Shown piece after piece: positions 1 to 64,000 of a stretch of 64,000 nt of DNA (position 1 is the stretch's first letter; each line of letters opens with the position of its first letter). The notes beneath the pieces are model-generated. The model was given only the letters and a program-made list of their open reading frames with translations, had not been told where the DNA came from and searched no databases. Made by a program: the position numbers and the translations under genes. Source of the stretch: Candidatus Saccharimonadota bacterium. Lineage in GTDB: Bacteria > Patescibacteriota > Saccharimonadia > Saccharimonadales > Saccharimonadaceae. The stretch covers positions 124,001 through 188,000 of the forward strand of contig JAFWNF010000003.1 of NCBI GenBank assembly GCA_017510445.1, written 5' to 3'.

Positions 1-807
1 ACTCCGGCTCAACGTCAAAAGACGACTCAGGATTTCGATGGCATCACCACCAGAAAACCTCTCAAATCTTTAACTAAAGCCAAAAAACAGAATGCTGGTA
101 AAAACAACCAAGGCCGCATTACTGTTCGCCACCGCGGTGGTGGAGTCAAACGCCATTATCGTATTTTGACTCACAATCTTCCAAAAGGTCTTAACCTTAC
201 TATTGAAGAAATCGAATATGATCCAAACCGTAGCGCTCGTATTGCTCGCGTTAAAGATCAAAACGGAACCTATTATTATGTTCTCGCCGATACCAACATG
301 CGAAAAGGTGGCAAATTCTCAACCGGCGATGAAGCTCCAGTTGAAGCTTCAAACCGCATGTCGCTCGAAGTTATCCCAGTTGGTACCGTCGTTTACGCCG
401 TCGAATTAACTCCAGGACGTGGCGCTCAGTTAGTGCGCTCTGCAGGAACTGGTGCTCAACTTATGGCTAAAGAGAACGGCTACGCCACTCTCAAAATGCC
501 ATCCGGTGAAGTTCGCAAAGTTCTAATTTCTTGCGAAGCTTCAATTGGTACAGTTGGCAACGTTCAACACCAAAATATTAAAATTGGTGCCGCTGGTCGT
601 CGTCGTCGCAAAGGTATTCGCCCAACAGTCCGTGGTGTCGTCATGAACGCAACCGATCACCCTCATGGTGGTGGTGATGGTGGCCGTCACGGTTCTGGTA
701 AAGCTCCCCGCACACCATGGGGTCAACTTACTCTCGGTTACCGTACCCGTCATAATAAGAAAACTAATAAAATGATCGTGCGCAGTCGCCACGAAGGAAA
801 GAGGTAA
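1..807 (+). CDS. rplB: 50S ribosomal protein L2 (5' end cut by window edge)
   Basis: Large-subunit protein L2, which binds 23S rRNA near the peptidyl-transferase centre. The reading frame is open from base 1, so the N-terminus lies outside the window; 268 codons remain. The L2 hallmarks are visible: the N-terminal segment [14 protein letters not shown] (bases about 103-150), [11 protein letters not shown], and the C-terminal [17 protein letters not shown] block with the conserved histidine of the catalytic-centre loop. It is followed after 2 nt by rpsS, as in the S10 operon of other bacteria. An ATG at 166 is internal and is not the start. Confidence 0.97.
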
Positions 808-809
808 TT

Positions 810-1103
810 ATGTCTCGAAGTTTGAAAAAAGGTCCTTTCGTGGACTACAAACTCGCCAAGAAAGTTTCTGCACTCTCTTCCGAAGATCGCACCATTATTA
901 AAACTTGGGCTCGCCAAAGCACCATTTCTCCAGAAATGGTTGGTCGCACCATCGCCGTTCATAACGGTAAAGTCCACGTCCCAGTTTTCATCTCCGAAAA
1001 CATGGTCGGTCACAAACTCGGAGAATTTGCACCAACTCGTAAATTTAAACGTCACGGTGGTAAAAAAGCTGCTGAAGCTGCAGCCGCGAAAGGAAAGGCC
1101 TAA
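810..1103 (+). CDS. rpsS: 30S ribosomal protein S19
   Basis: Small-subunit head protein S19 (97 aa), which contacts the A-site region and S13. The start [12 protein letters not shown] and the core [19 protein letters not shown] and [13 protein letters not shown] are textbook S19. The C-terminus carries an Ala/Lys-rich tail beyond the usual end. The start lies 2 nt after the rplB stop, with GAAAGAGG as Shine-Dalgarno. It is the second gene of the S10-type cluster seen here. Confidence 0.98.
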
Positions 1104-1105
1104 TC

Positions 1106-1519
1106 ATGACTGAAAAAACTCATTTCGCCCACGCCTATATTAAAGGAGTCGATTCAATGCCACGCAAAGCCGGCATCGTTGCCAGCCTAGTCCGTGACCG
1201 CTACGTCGCTGACGCAGTTGTTATTCTTGAAAACACTCCTCGCCGTGCCGCTCGTGCAGTCCTTAAAGCTGTCGAATCCGCCAACGCAAATCTTTTGAAT
1301 GGTAAAGTTTCAATCGATCCAAAAACAATTCGTATTGCTCGCATCTCCGTCACCGCCGGAACTCGCATTCGTCGCTATGTTCCAGCTTCTCGCGGACGTG
1401 CACTTCCATTTGAAAGAGTTTCAAGCAACATCTTCGTTGAAGTTGCTGGCGAAGAAAAAGTTAAGAAAACAGCAGAAAAAAGCGAAGTCAAAAAACCTGC
1501 TGGAAAGGAGAATAAATAA
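1106..1519 (+). CDS. rplV: 50S ribosomal protein L22
   Basis: L22 (137 aa) lines the peptide exit tunnel. The family fold is visible in the conserved helix PRKAGIVASLVRD and in the beta-hairpin/tail region ending RASRGRALPF-like (PASRGRALPFERVSSNI). A Lys/Glu-rich C-terminal extension of about 20 residues follows the family core. The stop overlaps the rpsC start by one base (TAATG), indicating translational coupling. Confidence 0.97.
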   Translation: MTEKTHFAHAYIKGVDSMPRKAGIVASLVRDRYVADAVVILENTPRRAARAVLKAVESANANLLNGKVSIDPKTIRIARISVTAGTRIRRYVPASRGRALPFERVSSNIFVEVAGEEKVKKTAEKSEVKKPAGKENK

Positions 1520-2145
1520 TGGGACAGAAAGTTAATCCTATCTCATATCGTCTCCAGGTCAGCAAAGATTGGTCTTCAAAATGGTTCACCAAAAAGACCG
1601 ACTTCCGCCACTGGCTTGTTGAAGATATTAAAATCCGAGAATTGATCGAGAATCGTTTCAAAGCTCGTCCAACCATTGCCAAAGTCAACATTGAACGCAG
1701 TGCCAATCTCACCACCATTACAATCTTGACTGCAAAGGCTGGTGCCGTTATCGGCAAACAAGGTGCAGGTATCAACGAAATCAAAAAAGAACTCGAAAAA
1801 ATCGTTTCTGGTCCAATTCGCATCAATGTCGAAGAAGTGAAAAAACCAGAACTCGTTGCAAAACTTGTCGCCGAAAATATTGGTTTCCAACTCGGCAAAC
1901 GTATGAACTTCCGCCGTGCTGTTAAAATGGCTCTCCAGTCATCAATGACTGCAGGCGCTAAAGGCGTTCGTATCGAAGTTTCCGGTCGTCTTAATGGCGC
2001 AGAAATGTCACGTCGCGAAAAATTCATCGAGGGCTCAGTTCCTCTACATACTCTTCGCGCCGATATTGACTTCTACTGCCATCACGCCCCAACTATTGCC
2101 GGTATCGTTGGCGTAAAAGTTTGGATTTACAAGGGGGAGAAATAA
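1519..2145 (+). CDS. rpsC: 30S ribosomal protein S3
   Basis: S3 (208 aa) sits at the mRNA entry tunnel of the 30S subunit. The N-terminus MGQKVNPISYRL and the KH domain GXXG loop (GAVIGKQGAGINEIKKEL, residues about 75-95) identify it, followed by the C-terminal S3 domain with SGRLNGAEMSRREKF. Its length is within the family range. It overlaps rplV by one base and is followed after one base by rplP. Confidence 0.98.
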   Translation: MGQKVNPISYRLQVSKDWSSKWFTKKTDFRHWLVEDIKIRELIENRFKARPTIAKVNIERSANLTTITILTAKAGAVIGKQGAGINEIKKELEKIVSGPIRINVEEVKKPELVAKLVAENIGFQLGKRMNFRRAVKMALQSSMTAGAKGVRIEVSGRLNGAEMSRREKFIEGSVPLHTLRADIDFYCHHAPTIAGIVGVKVWIYKGEK

Positions 2146-2146
2146 T

Positions 2147-2566
2147 ATGGCAATTTTACTTCCAAAGAAAACTGCGCACCGCAAGGTTCGTAAAGGTAAA
2201 AACACTGGCGTAGCCACTCGTTGCAACACTGTTGCCTTCGGAGATTTCGGTCTCATGTCTCTCGACAACGAACGCGTCAACAGTCGTCAAATCGAGGCCG
2301 CTCGTCAAGCTATCACCCGCTACATCAAGCGTGGTGGTAAAATCTGGATTCGCATCTTTCCACATACCCCAGTCACTAAGAAACCTCTTGATGTCAAAAT
2401 GGGTAGCGGTAAAGGTGAACCACAATTTTTCGTAGCAAAAGTTAAAGCCGGCACCGTTATGTTTGAGATCGCCGACGTGACCGAAGAACAAGCTAAAGAA
2501 GCTCTTCGTCTCGCCAGCCACAAACTTCCGGTTCGTTGTAAAATCATAAAGAAAGAGGAGTTCTAA
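2147..2566 (+). CDS. rplP: 50S ribosomal protein L16
   Basis: L16 (139 aa) helps form the A-site tRNA binding region of the 50S subunit. Recognised from LLPKKTAHRKVRKGK, the RQIEAARQAITRYIKRGGKIWIRIFP segment and MGSGKGEPQFFVAKV. The stop is only 2 nt before the rpsQ start, so there is no room for rpmC (L29), which normally sits between these two genes. Confidence 0.98.
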   Translation: MAILLPKKTAHRKVRKGKNTGVATRCNTVAFGDFGLMSLDNERVNSRQIEAARQAITRYIKRGGKIWIRIFPHTPVTKKPLDVKMGSGKGEPQFFVAKVKAGTVMFEIADVTEEQAKEALRLASHKLPVRCKIIKKEEF

Positions 2567-2568
2567 TT

Positions 2569-2874
2569 ATGGCACACACACTCATCGGGATCGTTTCCTC
2601 GGACAAGCGTGACAAGACCATTACCGTCTCCATCACGAACCGTGAAACTCACCCACTTTATCGCAAACAATATACTAAAACCCGCAAATATACTGCCCAC
2701 GATGAAAAAAATGAAGCTCATGTTGGTGACAAGGTCGAAATCACCTCTTGCCGTCCACTTTCCAAGACCAAATCTTACAAATTAGTAAAGGTTCTTGAAA
2801 AGTCTCATGGCACCATCGAGCTAAAAAGCGAAGTCACTGGCGAAACAGAAGCTTCCGCTGAAGGAGAAAAATAA
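2569..2874 (+). CDS. rpsQ: 30S ribosomal protein S17
   Basis: S17 (101 aa) is an early-assembly 16S rRNA binding protein with an OB fold. The sequence [18 protein letters not shown], then [19 protein letters not shown] and [22 protein letters not shown], is diagnostic. A Glu/Ser-rich C-terminal tail of about 15 residues is extra. The stop overlaps the rplN start by one base. Confidence 0.97.
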
Positions 2875-3242
2875 TGATTCAACAAGAAACCCGTCTAAAG
2901 GTTGCTGACAACAGTGGCGCCAAAGAGCTCGGTGTTATCCGCGTTCTCGGTGGCACTCGCGCTAGATACGCCCATGTTGGAGATATCGTTACCTGTAGCG
3001 TAAAAGAAGCTTCCCCAACTGGCAACGTCAAAAAGAAGGCCGTTGTCCGCGCCGTTATTGTCCGCACTCGCGAACAAATCCGTCGTCCAGATGGTTCAAC
3101 CATCCGTTTTGACGACAACGCCGCCGTGCTTGTGAACGATGATAAAACTCCAAAAGGCACTCGTGTCTTTGGACCTGTTCCTCGTGAACTTCGCGATCTC
3201 GGCTTCAACAAAATTATCAGCTTAGCACCGGAGGTACTCTAA
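2874..3242 (+). CDS. rplN: 50S ribosomal protein L14
   Basis: L14 (122 aa, standard length) lies at the subunit interface. It begins [19 protein letters not shown] and contains [22 protein letters not shown] and the C-terminal [24 protein letters not shown]. It starts on the last base of rpsQ and is followed after one base by rplX. Confidence 0.98.
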
Positions 3243-3243
3243 A

Positions 3244-3519
3244 ATGGCACAGAATCTCAAATCTGGCGACATTGTCAAAGTCATCTCAGGTGACGAAAAG
3301 GGCAAATCCGCCAAAATCGTATCAATCGACAAAAAAGCTCAAAAAGCCTGCCTCGAAGGCATCGGCCTTGTCGAGCGCCATGTCAAAGCCACCTACTATA
3401 ATCCAAAAGGTGGAAAGAAAACCATTCATGTCGGTATCGACCTTTCTAACTTAAAATTAGAAAAATCTGCCCCTGCTCCTAAAAAAGCTGACAAAAAGGC
3501 AAAGAAAGGAGATAAATAA
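3244..3519 (+). CDS. rplX: 50S ribosomal protein L24
   Basis: L24 (91 aa) initiates 50S assembly near the exit tunnel. A KOW motif is visible at residues about 6-30 (LKSGDIVKVISGDEKGK), followed by GIGLVERHVKATYYNPKGG and IHVSNL-like IDLSNL. The C-terminus is a short Lys/Ala-rich tail, and the protein is a little shorter than typical L24. It overlaps rplE by one base. Confidence 0.95.
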   Translation: MAQNLKSGDIVKVISGDEKGKSAKIVSIDKKAQKACLEGIGLVERHVKATYYNPKGGKKTIHVGIDLSNLKLEKSAPAPKKADKKAKKGDK

Positions 3520-4088
3520 TGGCTGAACAATATATCCCAAGGCTTAAAGAACTCTACAACAAAGAGATCAAGAAAAGTCTCAAAGAAACTTTGAAACTTG
3601 AAAACATCAACCAAGTCCCAGAACTTGAAAAAGTTATCGTTTCTTGCGGTGTTGGCAAAAAACGTGAAGACAAACGCTTTACCGAAACTGTCGAGCTTAC
3701 CCTCGCCAAAATCACCGGCCAAGCCACCACTTCCCGCCTTGCCAAAAAATCCATCGCTTCCTTTAAAATTCGTAAAGGCATGGGCGCCCCTGTTGGTTAT
3801 CTAACCACTCTTCGTGGCGTCAAAATGTATGAGTTTGTTGATCGTTTCATCAGCATCGCTCTTCCACATGTTCGCGATTTTCACGGCGTCTCAAAGAATT
3901 CCTTTGACGCTCAAGGAAACTATTCAATCGGTCTTAAAGAACAAACTGTCTTCCCAGAAATTACCTTCGAAGATGCTTCTGTTCTCCATGGCCTTGAAGT
4001 TACGTTTATCATTAAAAATGGTTCAAAAGAAGGGAGCCTCGAATTGTTAAAATCATTCGGAATGCCGTTTGAGAAAGGAGATAAGTAA
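3519..4088 (+). CDS. rplE: 50S ribosomal protein L5
   Basis: L5 (189 aa) binds 5S rRNA and contacts P-site tRNA. Conserved segments include [13 protein letters not shown], the [23 protein letters not shown] block, [25 protein letters not shown] and [14 protein letters not shown]. The length matches the family. The next gene, rpsN, starts two bases after the stop. Confidence 0.97.
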
Positions 4089-4089
4089 G

Positions 4090-4359
4090 ATGGCTAAAAA
4101 ATCTGCTGTTCTCCGTGACGAAAAACGCCGCAAAATGAACGAAAAATATAAAGCAAAACGCGCTGAACTTAAAGCCGCTGGTGATCTTGAAGGTCTCCAA
4201 AAGCTTCCAAGGAACGCTTCTCCAACTCGCCTTAAAAACCGCGACATGTTGGATGGTCGTCCTCGAGGTTATATGCGCCGCTTCGGTATGAGCCGTATTA
4301 CCTTCCGTGAAAAAGCAAGCAAGGGAGAAATCCCTGGTGTAACAAAGAGTAGCTGGTAG
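4090..4359 (+). CDS. rpsN: 30S ribosomal protein S14, zinc-free form
   Basis: S14 (89 aa) in the 30S head. The start at 4090 ([16 protein letters not shown]) is chosen over an upstream in-frame codon at 4069 because it lies just after the rplE stop, has GAAAGGAGATAAG as Shine-Dalgarno, and gives the standard length. The C-terminal signature [19 protein letters not shown] is clear. There are no cysteines, so this is the long C-minus type and not the short zinc-ribbon type. Confidence 0.96.
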
Positions 4360-4374
4360 GAGAAAGGAAAAATT

Positions 4375-4776
4375 ATGTCATTACAATCTACAGATCAAAT
4401 TGCCGACCTAATCACCCGCATCCGCAACGCTATCATGGTAGGGAAGAACGAAATCGTCGTCCCAACTTCAAAACTCAAAGTTGCCGTGCTTGAAGGTCTC
4501 AAATCCACAGGTTTCATTGATTCTTACAAAGTTGAATCCGCCAAACCACGTGATTTTCTCAAAGTAACCATCATGAAAGCTGGCGAAATTGCCAAAATCA
4601 ACGAAATTGAGAAAGTATCAAAACCAGGCCGTCGTGTCTATGTTTCTGCCGACGAAATCCCAACCATCAAATCTGGTCGCGGAGTCGTCCTTCTCTCGAC
4701 TAACAAAGGTGTTATGTCTGGCAAAGATGCCAAGAAAAACCGCCTTGGTGGCGAAATCCTAGTAAAGGTTTGGTAA
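4375..4776 (+). CDS. rpsH: 30S ribosomal protein S8
   Basis: S8 (133 aa) binds the central domain of 16S rRNA. Diagnostic segments are DQIADLITRIRNAIMVGK near the N-terminus and the C-terminal GVVLLSTNKGVMSGKDAKKNRLGGEILVKVW. GGAGAAAGG is the Shine-Dalgarno. It is the last gene of the operon: a terminator follows, and rplF, rplR, rpsE, rplO and secY, which normally come next, are absent from the window. Confidence 0.97.
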   Translation: MSLQSTDQIADLITRIRNAIMVGKNEIVVPTSKLKVAVLEGLKSTGFIDSYKVESAKPRDFLKVTIMKAGEIAKINEIEKVSKPGRRVYVSADEIPTIKSGRGVVLLSTNKGVMSGKDAKKNRLGGEILVKVW

Positions 4777-4867
4777 AAATAGCTTGCTAGTTTTATCAAA
4801 CCGCACGACGGATAGAAAATTCATTTTCTCAATCCTCGTCAAAGTTTGGTAATCTCATAGCCAACAC

Positions 4868-4906
4868 AAAAAATACTCCGAACAGGGGTATTTTTTGATT
4901 TTTTTG
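4868..4906 (+). terminator. Rho-independent terminator after rpsH
   Basis: A 12-bp stem (AAAAAATACTCC pairing with GGGGTATTTTTT, one G-T pair) with loop GAACA, then a T-rich run. It ends the ribosomal protein operon about 90 nt after the rpsH stop. Confidence 0.85.
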
Positions 4907-4923
4907 TTTCAAAATGCTTAACT

Positions 4924-4952
4924 TTGACTTCTATCTCGAGCAAAACTATACT
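4924..4952 (+). promoter_or_regulatory. Sigma70-type promoter of the beta-helix surface protein
   Basis: TTGACT at 4924-4929 and TATACT at 4947-4952 with a 17-nt spacer, about 70 nt upstream of the start at 5022. Its position between the rpsH terminator and the gene gives the surface protein its own transcription unit. Confidence 0.75.
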
Positions 4953-5021
4953 GAACTTAACAACTAAACGCGTCAGATGCTGGTGGGCCATCAAGCGCAT
5001 TTTAAACTAAAAAGGAGGAAA

Positions 5022-7226
5022 ATGGCCCACAAACTAAATATCAACTTTAAAAAGCTCGTCGTTGCAGTTTTTGCATTCGCGTTTGCTCTCCCTCTCATTG
5101 CCTCTGGCAATGCTTTTGCGGATGAGCCAAAATGTTTCGAATATGATGGCACGGCCTACGAAACATTCGGTGAAGCAAGAAACGCCATGGGTGCTGATGG
5201 CGGAACAATCAACATGACCTGCGACGTCACGACCGATTCATATTTTGGTGTTTCCAAAAATATCACATTGAATCTCAACAATCATTCCTACACCACCAGT
5301 GGATTTGCTGCATTTCAAGTAACTAACAGTACTTTCACTATTAACGGCAAGGGAAGCATAACTGGAGCTTCTTCCGCCGTAGTTACAATAGATGGCGGAA
5401 AAACTATTCTAAACGGCGCCAACTTAACCGCTGGCGATTGGGCGACTACTGTATTCGACACTGGCGAATTTGTCATGAACAGCGGCAATGTAGAATGTAC
5501 AAACCCTGAATGTATTGGCGTATCCGGAAACGGTTCAACCACAGGTGGTAAAATCACCCTTAACTCTGGTACAATCACTTCTACAGATTTAGGCGTTTAT
5601 GCTCCACAAATCAACGGCGTAACGACAATCGGCAATGGCGTTACTATCAATGCCACTAAAGCAGGTGTAGAAATCCGTGCTGGTAGCTTGACTATCAATG
5701 GAGCAACTATCAATGTTCCTGCTACTGCAAGTTATGTGTTTAATCCAAACGGCAACGGCTCTACCGCCAGTGGCGTTGCAGTCGCCGTAGCTCAACACAC
5801 TACCACCCAAAGCATCAATGTCGCAATCAACAGCGGAACATTCACAGCTCCAGTAGCCTTTGCTGAAGCTAACCCCCAAATGAATAGCGCTGATGCAATT
5901 TCAAAAGTATCACTCGCTATTAAAGGTGGAACTTTTAACGCCACAAACGGCGAACCAGTTGTAGCAAGTGAAGACGTAGAAAAGTTTATCACTGGCGGAA
6001 CATTCAACAAAGATGTTAATGAAGACTATATTGCTAACGGATATGATTCTTATGGTTTAAACGGAAGGTTCGTTATTCGAGAAGAAGATCTCGCTGTCTA
6101 TGGTGAACCAGGAAGCCAAGTACTTGAACCAAAAATCACCTCTGAGAACTTTAAAGTCAGTTCTGAGCACTTCTACAAATATCGTGAAGATAGCACAAAT
6201 AGCATTGATGTTCGTATCGGCAATCCAATCGAGAATGCTTTCTCTGTTGTCCTTCCAACAGGTTCAACTTCTGGGATTACGATCTCTCTAGACAACGAAT
6301 ACTACGGAGATGGCGCAGAAGCCGAAATCGATGGAAACTATACAATTACCGGGGTCACACCAGGTTATCTTCGTGCTACGATTTCCCCTTCATATGACAA
6401 TACTATTAGCTTTTCATTCTGGATCAACGTCTACAGCGTCGCTCCTTCTGACGAAAACGAAGAAGCTGAAGTTATCGCAGCCGACACCATTAAAGATCTT
6501 ATCGATAATGAATGGCCAGAAGAACCAGCCGATGTTTCTGACAAATTGAAAGAGGCTTTCGGCGAAGAAGAAATCGAATCTGTAATTTCCGATTTTGATT
6601 ATTCAAAGTATTGGGGTGAAGTAATCACAACAAATCTTGAAAGAAATGAAGAAGTAGAATTGACCGATGAAGAGAAAGCCAAAATCGAGGCCGTTCTAGA
6701 AGCCGAAGGAATTGGTAGCGATAATATCGTCTACACAGACATCTCTATCCTTGTTAATGTCGAAAGAGACGAAGATCTTTATACAATCGGCTCTCTTCAC
6801 AAACTGAACGGAAAAGCTAAATTCTTCTTAGCTGATACTACCGACCCAGACGAAGGTTATGAACGCACTTACTATGTTGTTAAATATCACAACGGCGTTG
6901 CTACCCTTCTTAAAGAAGGTGAAGATTTTGTCATTGAAAACGGCGAAATTTATGTCTTCTCAGACGAATTCTCAATCTTCGCTTTTGCTTTCCTTGACAA
7001 TCTTATTCCAGTCGAAGAACCAGAAGATGAACCAGAAGAAGACAATTCATATACAATTCGACCAGCAGAGAACGAAAAAACGGAAGAAGTTGTTGCCCCA
7101 ACCACTGGTACCGCTAAACGCGAATCCGTGTCTGCAACTTCAACTTTCTCAATCGCAATTATTGCTATCTTTGCTTCATTCGTCGGACTCATCGGTCTCA
7201 CGAAAAAATATCTCGCAAGAAAGTAA
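5022..7226 (+). CDS. Large secreted beta-helix-like surface protein with C-terminal anchor
   Basis: 734 aa from ATG 5022, chosen for its AAAGGAGG Shine-Dalgarno 5 nt upstream. A signal peptide is visible at residues about 10-33 (hydrophobic VVAVFAFAFALPLIASG, then NAFADE). Residues about 50-350 are rich in short repeats such as TINGATI, TLNSGTI and FTINGKG, typical of right-handed beta-helix stalks. An acidic Glu/Asp-rich region follows (residues about 480-670). The end has APTTG, then a transmembrane stretch STFSIAIIAIFASFVGLIGL and a KKYLARK tail, resembling an LPXTG-like sorting signal in which APTTG would replace LPXTG. Whether a sortase uses it cannot be told here. Role inferred: surface display or adhesion to a host cell. 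Confidence 0.8.
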   Translation: MAHKLNINFKKLVVAVFAFAFALPLIASGNAFADEPKCFEYDGTAYETFGEARNAMGADGGTINMTCDVTTDSYFGVSKNITLNLNNHSYTTSGFAAFQVTNSTFTINGKGSITGASSAVVTIDGGKTILNGANLTAGDWATTVFDTGEFVMNSGNVECTNPECIGVSGNGSTTGGKITLNSGTITSTDLGVYAPQINGVTTIGNGVTINATKAGVEIRAGSLTINGATINVPATASYVFNPNGNGSTASGVAVAVAQHTTTQSINVAINSGTFTAPVAFAEANPQMNSADAISKVSLAIKGGTFNATNGEPVVASEDVEKFITGGTFNKDVNEDYIANGYDSYGLNGRFVIREEDLAVYGEPGSQVLEPKITSENFKVSSEHFYKYREDSTNSIDVRIGNPIENAFSVVLPTGSTSGITISLDNEYYGDGAEAEIDGNYTITGVTPGYLRATISPSYDNTISFSFWINVYSVAPSDENEEAEVIAADTIKDLIDNEWPEEPADVSDKLKEAFGEEEIESVISDFDYSKYWGEVITTNLERNEEVELTDEEKAKIEAVLEAEGIGSDNIVYTDISILVNVERDEDLYTIGSLHKLNGKAKFFLADTTDPDEGYERTYYVVKYHNGVATLLKEGEDFVIENGEIYVFSDEFSIFAFAFLDNLIPVEEPEDEPEEDNSYTIRPAENEKTEEVVAPTTGTAKRESVSATSTFSIAIIAIFASFVGLIGLTKKYLARK

Positions 7227-7234
7227 TTTGCGCT

Positions 7235-7262
7235 AAAAATACCCCGAAAGGGGTATTTTTGA
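7235..7262 (+). terminator. Rho-independent terminator after the surface protein
   Basis: A perfect 11-bp stem AAAAATACCCC/GGGGTATTTTT with a GAAA tetraloop, 9 nt after the stop. The A and T tracts flanking it would let it work in either direction. Confidence 0.88.
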
Positions 7263-7300
7263 TGAATTATTGCGAAATTAAAGATTTTATTAAAAAGCTA

Positions 7301-7329
7301 TTGACTATTTTAACCATATGTGCTATAAT
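7301..7329 (+). promoter_or_regulatory. Consensus promoter with extended -10 for the 109-aa Cys protein
   Basis: TTGACT at 7301-7306, 17-nt spacer, TATAAT at 7324-7329 preceded by TGC. This is one of the strongest promoters in the window and drives a very small gene. Confidence 0.85.
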
Positions 7330-7366
7330 AGATAGTATCTCACCACTACTACCGGTGTGAGAAATC

Positions 7367-7386
7367 TTTTACCTAGGGAGGTAAAA
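7367..7386 (+). promoter_or_regulatory. Hairpin that buries the Shine-Dalgarno of the 109-aa Cys protein
   Basis: TTTTACCT (7367-7374) can pair with AGGTAAAA (7379-7386) across the AGGG loop. The ribosome-binding sequence AGGGAGGT lies in the loop and 3' arm, 4 nt before the ATG at 7391, so translation could be limited by this stem. Confidence 0.6.
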
Positions 7387-7390
7387 AAAT

Positions 7391-7720
7391 ATGGTAGAGA
7401 ACATCACAAATCTTATATCGAGTGGCAACAATATAGTAGAACGAATCAATCTTCCCGAAATAAACGAATACTGGGAAGTGATAGTAAGCGTCGCCGAAGA
7501 AGACTGCAAATTCTGCCCCTACAGAAAAGAATGCAGGATTGCAAATAGTGAGCCCGAAAAAAAGGTTAATGGGCTCCAAGAGGCAACGAAGGTTCTTAAA
7601 AATCTCCAATATAAAAGAACAAGCGCAGAAGAAGCAGCCAGACTTCTCAACAAAGTCTACGTATCCCTTTTAGGGTGCCCAGAAGAGCAGTTGCGCATAG
7701 ACGGATTTGACGAAGACTGA
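7391..7720 (+). CDS. Small Cys-motif protein of unknown function
   Basis: 109 aa, no recognised family. It contains the cluster CKFCPYRKEC (C-X2-C-X5-C) around residues 39-48, a spacing typical of zinc knuckles, plus one more Cys near the C-terminus (GCPEEQL). No signal peptide or membrane segment is seen, so it is probably cytosolic. The CPxxKEC core recurs in the small proteins at 19080, 19638 and 19840, suggesting one family. It is monocistronic: strong promoter upstream, SD-hairpin, and a terminator downstream. A metal-binding function is inference only. Confidence 0.75.
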   Translation: MVENITNLISSGNNIVERINLPEINEYWEVIVSVAEEDCKFCPYRKECRIANSEPEKKVNGLQEATKVLKNLQYKRTSAEEAARLLNKVYVSLLGCPEEQLRIDGFDED

Positions 7721-7736
7721 GTCTTCTAATTACACC

Positions 7737-7765
7737 CCTCCCCATATCTATGGGGAGGATATTTT
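7737..7765 (+). terminator. Rho-independent terminator after the 109-aa Cys protein
   Basis: A 10-bp stem CCTCCCCATA/TATGGGGAGG with a TC loop, followed by ATATTTTT. It separates the small gene from the CapA-like gene that starts 18 nt later. Confidence 0.88.
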
Positions 7766-7770
7766 TATGC

Positions 7771-7776
7771 TAGAAT
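7771..7776 (+). promoter_or_regulatory. -10 box placed for leaderless CapA-like mRNA
   Basis: TGC-TAGAAT ends 6 nt before the ATG at 7783, with no Shine-Dalgarno between. Transcription would begin at or next to the start codon. Confidence 0.6.
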
Positions 7777-7782
7777 AATACT

Positions 7783-8976
7783 ATGATAAAACGCAAAACC
7801 AGAAAAGAAAATATGTTTATTATCAGCTTAGGGATTGTAGTGCTAATCCTTTGCGGTGCTCTTGTATGGATTAAAATCTCATCGAACACAACCAGTTATT
7901 TCGAAAAGAAAGATATTCCAAAAATCGAAATACCAAAACCAGTCTCTGCTTCGTCTTGCCTTCTTTTCACTGGTACAACTTTCTGGGGACGTCGAACAAA
8001 TACCGCCTCAAGAAACTCTGAGCTCGGAGTAGAATATCCTTTTGCAAAATTAAATACTCTGAAACGAGAAAAATATCAAGCATGGATAGGAAATCTTGAA
8101 TGCCCAATTACCGAAAATGACCACACAGAGTATGAAGAAGAAACTCTCCTCATTTTTAATTGTCATACAGACTATCTCAATGAAGTTGCAAAATACTTCA
8201 CCGCATTTTCTCTCGGTACCAATCATGCCGACAACTGGGAAGAAGAGGGAATTAAGAAGACGAAAGAAAACCTCGATTCGGTCGGAATCCAATACTTTGG
8301 TCATTATCGCTATGATAACGACACTGAAAACTGTAGTATCGTTGTTATTCCAGTTAAAGTCGAGCTAGAAAACGGTCAAACAGTCGAGCACTCCATCCCG
8401 CTCGGTCTTTGTAGTGCCCATGGCGTCTTTGGCGTCCCAACTGCTTCTGCGCTAGACAATATTGCTCATTACGCCAAAATTTTACCGACCATCGTTATGC
8501 CTCATATGGGCGTCGAATACGAATCTCAAGCTGATGAACTTCGCACTAATCTCTTCCGCAAAATGATTGACCTCGGCGCCGATATGGTTCTTGCCGATCA
8601 CCCACATTGGATTCAAAATTCCGAAAGCTATAACGGTCATCTCATAGTCTATTCAATGGGTAATTTCATGTTTGATCAACAAGCCGTCGAAACAAACCGT
8701 AGCGCAGCTATCGACGTCACCGCGAACATCGACAAAAATACCGACTTTGATGCCTGGGAAGACCTTTCGAATATTTGCCTTGAGAAAAAGGGAGATTGTT
8801 TGGAAGATATTATCGCAAAAGATTTACCGAGATTAGATATCAAATGGGAAAACTATGATTTTGTTGCTACGATCGACACGGATTATCAAACTCGTCTTGC
8901 TGATGAAGCCGAACGCACCCGCATCAATGAGCGCCTAAATTGGCCAACCACCCTATCCGGCTTAAACTCAAATTAG
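7783..8976 (+). CDS. CapA-like (poly-gamma-glutamate synthesis type) phosphoesterase-fold protein, membrane-anchored
   Basis: 397 aa. An N-terminal transmembrane anchor (residues about 11-31) is followed by a domain of the CapA/PGA_cap family, which has a calcineurin-like metallophosphoesterase fold. Family segments visible are GNLECPIT, LGTNHADNWEEEGIKKT (equivalent of the ANNH motif), MPHMGVEY (GxE), and LADHPHWIQNSESYNGHLIVYSMGNFMFDQ. The active site should face outside the membrane. The CapBC partners are not present, so making polyglutamate is doubtful; a role in the envelope is more likely. Probably leaderless. Confidence 0.82.
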   Translation: MIKRKTRKENMFIISLGIVVLILCGALVWIKISSNTTSYFEKKDIPKIEIPKPVSASSCLLFTGTTFWGRRTNTASRNSELGVEYPFAKLNTLKREKYQAWIGNLECPITENDHTEYEEETLLIFNCHTDYLNEVAKYFTAFSLGTNHADNWEEEGIKKTKENLDSVGIQYFGHYRYDNDTENCSIVVIPVKVELENGQTVEHSIPLGLCSAHGVFGVPTASALDNIAHYAKILPTIVMPHMGVEYESQADELRTNLFRKMIDLGADMVLADHPHWIQNSESYNGHLIVYSMGNFMFDQQAVETNRSAAIDVTANIDKNTDFDAWEDLSNICLEKKGDCLEDIIAKDLPRLDIKWENYDFVATIDTDYQTRLADEAERTRINERLNWPTTLSGLNSN

Positions 8977-8978
8977 TA

Positions 8979-9007
8979 TTGATTTTATTACAATTTAGTG
9001 TTATAAT
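8979..9007 (+). promoter_or_regulatory. Promoter of the 133-aa Cys protein
   Basis: TTGATT at 8979-8984 and TATAAT at 9002-9007 with a 17-nt spacer. The untranslated leader that follows holds a small hairpin, CCTCAT pairing with ATGAGG at about 9016-9041. Confidence 0.75.
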
Positions 9008-9067
9008 AAGCAAACCTCATCTTTCCCCCGTCAAATGAGGAAATAAACTGAAGGGTGGTTAATATCT

Positions 9068-9469
9068 ATGACGGAGAAAATTAAAAGCATAGCAGAAAAA
9101 TGTCACAACATCATCAACGACGAACGTAAATATCATCATTGCGGTTCCTACATAAGCGAAGAATACGAAGAACTCGAAGGCATCTTCAGCGTAATTGAAG
9201 AAACTGCACTCAGCTGCGAAAACTGTCATTTTTATAAGTGTAAGAGATACTCTGAAGAAGCGCCGAAAAAACTTAAAGCAATGCAAAACGCCTTAAATAT
9301 TCTCGAAGAATTTAAAAAAGGGAACAATTCTCTCGTTATAACAAAAATGCTTCTTGACGCTGAGTACAAACCTATGAAAAGTTGTACAAAAGAAAGAGAC
9401 AGCGATATTGTACTGGGAATTAAACCGAACGATGATGACGACGATGATGATGAGGATGACCTCAAATAA
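9068..9469 (+). CDS. Small Cys-containing acidic-tail protein, unknown function
   Basis: 133 aa, not recognised. Cysteines occur as single residues at about 12 and 25 and in a tight group CENCHFYKC (C-X2-C-X4-C, residues about 50-58); the tail ends in a run of nine Asp/Glu residues. No signal peptide or membrane span. GGGTGG about 10 nt before the ATG is the Shine-Dalgarno. It resembles the other small Cys proteins of this window in size, own promoter and own terminator, but the Cys spacing differs from the CPxxKEC type. Confidence 0.75.
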   Translation: MTEKIKSIAEKCHNIINDERKYHHCGSYISEEYEELEGIFSVIEETALSCENCHFYKCKRYSEEAPKKLKAMQNALNILEEFKKGNNSLVITKMLLDAEYKPMKSCTKERDSDIVLGIKPNDDDDDDDEDDLK

Positions 9470-9477
9470 TAGCTAAG

Positions 9478-9517
9478 TACATTAAAAAATCTCCGGTTCA
9501 GGAGATTTTTTAATGTA
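9478..9517. terminator. Bidirectional terminator between convergent genes
   Basis: A perfect 17-bp inverted repeat (starts TACATTAAAAAATCTCC) around the loop GGTTCA, with A/T tracts on both sides. It sits between the stop of the plus gene at 9469 and the stop of the minus gene at 9520. Confidence 0.9.
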
Positions 9518-9519
9518 AA

Positions 9520-11010
9520 CTAATTCGAGATCACAATTCGCGAAAGTTTATTTTCCTTCGAGACGAAATACATCCATTTGTCATTTTTAGAAATTTTTAC
9601 CTCTGCCCCAGGCAAAGCATTTTCAGTCATTTTTCTCTGGTTTCCCCGATCAAAATCAGCTACAGTTAAGACTCCTTCAGAAGAAATATCATAAATCACA
9701 TGTTCATCAAGCCATTTAGCATTCAGAAATGTTGTAATTTTTACAACGTTTTCTATTTCAACATCAAATATCTGTTTATTATCGCTAAAATCCAACACGA
9801 ATATCTCCCCGTCACCCCTGACAGCTAAATCTCTTGGTTCCTCATCATATTTTTCATAAAACACAAAGTCGAATCTATTATCCTCGTCAAACATCTTCTC
9901 GGTCCTAAACACCGCCCATTCGTTTTCGTCCGAAACTAAGTTTAAATAATACTCACCATAATATTCACTAATTCGCATCATTTTGATATGCTTGGGTGCT
10001 AAGAATTCTTTGTTCTTTATTTTTTCACTATCAATTTCTAAACTATCCGGCTTATTCCATTTAATTTTTGCCTCTATCTTTTCTTCATCTCTAAGCAGTC
10101 CAAACTCCATCTCGCCATCACCGTCATCATCTCCGATATAGGCAAGATCAAGTTTCAGATTATCAAACATCTTCACGTTTTGAACCAACACGCTAGAAAT
10201 TTTTTCATCGTTCACATCTATCTTTCTCAGCCCGCCGTCAGAAATCGCATAAAGCACATTTGCTGAATCATTCGCGATTTCAACCGTAGAAAACTTCATT
10301 CCATATTTCTTCGAAAGATTCACACTTTTTTCTGGTCTTTTTACATCAAGCAATATCCACTCATTATTTCGAGAAACTAACACTTTTTCACTATTACCGC
10401 TCCACGCTTCGATTTTTACACCCGAGTCAACCTCCCCCTCAAGTACAGGAGTAAACAGGTCTTTCACGCTAAACTCTTTAGCTTTTGGCTTATCATTATT
10501 GATTTCATAAATTTCCCAAGTTGTCTTCTCGTTCGAATAGAGCAAAGCGATATTTCCATCTTTTGCAAAACTAAAAACATACCCCTCTGGAATTTCCTCA
10601 AAAGTCTCAATTTTTTTCTCAGTTAAAAATAGTCTCGGATAATCCAAACGGTGATAAAGTCCAGCCATTACCGAAATTTTTTTCTTCCAAGTATCATAGC
10701 CATCCCGCGAAAGAATAATTTCGTGCTCGCCCTCCGTCATTGAACGGCTCATATTTGTCCAACCAAAAATCGTTTCGCCATCAACCGTAATATTTGCCCC
10801 AGTTGGTTTTGTTTGGATTTGGACCAATCCGGTTCTTTCAATCGTCCAATCTTCACCGGGTTTTACATTGTACCCAATTGCAACTAGCGTCGTAAAAACA
10901 ACTAACAAAATCACAGCAAGAACCATCAGCCCCTCTGTAACAAAAACCTTTAAAGCTCTTTTTTTGCGTCGTTCTTTTATCGCTTCAACAGCTTCATCAT
11001 ATTCTTCCAT
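9520..11010 (-). CDS. Membrane-anchored PEGA-domain protein with repeat-rich ectodomain
   Basis: 496 aa. A transmembrane helix at residues about 22-46 puts the rest outside. Residues about 60-115 form a PEGA domain (GLVQIQTKPTGANITVDGE, EGEHEIILSRDGY), common in S-layer and surface lipoproteins. The remaining 370 residues show repeating beta-strand patterns (for example LLYSNEKTTWEIYEI, EWILLDV, ANVLYAISDGG) compatible with a beta-propeller. A TATAAT lies 10 nt before the ATG. Its codons are G/T-ending, unlike the plus-strand neighbours. It contains the palindrome at 9731-9747. Confidence 0.8.
   Translation of the reverse strand: MEEYDEAVEAIKERRKKRALKVFVTEGLMVLAVILLVVFTTLVAIGYNVKPGEDWTIERTGLVQIQTKPTGANITVDGETIFGWTNMSRSMTEGEHEIILSRDGYDTWKKKISVMAGLYHRLDYPRLFLTEKKIETFEEIPEGYVFSFAKDGNIALLYSNEKTTWEIYEINNDKPKAKEFSVKDLFTPVLEGEVDSGVKIEAWSGNSEKVLVSRNNEWILLDVKRPEKSVNLSKKYGMKFSTVEIANDSANVLYAISDGGLRKIDVNDEKISSVLVQNVKMFDNLKLDLAYIGDDDGDGEMEFGLLRDEEKIEAKIKWNKPDSLEIDSEKIKNKEFLAPKHIKMMRISEYYGEYYLNLVSDENEWAVFRTEKMFDEDNRFDFVFYEKYDEEPRDLAVRGDGEIFVLDFSDNKQIFDVEIENVVKITTFLNAKWLDEHVIYDISSEGVLTVADFDRGNQRKMTENALPGAEVKISKNDKWMYFVSKENKLSRIVISN
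9731..9747. repeat. 17-bp palindrome copy inside the PEGA gene
   Basis: GTTGTAATTTTTACAAC, the same palindrome found intergenically at 12004 and 31579 and inside topA at 33243. Here it encodes VVKITT on the minus strand. Confidence 0.7.
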
Positions 11011-11102
11011 ATTATCTATAATTATAACATAAATTTTATAAAAAATAGCTCTTGCGTTTTCATCTCGCTTAATGTTAAACTAGAAAAAACAAGCGAGGTA
11101 AA

Positions 11103-11984
11103 ATGAACAATTCCAGTGCGAATTCCCATAGACGTATTGAACATTCAACGACTTTAAATAGAAAGTACGTTAAGCGTCCAACCCCAAAAGTTCGCACCAC
11201 CGCCGAAATCCACGCCGAAAATCTTCGCCGTCGTCAAGCCCTCGCCGAAAGAATGAATCGCGAACGTCTCTTGAAATTAAACGCTAGTAAAAAAACCACC
11301 GACAAGCCTTTAAGAAAAGACCAAGAACCAATCGAAAAAGCAAAAAAACACCCTATCGAAATCACTGCCAGAAAACGACTTTCGATGAAAAAAACGCCAG
11401 CCGAAACAAAAAAACCACTTTCTATGAAAGAGAAAAAAGATCAAGCGATAAAATCCGCTTTAGCCTCTATGGCAAGCAAAAACCCAGCCAAAAAAGCTGA
11501 AAAGAAAAAACTTCACACATCATTTTTAAGCTTCAAACGCGTTTCGCTCGCCCTCTGTAGTGCAGTCTTTGTTGTCGGCGTAGCCATTTACTTTATTAAT
11601 CTCAGTATGCCAAGCATATCTGTTGGAGTTGCCGCTATGCAAAGCGGTATTGACGCCACTTACCCTTCCTACACTCCAAAAGGTTTTTCTCTTTCTAGCG
11701 TCAAATCCGAAGAAAACGTCCTAAAAATGTTTTTTAAATCAAATACAGGTGATTCCTTTATTTTAACAGAGGAAAAATCGTCTTGGAACAGTTCAGCTCT
11801 AGAATCGAATTATGTTAAACCTCTCTTTAAAAATAAATACTCAACTATTCGCGAACAAGGACTTACTATCTTTATTTCGGGTTCAAACGCTACTTGGGTC
11901 AACGGCGGTAAACTATTTACAATCACCTCTGATAACGATATCCTATCAAAAAACCAGCTTGTCTCTATCGCCACATCACTCTAA
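11103..11984 (+). CDS. Single-pass membrane protein with basic N-terminal region
   Basis: 293 aa. Residues 1-140 are strongly basic, low-complexity and cytoplasmic; one transmembrane span lies at about 147-168 (VSLALCSAVFVVGVAIYFI); the outer domain is about 125 residues and contains YPSYTPKGFSLSSVKSE and GSNATWVNGGKLFTITSD. The outer domain resembles DUF4367-like sensor domains, but this is tentative. GAGGT lies 4 nt before the ATG. The palindrome terminator at 12004 follows. Function not known. Confidence 0.75.
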   Translation: MNNSSANSHRRIEHSTTLNRKYVKRPTPKVRTTAEIHAENLRRRQALAERMNRERLLKLNASKKTTDKPLRKDQEPIEKAKKHPIEITARKRLSMKKTPAETKKPLSMKEKKDQAIKSALASMASKNPAKKAEKKKLHTSFLSFKRVSLALCSAVFVVGVAIYFINLSMPSISVGVAAMQSGIDATYPSYTPKGFSLSSVKSEENVLKMFFKSNTGDSFILTEEKSSWNSSALESNYVKPLFKNKYSTIREQGLTIFISGSNATWVNGGKLFTITSDNDILSKNQLVSIATSL

Positions 11985-12003
11985 AGTGTGAGCCTTAATA
12001 GAA

Positions 12004-12026
12004 AATGTTGTAATTTTTACAACATT
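12004..12026. repeat. GTTGTAA-TTACAAC palindrome, terminator-like copy
   Basis: AATGTTGTAA and TTACAACATT arms, 20 nt after the stop at 11984 and followed by ATTATTTT. It may end transcription before gltX, although the stem is poor in GC. Confidence 0.65.
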
Positions 12027-12047
12027 ATTTTCTCTCTTGAATTATGC

Positions 12048-12053
12048 TATAAT
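12048..12053 (+). promoter_or_regulatory. Extended -10 box for leaderless gltX mRNA
   Basis: TGC-TATAAT ends 7 nt before the gltX ATG (12061), with no Shine-Dalgarno between. Confidence 0.7.
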
Positions 12054-12060
12054 TATCCCT

Positions 12061-13521
12061 ATGAAAGTTATCACTCGTTTTGCACCTAGCCCCACCGGCT
12101 ACATTCATATCGGCAACGTCCGTTCCGCCATCTACCCCTATCTTGTTGCCAGAAAAGCCAAAAAAGACGGCAAATTCATCTTAAGAATCGAAGATACCGA
12201 CCAAGCTCGCTATGTCGAAAGTGCCACAGATTTGATTTTGGATACTCTGAAATGGCTAGGCCTTTCTTGGGACGAAGGCCCAGATATCGGTGGAAAAAAC
12301 GGCCCCTACTATCAAACCGAACGAAAAGAACTCTATCTAGAATACGCGAAAAAACTCCTAGAACAGGGAAGGGCTTACGCCGACCCAACCGACTCCGAAA
12401 CTATCGAAAACTACCGTAAGGAAGATAACGAGAAAAAAATCCCTTATCTTTACCGCAACCACCGTCCAGAAACCACTCCAGAGTGGAAAGAGGGAATTCC
12501 AATTCGTTTCAAAGCCGATCCAAAACCCCGCAAATGGCACGATGAAGTCATGGGCGATCTCCACGCTGGTCCCGAAGTCCAAGATGACATTATCTTAATC
12601 AAAAAAGACGGACTCCCAACTTACAATTTCGCTCACATCATCGACGATTACTTGATGGGCTGTACTCACATCATGCGCGGTGTCGAATATTTGCCGTCTA
12701 CCCCGAATTATCTTGCCCTTTACGAAGCTCTCGGAATAGATATGCCAAAAATCGTCTCCCTCCCCCACGTCCTTCGCCCCGATGGCCGAAAAAAGCTCGG
12801 CAAACGCGACGGCGCCAAATCTGTCACCGAATATCGTGAAGACGGTATTCTCCCTGAGGCCATGCTAAATTATCTCGCTTGCCTCGGTTGGAACGACGGC
12901 TCCGAACAGGAAATCTACACTAAAGAAGAATTAATCGAAAAATTCAGCATTGACCGCATTCAAAACTCTGGCGCTCGCTACGACGAAACGAAACTCCTCT
13001 GGATGAACGGCCAATGGATTAGAAGAATTAAAGACGAAAAGGGAATTGATGCACTTTTCGAAAAAACCACTGGTTTTTGGCCGGAAAATGCCAAAAATGC
13101 CACAGATGAATACAGAAAACGCGTTCTAGATATCATTTATGACCGCCTAAAAACCCTCTCTGACCTCCGTGAAATGACCACCTATTTCTTCTCTGATCCA
13201 AAAATCAACATTGACATGCTTCTAAACAACAAATTCCTGAAAAAACTCTCTGAAAGCGAACTAGGAAGCCTTCTAGACATTTCAATCACAAAACTCGGCT
13301 CCCTAGGCTCTTGGGATAGAAACTCGCTCCAAGACGCCTTAAACGCCCTTCTAGAAGAAACAGGGAAAAAGCCAGCCGAACTCTTTTCTCTCATCCGCCT
13401 TGCCGTTTCTTTCGCACCTTTTAGCCCCGCTCTCAACTTAACATTAAACGTAATAGGGAAAGAGGCTACACTTGCTCGCCTTCGCGCCGTAAAAGTCGCC
13501 CTTCTCTCCGATGGAGAATAA
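12061..13521 (+). CDS. gltX: Glutamyl-tRNA synthetase
   Basis: 486 aa cytosolic class I synthetase, which charges tRNA-Glu (a tRNA-Glu gene lies at 16400). The start at 12061 gives MKVITRFAPSPTGYIHIGN: the HIGH-type motif is HIGN at about residue 16. The second signature is KKLGKRDGAKSV, the equivalent of KLSKR. The rest of the N-terminal catalytic core (FILRIEDTDQARYVE, LPSTPNYLALYEALG) and the C-terminal anticodon-binding part are present at normal length. Two codons upstream in frame are rejected because the -10 box lies there. Overlap or near-contact with the FNT gene suggests co-transcription. Confidence 0.97.
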   Translation: MKVITRFAPSPTGYIHIGNVRSAIYPYLVARKAKKDGKFILRIEDTDQARYVESATDLILDTLKWLGLSWDEGPDIGGKNGPYYQTERKELYLEYAKKLLEQGRAYADPTDSETIENYRKEDNEKKIPYLYRNHRPETTPEWKEGIPIRFKADPKPRKWHDEVMGDLHAGPEVQDDIILIKKDGLPTYNFAHIIDDYLMGCTHIMRGVEYLPSTPNYLALYEALGIDMPKIVSLPHVLRPDGRKKLGKRDGAKSVTEYREDGILPEAMLNYLACLGWNDGSEQEIYTKEELIEKFSIDRIQNSGARYDETKLLWMNGQWIRRIKDEKGIDALFEKTTGFWPENAKNATDEYRKRVLDIIYDRLKTLSDLREMTTYFFSDPKINIDMLLNNKFLKKLSESELGSLLDISITKLGSLGSWDRNSLQDALNALLEETGKKPAELFSLIRLAVSFAPFSPALNLTLNVIGKEATLARLRAVKVALLSDGE

Positions 13522-13522
13522 T

Positions 13523-14353
13523 ATGAACGATCCTTTAGAAACCGCTAAAACCGTAGCTGAGAAAAAAGCCTCCGCAAAAGTCACAAAACTTCTTCTAATG
13601 GGCTTTCTAGCTGGACTTCTAATCGCCTTCGCTGCCCTCGCTTCGACGATCGCCTCGATAAACCTCTTAAAATCTTCTGAAACCTATGGTCTCGGAAAAC
13701 TAATTCAAGGCCTCGTTTTCTCCGGTGGTCTCATTATGGTCGTCCTTACTGGTGCCGAACTCTTCACGGGGAACAATTTGATGTTAATTGCCCTCTTTGA
13801 CCGCCGTATTAGCGTTTTAAAACTCCTCAGAAACTGGGGGTTGGTCTATCTCGGAAATCTACTCGGAAGCCTCTTTCTCGCGTTCCTAGTAGCTTTTAGC
13901 GGTATTTTTAAAGCGAACTCTAGTCTTCTTGGTGAATCTTTTGCCAGCATCGCTCTCGCAAAAATCTCTCTCGATTTTATCCCCGCCCTTATTCTTGGTC
14001 TCCTCTGTAATGTTCTCGTCTGTCTCGCGGTCTATATGGCCTTTGGCGCTAAAACCACTCTCGGAAAACTCTTCGCCTGTATTTTTCCAGTTACATTCTT
14101 CGTTATGTGTGGTTTCGAACACAGTATCGCCAACATGTTCTATATCCCGGCAGGTTTTCTTTTTGGCAACATGTTTGACATTTCAGCTTTCCTCCACAAC
14201 CTCCTTCCAGTCACTCTCGGCAACATTCTCGGCGGACTAATTCTTTCTTTTATTCTCTATTTTTCATCAAAAGAAAAGAAGCCTCTAGAAAAGACAAAGC
14301 CTTCGGCCAAAAAAATTACCTCAAAAAAATCCTCAAAACCCCGCAAAAAATAA
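13523..14353 (+). CDS. Formate/nitrite transporter family (FocA/NirC-like) channel
   Basis: 276 aa integral membrane protein of the FNT family, pentameric channels for small monovalent anions such as formate, nitrite, lactate or hydrosulfide. The signatures GAELFTGNNLM (residues about 72-82) and CGFEHSIANMFYIPAG (conserved His of the central pore) are clear, with six hydrophobic segments. The C-terminus is a Lys-rich tail. The start at 13523 is preferred to 13511 because GGAG lies 7 nt before it. Directly after gltX. In a fermentative symbiont it probably exports formate or lactate; the substrate is not readable from sequence. Confidence 0.88.
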   Translation: MNDPLETAKTVAEKKASAKVTKLLLMGFLAGLLIAFAALASTIASINLLKSSETYGLGKLIQGLVFSGGLIMVVLTGAELFTGNNLMLIALFDRRISVLKLLRNWGLVYLGNLLGSLFLAFLVAFSGIFKANSSLLGESFASIALAKISLDFIPALILGLLCNVLVCLAVYMAFGAKTTLGKLFACIFPVTFFVMCGFEHSIANMFYIPAGFLFGNMFDISAFLHNLLPVTLGNILGGLILSFILYFSSKEKKPLEKTKPSAKKITSKKSSKPRKK

Positions 14354-14435
14354 TCTTTCACAAAACAAAACCACAATCAAACATTCTTTTAGACAGGCCC
14401 AGCTTTCTATCATCCCAAATTATAGTTCAGCAGAG

Positions 14436-14441
14436 TATAAT
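14436..14441 (+). promoter_or_regulatory. -10 box for leaderless 197-aa membrane protein mRNA
   Basis: TATAAT ends exactly 6 nt before the ATG at 14448; no Shine-Dalgarno. Confidence 0.65.
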
Positions 14442-14447
14442 TAAAAT

Positions 14448-15041
14448 ATGTACGATTTTACATCTCACTTAAAAGAAAATGAAAAAATTCTCTGGCAAGG
14501 CCAAGCTCATCCCAAAAAGGGTGGGAAGCCAATCGGCGGATTAGTTTTTGCCCTAGTTTTTGTTATTTGCTGCATTGCTAGTCTAATTCTTAGCCTTGTT
14601 TTTGGCATAGGCGACGGAGCCAAAGGACTATCCTTGGATTTTATTGTCATTTTCCTAGGATTTTTCTTCTTGCTCGGCATTATTGTTTATTCGTTGGTTT
14701 ATTTTATATTTTTGAAGCATAAATTAGTCGCTGACGATTTTTATTGTCTCACCAATCTTCGCGCCATGAAATATGAGTCAAAAAAAGATAAACTTTGTTT
14801 CGGCTATCTAAAAACCTTAGAGGATATTCATACCGAAAATAAAAAAGACGGTTTTGGCGACCTCTATTTTTCCGCCAACTTAAATAAAGGCGGAGAGCCC
14901 TCTGATGAAGATTTAAAAGCTCTAAAAGACGCCTTCCTTCACCCTGATCCAGAAAATATGCTTACTATGTCTTTCGAATCAATAGAAAATCCCACCGCAG
15001 TCAAAAAACTCGCCCTCGAAGCAAGAAGCTCCAAAAACTAG
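14448..15041 (+). CDS. Membrane protein with two-helix hairpin and bacterial PH-like domain
   Basis: 197 aa. The opening LKENEKILWQGQAHP resembles the start of bacterial PH (YdbS/YdbT-like) membrane proteins, in which 'xxxEkilwxg' precedes two transmembrane helices; here the helices are at about 27-50 and 64-90. The rest (DDFYCLTNLRAMKYESKKDKLCFGYLKTLEDI) fits a PH-like beta barrel on the cytoplasmic side. Function unknown; the family assignment rests on pattern only. Confidence 0.72.
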   Translation: MYDFTSHLKENEKILWQGQAHPKKGGKPIGGLVFALVFVICCIASLILSLVFGIGDGAKGLSLDFIVIFLGFFFLLGIIVYSLVYFIFLKHKLVADDFYCLTNLRAMKYESKKDKLCFGYLKTLEDIHTENKKDGFGDLYFSANLNKGGEPSDEDLKALKDAFLHPDPENMLTMSFESIENPTAVKKLALEARSSKN

Positions 15042-15122
15042 ACCTTTATTGCTTTTTTATCTCTTTTATGATATAAATAAATGGTTATTTTACCTGAATA
15101 AAGTACTTTAGGAGGTTTTCCC

Positions 15123-15428
15123 ATGTTTGAGAACATTAAAGTTGAACTCAAAAAGCTCTTTGACGGAGAAACAAATCGTCTCGACCCCGACATTATCGAA
15201 GAGGACTTGAATAAATTCTTTGAGAGCACGGAGTTGAACATCTACGCCGGAGACAAAAAAGCCATTAAAAAGGCCATCATGAGCTCTGGGCTCATAATCA
15301 AGCAAATCAAACACGACCGCCATGGTGTCGGTGGGGCTTGGATCCCTATCACCACCAGCATCACTTACACACTAAACCTTGATCCCAACGCACCAGAAGA
15401 TGCCGTCTTCGAATATACATGGCGATAA
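15123..15428 (+). CDS. Small conserved-looking hypothetical protein
   Basis: 101 aa, not recognised. An amphipathic N-terminal half (DPDIIEEDLNKFFESTELNIYAGDKKAIKKAIMSS) is followed by a beta-rich C-terminus (GGAWIPITTSITYTLNLDP). There is no signal peptide, membrane span or Cys cluster. The Shine-Dalgarno TAGGAGG, 7 nt before the ATG, is strong and a terminator follows, so it is a real single-gene unit. Confidence 0.7.
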   Translation: MFENIKVELKKLFDGETNRLDPDIIEEDLNKFFESTELNIYAGDKKAIKKAIMSSGLIIKQIKHDRHGVGGAWIPITTSITYTLNLDPNAPEDAVFEYTWR

Positions 15429-15440
15429 CCCCACTCACTA

Positions 15441-15468
15441 GGAGGCCACTCGGCCTCCATTTTTTTTC
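15441..15468 (+). terminator. Rho-independent terminator after the 101-aa gene
   Basis: A perfect 7-bp stem GGAGGCC/GGCCTCC with loop ACTC, then ATTTTTTTT. Confidence 0.9.
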
Positions 15469-15488
15469 AAAAAACTTACTTCTTATGG

Positions 15489-15494
15489 TATAAT
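15489..15494 (+). promoter_or_regulatory. -10 box for leaderless 290-aa gene mRNA
   Basis: TATAAT ends 6 nt before the ATG at 15501; no Shine-Dalgarno. Confidence 0.65.
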
Positions 15495-15500
15495 TTATAT

Positions 15501-16373
15501 ATGTCAAACGAAAGTCTAAATTCCCCAAAAAGCACAACAAACTTTGACAAAGTAAAAAGTGTCGAATTCTTGGGAGATAAAGAAAGGGAAATTCTTGAAT
15601 CTCTCAACTCAAATGGACCAAATTACGTCAAAATCATAAAAGATTTAAGAAAAATAGACTCGCCAAAACTGACTGACAAAGCCTTTGACACCAAAAACGG
15701 CGCGCGTCTCTTTTTTCTTTATTATGCAGACGAATATATGCCCCTCTACGGTTTGAAAAAGGGCGAAAAAACCCAAAAAATTCCAGACTTTTTTTGCGAC
15801 ACACTCGCTCATGTACATTGTAAACACAACCCTCCAACTGATTCTAGGCTTGGAATCGAAAACTTTAAACAAGCAATCGCAAACACTCAAAAACAATGGG
15901 AAGCAAGCAAAGATTTAGTCTCTTTAGATGACCGAAAGGCCTGGCGACAAACTTTAATCGTCAACGCGCTCAGCGAATCTACCGGAGCCGATACATCAGA
16001 AGCTATAAAAGCAATGCGAGCAATGCACCGTGGCATAGATATTACAAAACCAGAATCTTTCCGGATCGACAAAGATGCCAATGGGAACAATGAAGCTATT
16101 ACTATATTCGGTGAAAAAGGTCATATGAATTATATGGTCGGTGACAATAATGTTCGTATGCTTATTCTCCGCTACGATAAAAATGGACTCGAGTTCTATA
16201 AAAAAATCATTGGCAACACACCATCAGAAAGCGAGCAAAATCGTCTAGCTCTAGAGGTTGCCCGTAGAAGAACAAAATCAAAATCGTATGACGAAATCCC
16301 GAAGGACCAACTCGAAGAAATCAAATCCATAGTCAAAAAACACTACGGGGAACAAGAAAAACCCGCCGCATAA
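15501..16373 (+). CDS. Hypothetical cytosolic protein
   Basis: 290 aa, soluble, no recognised domain. It is Lys/Glu/Asp-rich with alternating helices; possible landmarks are DTLAHVHCKHNPPTDSR near residue 100 and the C-terminal SYDEIPKDQLEEIKSIVKKHYGEQEK. The only Cys residues are in the first landmark region (FFCDTLAHVHC). Leaderless promoter upstream and a strong terminator directly after, so transcribed alone. Confidence 0.65.
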   Translation: MSNESLNSPKSTTNFDKVKSVEFLGDKEREILESLNSNGPNYVKIIKDLRKIDSPKLTDKAFDTKNGARLFFLYYADEYMPLYGLKKGEKTQKIPDFFCDTLAHVHCKHNPPTDSRLGIENFKQAIANTQKQWEASKDLVSLDDRKAWRQTLIVNALSESTGADTSEAIKAMRAMHRGIDITKPESFRIDKDANGNNEAITIFGEKGHMNYMVGDNNVRMLILRYDKNGLEFYKKIIGNTPSESEQNRLALEVARRRTKSKSYDEIPKDQLEEIKSIVKKHYGEQEKPAA

Positions 16374-16378
16374 AAAAT

Positions 16379-16400
16379 GACCCTTCGGGGTCTTTTTTTT
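16379..16400 (+). terminator. Rho-independent terminator after the 290-aa gene
   Basis: GACCC-TTCG-GGGTC with T8 directly after. The T-run touches the 3' end of the tRNA-Glu gene on the other strand. Confidence 0.9.
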
Positions 16401-16476
16401 GGTGATTCCGGCGGGAGTCGAACCCGCGATTTTCTGGATGAGAACCAGACGTCCTAGACCACTAGACGACGGAACC
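16400..16476 (-). tRNA. tRNA-Glu (CUC anticodon)
   Basis: Read on the minus strand the gene begins GGTTCCG and ends CGGAATC-A-CCA, so the CCA end is encoded. The acceptor stem pairs over 7 bp with one G-U. The anticodon arm is TCTGG-TTCTCAT-CCAGA, giving anticodon CUC for glutamate GAG codons. The T arm is CGGG-TTCGACT-CCCG. Normal cloverleaf length. A likely promoter is TTGAGA, 17 nt, TAAGAT just upstream (about 16490-16520). Its synthetase, gltX, lies 2.9 kb away. Confidence 0.93.
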
Positions 16477-16617
16477 AACTCCTTTATCTTATCATAAACT
16501 GCTTTTCTTCTCAAGTATAAGATTTTTAATAAAAAACCGCCTCTAGAAGGCGAATTTCTCTCTTTTTGTCCCAACCCTCCCCATTATACCACACTTGACG
16601 AAAAAAGTCAAGTCTGT

Positions 16618-16623
16618 TATACT
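16618..16623 (+). promoter_or_regulatory. -10 box for leaderless der mRNA
   Basis: TATACT ends 6 nt before the der ATG at 16630; no Shine-Dalgarno. Confidence 0.6.
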
Positions 16624-16629
16624 TATCCT

Positions 16630-18123
16630 ATGAAATCTCTCCCTGTTGTAGCACTAATTGGTCAAACAAATGCTGGAAAATCCAGTCTTTTGAATCGTTT
16701 TGCGCGCCAAAATATTGCTATAGTCGCCAGGGAAGAAGGTACTACTCGCGATAACGTCATCACCAAAATCGACAACAAATTCCTATTGATTGACACCGCC
16801 GGTCTCAAAAACCCAGAGGACGATTTTGAAGCTTCTATTCAAGATCAAATCGAAGACGCTATCGATTCCGCTGACTTAATCCTCGTTACCCTTGACTCTT
16901 CGAAATATCCAGACCAAAAAGATAAGGACATCGCCAAAAACGCCCTAAAATCCAAAAAACCAGTTTTTCTTGTGCTTAACAAATCCGACCTCGGCGAATC
17001 TTTACCAGATAACGAATTCTTGAAACTCGGCATCAAACCAGCCGAAACCTTCCGCGTCTCCGCCACCACCGGCCAAGGAATCAAAGATTTAAAAAATACA
17101 GTCATTAAAGCACTTTTCAAATCTTCTTTCGAAGCGACTAAAGAAAATTCACAAATTTTTCGAGGAGACCACGAAGGAGCGCAATCGATGGCCGGTGTGT
17201 CCCGAAGCGCATTGCGCTCCGCACGACTGGCCGACGAGAAAAATATGACTGAATTTTCCAAAGCGAGAAAGAATGATTTGAAAAACGCAGACGAAAAAGT
17301 CGTGAGCGCAAGCGAAGCAAATTTAGATTCCTCACATCTAACTCTCGCTCTCATTGGCCGCCCAAACGTCGGCAAATCCAGCCTCTTCAACTCCCTCGGC
17401 AAAAAGCAACAAGCCATCGTCAGCTCCCGCCAGGGCACCACTCGCGACATCAACCGCGTTGAAGTTAAATTCAAAGGTAAGACTATCGAAATCCTCGACA
17501 CCGCCGGCCTTAGAAAACCAGGCAAACGCGAAGTTGGCATCGAAAAATTCTCCGCCATCCGCACTCTCGCCGCCATCGAAGAATCCGACATCTGCGCTCT
17601 TCTTGTTGACGCCACCGAACCTCATTCCAAACTCGACCAATCTCTCGCCGGCCAAATCGTCGAAGCCGGAAAGGGAATTATTGTCATTTTAACCAAAGCC
17701 GACCTCGTCGAAAACACCGACGAAATCCTCGATAAACTCGAATATGATTTCAACTTCCTGCCTTTCGCCCCCGTCCTCATCACTAGCTCAAAAACCGGCA
17801 AGAACGTCACCAAACTTTTTGAACTCGCCGAAGAAATCGCCAAAAATCGTAAAACCGAAATCAAAACTTCCGAACTCAACAAAATCCTAAACGACGCCAT
17901 CGTTTCTCACCCACCTGCCGGCCTCAAAAACACCCGTCCAAAGCCAAAATACATCGTCCAAACCGATTCCAACCCGCCTTGGTTTGTTGTTCATGGCCGT
18001 GATCTCGGGCTTTTGCACTGGTCTTGGAAACGCTTTTTAGAGCGTAAAATCCGCGAAAAATACCCTCTCGTCGGCACCCCAATCTTCTTCAGCTACCGCA
18101 GCGACGACAAAACCAACCAATAA
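16630..18123 (+). CDS. der: Ribosome biogenesis GTPase Der (EngA) with repeat-derived linker
   Basis: 497 aa tandem-GTPase needed for 50S assembly. The first G domain has P-loop GQTNAGKSS (residues 10-18), then DTAGL and NKSDL; the second has GRPNVGKSS (residues about 242-250), DTAGLRKPGKRE and LTKADL; the C-terminal KH-like domain ends NPPWFVVHGRDLGLLHWSWKRFLERKIREKYPLVGTPI. The linker between the G domains is about 70 residues and low-complexity. At DNA level its centre (17143-17258) is an imperfect palindrome sharing its apical loop with an intergenic copy just after the gene, so the linker appears to have grown by in-frame repeat insertion. Likely leaderless. Confidence 0.95.
   Translation: MKSLPVVALIGQTNAGKSSLLNRFARQNIAIVAREEGTTRDNVITKIDNKFLLIDTAGLKNPEDDFEASIQDQIEDAIDSADLILVTLDSSKYPDQKDKDIAKNALKSKKPVFLVLNKSDLGESLPDNEFLKLGIKPAETFRVSATTGQGIKDLKNTVIKALFKSSFEATKENSQIFRGDHEGAQSMAGVSRSALRSARLADEKNMTEFSKARKNDLKNADEKVVSASEANLDSSHLTLALIGRPNVGKSSLFNSLGKKQQAIVSSRQGTTRDINRVEVKFKGKTIEILDTAGLRKPGKREVGIEKFSAIRTLAAIEESDICALLVDATEPHSKLDQSLAGQIVEAGKGIIVILTKADLVENTDEILDKLEYDFNFLPFAPVLITSSKTGKNVTKLFELAEEIAKNRKTEIKTSELNKILNDAIVSHPPAGLKNTRPKPKYIVQTDSNPPWFVVHGRDLGLLHWSWKRFLERKIREKYPLVGTPIFFSYRSDDKTNQ
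17143..17258. repeat. Palindromic repeat element inside der, copy 1
   Basis: Outer arms GAAAATTCA (17143-17151) and TGAATTTTC (17250-17258); inner arms GGAGCGCAAT (17176-17185) and ATTGCGCTCC (17211-17220), both perfect. The loop TGGCCGGTGTGTCCCGAA (17189-17206) differs by one base from the loop of the element at 18181. It is translated within the Der linker as a Ser/Ala/Arg-rich stretch. Confidence 0.7.
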
Positions 18124-18180
18124 TCCCTACTTTCCGAATCACCTCTTTTTCTGAGCATGTTTCCAACCCCTTAATTCTAT

Positions 18181-18258
18181 CAACATTTTCCTCATCCGAG
18201 CAAAAACGTGGCCGGTGTATCCCGAACGGCTTTTGCGAGGATTGAGCGAAAGATGTTG
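18181..18258. repeat. Palindromic repeat element downstream of der, copy 2
   Basis: Arms CAACAT (18181-18186) and ATGTTG (18253-18258) enclose CTCATCC/GGATTGAG and CAAAA/TTTTG pairs. The loop TGGCCGGTGTATCCCGAA (18209-18226) matches copy 1 at 17 of 18 bases although the arms are different in sequence. No gene is seen in 18124-18405 apart from this element and the promoter of the next gene. Confidence 0.7.
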
Positions 18259-18330
18259 TGGAATTTACAGGGCGTGCAGAAACTCGTGAAGAAAAAGATG
18301 GTGTAAGGGGAGATCGAAGAAACGCTCATC

Positions 18331-18359
18331 TTTGTATTTCTTTCACCTCTATATTATAA
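18331..18359 (+). promoter_or_regulatory. Promoter of the six-gene Cys-protein operon
   Basis: TTGTAT, 17-nt spacer, TATAAT, with the -10 ending near 18359, about 47 nt before the first ATG at 18406. The leader contains AAAAAGGTGGTG as Shine-Dalgarno. Confidence 0.65.
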
Positions 18360-18405
18360 TAATTCCCATATCCAAAAGATCGAACTTTAAAAAGGTGGTG
18401 AAAAA

Positions 18406-18651
18406 ATGTCAGAGAAACTAACGCGAAAAGAATTTAAAAAACTCCTTCAAACTCACTGGATGTGTGCAAATTGCACAAACGCTAGTAGAGAATATTGTGC
18501 CCAATGCGCATTCTATCAAGATCTTCTCAAGCAAGACACTCGAAAACCCAAAACCAGACGCAAAAAACGCGCAAGAGCTAGACTTGCAGAAGATCTTACT
18601 TCTCTAGATTTCGATTCTGTATGCATACTTAATGGCCGAATAATAAAGTAA
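18406..18651 (+). CDS. Small Cys-rich basic protein, first gene of the Cys operon
   Basis: 81 aa, not recognised. Cysteines form the pattern C-X2-C-X9-C-X2-C (MCANCTNASREYCAQC, residues about 24-39), the geometry of a four-Cys zinc ribbon or knuckle. A basic stretch KTRRKKRARARLAEDL follows, which could bind nucleic acid. The C-terminus lacks the DEAWLES tag found in the proteins at 19080 and 19840. GGTGG lies 8 nt before the ATG. Confidence 0.75.
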   Translation: MSEKLTRKEFKKLLQTHWMCANCTNASREYCAQCAFYQDLLKQDTRKPKTRRKKRARARLAEDLTSLDFDSVCILNGRIIK

Positions 18652-18672
18652 CAAACAAGAGAGGTGAAAAAA

Positions 18673-19083
18673 ATGGACAAACTAGCGAAGGATCTCGTAA
18701 AACTAGCAAAGATTGCCGCATGTTCTTGGGCTTTTTTCTTTATAGCAGTTGTACTCACGCTTATGTCGAAGGGTCATTCTTTTCAATCCATAGCTATGAT
18801 TCTCGTCATAATTAGTAGCATTGTCGGCATATCCCTAACTTCCGCTACACTTTTTGCTATGTGCATATCAAAGGGAAAACAACAAAAAGCAAACGCGGAC
18901 GATAGAAGAAACGTGGCCGAAGAATGTCCAATGATACAAGAAAACGGTATTTGTATACCAATTGGTGATTCTTGTTCTTTGGTAAATAATCCGATGTGTG
19001 ATGCGTTGCATTATGCATATACTATTGGTCAATGTTCTATCCTAGAAAAGACGGAAGAAGAAAAAAGAGGTGAAGAAAAATGA
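18673..19083 (+). CDS. Two-span membrane protein with Cys-rich tail
   Basis: 136 aa from the ATG at 18673, chosen because AGAGAGGTG lies 7 nt upstream; a GTG at 18664 is part of that Shine-Dalgarno. Two hydrophobic segments at residues about 13-33 and 40-64 are followed by a soluble tail with five Cys (EECPMIQENGICIPIGDSC, then NNPMCDALHYAYTIGQC). A short cytoplasmic N-terminus suggests the tail is also cytoplasmic. Function unknown. The stop overlaps the next ATG (ATGA). Confidence 0.72.
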   Translation: MDKLAKDLVKLAKIAACSWAFFFIAVVLTLMSKGHSFQSIAMILVIISSIVGISLTSATLFAMCISKGKQQKANADDRRNVAEECPMIQENGICIPIGDSCSLVNNPMCDALHYAYTIGQCSILEKTEEEKRGEEK

Positions 19084-19313
19084 AAAACAAAGACTTGATT
19101 AACGCGTGCACAAACCACAATTGTGATCACTGCGGCTGCGGAAAAGAGTGCGACTACTTCGAACGCATTTATAATTATTTGCCAGTGGTAGTAGGAGATC
19201 TTATGCGCAACGGCATTGACGTAATCTACGGTCTCAAAAAGATGGAAGGGGAACCACATAAAGTTCCCGTTCCCGTAAAACTTGACGAGGCTTGGCTTGA
19301 GAGTGAGGTGTAA
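19080..19313 (+). CDS. Small Cys-rich protein with DEAWLES tail (family member A)
   Basis: 77 aa. Cys cluster C-X5-C-X2-C-X1-C-X3-C (ACTNHNCDHCGCGKECDYF) followed by ERIYNYLP; the C-terminus is VPVKLDEAWLESEV. The protein at 19840 has the same plan: Cys cluster, then ECD-aromatic-xxIY, and the closing (L/F)DEAWLES(E/D). This makes them clear paralogues. No signal peptide or membrane span. It starts inside the stop of the preceding gene. Confidence 0.78.
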   Translation: MKNKDLINACTNHNCDHCGCGKECDYFERIYNYLPVVVGDLMRNGIDVIYGLKKMEGEPHKVPVPVKLDEAWLESEV

Positions 19314-19315
19314 AA

Positions 19316-19648
19316 ATGAAACTTGACTATCGCCGGCCAATACTGGTGGGGGTTCTTATCGGACTGTTTGGAGCTTTAGTAATGCTCGGCATTTACATAT
19401 GGCTTCATGTGCCCCCGAAAACTATGCTTCTCGCTTCGGTGTTGATGCTCACCCTAAGTTGGATAGCATTTGCTATTCACCTTATTAGTTTCGTCCATCA
19501 CACAAAAAAGCTGGAAAAAGAGTTGAAAGACTTCGAGAGACGCAAAGAAGAAATGAAAAGCTCTGTCGACCAAGAAACACGCAACATGCTAGAAGCCATC
19601 GAATATGTTTACAATTGTACGCATGGAGGCGAAGAAAATGACAGTTAA
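19316..19648 (+). CDS. Two-span membrane protein with coiled-coil tail
   Basis: 110 aa. Two transmembrane helices at about 9-30 and 37-62, joined by a very short loop, then a Lys/Glu-rich coiled-coil-like tail (KKLEKELKDFERRKEEMKSS) on the cytoplasmic side. Only one Cys. It sits 2 nt after the preceding gene, and its last 11 nt overlap the next gene. The alternation of membrane and Cys-rich genes suggests that the soluble members dock on the membrane pair, which is inference. Confidence 0.7.
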   Translation: MKLDYRRPILVGVLIGLFGALVMLGIYIWLHVPPKTMLLASVLMLTLSWIAFAIHLISFVHHTKKLEKELKDFERRKEEMKSSVDQETRNMLEAIEYVYNCTHGGEENDS

Positions 19649-19850
19649 CCAACTTATCGGTGAATGTTGGGCAAGACAATGTGTAGAAAACGGAAATACT
19701 TGTCCTTTCGACAAAGAATGTGACCTTTTCGAGAGCATTTATGGCCGTTTGCCATTCGAAATCAGGAATCTCTCAGAGCGCGAAAGACAAGCAATTATTT
19801 TGCGTATCAAGGAAAACTTAGAGAAGGCAGGTGAGAAAAATGAAGATTAA
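19638..19850 (+). CDS. Small Cys-rich protein (family member B)
   Basis: 70 aa from the ATG at 19638, with GGAGG 8 nt upstream. Cys pattern C-X4-C-X6-C-X6-C (CWARQCVENGNTCPFDKEC), then DLFESIYGRLPFEIRNL. The CPxxKECDxFxxIY core is shared with the proteins at 19080 and 19840 and, less closely, with 7391. It lacks the DEAWLES tail and ends in a Lys/Glu-rich helix. It overlaps both neighbours by 11 nt. Confidence 0.76.
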   Translation: MTVNQLIGECWARQCVENGNTCPFDKECDLFESIYGRLPFEIRNLSERERQAIILRIKENLEKAGEKNED

Positions 19851-20046
19851 GGAATTAGTTGAAACCTGCGAAAGCAGGAGCAATTGCTTTGGTTGTCCTT
19901 GCAGTAAAGAGTGCGATGCCTATTCAGACATCTACGACGTCTGTCCCAAATATGCAAGAGAATTGGTAGAGGCCAAAGAACAAAAAACGGTCCTTAAGCC
20001 AGTCACGGTAACTTTCGATGAGGCTTGGCTCGAAAGCGACATCTAA
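19840..20046 (+). CDS. Small Cys-rich protein with DEAWLES tail (family member C)
   Basis: 68 aa from the ATG at 19840 (GCAGGTG is the Shine-Dalgarno). Cys pattern CESRSNCFGCPCSKEC, then DAYSDIYDVCPKYAREL, and the closing VTVTFDEAWLESDI, nearly the same tail as the protein at 19080. Last gene of the operon; a terminator follows at once. A metal (zinc or Fe-S) role is plausible from the Cys spacing but not shown. Confidence 0.77.
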   Translation: MKIKELVETCESRSNCFGCPCSKECDAYSDIYDVCPKYARELVEAKEQKTVLKPVTVTFDEAWLESDI

Positions 20047-20054
20047 TCACCACC

Positions 20055-20085
20055 AAAAAGGTCAACTCCAAAAGTTGGCCTTTTT
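20055..20085 (+). terminator. Rho-independent terminator ending the Cys operon
   Basis: AAAAAGGTCAACT pairs with AGTTGGCCTTTTTT (one G-T pair) across a CCAA-type loop, then T-run. Confidence 0.85.
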
Positions 20086-20180
20086 TATTTACCAATTTCT
20101 ACTAAAGAATATGCTAAAATAAATTTAAGTGGGCATCTTTGATGCTCATTTTGCACTTTAAAAGAATAGGAGGCATTTTT

Positions 20181-21611
20181 ATGTCAGTCGATTACCATGA
20201 TTTTATTGTTCCAGGTCTAGATGTTCTAATTGGCGATCCAAGCATCTTATCGCCCGAAAAAGAGGACAAAAAACGCGCGGAAATTTTCTATATTCCTGAA
20301 AATTACATCTATCGCGTCATCGATTTTTACCACGAACAGTCCGGCCGTGGCGACTCTTGTCGCGAACTCACTCGTAGATTTGGCGTTATTCTCGAAGCCA
20401 TGCAAGAAGACAGCGACGAGCCTTTCGCGCTTGATAACGGTACCATTGTCGAATTTGTCCAAACCGACAACTTCAGGTTCACAATGGGGCTCGACTATAA
20501 GAGTTCCAAATCTCACGCCATCGCCGCCGCTAAACTCGTTTCCGAAAAAGTTGATAAAAACTATCTTGCCATCATGACTGGTAGCGATCAGCTTTCCACA
20601 CTTGCCGCCCTCTACCGCATCGATGTCGCTCACATCAACCCCGAAGTTTATACCGGCCGCCGCAAAGTCAAACTCCCCATGGAATGTGCCAGCCTTTGGT
20701 TCAACGGTAAAAAAATCACCCCTGAAGAATGGGAAGATTTTTTCCCAAAGCAAACCGCACTTCATCCTAACGAATTCGTTGAATTTATTTTCGACGATTT
20801 CTCTGGTCGAGATTATGGTTGGTCTTGTATCGGCAGGTTCGACGCCGAGGAAAATGCTTTAATCCATCTTAAAAACACTAGTTTTAAGAACCCAAGTTTT
20901 AGAGCCATTCGCCCCCGCACCGCCAGTCAAGCCATGCTCCTTGAGGCTTTACTTACCCCCCCCCAGGAGATTCCTATAGTCATCGTTTCGGGCGTTTTTG
21001 GCACTGGCAAAACTTTCCTTTCTACAGCCGCCGGCTATTATGGTGTCGTAGAGAGCGGAGAATATGAGCGCATTTTCGTTTGCCCTAGAGATGGTTCTCT
21101 CGGCAAAGAAATCGGTTTCGTTCCAGGCGACTCCGTCGAAAAAACCATGGTTAAAGCCAAGCCCATCGCCGACAACATGCGCGAAATCTTGCGCCTTACC
21201 ATTCCGCCCGAAAAACTCAAAGACAAGGGAAGCATAAAAAACGCCGCGTCTTGTCGCGACTGTTTAGACCGCCACGTCGGAGACATCCTGAATGATTATT
21301 TCGAATACGAGTCCATCATCTACATGGGCGGTCGTTCAATCTCGAACAGTTTCATCATTCTCGACGAATTCCAAGACACCGAACGTTATCAAGCGCGCGC
21401 TCTTTTATCGAGAATCGGCGACGGTTCGAAAATCATCGTTTCTGGCGACCCCACACAGATTACCAATCCGCATCTGAATCGCACTTCAAACGGTTTGAGC
21501 TACAGCGCATCAAGGCTGGCCGGCAAACCCGAAGCTATGATAATAACTTTGGAAGAGAGCGAAATCGTCCGTTCTCCCGCCGCCCTCGCCATCGCCAACT
21601 ACCTCAAATAA
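20181..21611 (+). CDS. PhoH-family ATPase with N-terminal PIN-like domain
   Basis: 476 aa from the ATG at 20181 (AGGAGG 7 nt upstream). The C-terminal half is a PhoH-type ATPase: Walker A GVFGTGKTFLS (residues about 275-285), Walker B FIILDEFQDT, and SGDPTQITNPH. Residues 1-150 (FIVPGLDVLIGDPSIL, then HAIAAAKLVSEKVDKNYLAIMTGSDQLSTLAALYRIDV) resemble a PIN RNase domain, as in bacterial PIN-PhoH proteins that act as RNA helicase/RNase. An insert CRDCLDRH carries two Cys. A run of nine C at 20956-20964 lies in the coding sequence and could slip. Transcribed alone, with a -10 TAAAAT at 20115. Confidence 0.85.
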   Translation: MSVDYHDFIVPGLDVLIGDPSILSPEKEDKKRAEIFYIPENYIYRVIDFYHEQSGRGDSCRELTRRFGVILEAMQEDSDEPFALDNGTIVEFVQTDNFRFTMGLDYKSSKSHAIAAAKLVSEKVDKNYLAIMTGSDQLSTLAALYRIDVAHINPEVYTGRRKVKLPMECASLWFNGKKITPEEWEDFFPKQTALHPNEFVEFIFDDFSGRDYGWSCIGRFDAEENALIHLKNTSFKNPSFRAIRPRTASQAMLLEALLTPPQEIPIVIVSGVFGTGKTFLSTAAGYYGVVESGEYERIFVCPRDGSLGKEIGFVPGDSVEKTMVKAKPIADNMREILRLTIPPEKLKDKGSIKNAASCRDCLDRHVGDILNDYFEYESIIYMGGRSISNSFIILDEFQDTERYQARALLSRIGDGSKIIVSGDPTQITNPHLNRTSNGLSYSASRLAGKPEAMIITLEESEIVRSPAALAIANYLK

Positions 21612-21627
21612 CTCCTATTCTACCCCA

Positions 21628-21651
21628 AATCCCCCTCGCAAGAGGGGGATT
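21628..21651. terminator. GC-rich hairpin between convergent genes
   Basis: AATCCCCCTC-GCAA-GAGGGGGATT, a perfect 10-bp stem. It has no long T-run, so termination would be weak or assisted. Sits between the PhoH-like gene and the minus gene ending at 21682. Confidence 0.65.
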
Positions 21652-21681
21652 GCTTATTACAACTCTACTATGAATAATATT

Positions 21682-21972
21682 CTATTCGTTATTTTCTTCT
21701 CCAGACTTTCTTGCTTGTAGCCTTTTCGTTAATTCTTCTATTTTTTCGTAATCGGGATCAGATTTATTCAGTTCTTGCACATAATGAATTTCATCCCATG
21801 AAGAATCCTCTGGCAATCCTAGCTCTCCTGCAACCTTTTTTCGCCCCTCTTCAAATTCAGCATGCCGTTCTTCATCTGTTATTTCTAATCTCTGCTTAAT
21901 AAATTCATCCATATTCCACTTATCACCATTATTATTACCAGTATCACTACTTATTGAATTTGGATTTGGCAT
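21682..21972 (-). CDS. Small acidic hypothetical protein, G-rich-promoter group
   Basis: 96 aa, not recognised, strongly acidic and helical: MDEFIKQRLEITDEERHAEFEEGRKKVAGELGLPEDSSWDEIHYVQEL. The N-terminal 20 residues are Asn/Ser-rich and disordered. AAAGGATAAG is the Shine-Dalgarno. Its promoter (22003-22032) is almost identical to those of the unknown proteins ending at 50967 and 62201, so the three are probably co-regulated. Confidence 0.68.
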   Translation of the reverse strand: MPNPNSISSDTGNNNGDKWNMDEFIKQRLEITDEERHAEFEEGRKKVAGELGLPEDSSWDEIHYVQELNKSDPDYEKIEELTKRLQARKSGEENNE

Positions 21973-22002
21973 TCTTATCCTTTCTTTACAGTTTACCTCT
22001 TA

Positions 22003-22032
22003 AGTTTATCCCCTCCCCCACCTTCGTGTCAA
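22003..22032 (-). promoter_or_regulatory. G-rich-spacer promoter, copy A
   Basis: On the minus strand TTGACA (22032-22027), an 18-nt G-rich spacer, and TAAACT (22008-22003) followed by TAAG. Shares sequence well beyond the two boxes with the copies at 51003 and 62233. Confidence 0.75.
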
Positions 22033-22045
22033 CATAAAATTATGT

Positions 22046-22051
22046 TATAAT
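22046..22051 (+). promoter_or_regulatory. -10 box for leaderless pth mRNA
   Basis: TATAAT ends 6 nt before the pth ATG at 22058. Divergent from the G-rich promoter 14 nt away, so the two start points share a very short region. Confidence 0.68.
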
Positions 22052-22057
22052 ATAAAA

Positions 22058-22573
22058 ATGAACTTAATCGTCGGGTTTGGAAACCCAGAAAAGCAATACA
22101 ACTTTACTCGCCACAACTTCGGGTTTCTGGCCATTGATTTTTATTTCAAAAAAGAAGGTTTAACCTGGCAAAAAACCGAAAAATTCGGCGCAATTTGGCA
22201 AAAATCCGGCGAAAATATCTTTATTAAACCTCAAACTTTCTATAACGATATCGGAACTTCCGTCCGCGCCTTCAAAGACTTCTATAAAATCCCACTGGAG
22301 AACATTTTAATCATCTGCGATGATTTCAACCTACCTTTTGGCGAACTCCGTTTCCGCGAAAAAGGCTCCGCCGGCGGCAACAACGGCCTAAAATCTACAA
22401 TTTTACATCTCGGCACCGACAACTTTGCTCGCCTCCGCCTTGGAACAGGGAATGACGAGCTTCGCAAAAAGCTCGGCGACACCGACTTTGTCCTCAGCAA
22501 ATTTACCCCATCAGAAAAAGAAAGGCTCCCCGAAATCCTCCAGGAAGCCTCAGCGAGGATCAAAGAAGCCTAA
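22058..22573 (+). CDS. pth: Peptidyl-tRNA hydrolase
   Basis: 171 aa cytosolic hydrolase that frees tRNA from prematurely released peptidyl-tRNA. The family motifs are GFGNPEKQYNFTRHNFGF (catalytic His in TRHN, residue about 20), KPQTFYNDIG (normally KPxTYMNxSG), the catalytic-Asp segment CDDFNLPFGELRFREKGSAGGNNGLKS, and RLRLGTG. Slightly short at the C-terminus compared with E. coli. The 3' end overlaps the convergent gene at 22570 by 4 nt. Confidence 0.95.
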   Translation: MNLIVGFGNPEKQYNFTRHNFGFLAIDFYFKKEGLTWQKTEKFGAIWQKSGENIFIKPQTFYNDIGTSVRAFKDFYKIPLENILIICDDFNLPFGELRFREKGSAGGNNGLKSTILHLGTDNFARLRLGTGNDELRKKLGDTDFVLSKFTPSEKERLPEILQEASARIKEA

Positions 22574-23832
22574 ACCTCTTCTTCCACACCTGTTGCTTCA
22601 TTAATGCAAGTCATAGCCTTACCAATAGAGCTATGTCCAGTCCACCCACTAAGCGCTTCTCGCATTTCTTCATCAAACAATAAACAGCTCGGAATATCTT
22701 GCGCACCAAACGCATATGTCCACTTCGTGTCTGTTTTCTTCTTGTAAAAGATTTCCGCAGCGCCATAACCCTGAGCCATAACGGCTTCATAATTTTTATT
22801 CTTACCGCTTTCACTAATTTTCTCTTTTTCGACAGTTAAATATTTCATTGGCTCGCCTTTTTTTGTTTTATAAGCATCCGCGAGATTAGTGGCTAATTTT
22901 TCATTTTCCTCCGAAATCCAATTTTCGTTCGCACACGAAACACTCCAAAAACTACTGCTTGGAGATAATGGACCACATATTATTCCAGAATCATTATTGA
23001 TATAATATTTCGTTTCAAAAGGCCCGTCAGCATATTCTGCAAAACCAAGATCCGTCAAAGCTTTTGTAGCTTCACTATTAAGTTGAGGAGCAAACTCTAC
23101 CCACTCATCTCCATTAAACTGATAATATAGACCGTATGATTTATTAAGTGCGAATAACGTTCCGTCCTCATTAATCTTATGTAGAGGGAAAGTATGGTTG
23201 TAAGTTGTTATTAGATTAGCACTTTTGTCATGGTTTCTTTCAATCTCCGCTCGTATCCCATTAACGATCTCAATGACTTTCTCATCACCGCTAACCATGT
23301 TGGGCGTTTCTTTCTTGTCGACAGGATCAGCTGGTTTGATGCAATTATCAGCTTTTTCGCCAAACAAATCACTCTTTACTACACCAGTAGAAAGACAATA
23401 ATAGACAGCAAATCCAGCGACGAGCAAAATAATCAAAATAACGAGGAAAATTATCAATCCTTTACCCGATTTTCTCTTTCCATATACCTTCACGGGTCTT
23501 TCTTCAACGACCGGCTCTCGAATTTCTTCTGCTTCTTTTTCCGATATCTTTACTGGCTCTTCTTCTAGTTCAACTGGTTCATCTAGCTTAGGAGCATCCT
23601 TTTCTGGTGCCCTTGGAATCTCTACTGATTCTGGCTCAGAAGTCTCCTCACTTAAACCCTCATCAGAATTCCTTACTGGCTCAGATTCTTCGACCGGCTC
23701 ACTTGCGAGCTCTTCGTCGATGATGTCCTCGAGAGTCTTCTCGTCTTCGTTAAATTGTTTTTCTGTTTCGTCAAGCGAAACGTCTATTTTTTTAGCGACG
23801 CCACCCGGCATCTTATCCTCGCTGTTATCCAT
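22570..23832 (-). CDS. Membrane-anchored acidic-linker protein, unknown ectodomain
   Basis: 420 aa. A long acidic N-terminal region (residues 1-120, Glu/Pro/Val-rich) is followed by a basic stop (VYGKRKSGKG) and a transmembrane helix (LIIFLVILIILLVAGFAVYYCL); about 265 residues lie outside. The N-terminus DNSEDKMPGGVAKKID shares the MPGGV block with the serpin gene directly upstream, suggesting a common N-terminal targeting module. The ectodomain has a pattern of Cys (DNCIKP, GIICGP, SVSCANEN, SCLLF, MTCINE) that could form disulfides. Function unknown. Confidence 0.72.
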   Translation of the reverse strand: MDNSEDKMPGGVAKKIDVSLDETEKQFNEDEKTLEDIIDEELASEPVEESEPVRNSDEGLSEETSEPESVEIPRAPEKDAPKLDEPVELEEEPVKISEKEAEEIREPVVEERPVKVYGKRKSGKGLIIFLVILIILLVAGFAVYYCLSTGVVKSDLFGEKADNCIKPADPVDKKETPNMVSGDEKVIEIVNGIRAEIERNHDKSANLITTYNHTFPLHKINEDGTLFALNKSYGLYYQFNGDEWVEFAPQLNSEATKALTDLGFAEYADGPFETKYYINNDSGIICGPLSPSSSFWSVSCANENWISEENEKLATNLADAYKTKKGEPMKYLTVEKEKISESGKNKNYEAVMAQGYGAAEIFYKKKTDTKWTYAFGAQDIPSCLLFDEEMREALSGWTGHSSIGKAMTCINEATGVEEEV

Positions 23833-23874
23833 AATATTCCTATTTTAACATAAGCATTTAAAAATTGGAACAAA

Positions 23875-23900
23875 AAAATCCCCCGAAGGGGATTTTTCTT
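23875..23900 (-). terminator. Rho-independent terminator after the serpin gene
   Basis: AAAAATCCCC-GAA-GGGGATTTTT, a perfect 10-bp stem, located just past the serpin stop on the minus strand and before the promoter of the next minus gene. Confidence 0.85.
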
Positions 23901-23901
23901 A

Positions 23902-25449
23902 CTAACCTTGATATTCGCTTTTGTCGTCTGCCCATTTATTCGGTTCATAAACCGTTCCAACAAACCATTTTTCGCCCGTGTTTTTATCACGAATAACAAA
24001 CATAAATGGCTTGTCGAAGGTAATCGTTTTTACAACTGGTTGATCATCATCTGGTTCAGCAATAGCCGCATTCTTGTCCATCACAAAAATTGTAATCGCC
24101 GCTGCCTTAATTCCGTCCTCAGAAAAATCAATATTTGCCTTATGAATAGCTTGAGAAACATATAGTTTTTCCTCTTCGGATATTCCAGAAAAATCTGCTT
24201 TTTCAGCATTAAACGCATCCTTAATTCCAAGGCTTTCTAATTTCTTACCAAATTCTTCCAACTCATAATCAAATTTAAACTTTGGAATATCAACAATTAG
24301 ATAATCAAGTTTTTCAATCGGTTTAACTGTTTGAGCGTCTTTCGGTGCACTACTATACTCGTCCACCGCTACAAGTCCGTCAAGGACCGTATCTAAAGCT
24401 TTTTCGTCCAACTCTTCAACATATCCGTCTAAATCTTCTTCTGGCATAATCGCCACAAACTCAAGCCCAGTTCCCGCAACTTCTTCAAGATCCATTGCTA
24501 CAGCTTTAACTCCGTCCGCGTCATAAAGTCTAGCTCCATCTCCAGTAAACGACCTAGTCATCATCGTTACTTCGTCTTTTGTTCCATCCACATAATTAAA
24601 GTCTCTTCCGCTAGTGCTCTCCGCCTCAAATTTCAACTTCCAATCCAGCTGGATCGCTAGAGCATTTACAAGCGCCATCACCGTATCTGGTCCAATTTTG
24701 ACCCCAGAATTTTTAATCAATCCAAATGTTTTTTGATCAATCCAGCTATCAATCTCGCTTGCATCAGCAAAATCGCTAAACAAAATCTCCGCGTCATATT
24801 TTTCCGTCACCGTATCAATATAATTCGGCAAAACAAACTCTTTAAAGTCATTCTTAATAAATACTGAATTCGCTAGCGAAAGTTTATCTTCGACATTCTG
24901 ATATCCTGTGAGTTCAGTATTGCCTAAAACTTCCTCGATTTGCGTTTTCGTTTCTCCCGACGCCCCTTCATCTAAAAGATTTAAAGCATATTTAATCGAA
25001 AGTGGACTATAAATTACATTCTTTTTGTCTTGCTCCACTTTCAGGAAGCTCATATTCAGCTCTTTCCCATAATCTTTAGAAATAGGTTCTGGCTCTGGAG
25101 TTGGATCAATTACTGGCGTTGGCTCAACCTTATTCAAACCTAAAATCTGCTCACCAAAAATCGAAAAAATAATTGCAGATGCGCCAACTAGAATCAAAAG
25201 CACGGCAAGAACAATAATTCCTTTGTGCGATTTTTTCGGCATCTCTGAAGGGCTCTTAAAATCATCTCTCGGAACTGAATTCAAATCCTCCACCGGCACG
25301 CTCGGCGTTGGTGTTTGGTTCGTTTCTACCGACGGGTTTTGCTCTGGCACGCTTGGCGCACCGCCAAAATTCGTTCTGTTTATTCCGTCTATATTATTGA
25401 CGCCACCCGGCATCGCTCCCCCACCTGATCGATTGTCGTTATTATCCAT
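23902..25449 (-). CDS. Surface-anchored serpin (serine protease inhibitor)
   Basis: 515 aa. Residues 1-80 are a Pro/Asn-rich cytoplasmic part, one transmembrane helix follows (GIIVLAVLLILVGASAIIFSIFG), then a Pro-rich linker and a full serpin domain of about 370 residues. Serpin landmarks: NVIYSPLSIKYALNLLDEGASGETKTQIEEVLG, LSLANSVFIKNDF, TVMALVNALAIQLDWKLKF, TVKPIEKLDYLIVDIPKFKFDYE, VSQAIHKANIDFSEDGIKAAAIT (the reactive-loop hinge) and FDKPFMFVIRDKNTGEKWFVGTV. The Ala-rich hinge is typical of inhibitory serpins. The P1 residue is uncertain (K or N near VMDKN) because the loop is longer than usual. Probably protects against host or neighbour proteases. Confidence 0.93.
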   Translation of the reverse strand: MDNNDNRSGGGAMPGGVNNIDGINRTNFGGAPSVPEQNPSVETNQTPTPSVPVEDLNSVPRDDFKSPSEMPKKSHKGIIVLAVLLILVGASAIIFSIFGEQILGLNKVEPTPVIDPTPEPEPISKDYGKELNMSFLKVEQDKKNVIYSPLSIKYALNLLDEGASGETKTQIEEVLGNTELTGYQNVEDKLSLANSVFIKNDFKEFVLPNYIDTVTEKYDAEILFSDFADASEIDSWIDQKTFGLIKNSGVKIGPDTVMALVNALAIQLDWKLKFEAESTSGRDFNYVDGTKDEVTMMTRSFTGDGARLYDADGVKAVAMDLEEVAGTGLEFVAIMPEEDLDGYVEELDEKALDTVLDGLVAVDEYSSAPKDAQTVKPIEKLDYLIVDIPKFKFDYELEEFGKKLESLGIKDAFNAEKADFSGISEEEKLYVSQAIHKANIDFSEDGIKAAAITIFVMDKNAAIAEPDDDQPVVKTITFDKPFMFVIRDKNTGEKWFVGTVYEPNKWADDKSEYQG

Positions 25450-25455
25450 ATTTCC

Positions 25456-25461
25456 ATTTTA
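25456..25461 (-). promoter_or_regulatory. -10 box for leaderless serpin mRNA
   Basis: TAAAAT ends 6 nt before the serpin ATG (25449); no Shine-Dalgarno. Confidence 0.6.
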
Positions 25462-25479
25462 ACATAAGAAATATAAAAA

Positions 25480-26355
25480 CTACACTAAAGTCCACTGATT
25501 CGCGCCTAATGCCCGAACTCTCCCCTTAATCTCCAAAACTGTCGCCGTTTGATTAAAATCAGATACCGAAATCCCAGTTTCTTCCACGATTTCACTCCCA
25601 TCCGAGATCCCCTCAAAAAGCGCCTTCAAAATTGCCGTCTCAATCTCATTATCTCCGAACAGTAGAAGCTCTTGTCCCTTCTTTTTACGTGTTTTCTTAA
25701 CAGGGAAGAGAAAATTCAAGACATCATCCACCCCTGTATATGGTTCAGCTCCCTCTTTAATCAGCTTATTACACCCCTGTGAATAAGGATTTGTGATGTT
25801 TCCAGGAACCGCAAAGAGCATTTTATTCTGATCTAGAGCATGCATCGCTGTATTCAAGGAGCCTGATTTTTCCGTCGCTTCAACCACCACCACCGCATCA
25901 GAAAGCCCAGAAATCAGGCGGTTTCTCTGTAAAAAACTCCCTTTACCGGGGTAAATTTTGTCTCCTTCATGATACTCGCTAATCACAGCACCCCCTAAAT
26001 CAATCATTTTTCGTGCCAAATCTAGGTTAGCTTTTGGATAAAACTTCTCTATTTCTGTCCCCAATATCCCTATAGACACCCCTCCAGCATCTACCGCACC
26101 CCTGTGAGCAATCCCGTCAATCCCATAGGCTAGCCCGGAAATAACAACTACACCTCTCTCAGCCAGCTCAAACGCTAATCTATAGGCAATTTCCTCGCCA
26201 TATCTGGTATTTCTCCTTGAACCAACAATCGCCACCGCTTTTTCGCGTTTTTCAGGCAATTTTCCATAAAAATACAACATTTTTGGCTTAAGCGCAATAG
26301 TTTCTAACACCTCTGTAAATTTGTTCTCTTGGGGTGAAATTTCGTTGATTTTCAT
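25480..26355 (-). CDS. dprA: DNA processing protein DprA (Smf)
   Basis: 291 aa from the ATG at 26355 (MKINEISPQENKF); longer upstream frames run into the promoter region of the divergent ncRNA. DprA protects incoming single-stranded DNA during natural transformation and loads RecA. The Rossmann-fold signatures are AVAIVGSRRNTRYGEE, VISGLAYGIDGIAHRGA, ILGTEIEKFYPKAN, SFLQRNRLISGLSDAVVVVEA and SGSLNTAMHALDQNKMLFAVPGNI; a winged-helix C-terminal domain follows. It supports competence, together with the prepilin peptidase at 52128. The gene contains three copies of ACCCCTGT. Confidence 0.95.
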   Translation of the reverse strand: MKINEISPQENKFTEVLETIALKPKMLYFYGKLPEKREKAVAIVGSRRNTRYGEEIAYRLAFELAERGVVVISGLAYGIDGIAHRGAVDAGGVSIGILGTEIEKFYPKANLDLARKMIDLGGAVISEYHEGDKIYPGKGSFLQRNRLISGLSDAVVVVEATEKSGSLNTAMHALDQNKMLFAVPGNITNPYSQGCNKLIKEGAEPYTGVDDVLNFLFPVKKTRKKKGQELLLFGDNEIETAILKALFEGISDGSEIVEETGISVSDFNQTATVLEIKGRVRALGANQWTLV

Positions 26356-26374
26356 AGATTTTATGAAAAAAGTG

Positions 26375-26403
26375 TTGACTTTTTTACTCCTGTGTGATAT
26401 AAT
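26375..26403 (+). promoter_or_regulatory. Consensus promoter of the 26410 ncRNA
   Basis: TTGACT at 26375-26380, 17-nt spacer, TATAAT at 26398-26403. Divergent from dprA. Confidence 0.82.
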
Positions 26404-26409
26404 GGTTGT

Positions 26410-26704
26410 AGTTAGGGGCAAATTGTCCCAAACTGCACCTAAAAAATCTTAATTCCTGTTAGATCAAGTCTAACAGAAGTTGCGTGCTTTTGAAACCCTC
26501 AAGTCTAAAATTTCTAATGGTTTTAGATTAAAAAGTATTACCTCCACTTTCGAGGACTCTTCGAAGGCATAGCAATCCCTACAACCGGCGGGCCCCAATT
26601 TGTGTGAGGTGGGTCGCGCTTCCGGGGTTCTCCCGGTGTCAAAAGAGATGTGTTGCAGGGTGAAAAAGCCTCAGGTGATGCCCACCCTTACCTGAGGCTT
26701 TTTT
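26410..26704 (+). ncRNA. Unidentified structured RNA of about 295 nt
   Basis: Between a consensus promoter and a strong terminator there is no credible reading frame, but several perfect hairpins: CTGTTAGA/TCTAACAG, TCTAAAA/TTTTAGA, CTTTCGA/TCGAAGG (one G-T), and a larger GC-rich domain around 26590-26640 (ACCGG with CCGGT). The sequence AGGGTG before the terminator can pair with CACCCT in the terminator loop. I looked for tmRNA, RNase P, SRP and T-box signatures and did not find them. It could be a housekeeping RNA too diverged to recognise, or a leader for the surface operon at 27003. Confidence 0.6.
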
Positions 26705-26706
26705 GT
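26663..26706 (+). terminator. Strong terminator of the 26410 ncRNA
   Basis: AAAAAGCCTCAGGT pairs perfectly with ACCTGAGGCTTTTTT (14 bp) around a 13-nt loop that contains CCCACCC. Confidence 0.9.
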
Positions 26707-26860
26707 GTTTCAAGCACAAAACCGAAGGAAGCGTGCAAACGCTGACGAGGCTTTTTGTGCGAAGCATAAAACCGAAGAACAAGGAACGCCGTTCTGAGGC
26801 TTTTTTGTGCCAACAAAACCGAAGAATAAGGAAAGCCGTTCTGGGGCTTTTTTGTTTGTC
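26690..26860 (+). repeat. Degenerate tandem repeat of terminator 3' halves
   Basis: Four copies of (A/G)GGCTTTTTTGTG-type sequence at spacings of about 45-58 nt, alternating with three copies of ACAAAACCGAAG(A/G)A, two of them followed by AAGGAA. Local hairpins (GCACAAAA/TTTTGTGC; GAACGCCGTTC) suggest a series of weak terminators descended from the ncRNA terminator. Confidence 0.7.
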
Positions 26861-26938
26861 AAAAATAAAGTAAATTATTTTATTGAATCGCGAGCCGACA
26901 AAAATTTGACAATTTCCTACATTCTTTCGAAAAACCAC

Positions 26939-26966
26939 TTGCATTTTAAAGTTTTTATGCTAAAAT
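26939..26966 (+). promoter_or_regulatory. Promoter of the SipW-substrate operon
   Basis: TTGCAT at 26939-26944 and TGC-TAAAAT (26961-26966), 16-nt spacer, 37 nt before the ATG at 27003, which has AAAAAGGAA as Shine-Dalgarno. Confidence 0.65.
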
Positions 26967-27002
26967 GAGTTCAAAATTAAAACATAAAAAGGAAATTATT
27001 TT

Positions 27003-27755
27003 ATGGCAACAAACAAAAAATCAACCGCTAAAAAGACTGCTGCGAGAAAAGTTGCAAAGCCTGCGCCAAAAAAATGCGCAACTCGCACCTGCAAAAAGAA
27101 AGAACAGAAAAGCGAAAAACATAAATTTATTATTTTTGCTCTTGCCGTCGTTCTTATAATCCTTTGCGGTAGTCTCGGCGCAATCACTTGGGCTCGCTAC
27201 GCCACCACACGAACGGGCGCCGCAACGACTCAGGTCGCAAAATGGGCAGTAGCAGTCAAACAAGGATCCGCAAACATCAGTAACAACTTCTCAATTCCTT
27301 TGACAGCAAATAATGCTCACACACAAGTCGCAGAAGATCCTGAGACACATAAACAAAAAATTGCCCCAGGCTCCACGGCAACTGGTGACTTTAAAATTGA
27401 TTTTACTGGCACTGAAGTCTCAACCGAATACAGCATAGCCTTTACCCCTCCAGCCAACTTGCCTACAAATGCCGAAATAACTATGTCAGCTAAGATAGGC
27501 AACGATAATCAATCTGTCGCCTGTACTACCTCTAACGGAATCACTACTTGTACCGGATACTTGTCTCTAGATCAAGTTACTAACACACCTGTCGTTGATA
27601 TCACTGTCCTTGTCAACTGGGATGACCACGACAACTATGTAGCTGGTGACGATGACACGGTTTATGACACACCAGACGGCGAAAAAGCAGCAAGCTTAAG
27701 CCTTGATGTTACCATCTCCGCCAAACAATCATTCGGCCACAATTTCGGTAGCTAA
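27003..27755 (+). CDS. TasA/camelysin-like exported protein, probable SipW substrate
   Basis: 250 aa. A long Lys/Thr-rich N-terminal region with CATRTCKKKE precedes one hydrophobic segment (FIIFALAVVLIILCGSLGAITWARYAT). The mature part looks like a TasA/camelysin beta-sandwich: a PGSTATGDFKIDFTGTEVSTEYSIAF segment matches the 'PG-x-x-G-x-f-x-i-x-n' pattern of that family. The ARY motif just after the hydrophobic core is shared with the proteins at 29122 and 29646, and probably marks the cleavage region. First gene of a locus with its own signal peptidase (28464). Probably a surface fibre subunit. Confidence 0.75.
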   Translation: MATNKKSTAKKTAARKVAKPAPKKCATRTCKKKEQKSEKHKFIIFALAVVLIILCGSLGAITWARYATTRTGAATTQVAKWAVAVKQGSANISNNFSIPLTANNAHTQVAEDPETHKQKIAPGSTATGDFKIDFTGTEVSTEYSIAFTPPANLPTNAEITMSAKIGNDNQSVACTTSNGITTCTGYLSLDQVTNTPVVDITVLVNWDDHDNYVAGDDDTVYDTPDGEKAASLSLDVTISAKQSFGHNFGS

Positions 27756-27769
27756 TTTAAGATAAAATC

Positions 27770-28474
27770 ATGGTCACAAAACGAAAGACTAACAGCCAAG
27801 AATCAAAAAACTACATTTTTGTGACTATTATGGTCACACTAGTAGTAGCGGTTATCACGCTACTACTAGTGTTTCTTTTACTCAGAGGATTCGAACCTAA
27901 CACAGAAAAGATTAATATTATCAATCTAACTGCCTGTTTTTCTTGCAAAGATCCCAATATCCCAGAAACAGGCGATGACGAAAGTGATTCGTCGGGAAAA
28001 ACTTCAGAAGGCGATTCGTCAGAAAAAACTTCGGAAGAAGATTTCACTGTTTTTGACAAAAATATTACATGGGGACTCCTCAGCGACTTAAATATCTTTG
28101 AGGATTCTTTATATAATAATCGCCGTCTAATCGCACCACACTCAACCAACATCTACGAATTTATCGTCAGAAATAACACCGGAGGAACAATCAATTATAA
28201 TTTAACTTTTCGAGAATGTAATTTTAGCAAAATTAATATGAAATATCGGCTCACCCACGAAGGGGAATATCTCGCTGGAAGCGAAACTGAATGGGTAACC
28301 TTCGACGAGCTCAACCAATCTCAAAGAATAATCAAGAACAAAAAAGACGATGTTTATTTTCTCGAATGGAAATGGTTTGACAGCGAAAACGACACCGAAA
28401 TTGGTGAAAGTGATTCTTCCGACTATTCTTTACAAATCATATTAAAAGCCACACAGGAAAAAAATGCCAACTAA
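27770..28474 (+). CDS. TasA-like exported protein with Asp/Ser-rich linker
   Basis: 234 aa. N-terminal transmembrane signal (YIFVTIMVTLVVAVITLLLVFLLL), two Cys (ACFSCKD), a low-complexity Ser/Glu/Asp linker, then ITWGLLSDLNIFEDSLYNNRRLIAPHSTNIYEFIVRNNTGGTINYNLTFREC, which resembles the TasA/CalY core. It lacks the ARY motif of its neighbours, so it may stay anchored as a minor subunit or base protein. Its last 11 nt overlap the signal peptidase gene. Confidence 0.68.
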   Translation: MVTKRKTNSQESKNYIFVTIMVTLVVAVITLLLVFLLLRGFEPNTEKINIINLTACFSCKDPNIPETGDDESDSSGKTSEGDSSEKTSEEDFTVFDKNITWGLLSDLNIFEDSLYNNRRLIAPHSTNIYEFIVRNNTGGTINYNLTFRECNFSKINMKYRLTHEGEYLAGSETEWVTFDELNQSQRIIKNKKDDVYFLEWKWFDSENDTEIGESDSSDYSLQIILKATQEKNAN

Positions 28475-29060
28475 AAAAACACCACAAAAAAAAGAACCAA
28501 TAAAAAAATCAGCACAAACAAAGACGCCAAAAAATAAGAAAAATCCAAAGAAAGTTGTTGCTGATAAAACCGAAAAGGTCAAAGATGATAATTCTAAAAA
28601 AGTCGTCCTTAAATTCCTAAACATTCTAACCTATACATTTGGCACTATCATTATTGTCAGCTATGGTCTACTTTTTTCTCTTCGCCTTCTGACCGAAAAC
28701 AACATGAGCCTCTTTGGCTTTCGTCTTTATCGTATTGGCTCTGGTAGCATGTCGCCAACTTTTGAAATTGGTGACGATATTCTCATTCAGGAAACCAAAG
28801 ACTTTGCTGAAAACGACATCATTACCTACACCGTCAACGAGGAAAATTATGTCACCCATCGTGTCGTCTCGATTGACAGCGAAAAAATCATCACTAAAGG
28901 TGACGCAAATAACATTGCTGATGAAGCAATCAAAAAAAATACCGTCATTGGAAAGTATATAAAACGAGCTGATTATTTCAACTTTATCTCAAATTATAAA
29001 TTCCCACTTATCACTTTTCTAGGAATCCTCATTTTTGCATTAATTCTTTTCAAAAAATAG
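28464..29060 (+). CDS. Signal peptidase I, SipW/archaeal (ER) type
   Basis: 198 aa. A Lys-rich cytoplasmic N-terminus of about 50 residues, a transmembrane helix (LTYTFGTIIIVSYGLLFSL), a catalytic ectodomain, and a second helix at the C-terminus (FPLITFLGILIFALILF). The Ser motif is GSGSMSPTFEIGDDILIQE (catalytic Ser in SMSP, residue about 96). The second motif is YVTHRVVSID, where His replaces the Lys of ordinary bacterial Lep; the third is ITKGDANNIADE. These are the traits of SipW, which processes TasA-type fibre proteins in Bacillus. It is embedded among its likely substrates. Confidence 0.92.
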   Translation: MPTKKTPQKKEPIKKSAQTKTPKNKKNPKKVVADKTEKVKDDNSKKVVLKFLNILTYTFGTIIIVSYGLLFSLRLLTENNMSLFGFRLYRIGSGSMSPTFEIGDDILIQETKDFAENDIITYTVNEENYVTHRVVSIDSEKIITKGDANNIADEAIKKNTVIGKYIKRADYFNFISNYKFPLITFLGILIFALILFKK

Positions 29061-29121
29061 CTGTTTTCCATTGCATTTTTTTATCATAAAAACTATAATT
29101 AAATGCATAAGTGGAGTGTGA

Positions 29122-29649
29122 ATGAAGAAAAGGAAAACACGATATTCTGTTTTTGTTTTCGTTGCCCTGTCGGCAATTTGTCTTTTGATTTCTTTTTCAG
29201 ATATTCCTGATTCTTTTGCAAGATACTTAATCAGTTTTTCAGGCGGAATGACCTCAGATGTTGCAAAGCCTATTCTCGTCGTTGATGTTACTTCTCCGTC
29301 TGACACTCTCGACCCAGAAAACAGTATTGATATCGATTTTGATGTCAAAAATTATGAGAACAACTCTATTTCTGAGGTTGGTCTCGAATATTATCTTTCT
29401 TTTGCAAATACAGGTTCAACCCCATTAACTTTTAGCCTAAAAAACAACTCCTCAAACGAAACCATCCCGCTCGACTCAAACAACAAAACCACCGTCGCCG
29501 CATCTGTCCCGATTACTCAAACAGCCCACCCTTATACTCTAACTGTTTCTTGGGATAGTTCTGGCGACAAATCCTCTGCTCTTGCCAACATCACCGACTC
29601 TCTCGTCATCACTGCGACTGTTAAACAATCCTTCAGGAGCAGCCCATGA
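29122..29649 (+). CDS. TasA-like exported protein, probable SipW substrate
   Basis: 175 aa. Signal region MKKRKTRYSVFVFVALSAICLLISFSDIPDSFARYLI with the ARY motif; the mature part is an all-beta domain with SIDIDFDVKNYENNSISEVGLEYYLSF, FTLKNN-like FSLKNNSSNE and HPYTLTVSWD. GTGGAG 7 nt before the ATG. The stop (TGA) overlaps the next start (ATGA). A -10 TATAAT near 29094 suggests a promoter inside the locus. Confidence 0.7.
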   Translation: MKKRKTRYSVFVFVALSAICLLISFSDIPDSFARYLISFSGGMTSDVAKPILVVDVTSPSDTLDPENSIDIDFDVKNYENNSISEVGLEYYLSFANTGSTPLTFSLKNNSSNETIPLDSNNKTTVAASVPITQTAHPYTLTVSWDSSGDKSSALANITDSLVITATVKQSFRSSP

Positions 29650-31565
29650 GAAAAAGAAAAGCTCTAATTGGTCTTCTCATACTCTTTCTTATCGGCTCAA
29701 TCGTCTTCTTTATTTCGCAAGTTTTCATTCAAATTCAAGAAACCTCTGCTCGTTATGCCTTTATTTCGGTCGGCCAAACCCCATTTTCAACCTCACCTTT
29801 CTATTTTGATGTTACTTGTTCCAGCTCAACCTGCAACGACATGACTATTCCATTAGCTGGTTCTATCCCAATTGAAGTTAAAAATTTTTCCGGCAGTTCT
29901 TATAATACTACTCAAACCACTTACACCATTTCAATCAGCGATGGCAGTGGTACTCACGACGCCTATAATTTCTCTGTCGACGGCGTTACTGCTACTGATG
30001 ACACAATGACAAGAACAATCAACGGCGGAAGCGCCACAACAGACTCGTTCGCAATGAGTTTTACAAAAACCAATCCAAGTTCTTCCGACAACGACATTTA
30101 TGTCACCCTTGTTTCCTCTTCTGCATATGTTAGCTCCCCAACAACCTTCAAAGTCACAGTTGACGTCCCTCAGAGCCTTAATTTCACTGTCACTGGCAAC
30201 CCAACAAACTGGACCAACCAAGATGTTACTCTTACTGCTGTTCCAGACGACGCAAACATTCCTCAATACTCTTTCGACGACGGTGCAACTTGGCAATCCA
30301 ACCCATCAAAAACATTTTCAACAAACCAAACCGTTTGCGTAAAAATTAGAAATTCCTCTAATCAAATTAGTCCAAATCAATGCGTATCTATCACCAAAAT
30401 TGACAAAACTCCTCCAACCATTACTGTTCCAACTGATAAAATTTACACCACAATTAACAACAGTCTTGCTCTCTCTACCGAAATTTCCGCTTCCGACTCT
30501 CAATCCGGACTTAATAACAACAGCCTCATTATCAAACGTTCTAATTCTAGCGTTGTTACTAACGCAAACGAATTCACATCCGTTGGCTGGTACAAATTAA
30601 TCGCCTCTGCAACTGACAATGTTGGAAACATCAACACCGTTGAAACCTCTATTATGGTTCGTCCTCCAACGGGCGGTCATTACGTCTTATTTAAACAGCC
30701 TGTCGCTGGTGTAGGGAAAAACACTGGCGGATCGACTTCTGGATTATTCCAAGACAATGCCGATACTGGTGCCGACGCGAATTGTCCATTCTGTAGCCAA
30801 TATTATTACAGCGGTCCAACGGTAAATAACTATTTCTCCTTCGCTAGCTCAACCAATTTTAGAATCGTCAACATCCCTACGAATTACAACATTAAAATTA
30901 TAGGTGGTGCTTCTAGTAGAACCCAAAGATGGTCAGATGATGAGATATTTAATTCCAGCCAATATACTGCTTGGCAAACTTGGTGGAATAACCGCTACAT
31001 ATATTATGATAACAACGACTCTGCTCGCCTTTCCTTCAGCGCGACCGACGCTTCCCATATTGCCAATGCTACCTTTTATGCTGGGTCTATGAGCAGTGGT
31101 AGTGTCGATAACATCGCCGAGGTAATTTCCGCCGAAAGAACAAACACAAGCCATACAGGCGGGAGTTCGGCTTCCTTTACTGGCCACTTCGCCTATCCAA
31201 ATATTAGCGACTATCTAAAAGCAGGAAATAAACAAGAAACCATCTATAGTATTAGCACCGCCTCACTTACCAACATGGCTACATTCCGAAACTCTTCTTG
31301 GCTTGGCACCAGTAAAAGCCTTTGGACTATGAATGGCGATAATGCTGCATTGTCCTACAATTATTTCTGGGCTCTCTCCTATACAAACGCATTAATTCAA
31401 CAAGGTAACCAAATTTCCGGGATCAGATACAGCACCGCTACAGCCTATCAGCCAGTCTTTTATATAACCGAGGAGACCATTCTTTCCGGCACCGGTACAT
31501 CTTCCGATCCGTTTACCGTTAGAGAAAACTGGGATTGGTTCGACAATGCCCAAACCCTCCAATAA
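29646..31565 (+). CDS. Large multi-domain surface protein, probable SipW substrate
   Basis: 639 aa. Signal region ALIGLLILFLIGSIVFFISQVFIQIQETSARYAF with the ARY motif. Residues about 45-185 form a TasA-like beta domain; 190-340 are Ig-like/Big-type repeats (NFTVTGNPTNWTNQDVTLTAVPDDANIPQYSFDDGATWQ; DKTPPTITVPTDKIYTTI); the C-terminal 300 residues (NFRIVNIPTNYNIKIIGGASS, then TAWQTWWNNRY) resemble a surface domain seen in Firmicutes, ending ILSGTGTSSDPFTVRENWDW. CPFC near residue 375 is the only close Cys pair. Probably an adhesive tip or matrix protein of the SipW locus. Confidence 0.75.
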   Translation: MRKRKALIGLLILFLIGSIVFFISQVFIQIQETSARYAFISVGQTPFSTSPFYFDVTCSSSTCNDMTIPLAGSIPIEVKNFSGSSYNTTQTTYTISISDGSGTHDAYNFSVDGVTATDDTMTRTINGGSATTDSFAMSFTKTNPSSSDNDIYVTLVSSSAYVSSPTTFKVTVDVPQSLNFTVTGNPTNWTNQDVTLTAVPDDANIPQYSFDDGATWQSNPSKTFSTNQTVCVKIRNSSNQISPNQCVSITKIDKTPPTITVPTDKIYTTINNSLALSTEISASDSQSGLNNNSLIIKRSNSSVVTNANEFTSVGWYKLIASATDNVGNINTVETSIMVRPPTGGHYVLFKQPVAGVGKNTGGSTSGLFQDNADTGADANCPFCSQYYYSGPTVNNYFSFASSTNFRIVNIPTNYNIKIIGGASSRTQRWSDDEIFNSSQYTAWQTWWNNRYIYYDNNDSARLSFSATDASHIANATFYAGSMSSGSVDNIAEVISAERTNTSHTGGSSASFTGHFAYPNISDYLKAGNKQETIYSISTASLTNMATFRNSSWLGTSKSLWTMNGDNAALSYNYFWALSYTNALIQQGNQISGIRYSTATAYQPVFYITEETILSGTGTSSDPFTVRENWDWFDNAQTLQ

Positions 31566-31578
31566 TTAACAGATTAAC

Positions 31579-31608
31579 AAAAAATGTTGTAAAAATTACA
31601 ACATTTTT
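31579..31608. repeat. GTTGTAA-TTACAAC palindrome, terminator-like intergenic copy
   Basis: AATGTTGTAA/TTACAACATT arms flanked by A5 and T5, placed between the convergent stops at 31565 and 31622; likely acts as a bidirectional terminator. Confidence 0.7.
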
Positions 31609-31621
31609 CTACCCCTATAAA

Positions 31622-32041
31622 TTATTCTTCTTCGTCTTCGCCCATATCATGTTCGAAATCTTCAACCTCATCCGAAATCGACACTTCTTCTTTTTCCGTC
31701 TCCTCTGTTTTTTCTACAGGCTTCTCAATAATTGTCTCAACTTTTTCTTTTTTAAGTAACGCTTTGCGCTTTCTGGCCTCTTTTTTGGCTTTCTTCTCCA
31801 TTTTTCTTTGCAGTTCTTTTTCTTTTTTCTTGTTTTTTGAACTATTTTCTCCAACAACCTCAATACGATTCAAAAATTTAAAATTAAAGATTTTATCGTC
31901 ATCAAGCGCAATCCAACCATTCACAACATCAACAAAGGTGCACTTTCCAGCAATACAAATCGGCGCCGCAAAACTTGAATGATTATAAGTCGCCTCAAAG
32001 ACCCTTACTCTTTTTCCTTCAAGACTTTTTAGGTTTTCCAT
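31622..32041 (-). CDS. Hypothetical protein with charged coiled-coil tail
   Basis: 139 aa. Residues 1-70 form a compact beta-rich part (GKRVRVFEATYNHSSFAAPICIAGKCTFVDVVNGWIALDDDKIFNFKFL), which resembles a small barrel; residues 75-139 are a Lys/Glu coiled-coil-like tail ending in an acidic stretch. Two Cys (CIAGKC). AAGGAG 6 nt before the ATG and a TATAAT near 32080. Not recognised. Confidence 0.68.
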   Translation of the reverse strand: MENLKSLEGKRVRVFEATYNHSSFAAPICIAGKCTFVDVVNGWIALDDDKIFNFKFLNRIEVVGENSSKNKKKEKELQRKMEKKAKKEARKRKALLKKEKVETIIEKPVEKTEETEKEEVSISDEVEDFEHDMGEDEEE

Positions 32042-32150
32042 TTCACTCCTTTTTTAAACCTTTAAAATTATATGCAATTAATCTTATTATATACCATATT
32101 TAATAATAAAGTTACTAAAAATTTTTTCTTCTTACGCTTGACGAGTATGA

Positions 32151-32156
32151 TATATT
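32151..32156 (+). promoter_or_regulatory. -10 box for leaderless topA mRNA
   Basis: TATATT ends 6 nt before the topA ATG at 32163; no Shine-Dalgarno. Confidence 0.55.
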
Positions 32157-32162
32157 AAGTAT

Positions 32163-34430
32163 ATGTCAAAAAATCTAGTCATCGTCGAGTCTCCAGCCAA
32201 AGCCCATACCATCGAAAAATATCTTGGTAAAGATTACCATGTCCTCGCTTCTGTGGGTCATATCAGGAAAGACACAAAAGTCGACAAAAAGACTTTTGAC
32301 GTCACTTATGAAATCGACGAAGATCACAAAAAAATTATTTCTGAACTAAAAAAATCCGCCAAATCTGCAGATAAAATTTGGCTCGCAACCGATGAAGACC
32401 GCGAAGGGGAAGCTATTTCTTGGCACCTTCTTGAGGTTCTTGGACTTCCAAAAAACACTCCGAGAATTACCTTTCACGAAATTACCAAACCAGCCCTAGA
32501 AAACGCCATCAAAAACCCTCGTACCGTTGATATGGATATGGTATCTTCCCAACAGGCACGCCAAACCCTCGACATGCTGGTTGGTTTTGATCTTTCTGGA
32601 ATCGTGCGCAAAAAAGTTCCAGGCGCCATTTCTGCCGGTCGTGTTCAATCTCCCGCACTACGTCTTGTCGTCGAACGCGAAAGGGAAATTGAGAAACATG
32701 AAAGTAAATTCACTTTCAAGGTTTTTGGTGACTTTGGTTTCCAAACAACTTTGAACGCTACATTTAATACAGTTGACGAAGTAAAATCCTTCCTCGAAAA
32801 ACTCAAAAACGCCGATTTCACTGTTTCGAATGTCGAAAAATCCGAAGGCACAAAAACCAACCCAGTCCCTTTTACAACCGCTTCTCTCCAAATCGAAGCC
32901 AACGCAAAACTTGGCTTTTCCGCCAAAACTACCATGTCCGCCGCCCAAGGTCTCTACCAAGCCGGCTTCATCACCTATCACCGCACCGACTCTCTAAACC
33001 TCAGTAAGCAGGCTCTCGCTTCTATCGCAAATTACATCGAAAACACTTTCGGAAAAAATTATCTTCACGTTCGTAATTTCAAAACTAAAGATGCTTCCGC
33101 TCAAGAAGCCCACGAAGCAATTCGCCCAACTCATATCGAAAATGCGCAAGCAGGGAAGAACGATTACGAAAACCGCCTTTATAATCTTATTCGCTCTCGC
33201 ACCCTTGCCACCCAAATGGCAAACGCCAAAGTTGCAAAAACTGTTGTAAAAATTACAACACCTACAGAATATTATTTTGAAGGTAAAGGCGAAGTAGTCA
33301 TCTTTGATGGCTTCTTAAAGGTCTACGGCAGTTCAAAAGATTTAGAGCTTCCAGATTTGAAAGTTGGCGACAAAGTTAGCCCAAACGTCATATCCGCCAA
33401 GCAAACCTTCACGAAAGCCCCCGCCCGTTACACCGAAGGTTCTTTGGTTAAAAAACTCGAAGAACTTGGAATCGGCCGCCCATCTACCTATGCCACAATC
33501 ATGTCCGCCATCCAAACCAGAAACTACGTTACAAAAGGTGAATCCGAAGGCGAAGAACGAGAAATAATCGAAATTAAACTTAAAAATAATGAAATCAAAG
33601 AATCAAAAATAGTCGAAAAGTTTGGCGCCAATAAAGGAAAACTCATCCCAACCCCAATCGGCGAACTGGTTTCTGATTTCTTATTAGATAATTTTAAAAA
33701 CATCGTCGATTATAAATTCACCGCCAATATCGAAAAAGATTTAGATTTGATTGCAGAAGCAAAGCTCGAACGCGTTAAAATGCTCAAAGACTTTTATGGT
33801 CCTTTTTCAAACGACGTTGCTGTTTCCGAAGGCGCGGAACGCTACAATAACGCTCGTATTCTCGGTCACGATCCAAAAACTGGCAAACCAATTTACGCCA
33901 AAATTGGTAAGAACGGTGGCTTTATTCAGCTCGGCGACAACGAAAAAGAATCTGGCGAAAAACCAGTTTTCGCACCTTTACCAAAACGAAAGTCCGTTAA
34001 AACTGTTACTCTAGAACAGGCTTTAAAACAACTCGAACTACCGCAACTCCCTCGCACGCTCGGTACTGCCAAAGATGGCATAGAAATTATTGCAAGTAGC
34101 GGTCCTTTTGGCCCTTATCTTAAAGCTGGAAAATATAATATCACTCTCAAAGGTTCTGATTTTGACCCATATACAATTTCCCTAGAAGATGCAGAACCAC
34201 TTTACGAAAAGAAACGCGATTCTTATATTGCCGATTTCGGTGATGTCCAGATCATCAACGGCGCCTACGGTCCCTACGTCAAAGGCCCAGGACGATTTAA
34301 CAACGTGAAAATTCCAAAAGAAAAAGATCCAAAAACAATTACTGAGGCGGAAGCAAGAAAAATGCTTGACGAAAAACCAAAAACAAAACGCAAAGCACGC
34401 CGTAAAACAACCAGAAAATCTAGAAAATAA
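32163..34430 (+). CDS. topA: DNA topoisomerase I
   Basis: 755 aa type IA topoisomerase that relaxes negative supercoils. TOPRIM begins NLVIVESPAKAHTIEKYLG and includes LATDEDREGEAISWHL; the catalytic tyrosine is in GFITYHRTDSL (residue about 274); GRPSTYATIMSAIQ and the C-terminal KTGKPIYAKIGKNGGFIQLG and PFGPYLKAGKYNI segments follow. The C-terminus uses glycine-rich topo repeats and a Lys/Arg tail; no CxxC zinc fingers are present, unlike E. coli TopA. Contains the VVKITT palindrome at 33243. Confidence 0.97.
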   Translation: MSKNLVIVESPAKAHTIEKYLGKDYHVLASVGHIRKDTKVDKKTFDVTYEIDEDHKKIISELKKSAKSADKIWLATDEDREGEAISWHLLEVLGLPKNTPRITFHEITKPALENAIKNPRTVDMDMVSSQQARQTLDMLVGFDLSGIVRKKVPGAISAGRVQSPALRLVVEREREIEKHESKFTFKVFGDFGFQTTLNATFNTVDEVKSFLEKLKNADFTVSNVEKSEGTKTNPVPFTTASLQIEANAKLGFSAKTTMSAAQGLYQAGFITYHRTDSLNLSKQALASIANYIENTFGKNYLHVRNFKTKDASAQEAHEAIRPTHIENAQAGKNDYENRLYNLIRSRTLATQMANAKVAKTVVKITTPTEYYFEGKGEVVIFDGFLKVYGSSKDLELPDLKVGDKVSPNVISAKQTFTKAPARYTEGSLVKKLEELGIGRPSTYATIMSAIQTRNYVTKGESEGEEREIIEIKLKNNEIKESKIVEKFGANKGKLIPTPIGELVSDFLLDNFKNIVDYKFTANIEKDLDLIAEAKLERVKMLKDFYGPFSNDVAVSEGAERYNNARILGHDPKTGKPIYAKIGKNGGFIQLGDNEKESGEKPVFAPLPKRKSVKTVTLEQALKQLELPQLPRTLGTAKDGIEIIASSGPFGPYLKAGKYNITLKGSDFDPYTISLEDAEPLYEKKRDSYIADFGDVQIINGAYGPYVKGPGRFNNVKIPKEKDPKTITEAEARKMLDEKPKTKRKARRKTTRKSRK
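33243..33259. repeat. 17-bp palindrome copy inside topA
   Basis: GTTGTAAAAATTACAAC, encoding VVKITT in frame, the same peptide as in the PEGA gene at 9731 although the proteins are unrelated. Confidence 0.7.
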
Positions 34431-34570
34431 GCATAAACATTAAACAATATTTTATAAAAAATAACAATTGTTTATATATAATTAGTCATTTTTTCACACG
34501 TTTAATAAATTTTTTTCGCAACTTGTAAAAAATGTGCTACAATAGTACATGAAATGTTGATTCTAAACAG

Positions 34571-34599
34571 TTGACATTAGTACACTTTTATGCTATTAT
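34571..34599 (+). promoter_or_regulatory. Promoter of the sigma-like/HARE-HTH gene
   Basis: TTGACA at 34571-34576, 17-nt spacer, TATTAT at 34594-34599; start codon at 34646 with AATAAGGAAAAA upstream. Confidence 0.75.
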
Positions 34600-34645
34600 A
34601 AACCAAATCCAATAATATCAACAGGGGTGGAATAAGGAAAAAATA

Positions 34646-35680
34646 ATGGATCAAAATGCGGATATTATCGCAAATGCGATAAAAGGAAGTTTAAATATTA
34701 TCGAACAGGACCGTGAGAAAGAAATCATCTCCCGTCGCTTTGGGCTCACTGGAAACAGGGAAACACTCGAACAAATCGGCGATATGCTTTCAATCACACG
34801 CGAACGTGTTCGCCAACTCGAAAAGGCCATTCTCATTCGTCTTCGTGTCGGATCTGAAGAAGGTCACATCTCCGAGCTCCCAGCAGCCGAAAAAATTATT
34901 ATCAGAAATCTTACAGAAATGGGCCGAGTGGCCCGAGTTTCCGACCTCGGAAAAAAGATTTACGGTAAAAAACCAAGCTCTAAAGAACTTTCCGCATTAA
35001 CGTTCTTAGGTAGCATCTCTCCCAACTTGACTATTATCGATGAAAACGACAAATATCACCAAGCCATCGGCATCGCTGATTATGGTGACGAAAAGTCAAT
35101 CCGCAAAAAAGTGGACGAAATTGTCAGCCTTATCAAAAACAACAAACAACCAATGACCATTGATGAACTTGACAACCAATTGAATTATGAACACCCAGAC
35201 CATATCAAAGCCGTTGCGTCTATCTCAAAATTCCTCGCGACTTTAAACGGTCTTTGGGGTCTTACCAAATGGCCAACAGTCAATCCAAAAAACATTCGCG
35301 ATAAAATCTTCGTTGTGCTCGAAACCAAAAAAGAACCTATGCACTTCAACGATATTGCCAGCGCTATCAAAGAATCCGAGTTTAAACGCAAAAACGTTAC
35401 CGTCCAAGCTATTCATAACGAGCTTATTAAAGATTCCCGTTTCGTCCTTATCGGTCGCGGAATTTATGCCCTAGATTCTTGGGGCTATTCCAAAGGAACT
35501 GTCTCTGACATTATCGCAAAAATTCTTGGCGAATCAAAAACCGCCCTTTCTCGCGAAGAAATCGTTAAACAAGTTCTCCGTACTCGCAAAGTCAAAGAAA
35601 CAACTATTTTACTTAATCTTCAGAACAAAAAGCTCTTCAAAAAAGTTGACAAAAACTCCTACACTCTAGCGACAAAATAG
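34646..35680 (+). CDS. Sigma-70 region 4 domain fused to HARE-HTH domains
   Basis: 344 aa. Residues about 15-70 (DREKEIISRRFGLTGNRETLEQIGDMLSITRERVRQLEKAILIRLR) are a clear sigma-70 region 4 helix-turn-helix of the primary-sigma type, which binds -35 elements. Regions 1-3 are absent. The rest has at least two HARE-HTH-like winged helices: IRDKIFVVLETKKEPMHFNDIASAIKESEF, then GTVSDIIAKILGESKTALSREEIVKQVL, as in the RNA polymerase delta subunit. It is probably an RNAP-associated regulator. It is not a full sigma factor, because it lacks the region 2 needed to melt DNA. Confidence 0.85.
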   Translation: MDQNADIIANAIKGSLNIIEQDREKEIISRRFGLTGNRETLEQIGDMLSITRERVRQLEKAILIRLRVGSEEGHISELPAAEKIIIRNLTEMGRVARVSDLGKKIYGKKPSSKELSALTFLGSISPNLTIIDENDKYHQAIGIADYGDEKSIRKKVDEIVSLIKNNKQPMTIDELDNQLNYEHPDHIKAVASISKFLATLNGLWGLTKWPTVNPKNIRDKIFVVLETKKEPMHFNDIASAIKESEFKRKNVTVQAIHNELIKDSRFVLIGRGIYALDSWGYSKGTVSDIIAKILGESKTALSREEIVKQVLRTRKVKETTILLNLQNKKLFKKVDKNSYTLATK

Positions 35681-35689
35681 CGATTATGC

Positions 35690-35695
35690 TATAAT
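35690..35695 (+). promoter_or_regulatory. Extended -10 box for leaderless mRNA of the conjugation-type ATPase
   Basis: TATGC-TATAAT ends 7 nt before the ATG at 35703. Confidence 0.68.
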
Positions 35696-35702
35696 ATAAC
35701 AA

Positions 35703-38495
35703 ATGCTTTCCGGAATTATTAGTTTTATCTTAAAGCCTTACGTTTGGATTCCACTCGTACTAATTTTGGCATACTTAACTTACAGAAACTACAAAAAACT
35801 CAACAAGTTAAAAGTCTTAAATGTCGATTCCGTGCTTCTCATGCTCGAAATCCCAAAAACAAACGACAAGCAAGAACTTGCTGCTGAGCAACTTTTTGCT
35901 TCACTCCACGGCATTTTACGTGACAAGACCGAATTAAAAAACTCTGGTGGCGTCCAAGAACATCTTTCTTTCGAAATCGTCTCTACTGGCGGACAAATCC
36001 GCTTCTACGTCTGGGTCCCGAAGATTCTTCAAAGTTTCGTCGAAGGCCAAATCTATGCCCAATATCCAACCGTCCAAATCTATAAAATGGATGAAGATTA
36101 CGTCGATAATCGATCAAAACACTCCATCACATATTCTTCCGAAATCACCTTAACCGAGGATCAATCTCTCCCAATTAAAACCTTTGATACCTTCGAAGTC
36201 GACCCTCTTGCCGGCATTACTGGTACCCTCGCAAAACTCAATCCCGACAGCGACGAAGAACTCTGGATTCAAATTCTCACTCGTCCAGTTTCCGACGACT
36301 GGCACAAAATGACCGATGTTTGGATTGACGATGTCAAAAAAGGGAAGAACAGATTAAAAATCTTCGGTTTTGTCGATACAACTTATCTTCGCACTATGCT
36401 TCATGCTCTCTGGAAACCGCCCGAGGCTGGCGTTAGGGAAGACGGGACTATCGAGCTTTCCGAACGCGACAAAACCCGCATTTCAAAAGCTGAAGAAAAA
36501 GCTACAAAGCTCGGTTACGAAGTAAAAATCCGCCTCGCCTACCTTGGCGAAAGCGACGTTGACGCAAAGTTGAATATGCAAGCCCTCGTCGGAACCTTCA
36601 AACAGTTCAACTCAACCAACCTAAATGGTTTCAAATCTCTCGGTAGCACTTTCGACCCCAGCGCTCTCGACGGCTACAAACTCCGCCAATTCTCCGATCA
36701 CGGTTTTATTCTTAATATCTCCGAGCTCGCCTCTGTTTATCATCTCCCCCACACTTCTGTCGAAACTCCAAACATCGTCTGGGCTCTCACGAAAACCGCT
36801 GAACCACCCGCAAAGCTCCCAATGCTCACTGGTCGACCCGCCGAAGACGAAAACATCTCCGCTTTTGGCCTTACTAACTTCCGTGGCATAAACCACCAGT
36901 TCGGACTCCTTCGTCGCGACCGCTCTCGCCACGTTTACATCATCGGCCAAACCGGGGCAGGGAAGAGCGGACTTCTCGAACTCTTTGCTCTCTCAGATAT
37001 TTTCTACAACCAAGGTTATTGTATTATCGACCCACACGGCGATTTCGCTGTGAATAATCTTCGTTTCATTCCTGAATCTCGCGTTAAAGATGTCGTTTAT
37101 TTCAACCCGGCCGACACTTCTTATCCGGTCGCATTTAACCCGCTCGAACTTTCCGACGAGTCAAGAAAACCAAACGTCTGTTCCGAAGTAATCGGCGTTC
37201 TGAAACGTATGTTCGGCGACTCTTGGGGTCCTCGCCTTGAGCATATTCTCCGCTACACACTCCTCGCCCTTCTCGATCGCCCAGAAACTACACTTCTCGA
37301 TATTTCCCGACTTCTTACTGACAAAGACTTTAGAAAAGAAACTCTTGAATATTGTAAAGATGTTACTGTTCTCCAGTTCTGGAAACACGAATTCGGTCAA
37401 TGGAACGAAAAACAAGTTAACGAATCCATCGCTCCAGTTCTGAACAAAGTCGGCGCCTTCACCGCCAACCCGATTATCCGTAACATCGTCGGCCAACCAA
37501 AATCCAGCTTTGATATCAGAAAAATCATGGATGAAGGAAAAATTCTCGTCGTAAACCTTTCTAAAGGTCTCATTGGAGAAGATAACGCTGGCATTCTCGG
37601 CGCCTTCCTCGTCACAAAAGTCCAACTCGCCGCCATGAGCCGTTCTGACATCCCTGACGTCCGTGATCGTCGCCCATTCTACCTTTATGTCGACGAGTTC
37701 CAAAACTTCGCAACCGACTCCTTCGCCGTCATTCTTTCCGAAGCCCGAAAATATGGCTTAAATCTCACCGTCGCCAACCAATATATTGCTCAGATGACCG
37801 ACAGCGTTCGCGATGCCGTCTTTGGCAACGTTGGAACGACAATTTCTTTCCGCGTTTCTGCTGATGACGCTCCTCTGCTCGTCAAACAGTTCGAACCAAC
37901 TTTCGATGCCTCCGATTTAATTCAAATGAACAACCGTCATTTTATCATCAGTATGATTATCAACGGCGAAAAAGTCCCTGCCTTCTCCGCCACAACCCTC
38001 TCGATCCCGAAATCTCCAAATGACAACCTAGACGAAATTATAAAAAGCTCTCGCGCTCTCTATTCTCGTCCAAGAAAAGAGGTCGAAGATGAAATTCGCG
38101 AAACCATCGAACAATCCGAGAAGTACAAAAAAGAACTCTCCGACTCTGGCCGCCAAGAGGAAGAAAAAGTCGTCTTCATGCCCGTCAGACAATCCGAGAA
38201 AAAGTCTCAAAAACCTAAGCCAACCGCCAAAGACAGTTTTAAAAAGCAAAAAATCTCACCGAACACCGCCGAAGAGAAAACTGGTCGTCTCGGACTAAAA
38301 GACCTCGGCCGTCTCGCCGAAGAAGCAACAAAGAAAGAAAAAGCTTCAAAAAAGGCTCAAAAATCCTCAGAGAAGAAACAGGGAACTAAACCAGAACCAA
38401 AACCAGCGAAAGAGCCACCAAAAACCCCAGAAACGAAAAAACCCGACAACTCTTCCGAACAACAATCCCTCCTCACCATCGACCACAATAAATAG
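35703..38495 (+). CDS. TraG/VirD4-HerA type membrane ATPase (DNA-transfer-like)
   Basis: 930 aa. N-terminal membrane segment (FILKPYVWIPLVLILAYLTY), an extended domain of about 380 residues, then a P-loop ATPase: Walker A GQTGAGKSGLLELFAL (residues about 419-434), CIIDPHGDFAV, ILVVNLSKGLIG, Walker B RRPFYLYVDEFQNF, and SEARKYGLNLTVANQYIAQM (sensor Gln). The last 150 residues are a Lys/Glu/Ser-rich tail. It belongs to the type IV coupling/DNA translocase superfamily. Other T4SS genes are not visible here, so it may serve DNA uptake or a minimal secretion system. The stop (TAG 38493) is directly followed in the same frame by the truncated pseudogene. Confidence 0.88.
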   Translation: MLSGIISFILKPYVWIPLVLILAYLTYRNYKKLNKLKVLNVDSVLLMLEIPKTNDKQELAAEQLFASLHGILRDKTELKNSGGVQEHLSFEIVSTGGQIRFYVWVPKILQSFVEGQIYAQYPTVQIYKMDEDYVDNRSKHSITYSSEITLTEDQSLPIKTFDTFEVDPLAGITGTLAKLNPDSDEELWIQILTRPVSDDWHKMTDVWIDDVKKGKNRLKIFGFVDTTYLRTMLHALWKPPEAGVREDGTIELSERDKTRISKAEEKATKLGYEVKIRLAYLGESDVDAKLNMQALVGTFKQFNSTNLNGFKSLGSTFDPSALDGYKLRQFSDHGFILNISELASVYHLPHTSVETPNIVWALTKTAEPPAKLPMLTGRPAEDENISAFGLTNFRGINHQFGLLRRDRSRHVYIIGQTGAGKSGLLELFALSDIFYNQGYCIIDPHGDFAVNNLRFIPESRVKDVVYFNPADTSYPVAFNPLELSDESRKPNVCSEVIGVLKRMFGDSWGPRLEHILRYTLLALLDRPETTLLDISRLLTDKDFRKETLEYCKDVTVLQFWKHEFGQWNEKQVNESIAPVLNKVGAFTANPIIRNIVGQPKSSFDIRKIMDEGKILVVNLSKGLIGEDNAGILGAFLVTKVQLAAMSRSDIPDVRDRRPFYLYVDEFQNFATDSFAVILSEARKYGLNLTVANQYIAQMTDSVRDAVFGNVGTTISFRVSADDAPLLVKQFEPTFDASDLIQMNNRHFIISMIINGEKVPAFSATTLSIPKSPNDNLDEIIKSSRALYSRPRKEVEDEIRETIEQSEKYKKELSDSGRQEEEKVVFMPVRQSEKKSQKPKPTAKDSFKKQKISPNTAEEKTGRLGLKDLGRLAEEATKKEKASKKAQKSSEKKQGTKPEPKPAKEPPKTPETKKPDNSSEQQSLLTIDHNK

Positions 38496-38513
38496 TTTTC
38501 AACCATAAAGCAT

Positions 38514-39206
38514 GCGCTCAAAACTTCCGAAAAGGAAATTAAAAAATCAGGAAAAGTTTTACCAATAATCCTCATTCTCGTCGCTCTCGCCGGCGTCGGT
38601 TTCGGAGTTTACGGTATGTTTTTAAGACCTGAACCTACCGCTCCTTCCTGCCCAACTTGCGTTGCTGAAAAACCTGAAAAACCTGAAGAACCAACCCCCC
38701 AAGAAGCCTCAGAACCAACCGAACAACAGAAAGCCGAAGGACCATTCCTTGACATTTCAAGATTTAAAACACAACTTGATGATGGACAAAAATATAGTAT
38801 ATCCTTCCCATCTACAGAACTCCATTCCGCTAAGGCTAGTTTCGAAAAAAATGACAATGATGAATGGCTAATCATTTCTCGGAATGCAGACGGCACCAAA
38901 GAACAAATTCTTGATCTTTCTAGCGAACCAGCTCAAATCTTCATTGGCGCTTTTGGTCAAGATGATGGCGGAACAACACCGCTTTTCGTTCTTCAAGACG
39001 GAACAGTTGAATATTTTAGATTATACGACGGAAAAGGAGAAAAAAATACAGAATTTACTGTTCAAAAATTCAAAAATCTAAAAAATATAATTAGACTTCA
39101 ACAGGTTTATAGCTACAATAGTAATCTTGTAGGCGGAGGCTACACCGTAATAGCCGAAGATAAAGATGGCTATTATTACGATTTAGTATACGAATTCGAA
39201 TTCTAA
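38514..39206 (+). pseudogene. 5'-truncated paralogue of the 264-aa surface protein
   Basis: Open reading frame without a usable start codon. Aligned with the gene at 39286 it begins at the equivalent of ALKTSEK and keeps the transmembrane segment (VLPIILILVALAGVGFGVYGMF) and SCPTCVAEK. Compared with the intact copy, a segment between two AAGCA repeats is missing; it held the Shine-Dalgarno, ATG and first 18-19 codons. The frame is the same as that of the upstream ATPase, separated only by its TAG. An ATG at 38616 lies after the transmembrane segment and would make a protein without export signal. Confidence 0.75.
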
Positions 39207-39220
39207 AACGAGACTCCGAA

Positions 39221-39247
39221 TAGGGAACTACGGTTCCCTATTTTTTT
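39221..39247 (+). terminator. Rho-independent terminator after the pseudogene
   Basis: TAGGGAAC-TACG-GTTCCCTA with T7. The same stem and loop recur at 40109. Confidence 0.88.
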
Positions 39248-39251
39248 ATGC

Positions 39252-39257
39252 TATAAT
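39252..39257 (+). promoter_or_regulatory. Extended -10 of the intact 264-aa gene
   Basis: TATGC-TATAAT directly after the terminator T-run; the ATG follows at 39286 with AACAAGG as Shine-Dalgarno. Confidence 0.6.
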
Positions 39258-39285
39258 TAGCCATAAGCATTAAACAAGGATTTTT

Positions 39286-40080
39286 ATGGATCAAGAAGGT
39301 CAAGAACAACAACCCACATCTGTTTCTTCTGAAGCAGGCGCGCTCAAAACTTCCGAAAAGGGAACTAAAAAAACTTATAAAATCCTGATCCCCGTTCTCA
39401 TTATTGTCGCTCTTGCTGGTGTTGGTTTCGGTATCTACGGTATGTTTTTCAAACCTGACCCCACGGTTTCTACGTGTCCAACTTGTGTCGCTGAAAACAC
39501 CGAAAAATCCGAGGAACAAACCACCCAAGAATCTTCAAATCCAACCGAAACAACAAACACAAATTCCCCCCAATCCGAACATAAAGAAATACCCAGAAGA
39601 ATTTTTACCGTCTCTAACGCCTCGGGTGCACAGTTTTCCGGGTACATAGATACAAAAATCTGGTATTATGACGGGTCCAATAAAGACGGAAACTACTATA
39701 TTTATTGCGAAATATCATCGTGCACAATCGTAGATGAAAATGGAGAAAAATACGCCACAATCGATAATTTCTCTGGCAAAGTAATCAGTCCTTTTTTTGC
39801 AGTTTTTGGCCAAGCAGCCGGATCGGAAGTTATCCTATTTCTTATGGAAGATGGTACCGTTGAATATATGCCAATGACGGCGTTCAAAGATAATTTAATA
39901 AAGTCTTATGGGAAAGTCGATGGACTTAGTAACATTATCGGCTTTCATCAAGCAAGTCTTTCGCCATATGTCGGAGATGACGAAAACGGGAATCCTATCT
40001 ACGCCGGCGGAGGTGCCGAAACACTCGCCGAAGATATCAACGGCAACTTTTATTCCTTATATTCAAAAGTTCATAAATAA
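39286..40080 (+). CDS. Membrane-anchored extracytoplasmic protein, unknown function
   Basis: 264 aa. A short cytoplasmic N-terminus (Gln/Ser-rich), one transmembrane helix (ILIPVLIIVALAGVGFGIYGMFF), a CPTC pair directly outside the membrane, a Thr/Ser/Pro-rich linker and a beta-rich domain of about 150 residues. The pseudogene at 38514 is an upstream paralogue. CPTC near the membrane could hold a metal or form a disulfide. Not recognised. Confidence 0.75.
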   Translation: MDQEGQEQQPTSVSSEAGALKTSEKGTKKTYKILIPVLIIVALAGVGFGIYGMFFKPDPTVSTCPTCVAENTEKSEEQTTQESSNPTETTNTNSPQSEHKEIPRRIFTVSNASGAQFSGYIDTKIWYYDGSNKDGNYYIYCEISSCTIVDENGEKYATIDNFSGKVISPFFAVFGQAAGSEVILFLMEDGTVEYMPMTAFKDNLIKSYGKVDGLSNIIGFHQASLSPYVGDDENGNPIYAGGGAETLAEDINGNFYSLYSKVHK

Positions 40081-40108
40081 ACCTTAAAATTATTTAAAAT
40101 ATCCAAAA

Positions 40109-40135
40109 AGGGAACTACGGTTCCCTATCTTTTTC
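40109..40135 (+). terminator. Rho-independent terminator after the 264-aa gene
   Basis: AGGGAAC-TACG-GTTCCCT, then ATCTTTTTC; same stem as at 39221, so terminator and gene were duplicated together. Confidence 0.85.
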
Positions 40136-40941
40136 GGAAGTTTCATCCGCGCTTTTTTAAACACACCGAACAAACCCGAACTGAACCACCTCTGTTTTTA
40201 TGCTTCCCCACCCCTGTTATTTCTCTGATATTTGTTTTCTACTACCAAATTCTACCCCTGTTATACCCCTGTTAAATAGCTACTCAGCCAAAAAACTAAA
40301 ATTTTCAAGAAAAATCATAAAACAAAGAAATCCGGAATTAAAACAAAACCAGCAAGGGAATTAAACAAAAAATTTTTCGAGCAGGCCGAAGACCAAGCCA
40401 AAACCCAAAATCCAGCCGAAAGTTATATTAACTTTTCTTTACATATCAAACGTCGCACAATATATCTTTTAAGACATTCCATATATTAGACAAAGACGGT
40501 TAAACACCCGTCTCAAAGGGGTAAAAATGCTTATACCTTATGAGATAAAGCCTGATTTCCTATTTCTGCCTAAGGCTCTCATATTCATTTCCGCCCACAT
40601 TTTCATTCTCATAAACACCTTTCTAAGCTCTTCCGGATACTAGGGAAATAGTTTCTTAAAAACTTACTAAAACTATTTTTATTAAAAAATCTTTTTTAAA
40701 AGTTTTTAAACTGCGAAACCTTCATAAAAATTCTTCCAGAAAACCCTTCAGATCATGCATTCTTAGGCTAAATTTTGTTCCACCCCTGTTACACCAAAAT
40801 CCGCCCACAAAAATTTGACTTTTTGTTAATTCCCTTGTTTAATTCCCTTTCTTGACTTTTCCACAACCATGTTATGAAATATACTTTTTCACAAAAACGC
40901 CCAAAAAACCGAACAAAACCGAACTGAGGGAATCAGAAGAG
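40136..40941. other. Non-coding region with inverted and direct repeats
   Basis: About 800 nt without a credible gene on either strand, between the last plus gene and the first minus gene of the right half. It holds a perfect 13-bp inverted repeat AAGGGAATTAAAC (40354-40366) and GTTTAATTCCCTT (40837-40849), a direct repeat CCGAACAAA(A/C)CCGAACTGA near 40168 and 40911, four ACCCCTGTTA motifs, and a small hairpin AGACGG/CCGTCT near 40495-40514. It could be a decayed mobile element or a former gene. Confidence 0.55.
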
Positions 40942-41307
40942 CTATTTTCTACCCCTGTTAATTCCTGCAATCACCCCTGTTAAATCATATAGTTTTTGTG
41001 TATGATTCTCTAGATAATGGTAGTATTTCACATAGGCAATTGCGAGGATTGTAACGATTAAAGTAGCGAAATACAGAGGCCACATCACCCACCATTCCCT
41101 GCCTAAATTCCCAATCGAAAAACCTGTCGCCACTAGCGCCGCTAGCGCGAGCGCTACAAAAAACAGAGTGATTATTAGATGTACTAATCTCTCATGCTGA
41201 AAACACCTCACCATCTCTTCATGGTACTCCAAAAGTTCCTTAGAAGTGTTTCCCTTTTCTATCTCTTTTTTGATAAATTTTTCGTAATCTTCCATCTTAT
41301 TCTTCAT
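40942..41307 (-). CDS. Two-span membrane protein, end of the division cluster
   Basis: 121 aa. Charged N-terminal region of about 40 residues, then two transmembrane helices (LIITLFFVALALAALVATGFSIG and WPLYFATLIVTILAIAYV) and a short basic tail. AAAGGAG 7 nt before the ATG. Starts 12 nt after the FtsQ-like gene, so it is probably co-transcribed with the dcw genes. The 3' end contains two TTAACAGGGGT repeats. Function unknown. Confidence 0.7.
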   Translation of the reverse strand: MKNKMEDYEKFIKKEIEKGNTSKELLEYHEEMVRCFQHERLVHLIITLFFVALALAALVATGFSIGNLGREWWVMWPLYFATLIVTILAIAYVKYYHYLENHTQKLYDLTGVIAGINRGRK

Positions 41308-41318
41308 CCCTTTCTCCT

Positions 41319-41846
41319 TTATTTATAAAATGCCTTTCCTTCAACTCTCACATCAATATACGAAACGCTCTCCATCAAATTTCGCTCCCTTAAATAATTT
41401 ATCATACGCGAAATGTCTTCCGCCGTTACGGCCGAATCTCTGTCCACGTTCACCTTAAAATACGGCATCACCCCCTCAATATCAACGTCAATTTCTCGCA
41501 TTTTTCCTTTCGGCAAAACCACTCGAAGTAGGTTTAAATCTAATTCCTTCAGATCACCTTTTAATAACTCAATGTAGTCCGTAACTCTCGAAGAAATTGC
41601 TTCATCATTATTTTCATTAATAATTTCCACTTTTTCTTCATCTACTTTTTCCTCTTCCATTACACCCGTAGGTCGGAAATAAACTTCCACCACATTTTCG
41701 TAAAGCACATAGCCTAAACCACCAAGAGCCACCAGAATAATCAAAACAATAAAGCCAGAAAAAACACTCTTTCGGCGCTTCTTCTGCCTAATTTTATCTC
41801 TCATCGAGTCGTCAGTCTTTTTGGCTTCCTCATTTTTTCTTTTCAT
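41319..41846 (-). CDS. FtsQ-like (divisome) single-pass membrane protein
   Basis: 175 aa from the ATG at 41846, chosen because GAGGTGG lies 7 nt upstream, inside the murG end. Basic cytoplasmic N-terminus, one transmembrane helix (FSGFIVLIILVALGGLGYVLYENVV), and an outer domain of about 125 residues. FtsQ/DivIB is suggested by topology and by its position after murG in a division cluster. No clear POTRA sequence is visible, so the name is tentative. Confidence 0.6.
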   Translation of the reverse strand: MKRKNEEAKKTDDSMRDKIRQKKRRKSVFSGFIVLIILVALGGLGYVLYENVVEVYFRPTGVMEEEKVDEEKVEIINENNDEAISSRVTDYIELLKGDLKELDLNLLRVVLPKGKMREIDVDIEGVMPYFKVNVDRDSAVTAEDISRMINYLRERNLMESVSYIDVRVEGKAFYK

Positions 41847-43065
41847 TTTCTTCCACCTCGAATAATATTTCTGCGAGCCTCTTCGCCGCATCTGGCTTTA
41901 TTTCGCCGTGCAATCTTGTTGCAAGCTCTTCCCTTTCCTTTGGGCTTCGAATCAAATGTTTAATCGCTTCGAGTAAAATCTCTGGTTTATTTTGCATTTT
42001 TTCATCATTTACTACAAGAACCGCATTCTCTTTTTCGAGTTTTTCTGCATTCTTCACCTGATGTCCACCCGCAAGTCTCGCAAACGGCACTAAAATCACG
42101 GCTTTTTTCAAATTCGCAAGCTCAGCAATTGTTGTCGCCCCCGCTCGTGACACTACTACATCCGCTGCACCTAAAAGATCAAACATTGCTGAGTTAAATT
42201 CCCACATCCTGAAATTCGAGACAAGTTTCGCTTTGTCCCATTCTTCATATTTCTTTAAATCAATCATAATCTCATAATGTTTTCGCCCTGCCACCAACCC
42301 CACGCTTGTAAACTTCAAAAGCTCTGGCAAGATTGCTCTTGTTGCCTCGTCTAAATTTAACGACCCAAGACTACCACCCGTGACAATCACCAATGGTCTT
42401 TCCTCATCGAATCCAAACGCTTTTTTCAAACTCTTTTTCTTTGTTTCGCTTACGACTTTAAATTCTTCATTCACTGGAATTCCAACCCACTCCCAACGTT
42501 CTTTTCCTTTCCCTTCTTCAAACGGCATCCCCATCGCTACAACTTTCGCGTGCTTCATAAGAAGCCTGTTTGCTAATCCAGGCACCATATCCGATTCATG
42601 GATTACGTACGGAATTCGGAAAATCCTCGCTACAATCCCCACTGGCAAACCAACAAATCCACCTTTCAAAAAAATCACATCTGGGCGATTTTTCTTCGAA
42701 ACTAATCTGAAAAAGCTCTGAACAATGCCAGCCAAAAAGCCAAAGAAACCAGCAATATTTTTAAAAATCAAATCTTTTAGAGTAATATCAATGTGCTGAA
42801 AATAATCTACAAACTTCCAATTTGCGTAACGTCGAAATTTCCCTGATAAAACTTTTCTAACTCGAATATAGTCTTTTTTATTTTCTTGCTCGTTTCCCCA
42901 CTTCATACCTATTTCTGTTGTATTTTTTACAACATTTTTGTAGTATTTTCTATCTGTCCAAAATTCAACCCTCGTTCGAGGTTTTTTCTCAAGAATTTCC
43001 CTTATTACTGCAATCGCTGGTGTAATATGTCCCCCGCTTCCTCCTCCAACAACTAAAAGTTTCAT
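41830..43065 (-). CDS. murG: UDP-GlcNAc:lipid I N-acetylglucosaminyltransferase MurG
   Basis: 411 aa. MurG adds GlcNAc to lipid I to make lipid II on the inner membrane face. GT-B signatures: LLVVGGGSGGHITPAIAV at the N-terminus, GGFVGLPVGIVARIFRIPYVIHESDMVPGLANR, VIVTGGSLGSLNLDEATRAI, and VVVSRAGATTIAELANLKKAVILVPFARLAGGHQVKNAEKL. It is longer than E. coli MurG (about 355 aa), with an insertion at residues about 45-90. It overlaps ftsW and the FtsQ-like gene by a few bases. It contains an imperfect copy of the GTTGTAA palindrome at 42916-42934. Confidence 0.96.
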   Translation of the reverse strand: MKLLVVGGGSGGHITPAIAVIREILEKKPRTRVEFWTDRKYYKNVVKNTTEIGMKWGNEQENKKDYIRVRKVLSGKFRRYANWKFVDYFQHIDITLKDLIFKNIAGFFGFLAGIVQSFFRLVSKKNRPDVIFLKGGFVGLPVGIVARIFRIPYVIHESDMVPGLANRLLMKHAKVVAMGMPFEEGKGKERWEWVGIPVNEEFKVVSETKKKSLKKAFGFDEERPLVIVTGGSLGSLNLDEATRAILPELLKFTSVGLVAGRKHYEIMIDLKKYEEWDKAKLVSNFRMWEFNSAMFDLLGAADVVVSRAGATTIAELANLKKAVILVPFARLAGGHQVKNAEKLEKENAVLVVNDEKMQNKPEILLEAIKHLIRSPKEREELATRLHGEIKPDAAKRLAEILFEVEENEKKK

Positions 43066-44249
43066 TTTCTACTTCCTCTCTTACTTATCTTACTTATCTT
43101 ATTGATCTTCTTTTCTTGTACTTCTCTTCTAGAATAACACGAAAGTTGTAAAACAAGTCCTAAGCCGAAAGACGTAAAAATCATACTCGTCCCACCATAA
43201 CTAAGAAGTGGCAAAGTTATACCAGTCAAAGGGATCAGCCCAGTCATCGCCGCAATATTCACCACCACATGCGATGCAATCCATGCAAATACTCCTACCG
43301 CGATCAATCTATGTTCATCCTCCTCACTATAATCTGCCACCCTCAAAATTCTATACAAAAGCACCGTAAAGAAAATCAAAATTAAAACCAAACCTAAAAA
43401 TCCGAACGTTTCTCCCATAACCGCAAAAATTGAATCGTTGATAGATTCTGGAAGATACCCAGTCGCTTGCACAGTATTCCCGATTCCGACCCCTGCTATT
43501 CCTCCCGTACCAATCGCGAGAAGAGCATTATCAATATGATACGAATCTGCCCCATCCGAATCTGTAAACGTCATCATTCTCTCCATTCTGTGCGGAGAAA
43601 TTAAAATCGAAATTACACCACCAACAAGTAAAATTCCCACCACAACTACAACTTTCCCGAGTGACATTCCACTTACAAAAAGCATCGCGAGCAAAATCGC
43701 CACAATCACCACCGTTGAGCCAAGGTCCTGCTGAAAAAACACCACAAACACAATTGAAATAATACTCACGATTGAAAACGGAATCCAAAAATCATTTTTT
43801 TCTAAATTATCTTCTTCTTTTCTTTTTCTAATTAAACGTGCGAGATAAAGAATCAGTCCGAGTTTCAATATCTCTGCTGGCTGAATTGTGCCAAGCGATC
43901 CTACATTGATCCAACGACATGCCCCAAGCTGACAGCTTGCTATCGAGCTTCCGGTCCATGCTCCAATTTGCAAAATGAAACACGCAATAATCCCCAAAAT
44001 AATTACAATCCAAGATATTTTTTTTAATTTTTCGTACGGAAAAATAAAGGCGATAAAAAACGCCACTAGAGAAATCCCCACCGAAATTAATTGGTGAACG
44101 AAAAAATAGTTTGATGAAAAATGGGTTCCATAAGAAGCATTGGAAAAGTTCGCTCGCATCGGCCCGATTGCATAAATTACCACTAAGCCAATCAAAAGCA
44201 AAACCACTGCTAAACCCCCAATTAGTCTGTCGCTTTTGTGCTTTCTCAC
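43062..44249 (-). CDS. ftsW: Lipid II polymerase FtsW (SEDS family)
   Basis: 395 aa, about ten transmembrane segments. SEDS glycosyltransferase that polymerises lipid II at the septum with FtsI. Signatures: RWINVGSLGTIQPAEILKLGLILYLARL, FFQQDLGSTVVIVAILLAMLFVSG, GIGNTVQATGYLPESINDSIFAVMGETFGFLG, and TGLIPLTGITLPLLSYGGTSM. FtsW rather than RodA is favoured by the location between mraY and murG. Overlaps murG by 4 nt. Confidence 0.94.
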   Translation of the reverse strand: MRKHKSDRLIGGLAVVLLLIGLVVIYAIGPMRANFSNASYGTHFSSNYFFVHQLISVGISLVAFFIAFIFPYEKLKKISWIVIILGIIACFILQIGAWTGSSIASCQLGACRWINVGSLGTIQPAEILKLGLILYLARLIRKRKEEDNLEKNDFWIPFSIVSIISIVFVVFFQQDLGSTVVIVAILLAMLFVSGMSLGKVVVVVGILLVGGVISILISPHRMERMMTFTDSDGADSYHIDNALLAIGTGGIAGVGIGNTVQATGYLPESINDSIFAVMGETFGFLGLVLILIFFTVLLYRILRVADYSEEDEHRLIAVGVFAWIASHVVVNIAAMTGLIPLTGITLPLLSYGGTSMIFTSFGLGLVLQLSCYSRREVQEKKINKISKISKRGSRK

Positions 44250-44265
44250 CCTTTTCTTCCCTTCC

Positions 44266-45291
44266 TTAAATCATTCCAGAGATACCAGCAATAAAAACTC
44301 CAAGAAGCGCTGCAGCACCTGCAATTACCCAGAACCTCATCACTACCTTTGCCTCCCCCCAACCTTTTGCTTCAAAATGATGGTGAATTGGTGCAGAAAT
44401 AAATATCTTTCTATGAAATACTTTCTTTGAAAAAATTTGGATTAAACTTGAACCAGCTTCAACAACAAGTAGAATCCCAATCACTGGCAAAAGCAAGAAA
44501 CAATCGGTCTGCATCGCCACTACACCTAAACCTGCACCTAACGCGAACGAGCCAGTATCACCCATCATAAACCTTGCTGGCGGAATATTAAACCACGTAT
44601 AAGAAAGAAGCCAACCTACAACTGTAAAACAAAACGCTGCAAGTTCCCAGCTTCCCTGAAGTACAGCAATCGCGCCGTATGCCCCATAAGCCAAAATCAT
44701 TGTTCCACCCGCCAAACCATCTAGACCGTCAGTAATATTCACTGCGTTACTCGTCGCAACCACTGCAAATGTAAATACCGCGATTATCCCTACGACGCCC
44801 AAATCAAAATCGCCTAAGAACGGTACCGCTACACTTGTCATATTCAATTTGCACGCAAAGAACCATCCGCCAATTAAGCCGACGATTGTAATCAAAAACA
44901 TTTTCATTGGCGCCCGAAGTCCTGCCGCTCCTTTTCCACTTCCAAAAACATTAATCAAATCGTCAATTAGACCTATAAATCCACCTCCAAGAAACGCCGC
45001 AAGTGGCAACCACGTCCAACCTCGCACCCAGTTACAAGAAAACGTCACAACTGCGACCGTTACAAGTCCTACAATCCCCGCCATTGTCGGAAAAGCACGT
45101 TTGAACTTATGCGCATGAAGCTTTGTCATAATCGGCAATGCCTCACCGGTCAAAGTTTCTTTCTTTTGTTTTTTCCAAAACTTAAACTTATAAGCAAAGT
45201 ATGTATAAATCGGCGTTAAAAACATCGCAAGTAGAAATGACCCTAACGCCAAAATCATTCCATAAAAAATTTCATTTGAAAGATCTTTCAT
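44266..45291 (-). CDS. mraY: Phospho-MurNAc-pentapeptide transferase MraY
   Basis: 341 aa, about ten transmembrane helices. MraY moves phospho-MurNAc-pentapeptide to undecaprenyl phosphate, making lipid I. Motifs: MAGIVGLVTVAVV, LIDDLINVFG (Mg-binding Asp pair), ATSNAVNITDGLDGLAGG, FNIPPARFMMGDTGSFALGAGLGVVAM, and PIHHHFEAKGWGEAKVVMRFWVIAG (HHH motif). Its own -10 TAAAAT lies 6 nt before the ATG, in addition to read-through from ftsI. Confidence 0.96.
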   Translation of the reverse strand: MKDLSNEIFYGMILALGSFLLAMFLTPIYTYFAYKFKFWKKQKKETLTGEALPIMTKLHAHKFKRAFPTMAGIVGLVTVAVVTFSCNWVRGWTWLPLAAFLGGGFIGLIDDLINVFGSGKGAAGLRAPMKMFLITIVGLIGGWFFACKLNMTSVAVPFLGDFDLGVVGIIAVFTFAVVATSNAVNITDGLDGLAGGTMILAYGAYGAIAVLQGSWELAAFCFTVVGWLLSYTWFNIPPARFMMGDTGSFALGAGLGVVAMQTDCFLLLPVIGILLVVEAGSSLIQIFSKKVFHRKIFISAPIHHHFEAKGWGEAKVVMRFWVIAGAAALLGVFIAGISGMI

Positions 45292-45297
45292 ACCTCT

Positions 45298-45303
45298 ATT
45301 TTA
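45298..45303 (-). promoter_or_regulatory. -10 box for leaderless mraY mRNA
   Basis: TAAAAT ends 6 nt before the mraY ATG (45291). GAGGT abuts the ATG with no spacing, so it cannot serve as a normal Shine-Dalgarno. Confidence 0.5.
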
Positions 45304-47052
45304 CTACACTTTCGGCCTTATTTTTAAATAATCAATCAGGTAGTTGCTAATGTCGTCAAACGCCTGATTTGCTTCTCCGCCACCAAGATATTGCCCCTTG
45401 CCCCACAATTTTGTCATTATAAAATACTCCGGGAGCTCTCCATCCCGACCACCAAAACCAATATAACTACCAATCATTTCTCCTTCGCCAGAAGCTTCTG
45501 AATAACTACCGTCCGCCTGCACAACCTGACCAGTTCCCGTTTTCCCACCAATAAAGTAACCGGGCTTATCAACACCATTATTTCTTTTACTGCTTCTCGT
45601 TCCCCAAAGCATTTCCCTCATCTGTTCGCTTGTTGAAACACTGACTATCTGTTTCGTATTTTTTTCTCGTTCATTTTTAATAAATTTTCCATTTTGCATT
45701 TTTCCAGCTAAAATAGTCGGCTGATAATATTCTCCGTTGTTGATTATCCCAGAAACCGCCGAGGCAATTTGAACCATTGTAAGATTCATTCCTTGTCCAA
45801 AAGTCATATTTGCATAAGTAAAATTCATCGTCCAATCATATTCATTTGGTTTAGGAATAAAACCCGGTTCCTCATACAGTTCAATGTTCGTTGCTTGCCC
45901 CAAACCAAATTTTATAAGATGGTCATAGAGTCGTGCCCTTCCAACTTCATTAAACTCGCCACCCGATATTAATTTCAACGCAGTCGCCGATCCAGTATTT
46001 AAAGAATAATCAAACGCTTGTTGCATCGTGATAGTGCCTCGAAGTCCCTGGTATGCATTTTGAAAAGTCAAACCATCAACCATCATTGACCCCTCATTAT
46101 AATAAGTCGTATTCGCGTTCATCACTCCAAGGTCAATTGCCGTCGTGAAAGTAAAAGTTTTACATACACTCGCCGCTTCATATGGTTCATCAACAACATA
46201 ATTCTTGAATAATCTCGCGTCTTCCACTTCTGAATATTTCGCCGGATCATATGTCGGTACATTCGCCATCGCCAAAACCTCACCCGTCCTCGGGTCCATT
46301 ACGATCGCACTCGCATTTGTTGCCGGCGTTTTTTCAATATAATCGTTTAGAATTTTCTCTACTTTCGTTTGAATATTACGATCAATCGTGAGCACAACAT
46401 CTTCCCCGTCCACCGCTGGTGTTTCAATATTTTCGTCTCCGATCGAAAGCACCACTCCATTCACATCCCGCACAGCCTTCAAACTTCCATCAATTCCCGA
46501 AAGCTCTTTATCAAACGACCCTTCTACACCATACTGCCCATCACCATCTTCGTTTACAAACCCCAGAAGTCCCGACGCCATTTGCCCCTCTGGATAAACT
46601 CTCTTCGTCTTTTTATCAAACGTAATTCCTACCACGTTTTCCTCAATCAACTCATCAACAATTTTTTTCGCATCCTCATATTTCACGCCTTTCGCTACCA
46701 CATAATATCTTCTGTTTTTATCCGCGAAAACATCATCCCACTCTGCCACTAAATTATCTTTAGCGTACTTCTCAAAAATCTCTTTGCTTTTTTCTTCATT
46801 CACAATCATCGGATCAAAAATGACCGTATAAACGGTCTCATTCAAAACAATCGGAACTATTTCGTTTCCGTCCATTGCATAAATTTTTCCCCTTACAGCT
46901 TCTATCACATTTTCATGCACATGTTCATCCGACGCCTTCGCTACATAAAAATCATGTTGAATTATCTGAATATAAAAAAGCCTAGCTACAATCGTAAAGA
47001 TGGCTGCAAAAAGACAAAACTTCAAAAAACCAACGCGTTTTCGTTCCATCAC
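45304..47052 (-). CDS. ftsI: Division-specific transpeptidase (FtsI/PBP3-type, class B PBP)
   Basis: 582 aa. One N-terminal transmembrane helix (LKFCLFAAIFTIVARLFYI), a PBP dimerisation domain (VRGKIYAMDGNEIVPIV), and a transpeptidase domain with active-site Ser in ASVCK (residue about 295; SxxK), SLN (SxN) in DYSLNTGSAT, and GKTGTGQV (KTG). It crosslinks septal peptidoglycan with FtsW. The Cys in SVCK is unusual. The start may be GTG 47052 (7 nt after TATAAT at 47060-47065) or ATG 47049; both add the same protein. No PASTA domains. Confidence 0.94.
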   Translation of the reverse strand: MMERKRVGFLKFCLFAAIFTIVARLFYIQIIQHDFYVAKASDEHVHENVIEAVRGKIYAMDGNEIVPIVLNETVYTVIFDPMIVNEEKSKEIFEKYAKDNLVAEWDDVFADKNRRYYVVAKGVKYEDAKKIVDELIEENVVGITFDKKTKRVYPEGQMASGLLGFVNEDGDGQYGVEGSFDKELSGIDGSLKAVRDVNGVVLSIGDENIETPAVDGEDVVLTIDRNIQTKVEKILNDYIEKTPATNASAIVMDPRTGEVLAMANVPTYDPAKYSEVEDARLFKNYVVDEPYEAASVCKTFTFTTAIDLGVMNANTTYYNEGSMMVDGLTFQNAYQGLRGTITMQQAFDYSLNTGSATALKLISGGEFNEVGRARLYDHLIKFGLGQATNIELYEEPGFIPKPNEYDWTMNFTYANMTFGQGMNLTMVQIASAVSGIINNGEYYQPTILAGKMQNGKFIKNEREKNTKQIVSVSTSEQMREMLWGTRSSKRNNGVDKPGYFIGGKTGTGQVVQADGSYSEASGEGEMIGSYIGFGGRDGELPEYFIMTKLWGKGQYLGGGEANQAFDDISNYLIDYLKIRPKV

Positions 47053-47059
47053 GCTTATA

Positions 47060-47065
47060 ATTATA
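47060..47065 (-). promoter_or_regulatory. -10 box in front of ftsI
   Basis: TATAAT ends 7 nt before the GTG start (47052) or 10 nt before the ATG (47049); no Shine-Dalgarno. Confidence 0.55.
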
Positions 47066-47070
47066 TCATA

Positions 47071-47418
47071 TTATTCCGCATATCCGCTTGGTGTCGCGTC
47101 TTCCATACTGACCGCAACTTTGTTGTTGCTTGCTGAAGCCAGTGATGTCAATCTCGCTTGTTCGACCGCTAAATCTTCCTTTTTAATCTCCAACTCATTA
47201 ATTTGCTCTTCGATCTCTGAAATTTGATAATCATAACCCGTCGCTTTCGTTCCCTGCGCTACATAAATCAATCCAACCACTAAAACCAACATCGCAATCA
47301 CAAAATAATAAGAAAACCTTCCGGTTCCTTTTCGCTTACCAAAATTTCGGCCACGCGCCCAGCTCGTTGTTTCGGAATTTACTCCACGTCTACTTGTAAA
47401 TGTTTGATTATTTCCCAT
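47071..47418 (-). CDS. FtsL-like small division membrane protein
   Basis: 115 aa. Cytoplasmic basic N-terminus (RGRNFGKRKGTGR), one transmembrane helix (FSYYFVIAMLVLVVGLIYVAQ), then a coiled-coil (QISEIEEQINELEIKKEDLAVEQARLTSLAS), the classic FtsL/DivIC layout. It is located between rsmH and ftsI as in other dcw clusters. FtsL sequences are poorly conserved, so the call relies on topology and position. AAGAGAAATGGG region precedes the start. Confidence 0.75.
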   Translation of the reverse strand: MGNNQTFTSRRGVNSETTSWARGRNFGKRKGTGRFSYYFVIAMLVLVVGLIYVAQGTKATGYDYQISEIEEQINELEIKKEDLAVEQARLTSLASASNNKVAVSMEDATPSGYAE

Positions 47419-47466
47419 TTCTCTTAGGTTTTTTTGTTATTATTTTTATTTTTAGAAAAGTCCATA

Positions 47467-47597
47467 GAATCCCCGGCGTCAAATAGGCAGAGCAATAAGT
47501 AACCTAAATGACGCACTTGGGGAGAAGGTCAACTTTTCACACTCCAAATTTATCTCTACAACAATCTTTTTTGGCAGGCTTTACGCCCATGTTGTAG
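47467..47597 (-). ncRNA. Structured leader between rsmH and the FtsL-like gene
   Basis: Two hairpins: TCCCC-G-GCGTCA-AA-TAGG with CCTA-AA-TGACGC-ACTT-GGGGA (plus-strand reading, 47469-47523), and CTACAACA with TGTTGTAG (47556-47597) holding GGC/GCC inside. They lie in the 5' leader of ftsL on the minus strand. Stem lengths are 4-8 bp. Either strand could fold; the minus strand is favoured by operon direction. No known riboswitch recognised. Confidence 0.5.
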
Positions 47598-47615
47598 TTC
47601 TCTGTTCTTTTATCC

Positions 47616-47681
47616 TTAGACAAAACGAACGGTAATTTTTTGGGCGCGACTTTTGTTTTTGACAACAATCTGCTTTGGCAT
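47616..47681 (-). CDS. Possible 21-aa basic peptide between rsmH and ftsL
   Basis: ATG (47681) preceded by AAAAGGAGGCAAT, an ideal Shine-Dalgarno, encodes MPKQIVVKNKSRAQKITVRFV and a TAA stop at 47618-47616. It lies 62 nt after the rsmH stop and just before the structured leader. Seven of 21 residues are Lys/Arg. Could be a leader peptide that controls ftsL, or a very small protein. The strong ribosome-binding site is the only evidence for translation. Confidence 0.4.
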   Translation of the reverse strand: MPKQIVVKNKSRAQKITVRFV

Positions 47682-47743
47682 ATTGCCTCCTTTTATTTTT
47701 ATTTTTTATTTTTATTATCAATCCCGAGCAGAAATGTTCGCCG

Positions 47744-48622
47744 CTAAATTCGTTTAGCCGCCCGAAGTTTCGCACTTCTTGCTCGTGGGTTAATAATCAA
47801 CTCCATCTCTCCCGCAACTTTTGGCGTCTTCGTTAAAATCATCAGTTTCGATTCTTCCCCAAAGCTACTTTCTTCCTTAAAATAATCTTTGACTAGCTTG
47901 TCCTCAAGACTATGAAAAGTGATGATCGCGACTCTTCCGCCAGGTTTCAAAATCTTTGGAATGAGTGGTAAAGTTTTTTCAATTACCGATAGTTCATCAT
48001 TCACTTGAATTCGAATCGCTTGGAAGATTCTCGTCGCTGGATGTGTTCGCGAAAATCTCGATTTACTTTTTATCAAATCCGCTAATTCCTTAGTTGATTT
48101 GAAAGGTCGATGATGCACAATTTCTCGCGCAATCATTTTCGAAAACCCAGGTTTTTCTTCTCCGTATTTCACAAACAGTTCGCTTAGTTCCCTTTCGCTC
48201 CACTTATTTACAATTCGTTCCGCCGTAAGTCCTTGCCTCTGATCCATCCGCATATCCAGCGGTCCATCTTTCGAAAACGAAAAACCTCTTTCACTTTTAT
48301 CCAGTTGCGGCGAAGAAACTCCAAAATCTGCCAGTATCATATCAAAAGTGTTACCACACTCAATTTCATGCAGCACCGCATTATAAAAATCCTCGTTCAC
48401 AATCCTCACAGGTTCACTTTCGTACTTCCCTTTTAAGAATTCATACGCAAACGGGTCTCGATCAACTAAAACCGAGCCTTTATAATTCCGTGTCACCGCC
48501 AAAATTTCACTTGCATGTCCCCCATATCCGGCCGTCAAATCCAAATACGATTCGCCCGGTCTCGGCTTCAGGACCTCAAGTACTTCCGATAACATAACTG
48601 GTTTATGAAGTTCTTCTGTCAT
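47744..48622 (-). CDS. rsmH: 16S rRNA (cytosine-1402 N4) methyltransferase RsmH (MraW)
   Basis: 292 aa SAM-dependent enzyme that methylates 16S rRNA C1402 near the P site. Motifs: HKPVMLSEVLEVLKPRPGESYLDLTAGYGGHASEIL (SAM site), DMILADFGVSSPQLDKSERGFSFSKDGPLDMRMD, HPATRIFQAIRIQVNDEL, and VAIITFHSLEDKLVKDYFKE. First gene of the reduced dcw cluster; the usual mraZ is not present upstream. Leaderless start. Confidence 0.97.
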   Translation of the reverse strand: MTEELHKPVMLSEVLEVLKPRPGESYLDLTAGYGGHASEILAVTRNYKGSVLVDRDPFAYEFLKGKYESEPVRIVNEDFYNAVLHEIECGNTFDMILADFGVSSPQLDKSERGFSFSKDGPLDMRMDQRQGLTAERIVNKWSERELSELFVKYGEEKPGFSKMIAREIVHHRPFKSTKELADLIKSKSRFSRTHPATRIFQAIRIQVNDELSVIEKTLPLIPKILKPGGRVAIITFHSLEDKLVKDYFKEESSFGEESKLMILTKTPKVAGEMELIINPRARSAKLRAAKRI

Positions 48623-48628
48623 GTTTCT

Positions 48629-48634
48629 ATTATA
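48629..48634 (-). promoter_or_regulatory. -10 box for leaderless rsmH mRNA, possibly divergent
   Basis: TATAAT ends 6 nt before the rsmH ATG (48622). The surrounding CATGTT...AACATG symmetry also offers TATTAT on the plus strand, placed to start the ncRNA at about 48642. Confidence 0.65.
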
Positions 48635-48646
48635 ACATGACCCCTC

Positions 48647-48911
48647 GTTTGAGATCGTTCAACCAGAAACTAAAGCATGTTTGTTTTTTTTGCTTTTTGT
48701 TTGAACACAAATAGATCTACCACGATTTCTCAGCGCGAAGCTAATCCATTATCGCAGCCGTTGAGAGACTTATTGTGTTGATTGTGCCTTTCGGCCAAAT
48801 AGAGTTTTAAATTGGGAGGTGTTTAAAGAATGTACGGACGGTTTTGGTGACGCGAACCGCTAAAGGAAATCGCGTGCCCTAGCTCCTAGTTGGCCGATCT
48901 CAAACTTTTTT
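48647..48911 (+). ncRNA. Unidentified structured RNA of about 265 nt
   Basis: The ends pair perfectly over 11 bp: GTTTGAGATCG (48647-48657) with CGATCTCAAAC (48895-48905), and T6 follows at once, giving a closing stem that is also a terminator. Inside are TTCAA/TTGAA, AAAGC/GCTTT, ACACAA/TTGTGT, TCTCA/TGAGA, GCC-TTTC-GGC, and ACGCG/CGCGT hairpins and GGGAGG-rich single-stranded parts. No reading frame fits. I found no RNase P, tmRNA or SRP consensus. The layout (ends paired, multi-branch) is that of a stable housekeeping-type RNA. Confidence 0.6.
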
Positions 48912-49111
48912 AATGTTCAAACCAGAAAATCACTTCGAAAGATAAACGACTTCGTAATCGTATTCTTCGTTGACTTTTACTTCTGTCATTTTTCCCGATT
49001 TTCCTTTGTTTATTTTAGTGGTTTTTGTTTGTTGACTTCCACTGACCCCAGTTTACCGTAAACATTTTAAAAAATCAAGTACTTTTTTCGACTTTTTTTA
49101 ATTTTTCAACG

Positions 49112-49233
49112 TTTTCCACACATTTTTACTAAAAATCAAGCATCTAACAGAGTACGACTTTTCCACAACTTGTGGAAAACCGCGTTTTATTTTTTACAAC
49201 ATTTTATGATCTTCCCTATTTTCCTGTGGACAA
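49112..49233. other. Cluster of DnaA-box-like 9-mers
   Basis: TTTTCCACA at 49112-49120 and 49159-49167, TGTGGAAAA at 49171-49179 (the last two are inverted around one base), and TGTGGACAA at 49225-49233. All are one or two bases from TTATCCACA or its complement. The flanks are very AT-rich. dnaA/dnaN are not visible. Confidence 0.45.
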
Positions 49234-49342
49234 CCCTGTTTTTGAATTCATTTTTGCGTTTTTTCCATTTTATTTTATTATTTTCAATTTTTATCCCTTG
49301 TTTTTTAAAAATTCTATTTCCTAAAAACCGAACAAATTACTA

Positions 49343-49371
49343 TTGACTTTTTATAGTGTTTATGCTAAAAT
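49343..49371 (+). promoter_or_regulatory. Promoter of a small RNA candidate
   Basis: TTGACT at 49343-49348, 17-nt spacer, TGC-TAAAAT at 49366-49371. Confidence 0.72.
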
Positions 49372-49378
49372 ATGATCA

Positions 49379-49472
49379 AGCCTGAAATTATCGGTGTTTA
49401 TTTAGGGATGCAAAAAAAATGATTCCTTTTTATAAACCCATCAAAAAACGGACCATCTCGGCCCGTTTTTTT
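49379..49472 (+). ncRNA. Small RNA candidate of about 95 nt
   Basis: Starts about 7 nt after a good promoter and ends in a terminator AAAAAACGG-A-CC...GG-C-CCGTTTTTT (49443-49472). The intervening 65 nt hold no ordinary gene; a 24-codon frame from 49420 reads through the terminator and is unlikely. It ends facing the convergent gene at 49483, whose 3' end could be a target. Confidence 0.5.
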
Positions 49473-49482
49473 ATTCTATTCC

Positions 49483-50967
49483 TTATTTATTAAAATACCA
49501 TTCTTCAACATCATCAAAACCTATTTTCTCAGCAACTCCTTGAATCTTTCGATTCTTTTCTTCCAGAGAATCATTCTCAAAATCTATACTTGAATAACCA
49601 ATATAATCCGCAAATTCATCCCCTCTATCAGCATATTTAATGATATCTCTTATAACATTATAAGTTGCACCAATTCTATGGTCATTATCCCCTTCGTGGC
49701 ATTCCTTAAGCATTCCACATACTTTCGACATATCACCACCCAAGGCTAGTTCCTCCATACACTTCTCATCCCAATGATCAATAGGCGTAAATCCAAAACC
49801 ATGTCTTTCCCCTTCTCCTTTTTCTTCAGCAATAATCTCCTCTATATTCTCTAACCATAATTCTCTTTTTTTCTCATCTTGTATGATCAAAGGTGCTTGC
49901 TCTCTGTACAGCTTTGCCCTTAACTGAGTCAGCATATCCTCAGCACCTTTTTCCATAGATCTTACAGCCTTGTATTCATCACTTTCAAGAAAACCTTCTT
50001 CAGAACTTATATCACTAAAGGTATCCCAAGCAACCTCCCATGCGTCATTAATACTTTTCTTTCTACTCTCATATTTTTCTCTATTACCTTTAATCTTCTC
50101 TCGTCGCTCTTTTTCCGCATCATCAATCTTTTCCACCGGTTCATCTGGCCTCTCAGCTTCTTCCACAATATCGTCTGAACCTTTTAGTATATATCCGTCA
50201 AACCTTTCTATATTTTCCAAGCCTATCTTCTTCATAGCTTCTAAAACTTTCTTGTCGCAATCTTCTTGAGAATCATTCTTCCAATCTATCTCGGACCAAC
50301 CGATATGCTTTGCGAATTCTTCTCCCTGATCTGAATACTCCATAACAAGACGAATGACCGAATAGGTAGCACCAGCTTCATTAGTGCCACCAATATCGTG
50401 CTTCTTGATTATTTCACATACATCTTCAACGCTACCACCCAAAGCTAAAGATTCAAAACACTCCTCAGCATTCATTTCAATACCAGAAATACCATATATG
50501 CTAGTTTTTTCTATATAGTTTAGCCACCCTTCTCTTTTATCCTTATTTCTAATCACACAAGGCGCCTGCTCCCAAAGATAAACTTCATTAAGGTATGATA
50601 GCGACTTAGAATATTTGTCAAGATTCCTATAACGACTTTTTTTGAATTCTTTTTCTATATCAGCCTTCTCGCGTTCAAACATTTCTTTTGTACTTTTTAT
50701 AAAATCTATTCGTCTCTTCTCGGTCTCTTCTTCCGGTAGTTCATCTAACCACTGTTCACTTTCAGCCAGACGTCGCCTATGTGCTTCGACCATTCTTCGA
50801 TGTCCAGCCATTTTTTGTTCGATTTTGTCTACCTTTTCAGAAGAATCATTCTCAGGTTTCTCTGGATAATGATCTTCTGGAGGATTAGGATTATCTAGAA
50901 ACGCTTCCGAAAATCCAAATGGATCTCCCTCCTCATTTCCTTTATTGCCTGGATCATTCTCTGACAT
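49483..50967 (-). CDS. Acidic protein with internal duplication, G-rich-promoter group
   Basis: 494 aa, cytosolic, not recognised. Two copies of a domain of about 140 residues: copy 1 has LWEQAPCVIRNKDKREGWLNYIEKT, CFESLALGGSVEDVCEIIKKH and GATYSVIRLVMEYSDQGEEFAKHIGWSEIDWKNDS; copy 2 has YREQAPLIIQDEKKRELWLENIEEI, CMEELALGGDMSKVCGMLKECH and GATYNVIRDIIKYADRGDEFADYIGYSSIDFENDS. The N-terminus (GDPFGFSEAFLDN) resembles that of the protein ending at 62201 (ADSFGFLSENIDEN). Its promoter contains a run of ten G. Confidence 0.75.
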   Translation of the reverse strand: MSENDPGNKGNEEGDPFGFSEAFLDNPNPPEDHYPEKPENDSSEKVDKIEQKMAGHRRMVEAHRRRLAESEQWLDELPEEETEKRRIDFIKSTKEMFEREKADIEKEFKKSRYRNLDKYSKSLSYLNEVYLWEQAPCVIRNKDKREGWLNYIEKTSIYGISGIEMNAEECFESLALGGSVEDVCEIIKKHDIGGTNEAGATYSVIRLVMEYSDQGEEFAKHIGWSEIDWKNDSQEDCDKKVLEAMKKIGLENIERFDGYILKGSDDIVEEAERPDEPVEKIDDAEKERREKIKGNREKYESRKKSINDAWEVAWDTFSDISSEEGFLESDEYKAVRSMEKGAEDMLTQLRAKLYREQAPLIIQDEKKRELWLENIEEIIAEEKGEGERHGFGFTPIDHWDEKCMEELALGGDMSKVCGMLKECHEGDNDHRIGATYNVIRDIIKYADRGDEFADYIGYSSIDFENDSLEEKNRKIQGVAEKIGFDDVEEWYFNK

Positions 50968-51002
50968 ATTTTATTCCTTTTTTATTCTTTATATTCTTCT
51001 TA

Positions 51003-51033
51003 AGTTTACCCCCCCCCCAGCACCCTTTGTCAA
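51003..51033 (-). promoter_or_regulatory. G-rich-spacer promoter, copy B, with a G10 tract
   Basis: Minus strand: TTGACA (51033-51028), 19-nt spacer ending in ten G (51018-51009), TAAACT (51008-51003). Spacing is one longer than in copies A and C, as expected if the G tract changes length. Confidence 0.75.
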
Positions 51034-51144
51034 CAGGTTAGCTAAAACTAGTTTCTCTGAAACGATTCTTAAAAACTATTAAAAAATTTATTCAACATAA
51101 TCCCCTGTTATGCTATAATAAAGAAAAATAAATGAGGTAATACT

Positions 51145-52131
51145 ATGTCTGAAAATTCACACAATACTTTCGATGTCTTCCAGTGGGCAAACGAGGTCGA
51201 CGAAATAAAAAATAATGTTTCTGTCGAACTATTTCTTTTCAACAAAAACTACACCCCCTACAAAGTCCGCTATTCTGATAAGCTAACCAACGCCGTCAAA
51301 TCTGTCTTCATGCAAGAAGCCATCGGCTACATCATCAAAGAAGCCGACAAAGGCCTCGAATGCCACGAATACGAAACCTCCGACGGCGAAGACAAAGTCA
51401 TCTACCGCACCACCCTCGACAAAGTTACCCGCGCCGAATCCCTTCTCCACCTCATCGAAAACGAATACAAAGACATCGCCTATTTCTCCGATAACGAATA
51501 TGAGTTCAAAAAAATTAAAGGTATCATCGCTAAATTCTCCTATCCAATGGACGGCGAAATGAAATATTTCTACATCGCAAAAAGCATTTCCGCTTCTTCT
51601 GCTCTTAAGGGCGCAACCTCTTGGGAATTAAACGGCGAAAGCTTCGAGCCGTTCTCTGCTGAAGTTGGCTTGAAAGCCCCTGACGATAACCAAGTCGCCA
51701 TCATCGACAAAAACATCATCATCTTCAACCAAACAAAATTCGAAGCTCTATTCCAATACGATTATAAATCCCAGGTTCTCGCCGACGAAAAAGCTAAAGA
51801 ACTCCAGAAAAAATACAACCTCAGCTTCGCTGAAGGTCTGACCCTGAACGCCCTCCTCGCCGACCGAAAACCTTTACTCAAAAAAGTCCAAAACCTTGTC
51901 ATTGAAGAAGCCATGTCCCAAAAAGACCTTATCGACTATGCCGACGAAGTCCAACTCGAGCTCATGACCGACGATGATGGCTCAATCATTATCATGGACG
52001 AAAAAGATCTCACCATGTTTGTCAATCTCCTTGACGAAGACTACTTCGTCTCTCCGGTTTCCGGCCAACGTTTCGAAGTTAAAGGCAAAAAACTTCTCGC
52101 CGAACCTGAAGGCGAACCCCCAAGAGGCTAA
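51145..52131 (+). CDS. DUF4868/KwaB-like protein
   Basis: 328 aa cytosolic. The core KIKGIIAKFSYPMDGEMKYFYIAKSISASSALKGATSWELNGESFEPF, then DDNQVAIIDKNIIIFNQTKFEALFQYDYKSQVLA, follows the DUF4868 pattern, the family of KwaB from the Kiwa anti-phage system. KwaA, the membrane partner, is not adjacent, so this may be a solitary homologue with a different role. TATAAT at 51114 and GAGGT 6 nt before the ATG. Strongly C-ending codons, in contrast to the minus genes around it. The 3' end overlaps the prepilin peptidase gene by 4 nt. Confidence 0.65.
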   Translation: MSENSHNTFDVFQWANEVDEIKNNVSVELFLFNKNYTPYKVRYSDKLTNAVKSVFMQEAIGYIIKEADKGLECHEYETSDGEDKVIYRTTLDKVTRAESLLHLIENEYKDIAYFSDNEYEFKKIKGIIAKFSYPMDGEMKYFYIAKSISASSALKGATSWELNGESFEPFSAEVGLKAPDDNQVAIIDKNIIIFNQTKFEALFQYDYKSQVLADEKAKELQKKYNLSFAEGLTLNALLADRKPLLKKVQNLVIEEAMSQKDLIDYADEVQLELMTDDDGSIIIMDEKDLTMFVNLLDEDYFVSPVSGQRFEVKGKKLLAEPEGEPPRG

Positions 52132-52943
52132 AAAACTATAAATCTTAGCAAATATTCCTGAAATATAAAAACGATAACGAACGCTAAGACCATCCAAGGT
52201 CCGAAGTATATTTTCTTTTTTTCCTTTTTTATCGCCGATGGCGCCATAAAAATCGCAGCAAGAGCGTTTGAAAGGAATATCACAATAAGCGCCAACCACC
52301 AACTCCCAAGCGTCAAAGAAATCGCAAGCCCTAAAATCCAATCTCCACTTCCCACCAACTTCTCTTTCGAGAAGAAATATAATAAGTAATAAGTTCCCGC
52401 TAAAACTCCCACTCCGCCGAGCGCCGATAATAAACTGTCTGGAAGAAACTGAAACGATTGGCTACTCAAAAACAAGCTCCATTGTTTCAGGATTAAGAGA
52501 ATTATACCACAGATTACTGAAAATGTCAATGCTTTCCCAGGAAGCTCTCCGTATTTACCATCAAAAATCGCTAAATAACCTAAAATCGTCACGAATGCTA
52601 AGAGAACCATAAGATATAACGGCCCAAGAACCGCGTATTCCAAAGATTCACTCGCAAACCCTCCGATAACCAAAAACACAAAGCCAAAACCTAATTCGGA
52701 CAGGATTTCTAAACCACCGATTTTCTTCCCGCATTTCCTACACTTCCCTTTCAGAAAAATCCACGAAAAAATCGGTATATTATCAAACCATTTTAATTGA
52801 TAACCGCAATTTAGACATATCGATCTATCCCCCGCCTTTTTCTTTTTTCTAGTACTCAGCTTCGCTCGTCTAACCTGACAGCAAACAAACGACCCCATCA
52901 CCGCCCCGAGAATAAACAAAGAAATAAGTATAAAAACTTTCAT
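52128..52943 (-). CDS. Prepilin peptidase (PilD/ComC type, A24)
   Basis: 271 aa, about seven transmembrane helices. It cleaves and methylates type IV pilin-like precursors. The N-terminal domain keeps the zinc Cys pairs CLNCGYQLKWFDNIPIFSWIFLKGKCRKCG. Catalytic Asp candidates are in ILGYLAIFDGKYGELP and in GSGDWILGL, the GxGD motif. The start MKVFILISLFILGAVMGSFVCC lacks the long family N-terminal. It starts one base after ftsK. With dprA it points to type IV pilus and competence machinery elsewhere in the genome. Confidence 0.9.
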   Translation of the reverse strand: MKVFILISLFILGAVMGSFVCCQVRRAKLSTRKKKKAGDRSICLNCGYQLKWFDNIPIFSWIFLKGKCRKCGKKIGGLEILSELGFGFVFLVIGGFASESLEYAVLGPLYLMVLLAFVTILGYLAIFDGKYGELPGKALTFSVICGIILLILKQWSLFLSSQSFQFLPDSLLSALGGVGVLAGTYYLLYFFSKEKLVGSGDWILGLAISLTLGSWWLALIVIFLSNALAAIFMAPSAIKKEKKKIYFGPWMVLAFVIVFIFQEYLLRFIVF

Positions 52944-52944
52944 A

Positions 52945-55191
52945 CTATGAATTTGCCGCTAGTTTATCAAACTCTTCCATTGAAGAAATCAACACATCGC
53001 GAGGCTTATTCCCATTCGCTTCACCAATCACGCCGATTTGTTCAAACCAAATCGCGAGTCCCGAAACGAATCCATGGCCTTTTCCAAGATATGTTTGAAG
53101 CATTGCCGTCGAGAATTTTCCTTTGTTAATCGAAATCTCCACCGCCTTACGCACAATCGGATCATTTGGATCATAAGTCCTGCCAAGATCGCCAATCGCT
53201 CCGCCCGCTGAAGGTCCCATGCCTTTGATTTGCACTGGTTGTGCAATTACCTCATCGTTGTATTCAGGCGGTCTTTGCTCGCGGAGAAAATCAGTCAACT
53301 TTGCCACATCTTCATCACTCGCCCAAGCACCCTGAATACGTTTTGGCTTACCCATCATCGCCGTCGTGAGTAGAAGCATATCGCCTTTTCCAAGTAATTT
53401 TTCTGCACCACCTTGGTCAATCATAATTCTCGAGTCAATCTGGCTTCCGACCGCAAACGCAATTCTTCCAGGAATATTCGCTTTAATTAAACCAGTAATC
53501 ACTTTCGCCTCTGGCCTCTGAGTCGCCAAGACAAGATGGATTCCAGCCGCACGACCTTTCTGCGCAATTCTTACAATCAGCATTTCGAGATCCTTCCCTG
53601 CCATCATCATGAGGTCCGCCATCTCATCAATCACAACGACAATATACGGCATCTTCCCACCTACATGTTCTTGTTTGTTTCCGTCCTCATCTTCCTTCGT
53701 CACTGTGCCATTATTCTTTTCCATCTTTTTGTTATAATCAACAATATTTTTCACTTTTTCTTTCGACATCTCCGTGTAGCGCTGCTCCATTTCTTTAATC
53801 GCCCACTTCATCGCCGACATCGCTTTATCAACCGAAGTAATAATTGGCGTCAAAAGATGCGGAATATCTTCATACTGCGCCATCTCAACTTGTTTCGGGT
53901 CAACAATAATAAGTTTCACATCACTTGGCGCATTACGATAAAGAAGCGACGAAATTAACGCGTTCGTCATCACTGATTTACCTGAGCCAGTCGTACCAGC
54001 GATGAGAAGGTGTGGCATTTTTGCCAAATTCTCAACCACTGATTTACCGGAAATATCTTTTCCGACCGCAAATGTCAAAGGATCTGGCGATTTCTTCCAT
54101 TCTTCACTTTCAATCACGCTCCTCAGTCTCACGTCCGCTGATTTCGCATTCGGAATTTCCACCCCAACCGACCTTGTTCCAGGAATCGGTGCCTCAATCC
54201 TAATCTTATCTACCGCAAGATTAAGCGCAAGTTCTTTATCTCTCGCCACAATTTTCGAGAGGTTTACACCTGCTGGCGGTTTCATTGTGTATTGCGTTAC
54301 TCTTGGGCCAATATTTGCCCCTTCCATTTCCACTTCAATTCCAAACTCCGCCAATGTTGATTGAATAATATAGGCGTTTTGTTGAATGTTCCCCGCGTCT
54401 GCTGGAGATTGCTTCTTTTCGAACAAATCAATCGACGGCATTTTCCAATTCGGATCACTCACTGCTGTGAGTACGCCTTCTGTCTTCTCTTTTTCTGGTA
54501 CCTTTTCGGGTTGTTTATTTTTAAAACTTTTTACAGGAAAAATTGATTGTTTTTCTTGAGTCTTATTCGTCGTTCCTTTAACAGCAACTCCTGAATTGAT
54601 TTTTAGTCCGCCAAATCTTCCAGAAACTTTTTCTTCCCCTTCATTCTGTCCTCTTTTCTCACGTTTCACTGAATCTTTCATTTGCTTCAAAGCCGCTTTT
54701 GGACTCATTTGTAAAATAAAAATTGTGACTAAGAAAATCAAAACCATATAAACAATTAGCGAGACCAGCGTTCCGAGATTTGCCGCAATATATCGATTCA
54801 AAAATCCGCCTACCGCGCCACCAAATCCGCCTTTATCGTAGTTTATGGCACCAAAAAATCCTGAAACCAAAAACACCATAAAAAGCATCGCAATATAAAC
54901 CACCACAGGCAGTTTGTTATTATGTGCACGGAAAATCTTCACTGCTAAAAAGACTAACGCCACTGGCACAAAATAAATCGCCCATCCTAACGCAATTAGC
55001 CCGCCATCATGGATAAAGTTCAAAAAGTTGGCCTCGGTTTTAAACCAAGATGCCACAAACACCACTGCAATTAGAATTAATATTACCGCAAAAGCTTGTC
55101 GCCAAAACCCACCAGGCAACTCATAATCGACTTTCGTCACTTCGCGTTTGCTTCGCCCACCTTTTGTTGATTTTCTTTTCCTTTTAGCCAT
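52945..55191 (-). CDS. ftsK: DNA translocase FtsK
   Basis: 748 aa from ATG 55191 (MAKRKRKSTKGGRSKRE), 10 nt after TATAAT; four N-terminal transmembrane segments (for example ILIAVVFVASWF and LIVYMVLIFLVTIFI), a Gln/Lys linker, and the motor: Walker A GTTGSGKSVMTNALI (residues about 415-430), Walker B VIVVIDEMADLMMM, LVLATQRPEAKVITGLIKANIPGRIAFAV. The gamma winged-helix end is present (DPIVRKAVEISINKGKFSTAMLQTYLGKGHG). It pumps chromosome DNA to daughter cells during septation. Confidence 0.96.
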   Translation of the reverse strand: MAKRKRKSTKGGRSKREVTKVDYELPGGFWRQAFAVILILIAVVFVASWFKTEANFLNFIHDGGLIALGWAIYFVPVALVFLAVKIFRAHNNKLPVVVYIAMLFMVFLVSGFFGAINYDKGGFGGAVGGFLNRYIAANLGTLVSLIVYMVLIFLVTIFILQMSPKAALKQMKDSVKREKRGQNEGEEKVSGRFGGLKINSGVAVKGTTNKTQEKQSIFPVKSFKNKQPEKVPEKEKTEGVLTAVSDPNWKMPSIDLFEKKQSPADAGNIQQNAYIIQSTLAEFGIEVEMEGANIGPRVTQYTMKPPAGVNLSKIVARDKELALNLAVDKIRIEAPIPGTRSVGVEIPNAKSADVRLRSVIESEEWKKSPDPLTFAVGKDISGKSVVENLAKMPHLLIAGTTGSGKSVMTNALISSLLYRNAPSDVKLIIVDPKQVEMAQYEDIPHLLTPIITSVDKAMSAMKWAIKEMEQRYTEMSKEKVKNIVDYNKKMEKNNGTVTKEDEDGNKQEHVGGKMPYIVVVIDEMADLMMMAGKDLEMLIVRIAQKGRAAGIHLVLATQRPEAKVITGLIKANIPGRIAFAVGSQIDSRIMIDQGGAEKLLGKGDMLLLTTAMMGKPKRIQGAWASDEDVAKLTDFLREQRPPEYNDEVIAQPVQIKGMGPSAGGAIGDLGRTYDPNDPIVRKAVEISINKGKFSTAMLQTYLGKGHGFVSGLAIWFEQIGVIGEANGNKPRDVLISSMEEFDKLAANS

Positions 55192-55212
55192 AATTACTTT
55201 CATTATACCACA

Positions 55213-55242
55213 AAAATCCTCCCGTTAGGGAGGATTTTCTGT
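55213..55242 (-). terminator. Rho-independent terminator after pnp
   Basis: AAAATCCTCCC-TAAC-GGGAGGATTTT read on the minus strand, followed by T-rich DNA, between the pnp stop and the ftsK promoter. Confidence 0.85.
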
Positions 55243-55277
55243 CTTAAGATCTATTCTTCTTCACTAAAACTCTGAGT

Positions 55278-57449
55278 TTACAGATTTCGCATCGAAAGTG
55301 ATAATCTTCCCTTATCATCAATCGCCACGAGTCTCACTCTGACTTCTTGCCCAACTTTGAGCACATCAGAAACATTGGCAATTTTCTTATCAGAAATTTG
55401 AGAAATATGAAGCATTCCGTCCACACCAGGCAAAATATTCACAAACGCTCCGAAATCTTTAATCGAGACAACTTTGCCATCATAAATCTTTCCTACTTCT
55501 GGTTCCTCAACTAGTCCTCGAATCCAATCTAACGCTTTTTTGATTTTCTCTGGGTCATTTCCAGAAACAGTAACAAGTCCCGACTCTTCAATGTCCACCA
55601 TCGCACCAGTTTCAGAAGTAATTTTATTGATTGTTTCCCCACCCTTACCGATAATCGAACCGATTTTATCTGGATTGACAACTAATTTTTCAATCCTTGG
55701 CGCATATTTCGAAATCTCATCTCTAGGACCAGGAATCACTGAAAGCATATGCTCCAAAATGAACATTCTGCCAGCATGAGATTGCTTGATGGCTTTTTCC
55801 AGAATTTCAACTGGAAGACCATGCACTTTCATATCCATCTGAAGTGCAGTCACGCCTTCCGTTGTTCCCGTTACCTTAAAGTCCATATCACCAGCAAAAT
55901 CTTCTGCATCCATAAGATCCGTAAGTACATAGGCTTTATCAATATCTTTCGCCTCAATCGCTTGGCCTTTTGGCACATCAACCATAAGTCCCATCGCAAC
56001 ACCAGAAACTGGACGAATCAGAGGCACACCAGCATCCATGAGTGCGAGACATGAAGAACAAGTCGCCGCCATTGAAGTCGAACCGTTTTGGGACATAATT
56101 TCCGTCACAGAACGAATCGCATATGGAAAATCTTCTTCTTTTGGAAGCACTGGGAGTAGAGCTCTCTCAGCCAAATATCCGTGTCCGATTTCACGACGTC
56201 CAGGTGAACCAAGTCTACCACATTCGCCAACCGTATAAGCAGGCGCGTTGTAGTGATGCATATATCTGCGCACACCATCGGTCACTTCCATTGTATCGAC
56301 TAATTGTCCGAACGAAAGCGGAGCAAGCGTTACGATATTCATCGCCTGAGTTACGCCACGCGTAAAGAGTGACGAACCATGAGTTCTTGGTAAAATTCCA
56401 ACTTGGCTCGAAAGTGGACGCACTTCGTCAAGCTTTCTTCCATCAGGGCGCACACCATCTTCAACAATCGAGCGACGTACTTCGTGATGAACCGCAAGTT
56501 CAAAAGCTTGGTTATATTTATCGCGAAGATTTTCGTCATACCATTCAACTTTCTCATTATCAGTTTCGCCTTCACCGAGTTCCAAAGCGAATTCATCATG
56601 CATCTGGTATTTCAAATCGTCCAGAATCTGTGCACGTTCAAGCACATTACCCCTGACTTTGTCGCCAAATTTCCCATCACACCATTTATCAACTTTTTTC
56701 TGAATTTCTTCATCTGGCAAAACTAACTCATATTCTTGTTCAGGTGTATTAACAATTTTGCTCAACTCTCGTTGTAAATCAAGCGCAGGTTGGACATTCT
56801 TCACTGCCCAATGCATTGCTTCGATAATCATATCTTCTGACACTTCTTTTGCGCCCGCCTCGACCATGACAACCTTACCATCTTTACAGGCCACAACGAG
56901 ATCAAGCGCTGATTTTTCGCGTTCTTCTGGAGAGAGAAATGCTTTGAATTCACCATCAATTCTACCAATACGAAGCCCAGCCACTGGTCCATCAAACGGC
57001 ACACCAGCGTTCATTAGAGCCGAAGACGCCGCAATCATTGCTACCATATCCGGGCGAAAATCTGGGTCCATCGATAGCACAGTTGTCACAACTTGCACCT
57101 CTTGGCGATAACCTTTCGGGAAAAGTGGGCGAATTGGACGGTCAATCAAACGTCCAACCAACACCGCGTTATCAGATGGTTTCCCTTCACGTTTAATGAA
57201 TTTTGAAGAAGAAATCTTCCCTGAAGCATAATATTTCTCTTCATAATCGATTGAAAGTGGGAAGAAATCTTGAACCACAGGTTTTGTCCCAACCACCACC
57301 GAACCGAGCACAACCGTATCTCCATATTTTACAAGCACTGAAGATGTAGTGCGAAACCCAACTCTGTTGACTTCTAGAGACAATTCCTTGCCAAGCCACT
57401 CCGTCTTTACAGCCGTAGTTTTCTTGCCACTAGGGTTAATAATATCCAT
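55278..57449 (-). CDS. pnp: Polyribonucleotide nucleotidyltransferase (PNPase)
   Basis: 723 aa 3'-5' phosphorolytic exoribonuclease. Two RNase PH domains (SIDYEEKYYASGKISSSKFIKREGKPSDNAVLVGRLIDRPIRPLFPKGY; RPLSSQVGILPRTHGSSLFTRGVTQAM), an all-helical linker, a KH domain (IGSIIGKGGETINKITSETGAMVDIEE, residues about 595-620) and an S1 domain (GKIYDGKVVSIKDFGAFVNILPGVDGMLHISQI). Complete and of normal length. AGAAAGGAAAC is the Shine-Dalgarno; the leader upstream contains the nested inverted repeat at 57593. Confidence 0.97.
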   Translation of the reverse strand: MDIINPSGKKTTAVKTEWLGKELSLEVNRVGFRTTSSVLVKYGDTVVLGSVVVGTKPVVQDFFPLSIDYEEKYYASGKISSSKFIKREGKPSDNAVLVGRLIDRPIRPLFPKGYRQEVQVVTTVLSMDPDFRPDMVAMIAASSALMNAGVPFDGPVAGLRIGRIDGEFKAFLSPEEREKSALDLVVACKDGKVVMVEAGAKEVSEDMIIEAMHWAVKNVQPALDLQRELSKIVNTPEQEYELVLPDEEIQKKVDKWCDGKFGDKVRGNVLERAQILDDLKYQMHDEFALELGEGETDNEKVEWYDENLRDKYNQAFELAVHHEVRRSIVEDGVRPDGRKLDEVRPLSSQVGILPRTHGSSLFTRGVTQAMNIVTLAPLSFGQLVDTMEVTDGVRRYMHHYNAPAYTVGECGRLGSPGRREIGHGYLAERALLPVLPKEEDFPYAIRSVTEIMSQNGSTSMAATCSSCLALMDAGVPLIRPVSGVAMGLMVDVPKGQAIEAKDIDKAYVLTDLMDAEDFAGDMDFKVTGTTEGVTALQMDMKVHGLPVEILEKAIKQSHAGRMFILEHMLSVIPGPRDEISKYAPRIEKLVVNPDKIGSIIGKGGETINKITSETGAMVDIEESGLVTVSGNDPEKIKKALDWIRGLVEEPEVGKIYDGKVVSIKDFGAFVNILPGVDGMLHISQISDKKIANVSDVLKVGQEVRVRLVAIDDKGRLSLSMRNL

Positions 57450-57592
57450 AGTAGTTTCCTTTCTCGGGAAAACCTCAGATACAAAACCTGTAAACAGCCC
57501 TTATATCTGCCGTCTTCCCTGTTAAATATTACTATTCTATTATACCACAATTCCTCAAACAAATAGCTATTTCCCGATTTATAATTCAGCCC

Positions 57593-57772
57593 ACTCTCTT
57601 TTCTCAAGCTCGGCGAACAAAACGAAGTTTTGTGAGTAATTCTCCGGATTTTTACAACAGGTCTCAAGGAGAAAAACTCCCTAAGCGAAGCGACTAAAGA
57701 GTTTTTCTCCCTGACGGTTATGTTGTAAAAATGAAAACCGCGAGAATTTGTCCATGCGAGAGAAAAGAGAGT
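57593..57772. repeat. Nested imperfect palindrome of 180 bp
   Basis: Three perfect arm pairs in one axis: ACTCTCTTTTCTC (57593-57605) with its complement at 57760-57772 (13 bp); ATTTTTACAACA (57648-57659) with TGTTGTAAAAAT (57721-57732), 12 bp; GGAGAAAAACTC (57668-57679) with GAGTTTTTCTCC (57699-57710), 12 bp. AATTCTCCGG and CCGCGAGAATT add another pair. No reading frame. Lies between pnp and the gene at 57939; MITE-like or a structured RNA. Confidence 0.75.
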
Positions 57773-57841
57773 AGAAGCTAAATAAATAATGTATCTATAT
57801 AAAAAATGGAAATGTCCTACAGAGATAAACTGCCAAAAAGC

Positions 57842-57870
57842 TTGACTTTTTTAACGAAGTATGATAAAAT
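57842..57870 (+). promoter_or_regulatory. Promoter of the 57939 gene
   Basis: TTGACT at 57842-57847, 17-nt spacer, TAAAAT at 57865-57870. Confidence 0.75.
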
Positions 57871-57938
57871 AGCAACACTGGCTCCAAAACTGCCTGTTGG
57901 TTTTGAATGCTCGTACATAAAAAAGGAGCGTGAATTAT

Positions 57939-58304
57939 TTGGGAATTCAAATTACCTCTGTCAATGGCGAAAATTTAACATTTGTCGTCGAAGGAGACCT
58001 GTCTGTAAAAGACAGAGAAAAAGTCATGGAAATTTGTCACCAATACAAAAATATGTATATGGAAGGTTACCCCCATGGACGCCAGAAAAGGCAAAAGCTG
58101 GCTAAGGCCGGCATTATCTATCAAAAATGGAAAGAATATCCCGGAGTAACAATTTGTTATCTCCCCAAAAAATTAAATAATGGGCTTCAGATTACAGCTC
58201 TTCCCTCCGCCGATAAAGGCAGAACCGAAACAGAGCTTCAGTTGATTGCCCAACAGTGGCAGCAAGACGTCATTGACGCCATCGAAGCCGAATTCAACAC
58301 ATGA
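57939..58304 (+). CDS. Hypothetical protein, probable TTG start
   Basis: 121 aa, not recognised. AAAAAGGAG (57921-57929) is the Shine-Dalgarno; a GTG at 57930 touches it, so the TTG at 57939 (GIQITSVNGENLTF) is the better start, although it is 10 nt away. Sequence: N-terminal beta hairpin, then VKDREKVMEICHQYKNMYMEGYPHG, a basic region KRQKLAKAG, and a C-terminal helix ELQLIAQQWQQDVIDAIEAEFNT. Plausibly a small nucleic-acid or protein binding factor; no firm clue. Confidence 0.65.
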   Translation: MGIQITSVNGENLTFVVEGDLSVKDREKVMEICHQYKNMYMEGYPHGRQKRQKLAKAGIIYQKWKEYPGVTICYLPKKLNNGLQITALPSADKGRTETELQLIAQQWQQDVIDAIEAEFNT

Positions 58305-58362
58305 CCTCATCAAGTAACGGCTTATGTCGTTGCTATTCTTCATAGGTCACTCCTTTCAAACC

Positions 58363-58395
58363 GAGCCCCCTCCCTGAGGGGGCTCAACCCTTTTT
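58363..58395 (+). terminator. Rho-independent terminator after the 57939 gene
   Basis: GAGCCCCCTC-CCT-GAGGGGGCTC, a perfect 10-bp stem, then AACCCTTTTTT. Adjacent to the stop of the convergent minus gene. Confidence 0.85.
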
Positions 58396-59390
58396 TAATC
58401 TTTTTTCGAAATTATCTGATCCAATTTCTTTTTTAGAGCTTCTAAACTTTTTTCTCGCTCTACATTTAGGATTCTGGTTTCTACACCAACTCCCATCACT
58501 AAGATTTCTGTGTCGGAGAGTTTTCGGGAAGTATAAATCTGATTATTAAAATGAGAAATCCCTTCACCATATTCCCATTTATTTGTTTCCGTGTTTTTTT
58601 TGAGGATTCTGGTTCTTCCTCCACGATTATTTCCTCCCATCACTAGAATTTCTGTCTCGGAAAGTTTTTGGGAAGTTTTAATATCTTCATCAAAACCAGA
58701 AATCTTGTCACCATATTTCCATTCGTCTGTTTCTGTGTTTTTCTTGAGGATTCTGGTTTCTCCTTCATTTCCCATCACTAGAATTTCTGTCTCGGAGAGT
58801 TTTTGGGAAGTATAAATATACTGATCAAAACCAGAAATCTTGTCACCATATTCCCATTCCCCAAGTTTCTCCTCGATTCTAGAAAGCACATCTTCTGGGC
58901 TATTTTGTCCGTTCACATCAGCAATTTTTACGCCATTTGCTTTCAACACATGCAACATTCCGAAAGTCGCCCGCTCATAAAGATCCTGACGTCTCTCGAC
59001 TGCCGCCCTTGTATCATCAACTCTTTTTCTTTCAACTAACCTTTTCCAAAGTTCACCTCTCGGCACTCTTAAAACAATCACCCCGTCCAAATATTTCAGC
59101 AAATCATTTTCCGCCATATAATAAATCTGACTTACATTCATTGGAAATCCATCAAGCACCGCCTTCTGAAAAAGCCCGTAGCGTTCGAGTCTTTTCATTT
59201 CCTGCCCAAAAACTTCCACACTTTTTTCATTGTCAATCGGCATTCCGTGGTTGAGCGCCATCGTTACATCTTTATCACTCAAAGACAAAAGTAAATCTCG
59301 CGAGGAAACCCACTCCCAACCATATTTTTGGGAGAGAAGTTGTCCTTGAACCGTTTTTCCCGCACCAGGCGCACCAAAAATCGCAATCAT
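58395..59390 (-). CDS. Adenylate-kinase-like domain fused to three 45-50-residue repeats
   Basis: 331 aa. Residues 1-185 are an adenylate kinase-type NMP kinase: GAPGAGKTVQGQLLSQKYGW (P-loop), VSSRDLLL, AVLDGFPMNVSQ, VIVLRVPRGELWKRLVERKRVDDT. Residues about 185-315 are three tandem repeats starting EWEYGDKISGFDQYIYTSQKL, EWKYGDKISGFDEDIKTSQKL and KWEYGEGISHFNNQIYTSRKL, each followed by S(E/D)TEILVMG and a TRIL segment. The repeats have no obvious kinase role and are nearly identical in DNA, so they duplicated recently. A small helix ends the protein. Confidence 0.82.
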   Translation of the reverse strand: MIAIFGAPGAGKTVQGQLLSQKYGWEWVSSRDLLLSLSDKDVTMALNHGMPIDNEKSVEVFGQEMKRLERYGLFQKAVLDGFPMNVSQIYYMAENDLLKYLDGVIVLRVPRGELWKRLVERKRVDDTRAAVERRQDLYERATFGMLHVLKANGVKIADVNGQNSPEDVLSRIEEKLGEWEYGDKISGFDQYIYTSQKLSETEILVMGNEGETRILKKNTETDEWKYGDKISGFDEDIKTSQKLSETEILVMGGNNRGGRTRILKKNTETNKWEYGEGISHFNNQIYTSRKLSDTEILVMGVGVETRILNVEREKSLEALKKKLDQIISKKD

Positions 59391-59421
59391 AAGCCTATTA
59401 TACGCTAAAGGCTAAAATAGG

Positions 59422-59638
59422 AAAATGCTCTGAACTGACTTCTCAATTAAGCAAAGAGCTTTTTTCAGAGAATTCTGAAGGCTAAAAATAAGAAAAAATA
59501 GTGATGGAAAGCTGGTACTGGAATACCGGAAGGATTTCCGTCTGATTATTTTTTCTATTTTTACCTCTTCGAAGAAAAAATGTTCTGAGCTGACTTTTCT
59601 ATTTTTGCTCCTTCGAAAAAAGTTTTGAACTTTCCATC
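59422..59638. repeat. Repeats and inverted repeats between rpsO and the kinase-like gene
   Basis: AAAATG(C/T)TCTGA(A/G)CTGACT occurs directly at 59422-59440 and 59577-59595. An inverted pair GGCTAAAAATAAGAAAAA (59480-) and its approximate complement (59545-59565), and GATGGAAAG (59503-59511) with CTTTCCATC (59630-59638). About 275 nt with no gene. Confidence 0.6.
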
Positions 59639-59665
59639 AAAAAACCACCTTTCGGTGGCTTTTCT
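59638..59665 (-). terminator. Rho-independent terminator after rpsO
   Basis: Minus strand GCCACC-GAAA-GGTGG followed by T6. Confidence 0.8.
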
Positions 59666-59667
59666 TA

Positions 59668-59934
59668 TTATTTTCTAAGACCCAACTTTGCTACGGTCTT
59701 TTTGTAAAGCTCAAAATCGGTTGTTTCGAGGTATTTCAGGAGTTTCTTTCTTTTCCCCACCATTTGCATTAAACCTCTTTTAGCCATAAAGTCATGTTTA
59801 TTATTCTTCACATGTTCCGTAACTTCTTTGATACGTTCTGTGAGAATAGCCACTTGAACTTCAGGAGAACCGACGTCCTTTTTATTTCTTTGGACCTTGG
59901 CAATAGCTTTGTCTTTATTCTCTTTTGTTATCAT
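59668..59934 (-). CDS. rpsO: 30S ribosomal protein S15
   Basis: 88 aa from the ATG at 59934 (MITKENKDKAIAKVQ). An ATG at 59943 overlaps the -10 box, and the chosen start gives the normal length and lies 7 nt after TATAAT. Family core: GSPEVQVAILTERIKEVTEHVKNNKHDFMAKRGLMQMVGKRKKLLKYL. Binds 16S rRNA central domain early in 30S assembly; in many bacteria it is next to pnp, here they are 2 kb apart. Confidence 0.96.
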   Translation of the reverse strand: MITKENKDKAIAKVQRNKKDVGSPEVQVAILTERIKEVTEHVKNNKHDFMAKRGLMQMVGKRKKLLKYLETTDFELYKKTVAKLGLRK

Positions 59935-59941
59935 ACGCGCC

Positions 59942-59947
59942 ATTATA
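59942..59947 (-). promoter_or_regulatory. -10 box for leaderless rpsO mRNA
   Basis: TATAAT ends 7 nt before the ATG at 59934. Confidence 0.65.
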
Positions 59948-59972
59948 TCACATTTCCCCCCTCTTGAAAACC

Positions 59973-62201
59973 CTATTCTTTATCTTCTTTATTTCGTACC
60001 ATCCGTACAAGACTCCCATGAGAATGCACACCGTACTCGTTTTGATGAGCCACGAAGTCACTAATTTCAAACTGCCACGCGTGACCCTCGTCATTCTCCG
60101 TCGCCGACCAAAAGAAGCCGACCTCGCCGACGTACTTGAGGACGCCTTCCCGGACATAGCCCGAAAACGTCAACCTTAGTCTTTCTCTCAAAGCGAGTGA
60201 TATTTCTTCATCATCACTGCCGTCTCTTCCTTCTTTATTCAACTGATCTTTTAATCCACCTACGATTGGTTTCCAACTTTCTGGCAAATGATAGCCAAAT
60301 CTCTCTTTTATTTCCTCGTTCACTCCAAGTAGTTCCTTCCCCAACGGAAAATGATGAACTTCTTTTCCTACCCAATTTTCACCATAAACCTCCACTTCAC
60401 CTCTCCAGTCAAATACTCTTCCATCAGTTTCATACTCCACACTATAATTCACTGGTTGTTTCAAAATTGCCGTCAAATCGCCCGGAGCTATATAGTCTCC
60501 TTCGTTGTTTTCTGGCAACTCAATTTTCCCTTCTTCCCATTTATCAATCGGAACAAGGAAAGTATAGTGTTCTGTCTCAATCGTTTCAAGATTTTTTATT
60601 CTTTCTCTCATTTGAGCGATATGCTCTGCACCTTTTTCTTTAAGCTTTTCTTCCACGTCTGGACTAACAAAAACTTTTTTTAACTCTTCCGGACTTTCTT
60701 CTAGCTTTTTCTTCAACGCAAACGTCAGCAAATTCGAATTTAAATCAAGATCATTAACTAGATATTTCGAGATATTCTCTTCAATCTCATCTATCTTCGT
60801 ATCTGGAAAGATGTATCCCTTCTCCTTCGCATATTCCGCTCCAAACTTCGCTCGAAGCTCCGAAATCCTCGGGTCATTTGAGTTATAAGTATCAAGTGTT
60901 TCAATCGGTCGATCGAGCTCATAAATAAACCGAAACTCCTCATAAGAAATTTCTTCCCCGCTTTGCATCTTTCTATCTAATTCAATCAACTTATTCTTAT
61001 CGGCAAATCGTCTCAAAAACTTCTCTCCTCCAGGAAGCGTTTTGACCTTTTCTTCCACAATCGGCACCAGCGAGTCTTCCAGCGCCTGCCCATCATTTAG
61101 CCCAGAAATCTCTGCCACTTGTCCATCCGTGTCAAGTCGGATCGAGGCCGAAGCGTTCTCCGCCAATCTCCCATCTTCGTCCTTAAGATGGAACAAAATA
61201 AATTTCGCATCGCTCTCTCCGCCCTTATCATAAACATTCCCATATCTCCCCTGCGTCAAATAACTCCTCCCCACTGAAGGTTGCGCAATGCACCACGGGG
61301 TTCCGTCCGCTGCCTTTGCAATTTCTTCTTCGTCTCCAACCCCATATTCTACCCACTCCCCATGGACGTCTTCGGTTTTCTCGGGGGTCTTCATAATCAC
61401 TTTTTCAGAAAGCAGAAGCCTAGAATAGAGTTTATTAAAGTTTCCCGATTTAACCAACGCCTCGAGTTCCTTATCTCTTTCGCTTTCTTCTTCGGTTTTT
61501 TCTTCCTCTCTATTAAGATCCTCATCCGTATCAATCCCATAAAAGTCCGCAATCGCTCCATAAACCTTCGCAAGCACTGCCGGATTAAAATGCGGATACG
61601 GCGCCACCGAATTTTTATCTCGCTTTCGATAAGTTTTCGTCCCCTTGTCAAACACCCCCATCTTACTCACGCCTTCAATCGTATAAACCTTAAACCACGT
61701 CGGATACGGACAATCCTCATGTGAAAGATAATTTGTCCAAGCTCCTAAAGATTCTCTCTGTTGTTTTTGGATATCTTTCGTCAGTTCCTCTTTTTCCCAA
61801 TCGTCAAGTTCTCTTCCCTGTCCATTATCTCGAAGAATTTGCTCCTGCGTTTTCCAATAGCTCTCTGGAATTTCATCCTCTTCGATAATCAAATCTTCAA
61901 CTGTTTTATTCCAAAGCCTCTGTTCATATCTACTCCCATATTTTTCAATTCCCTTGTCGATTCGCTCAAGGTAGGCATCCGCTCTCCTCTCATCATTCTT
62001 GCCTACAAGTTTCTCACCGCGTTTTCTTGCTCGTTCAAAAGTTGAATCCACTGTTTCTTGGTGTTTGCCTCGAAAACCAGAAACAACAAGCACCTTCGCG
62101 CCAACCTCTCTGGTTTTGCGTTCGTTTTCATCAATATTTTCGCTCAAAAAGCCAAACGAATCAGCCTGACTATTATTCTTTACCGTTGGATCGTTATCCA
62201 T
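59973..62201 (-). CDS. Large cytosolic protein with FISUMP-like C-terminus, G-rich-promoter group
   Basis: 742 aa. The N-terminus ADSFGFLSENIDEN resembles that of the 50967 protein. Middle: a domain with DGTPWCIAQPSVGRSYLTQGRYGNVYDKGG (residues about 305-330), a 'PWC' motif seen in phage/plasmid-type proteins of unknown role. C-terminus: LRLTFSGYVREGVLKYVGEVGFFWSATENDEGHAWQFEI to SLVRMVRN matches the pattern of the Fibrobacter-paralogous (FISUMP, TIGR02145) domain, normally found on surface proteins. No signal peptide. The promoter shares the G-rich spacer. Function unknown. Confidence 0.75.
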   Translation of the reverse strand: MDNDPTVKNNSQADSFGFLSENIDENERKTREVGAKVLVVSGFRGKHQETVDSTFERARKRGEKLVGKNDERRADAYLERIDKGIEKYGSRYEQRLWNKTVEDLIIEEDEIPESYWKTQEQILRDNGQGRELDDWEKEELTKDIQKQQRESLGAWTNYLSHEDCPYPTWFKVYTIEGVSKMGVFDKGTKTYRKRDKNSVAPYPHFNPAVLAKVYGAIADFYGIDTDEDLNREEEKTEEESERDKELEALVKSGNFNKLYSRLLLSEKVIMKTPEKTEDVHGEWVEYGVGDEEEIAKAADGTPWCIAQPSVGRSYLTQGRYGNVYDKGGESDAKFILFHLKDEDGRLAENASASIRLDTDGQVAEISGLNDGQALEDSLVPIVEEKVKTLPGGEKFLRRFADKNKLIELDRKMQSGEEISYEEFRFIYELDRPIETLDTYNSNDPRISELRAKFGAEYAKEKGYIFPDTKIDEIEENISKYLVNDLDLNSNLLTFALKKKLEESPEELKKVFVSPDVEEKLKEKGAEHIAQMRERIKNLETIETEHYTFLVPIDKWEEGKIELPENNEGDYIAPGDLTAILKQPVNYSVEYETDGRVFDWRGEVEVYGENWVGKEVHHFPLGKELLGVNEEIKERFGYHLPESWKPIVGGLKDQLNKEGRDGSDDEEISLALRERLRLTFSGYVREGVLKYVGEVGFFWSATENDEGHAWQFEISDFVAHQNEYGVHSHGSLVRMVRNKEDKE

Positions 62202-62232
62202 ACTATTCCATGTTTAATTATAATTCCCCTTA

Positions 62233-62262
62233 AGTTTACCCTCCCCCAGCACCTTTTGTCAA
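62233..62262 (-). promoter_or_regulatory. G-rich-spacer promoter, copy C
   Basis: Minus strand: TTGACA (62262-62257), 18-nt spacer, TAAACT (62238-62233), TAAG. Same AGCACC...TTTGTCAA context as copy B. Confidence 0.75.
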
Positions 62263-62377
62263 TCTTCTCTTCCTCAAAAACCAACAAAAAATCCTCTGCT
62301 AAAAGGATTTCAAACTACTCCAAAATAATCGCCACTTCTCAGGCTTATTTCCATTTTAGCATAAACTCTTTAATTTG

Positions 62378-63043
62378 TCAAGAGTTCTCTCTCATAAACT
62401 CGTCTAGAGAAACCGCATCCTCTACAGAATATTCCCCCACTTTCGTACGTCTTAACTGCGTCAAATACCCCCCAACTCCTAGTTTTTCTCCGATATCTTC
62501 TCCCAGCGTCCGGATATAGGTTCCACTCGAAACATGACAGCGAATTTTGAGCTCCGGCCATTTATAATCCAAAATCTCAATCGAAAAAATCTCGACTTTT
62601 CTCTTTGGCATTTCCACTTCGACCCCTTTTCTTGCTAGTTTATACGCCCTTTCGCCATTTATCTTCACCGCCGAAAAATTTGGCACTCTCTGAAGAATCT
62701 CTCCCTGAAAACTCTGGACAACCTTCTCAACTTCCGAAAGAATAGGCTCTTTCGCGTCTTTAGAGACCGAAATCTCTCCTTCAGGATCTCCTGTTGTCGA
62801 AATCGCTCCGAGCTTGATTGTCGCCTCATACCATTTATCTAGCTTCAAAAACTCATTTGAACGTTTCGTTCCCTTTCCAACAAGCAAAATCAAAAGTCCC
62901 GTTGCAAACGGATCAAGTGTCCCAGTGTGCCCAACTTTCACTTTTTTCCCAACTTTTTCCGACAAAACTCGGCGCACTCGCGCCACCACCCCAAACGAAG
63001 TAATGTTTTTAGGTTTATCAATTAGAAGTATTTCTTTATCCAT
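62378..63043 (-). CDS. truB: tRNA pseudouridine-55 synthase TruB
   Basis: 221 aa, makes pseudouridine 55 in the T loop of tRNAs. DKPKNITSFGVVARVRR at the N-terminus, catalytic Asp in GHTGTLDPFATGLLILLVG (about residue 44), RVPNFSAVKINGERAYKLARKG and SSGTYIRTLGEDIGEKLG. Shorter than E. coli TruB because the C-terminal PUA domain is absent. Overlaps the CYTH gene start region by 8 nt, so probably co-transcribed from rnhA. Confidence 0.94.
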   Translation of the reverse strand: MDKEILLIDKPKNITSFGVVARVRRVLSEKVGKKVKVGHTGTLDPFATGLLILLVGKGTKRSNEFLKLDKWYEATIKLGAISTTGDPEGEISVSKDAKEPILSEVEKVVQSFQGEILQRVPNFSAVKINGERAYKLARKGVEVEMPKRKVEIFSIEILDYKWPELKIRCHVSSGTYIRTLGEDIGEKLGVGGYLTQLRRTKVGEYSVEDAVSLDEFMRENS

Positions 63044-63575
63044 TCAACTGCTCAAAATACGCTTTTTCAACAATTTCTTCTGCGCCTAAAACTTTCAAAG
63101 TCTTCGTCAAATCTTCCACCACATCAGTAACTGTATCTTTTTCGTCCAATCTAGTTTCAATTTTCGCATAATACCCAGCTACACCTTCAACATTATCAAG
63201 ATAGAGCATTGTTCCATCCCCCATATCAATTTCCTGACGTCTTCGGCTCACTTCATTAATCTTCTTAAATCCGAGTTGATGCACAATATTTACGCCCTCT
63301 GCATAATCTTTCACTTCTGTCTCATCTACCACATCAACACCCGAATCTTCAATATGTCGTTTCAAAATCATTTTATATTTTGCAGGTTTATCGACCGCTT
63401 TCATTTCCGTACGCATGATAATTCGTGGATAGTTCATACCATGCTTAAAACCCTTCGGCAAATAAACCCGATCATGTTGCCAAATTATCGGCGAAAATTC
63501 AAACTCAATATCTTCAAGTTTCTTTTCAAAATCTTCGTGATTTTTCACTTTTGCTTTTTTAATCACTGTTTTCAT
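63036..63575 (-). CDS. CYTH-domain protein (class IV adenylate cyclase/ThTPase-like)
   Basis: 179 aa. CYTH (CyaB-thiamine triphosphatase) proteins act on triphosphates in a beta-tunnel. Pattern: N-terminal MKTVIKKAKVKNHEDF, an RIIMRTE strand, YKMILKRHIED, and MLYLDNVEGVAGYYAKIETRLDEKD (the Asp/Glu metal side). The catalytic charged residues cannot be matched confidently without alignment; the ExExK N-terminal motif is not perfect. Substrate unknown. Overlaps rnhA by 4 nt and truB by 8 nt. Confidence 0.68.
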   Translation of the reverse strand: MKTVIKKAKVKNHEDFEKKLEDIEFEFSPIIWQHDRVYLPKGFKHGMNYPRIIMRTEMKAVDKPAKYKMILKRHIEDSGVDVVDETEVKDYAEGVNIVHQLGFKKINEVSRRRQEIDMGDGTMLYLDNVEGVAGYYAKIETRLDEKDTVTDVVEDLTKTLKVLGAEEIVEKAYFEQLNG

Positions 63576-63988
63576 AAAGTTTCTCCTTTTCGTGCCTTAT
63601 TTGCCCACTCGTCAGCAAGCTCATTAAGCTCCGTTCCAACATGTCCCCTCACCCAAACTAATTCAACTGGATATTTTTTATAGAGTTCGTAAAGCTCTTT
63701 AACAATATCTAGATTTTTAATCTCGCCATTTTTTTTCGTCCAACCGTTCTTTTCCCATGTTGGCGCCCATTTTGTCAAAACATTAATCCAGAATTCTGAA
63801 TCTGAATGAATTTCGCATCCTTCTTCTCCTGCAAGTTTGATCGCAGAAATCATTGCTTTTCCTTCCATTCGAATATTTGAAGAAAGTCTTTCATTCCCTA
63901 AAGCTACTGGCTTACCGTTCTCAATCACAGCAAACCCACCAGGCCCAGGATTTGGCGATGCACTTCCATCAGTCCATAAAATTCTCAT
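63572..63988 (-). CDS. rnhA: Ribonuclease HI
   Basis: 138 aa. Cleaves RNA in RNA-DNA hybrids. Catalytic residues: Asp in WTDGSASPNPGPGGFAVI, Glu in IRMEGKAMISAIKLA, Asp in IHSDSEFWINVL, Asp in GTELNELADEWANKA; the flexible His is in VRGHVGTE. Length is standard. First gene of a three-gene minus operon with the CYTH protein and truB; leaderless. Confidence 0.95.
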   Translation of the reverse strand: MRILWTDGSASPNPGPGGFAVIENGKPVALGNERLSSNIRMEGKAMISAIKLAGEEGCEIHSDSEFWINVLTKWAPTWEKNGWTKKNGEIKNLDIVKELYELYKKYPVELVWVRGHVGTELNELADEWANKARKGETL

Positions 63989-63994
63989 ATCTAT

Positions 63995-64000
63995 ATTATA
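63995..64000 (-). promoter_or_regulatory. -10 box for leaderless rnhA mRNA
   Basis: TATAAT lies at the window edge and ends 6 nt before the ATG at 63988. Confidence 0.65.

Follow-up and report, generated by a model that had tools for sequence, protein, structure and literature searches.

A SipW-type signal peptidase and its likely dedicated substrates in a Candidatus Saccharimonadota genome

The bacterium analysed here is tiny and probably parasitic, and beyond type IV pili little is known of how such bacteria hold on to their hosts (PMC12206443, PMC11665869). In its genome a signal peptidase gene is embedded among genes for exported proteins, which raises the question of whether this locus matures and assembles a surface structure of its own. 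The window, a stretch of 64,000 nucleotides to which coordinates without a contig name refer, corresponds to C6:124001-188000 of an 858 kb assembly (857,678 bases, 19 contigs) that is 98% complete. At 27003-31565, five head-to-tail open reading frames on the plus strand form one tight run with minus-strand genes on both sides, in the order A-B-SipW-C-D and with successive intergenic gaps of 14, -11, 61 and -4 bases. The best reading is that the locus is likely a new variant of the SipW-substrate systems and would make a surface filament or an adhesin, perhaps comparable with the thread-building genes of Bacillus biofilms. Close to it lies a gene for a membrane-anchored serpin (23902-25449, minus strand; PF00079, E 1.5e-64), unusual for so small a genome.

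The signal peptidase and its predicted cleavage site

The third gene (28464-29060, plus strand; 198 aa) encodes a true ER/archaeal-type (Ser-His-Asp) signal peptidase I, as the initial annotation had claimed in calling it His-type. The protein exceeds the curated cut-off of model TIGR02228 (74.7 bits against 51.85; E 6.9e-21) and falls below that of the P-type model TIGR02227 (43.4 against 47). Its SGSM, THRVV and TKGDANN motifs align with SGSM, HRV and TKGDNN of SEC11A, so that the SipW histidine, looked for as a check, is present in place of lysine; the SipW-type peptidases of congeners carry the same catalytic motifs. The comparison with SipW itself held for the ER/archaeal-type class but not for the Bacillus SipW equivalog NF046067, which was not reached (60.7 bits against a cut-off of 190). 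An ordinary LepB is encoded in the same genome (C6:48120-49004), and the SipW-type enzyme is therefore an extra one.

We scanned all 804 open reading frames of the assembly's 19 contigs, 125 of which carry a single N-terminal hydrophobic span. An A-R-Y motif past such a span occurs genome-wide only in A, C and D (the frames starting at 27003, 29122 and 29646), which bears out beyond chance the earlier observation of this motif in three proteins past the hydrophobic core. One more ARY lies within a multi-span protein; the remaining tyrosine forms found past a single span, AHY and AAY, are confined to the flanks of a second SipW-type gene. By a cruder count, an aromatic P2' residue alone was found at 8 of 70 putative xxA sites, three of these eight at the locus; aromatic P2' alone is thus not rare, and the distinctive feature is A-R-Y as a whole. 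The sites read ITWA/RYATT in A, SFA/RY in C and TSA/RY in D, the slash marking the predicted cut, and B has no such motif. LepB is hampered by an aromatic P2' residue and by Trp at P2, and TasA (TWA-AFND) is cut by SipW (PMC10269814). Because A reads ITWA/RYATT, the A-R-Y is most likely the cleavage site itself, rather than an element preceding the mature N-terminus; on the same P2' rationale (PMC10269814), cleavage of A is predicted between A64 and R65 (W-A-R-Y, 27189-27200, plus strand).

The peptidase gene thus adjoins three exported proteins with a SipW-type predicted cleavage site, and A, C and D as its likely dedicated substrates are well supported. The ER-type enzyme would serve these neighbours by cutting xxA/RY, whose tyrosine at P2' would be poorly handled by ordinary LepB. 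Of the four secreted neighbours described initially, B lacks the motif and is probably membrane-anchored, so the proposed SipW-substrate system survives in its peptidase class, catalytic motifs and motif uniqueness, with three likely substrates and not four.

The second SipW-type locus of this genome (L056:7103-12218, equivalent to G000 C9:63103-68218) has a long peptidase gene (C9:66342-67493, 383 aa) and also encodes a DUF5305 protein and two leader-bearing proteins, one with AAY and one, of 726 aa, with AHY and a weak match to a Hint module. Its layout is repeated in congeners, for example G114 and G082.

Relatedness and predicted folds of the neighbouring proteins

A (27003-27755, plus strand; 250 aa) is an exported protein, predicted to be a beta-sandwich, and the candidate main subunit. 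The gene for B (27770-28474, plus strand) overlaps the peptidase gene by 11 bases, and the C-terminal domain of B is related to A. C (29122-29649, plus strand; 175 aa) is likewise exported. Profile comparison related A to B (97%) and A to C (95.8%), and the A homologs at eight loci share 23-26% identity. Furthermore, A and C carry a V/I-A-x-W-like block at a nearly fixed distance past the site, which appears as VAKP in the window's C. Close homology between C and the N-terminus of D was rejected, as BLASTP gave no significant match. Within the part of B that codes for the membrane span there is a 15-pair hairpin followed by T-rich sequence (27836-27872, plus strand), possibly a chance feature or an attenuator.

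The substrates had been called TasA-like. This fails at the level of sequence models, as A, B, C and D have no TasA/CalY match in NCBIfam and Pfam (PF12389, TIGR04088, NF046066), and neither PF12389 nor TIGR04088 has a match in the whole genome. A PDB sequence search returned no TasA for A, nor for the substrates of the classic AYFTD-type SipW loci of congeners, and TasA identity by this route was rejected. The likeness to TasA persists solely through a moderate-confidence AlphaFold model of A (8 sequences; pLDDT 66, pTM 0.63), a beta-rich beta-sandwich in which the first 13 residues of the mature protein are unplaced. Among PDB structures, Foldseek matched this model to the TasA fibre 8AUR at rank 9 with a TM-score of 0.45, the best query-normalised value among the 50 matches listed, and to the Pyrobaculum bundling pilus 7UEG at rank 16 (TM 0.33); generic beta-sandwiches are also among the top matches. 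Both TM-scores are below 0.5, and the fold likeness of A to the two filaments is suggestive only.

The mature N-terminus of TasA (28-38) is its donor strand (PMC9674648). By analogy, cleavage of A would release an N-terminal strand that could fill in the beta-sandwich of the following subunit, and a surface filament of A (and C) could grow by such strand donation. The related domain of B, which lacks a donor segment and would stay on its uncleaved membrane anchor, would hold the filament base. D keeps the same leader while its body differs from species to species, and would serve as adhesive cargo or a tip. We judge the chances to be about even that the locus is such a self-contained export module, in which SipW-cut A (and C) build a filament on a B base with D as cargo or tip. 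The peptidase class, the separate LepB, the uniqueness of A-R-Y, the profile matches of A to B and C, the fold matches and 13 unplaced residues of A and the donor-strand precedent of TasA all support this reading, as do the conserved gene order and leader motif described below. It is weakened by the TM-scores below 0.5, the generic beta-sandwiches among the top matches of A and the lack of a TasA/CalY sequence match.

D (29646-31565, plus strand; 639 aa) is a large exported protein with a beta-rich N-terminal domain, two Ig-like domains and a C-terminal domain without an assigned fold. Its model is confident in the Ig-like region only (mature residues about 145-303), where it resembles generic adhesion proteins of Ig and cadherin type. 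A C-type-lectin-like fold was considered for the C-terminal domain because the relative D' of RUG10634 (L072:2810-6967, minus strand) carries two Fib_succ_major domains, together with four Flg_new stretches, past its D-like body, but the model of this domain of D has a pLDDT of only about 25. Residues about 146-639 of D were found again in four congeners. In the window and in RUG10634 (G100) this body stands behind ARY/SKY leaders, and in G164, G210 and G197, where SipW was not detected (completeness 76% for G164 and 87% for G210), it stands behind ordinary-looking signal peptides. Conversely, eight further cassette genomes carry KY leaders on different bodies, in which no similarity to D was detected, and Flg_new repeats were present in these bodies in all four genomes scanned. 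Such exchange of bodies favours a role of the leader in directing proteins to this system.

The same proteins lend themselves to a second interpretation, possible if somewhat unlikely, in which A, C and D are matured by SipW but act individually, as adhesins or coat proteins that are secreted or bound to the surface, and no filament is formed. The multi-domain, adhesin-like D with its Ig-like domains fits this, as do its body behind ordinary signal peptides in genomes without detected SipW and the missing sequence link to TasA. However, the order of A, B and C is kept and all three are small, related beta-domain proteins, as expected of the subunits of one assembly, and the modelled fold of A has a moderate similarity to two filament subunits.

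Conservation of the cassette and its link to SipW

A profile search with B found the cassette in ten genomes of two genera. RUG10634 has A', B', SipW, C' and D' in the window's order, plus another SipW upstream, and the eight other genomes carry A-B-C-D with no SipW gene separating B from C. Six of these eight have SipW-type genes elsewhere; none was detected in G150 and G277 (97 and 100% complete), both of which carry A-B-C-D. The leader motif [AS][RK]Y is kept in 8/8 intact A proteins and 10/10 D proteins, A being cut by a contig edge in L162 and its N-terminus not read in L157. At the C site, RY or KY is found in the window and RUG10634, and KM, with Met at P2', in the eight other genomes. 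In several genomes of the sister genus (L157-L163), A-B-C-D lies in a constant place by L21-like ribosomal protein, RseP-like and Fpg-like genes.

The strongest evidence to the contrary comes from the cassettes in genomes without a detected SipW. SipW may have been lost there, LepB may be used instead, or the link may be looser than we propose; together with the Met at P2' of C, these cassettes weaken the filament reading. They also bear on a further alternative, that SipW is an incidental neighbour which arrived separately, the cassette being LepB-processed or remaining membrane-anchored. This would accommodate both observations, and also the position of SipW outside the cassette in eight of ten genomes and the SipW phylogeny, in which the window protein forms a long, unresolved branch and is not resolved as the sister of the RUG10634 protein. 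We nevertheless consider it improbable, as SipW-type genes (TIGR02228) occur in 8/10 cassette genomes against 23/147 congeners (with a different mix of genera), the ten TIGR04088-bearing congeners among 60 scanned are all SipW-positive, and SipW holds the same position in the window and RUG10634, overlapping B in the window. A phage or plasmid origin of the locus was rejected, since neither D nor a homolog of A gave a match and viral contigs searched for relatives of the peptidase gave none.

Relation to known SipW and filament systems

Returning to the filament module, its most far-reaching form would be a lineage of strand-exchange filaments, dependent on SipW and distinct in sequence, with which ultra-small episymbionts hold the host cell and which have a B base, an A/C shaft and a species-variable D adhesin; we put this forward tentatively and think it unlikely, the fibre and host-attachment role being drawn by analogy. 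Across the phylum, 98 of 380 genomes have a TIGR02228 match at E 1e-10 or better, 90 of them above the cut-off, and in this genus ER-type peptidases are seen beside their own surface proteins. Dedicated enzymes of this kind, in about a quarter of the sampled phylum genomes, would be a second, largely undescribed route of surface assembly, of which a search of open-licence papers found no description. The xxA/[RK]Y site offers a simple sequence handle for finding parts of the system.

The classic AYFTD-type loci of congeners likewise have a SipW with two to four exported neighbours whose P2' residue is aromatic, but profile comparison does not relate these substrates to A, B or C (probability < 1%). 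Those cassettes sit in or beside housekeeping operons, for example between ribosomal protein genes in L059 and L064 or after rnpA/yidC/jag-like genes in L068 and L069. The bundling pili (AbpA) of Pyrobaculum calidifontis are alike in the fold match of A to 7UEG and in the archaeal type of the peptidase, although the TM-score is low and no sequence link is shown. Clostridium perfringens sipW-bsaABCRSD likewise combines a single SipW with several exported proteins, of which the main one, BsaA, polymerises into filaments (PMC7395162); in contrast, two-component genes are absent from the locus described here and the window proteins have no match to the BsaA family TIGR04090. Compared with tapA-sipW-tasA of Bacillus subtilis and sipW-calY of B. 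cereus, the locus has an extra large protein, D, a B without a cleavable leader, exported proteins outside the TasA/CalY models and a peptidase outside the SipW equivalog model. It shares with them an ER-type peptidase gene beside its own exported substrates, an aromatic P2' at the site (TWA/AF in TasA, ITWA/RY in A), a partial similarity to TasA that the moderate-confidence model of A suggests, and a gene for an anchored or minor protein that overlaps sipW, tapA-sipW in Bacillus (PMC10151520) and B-SipW here.
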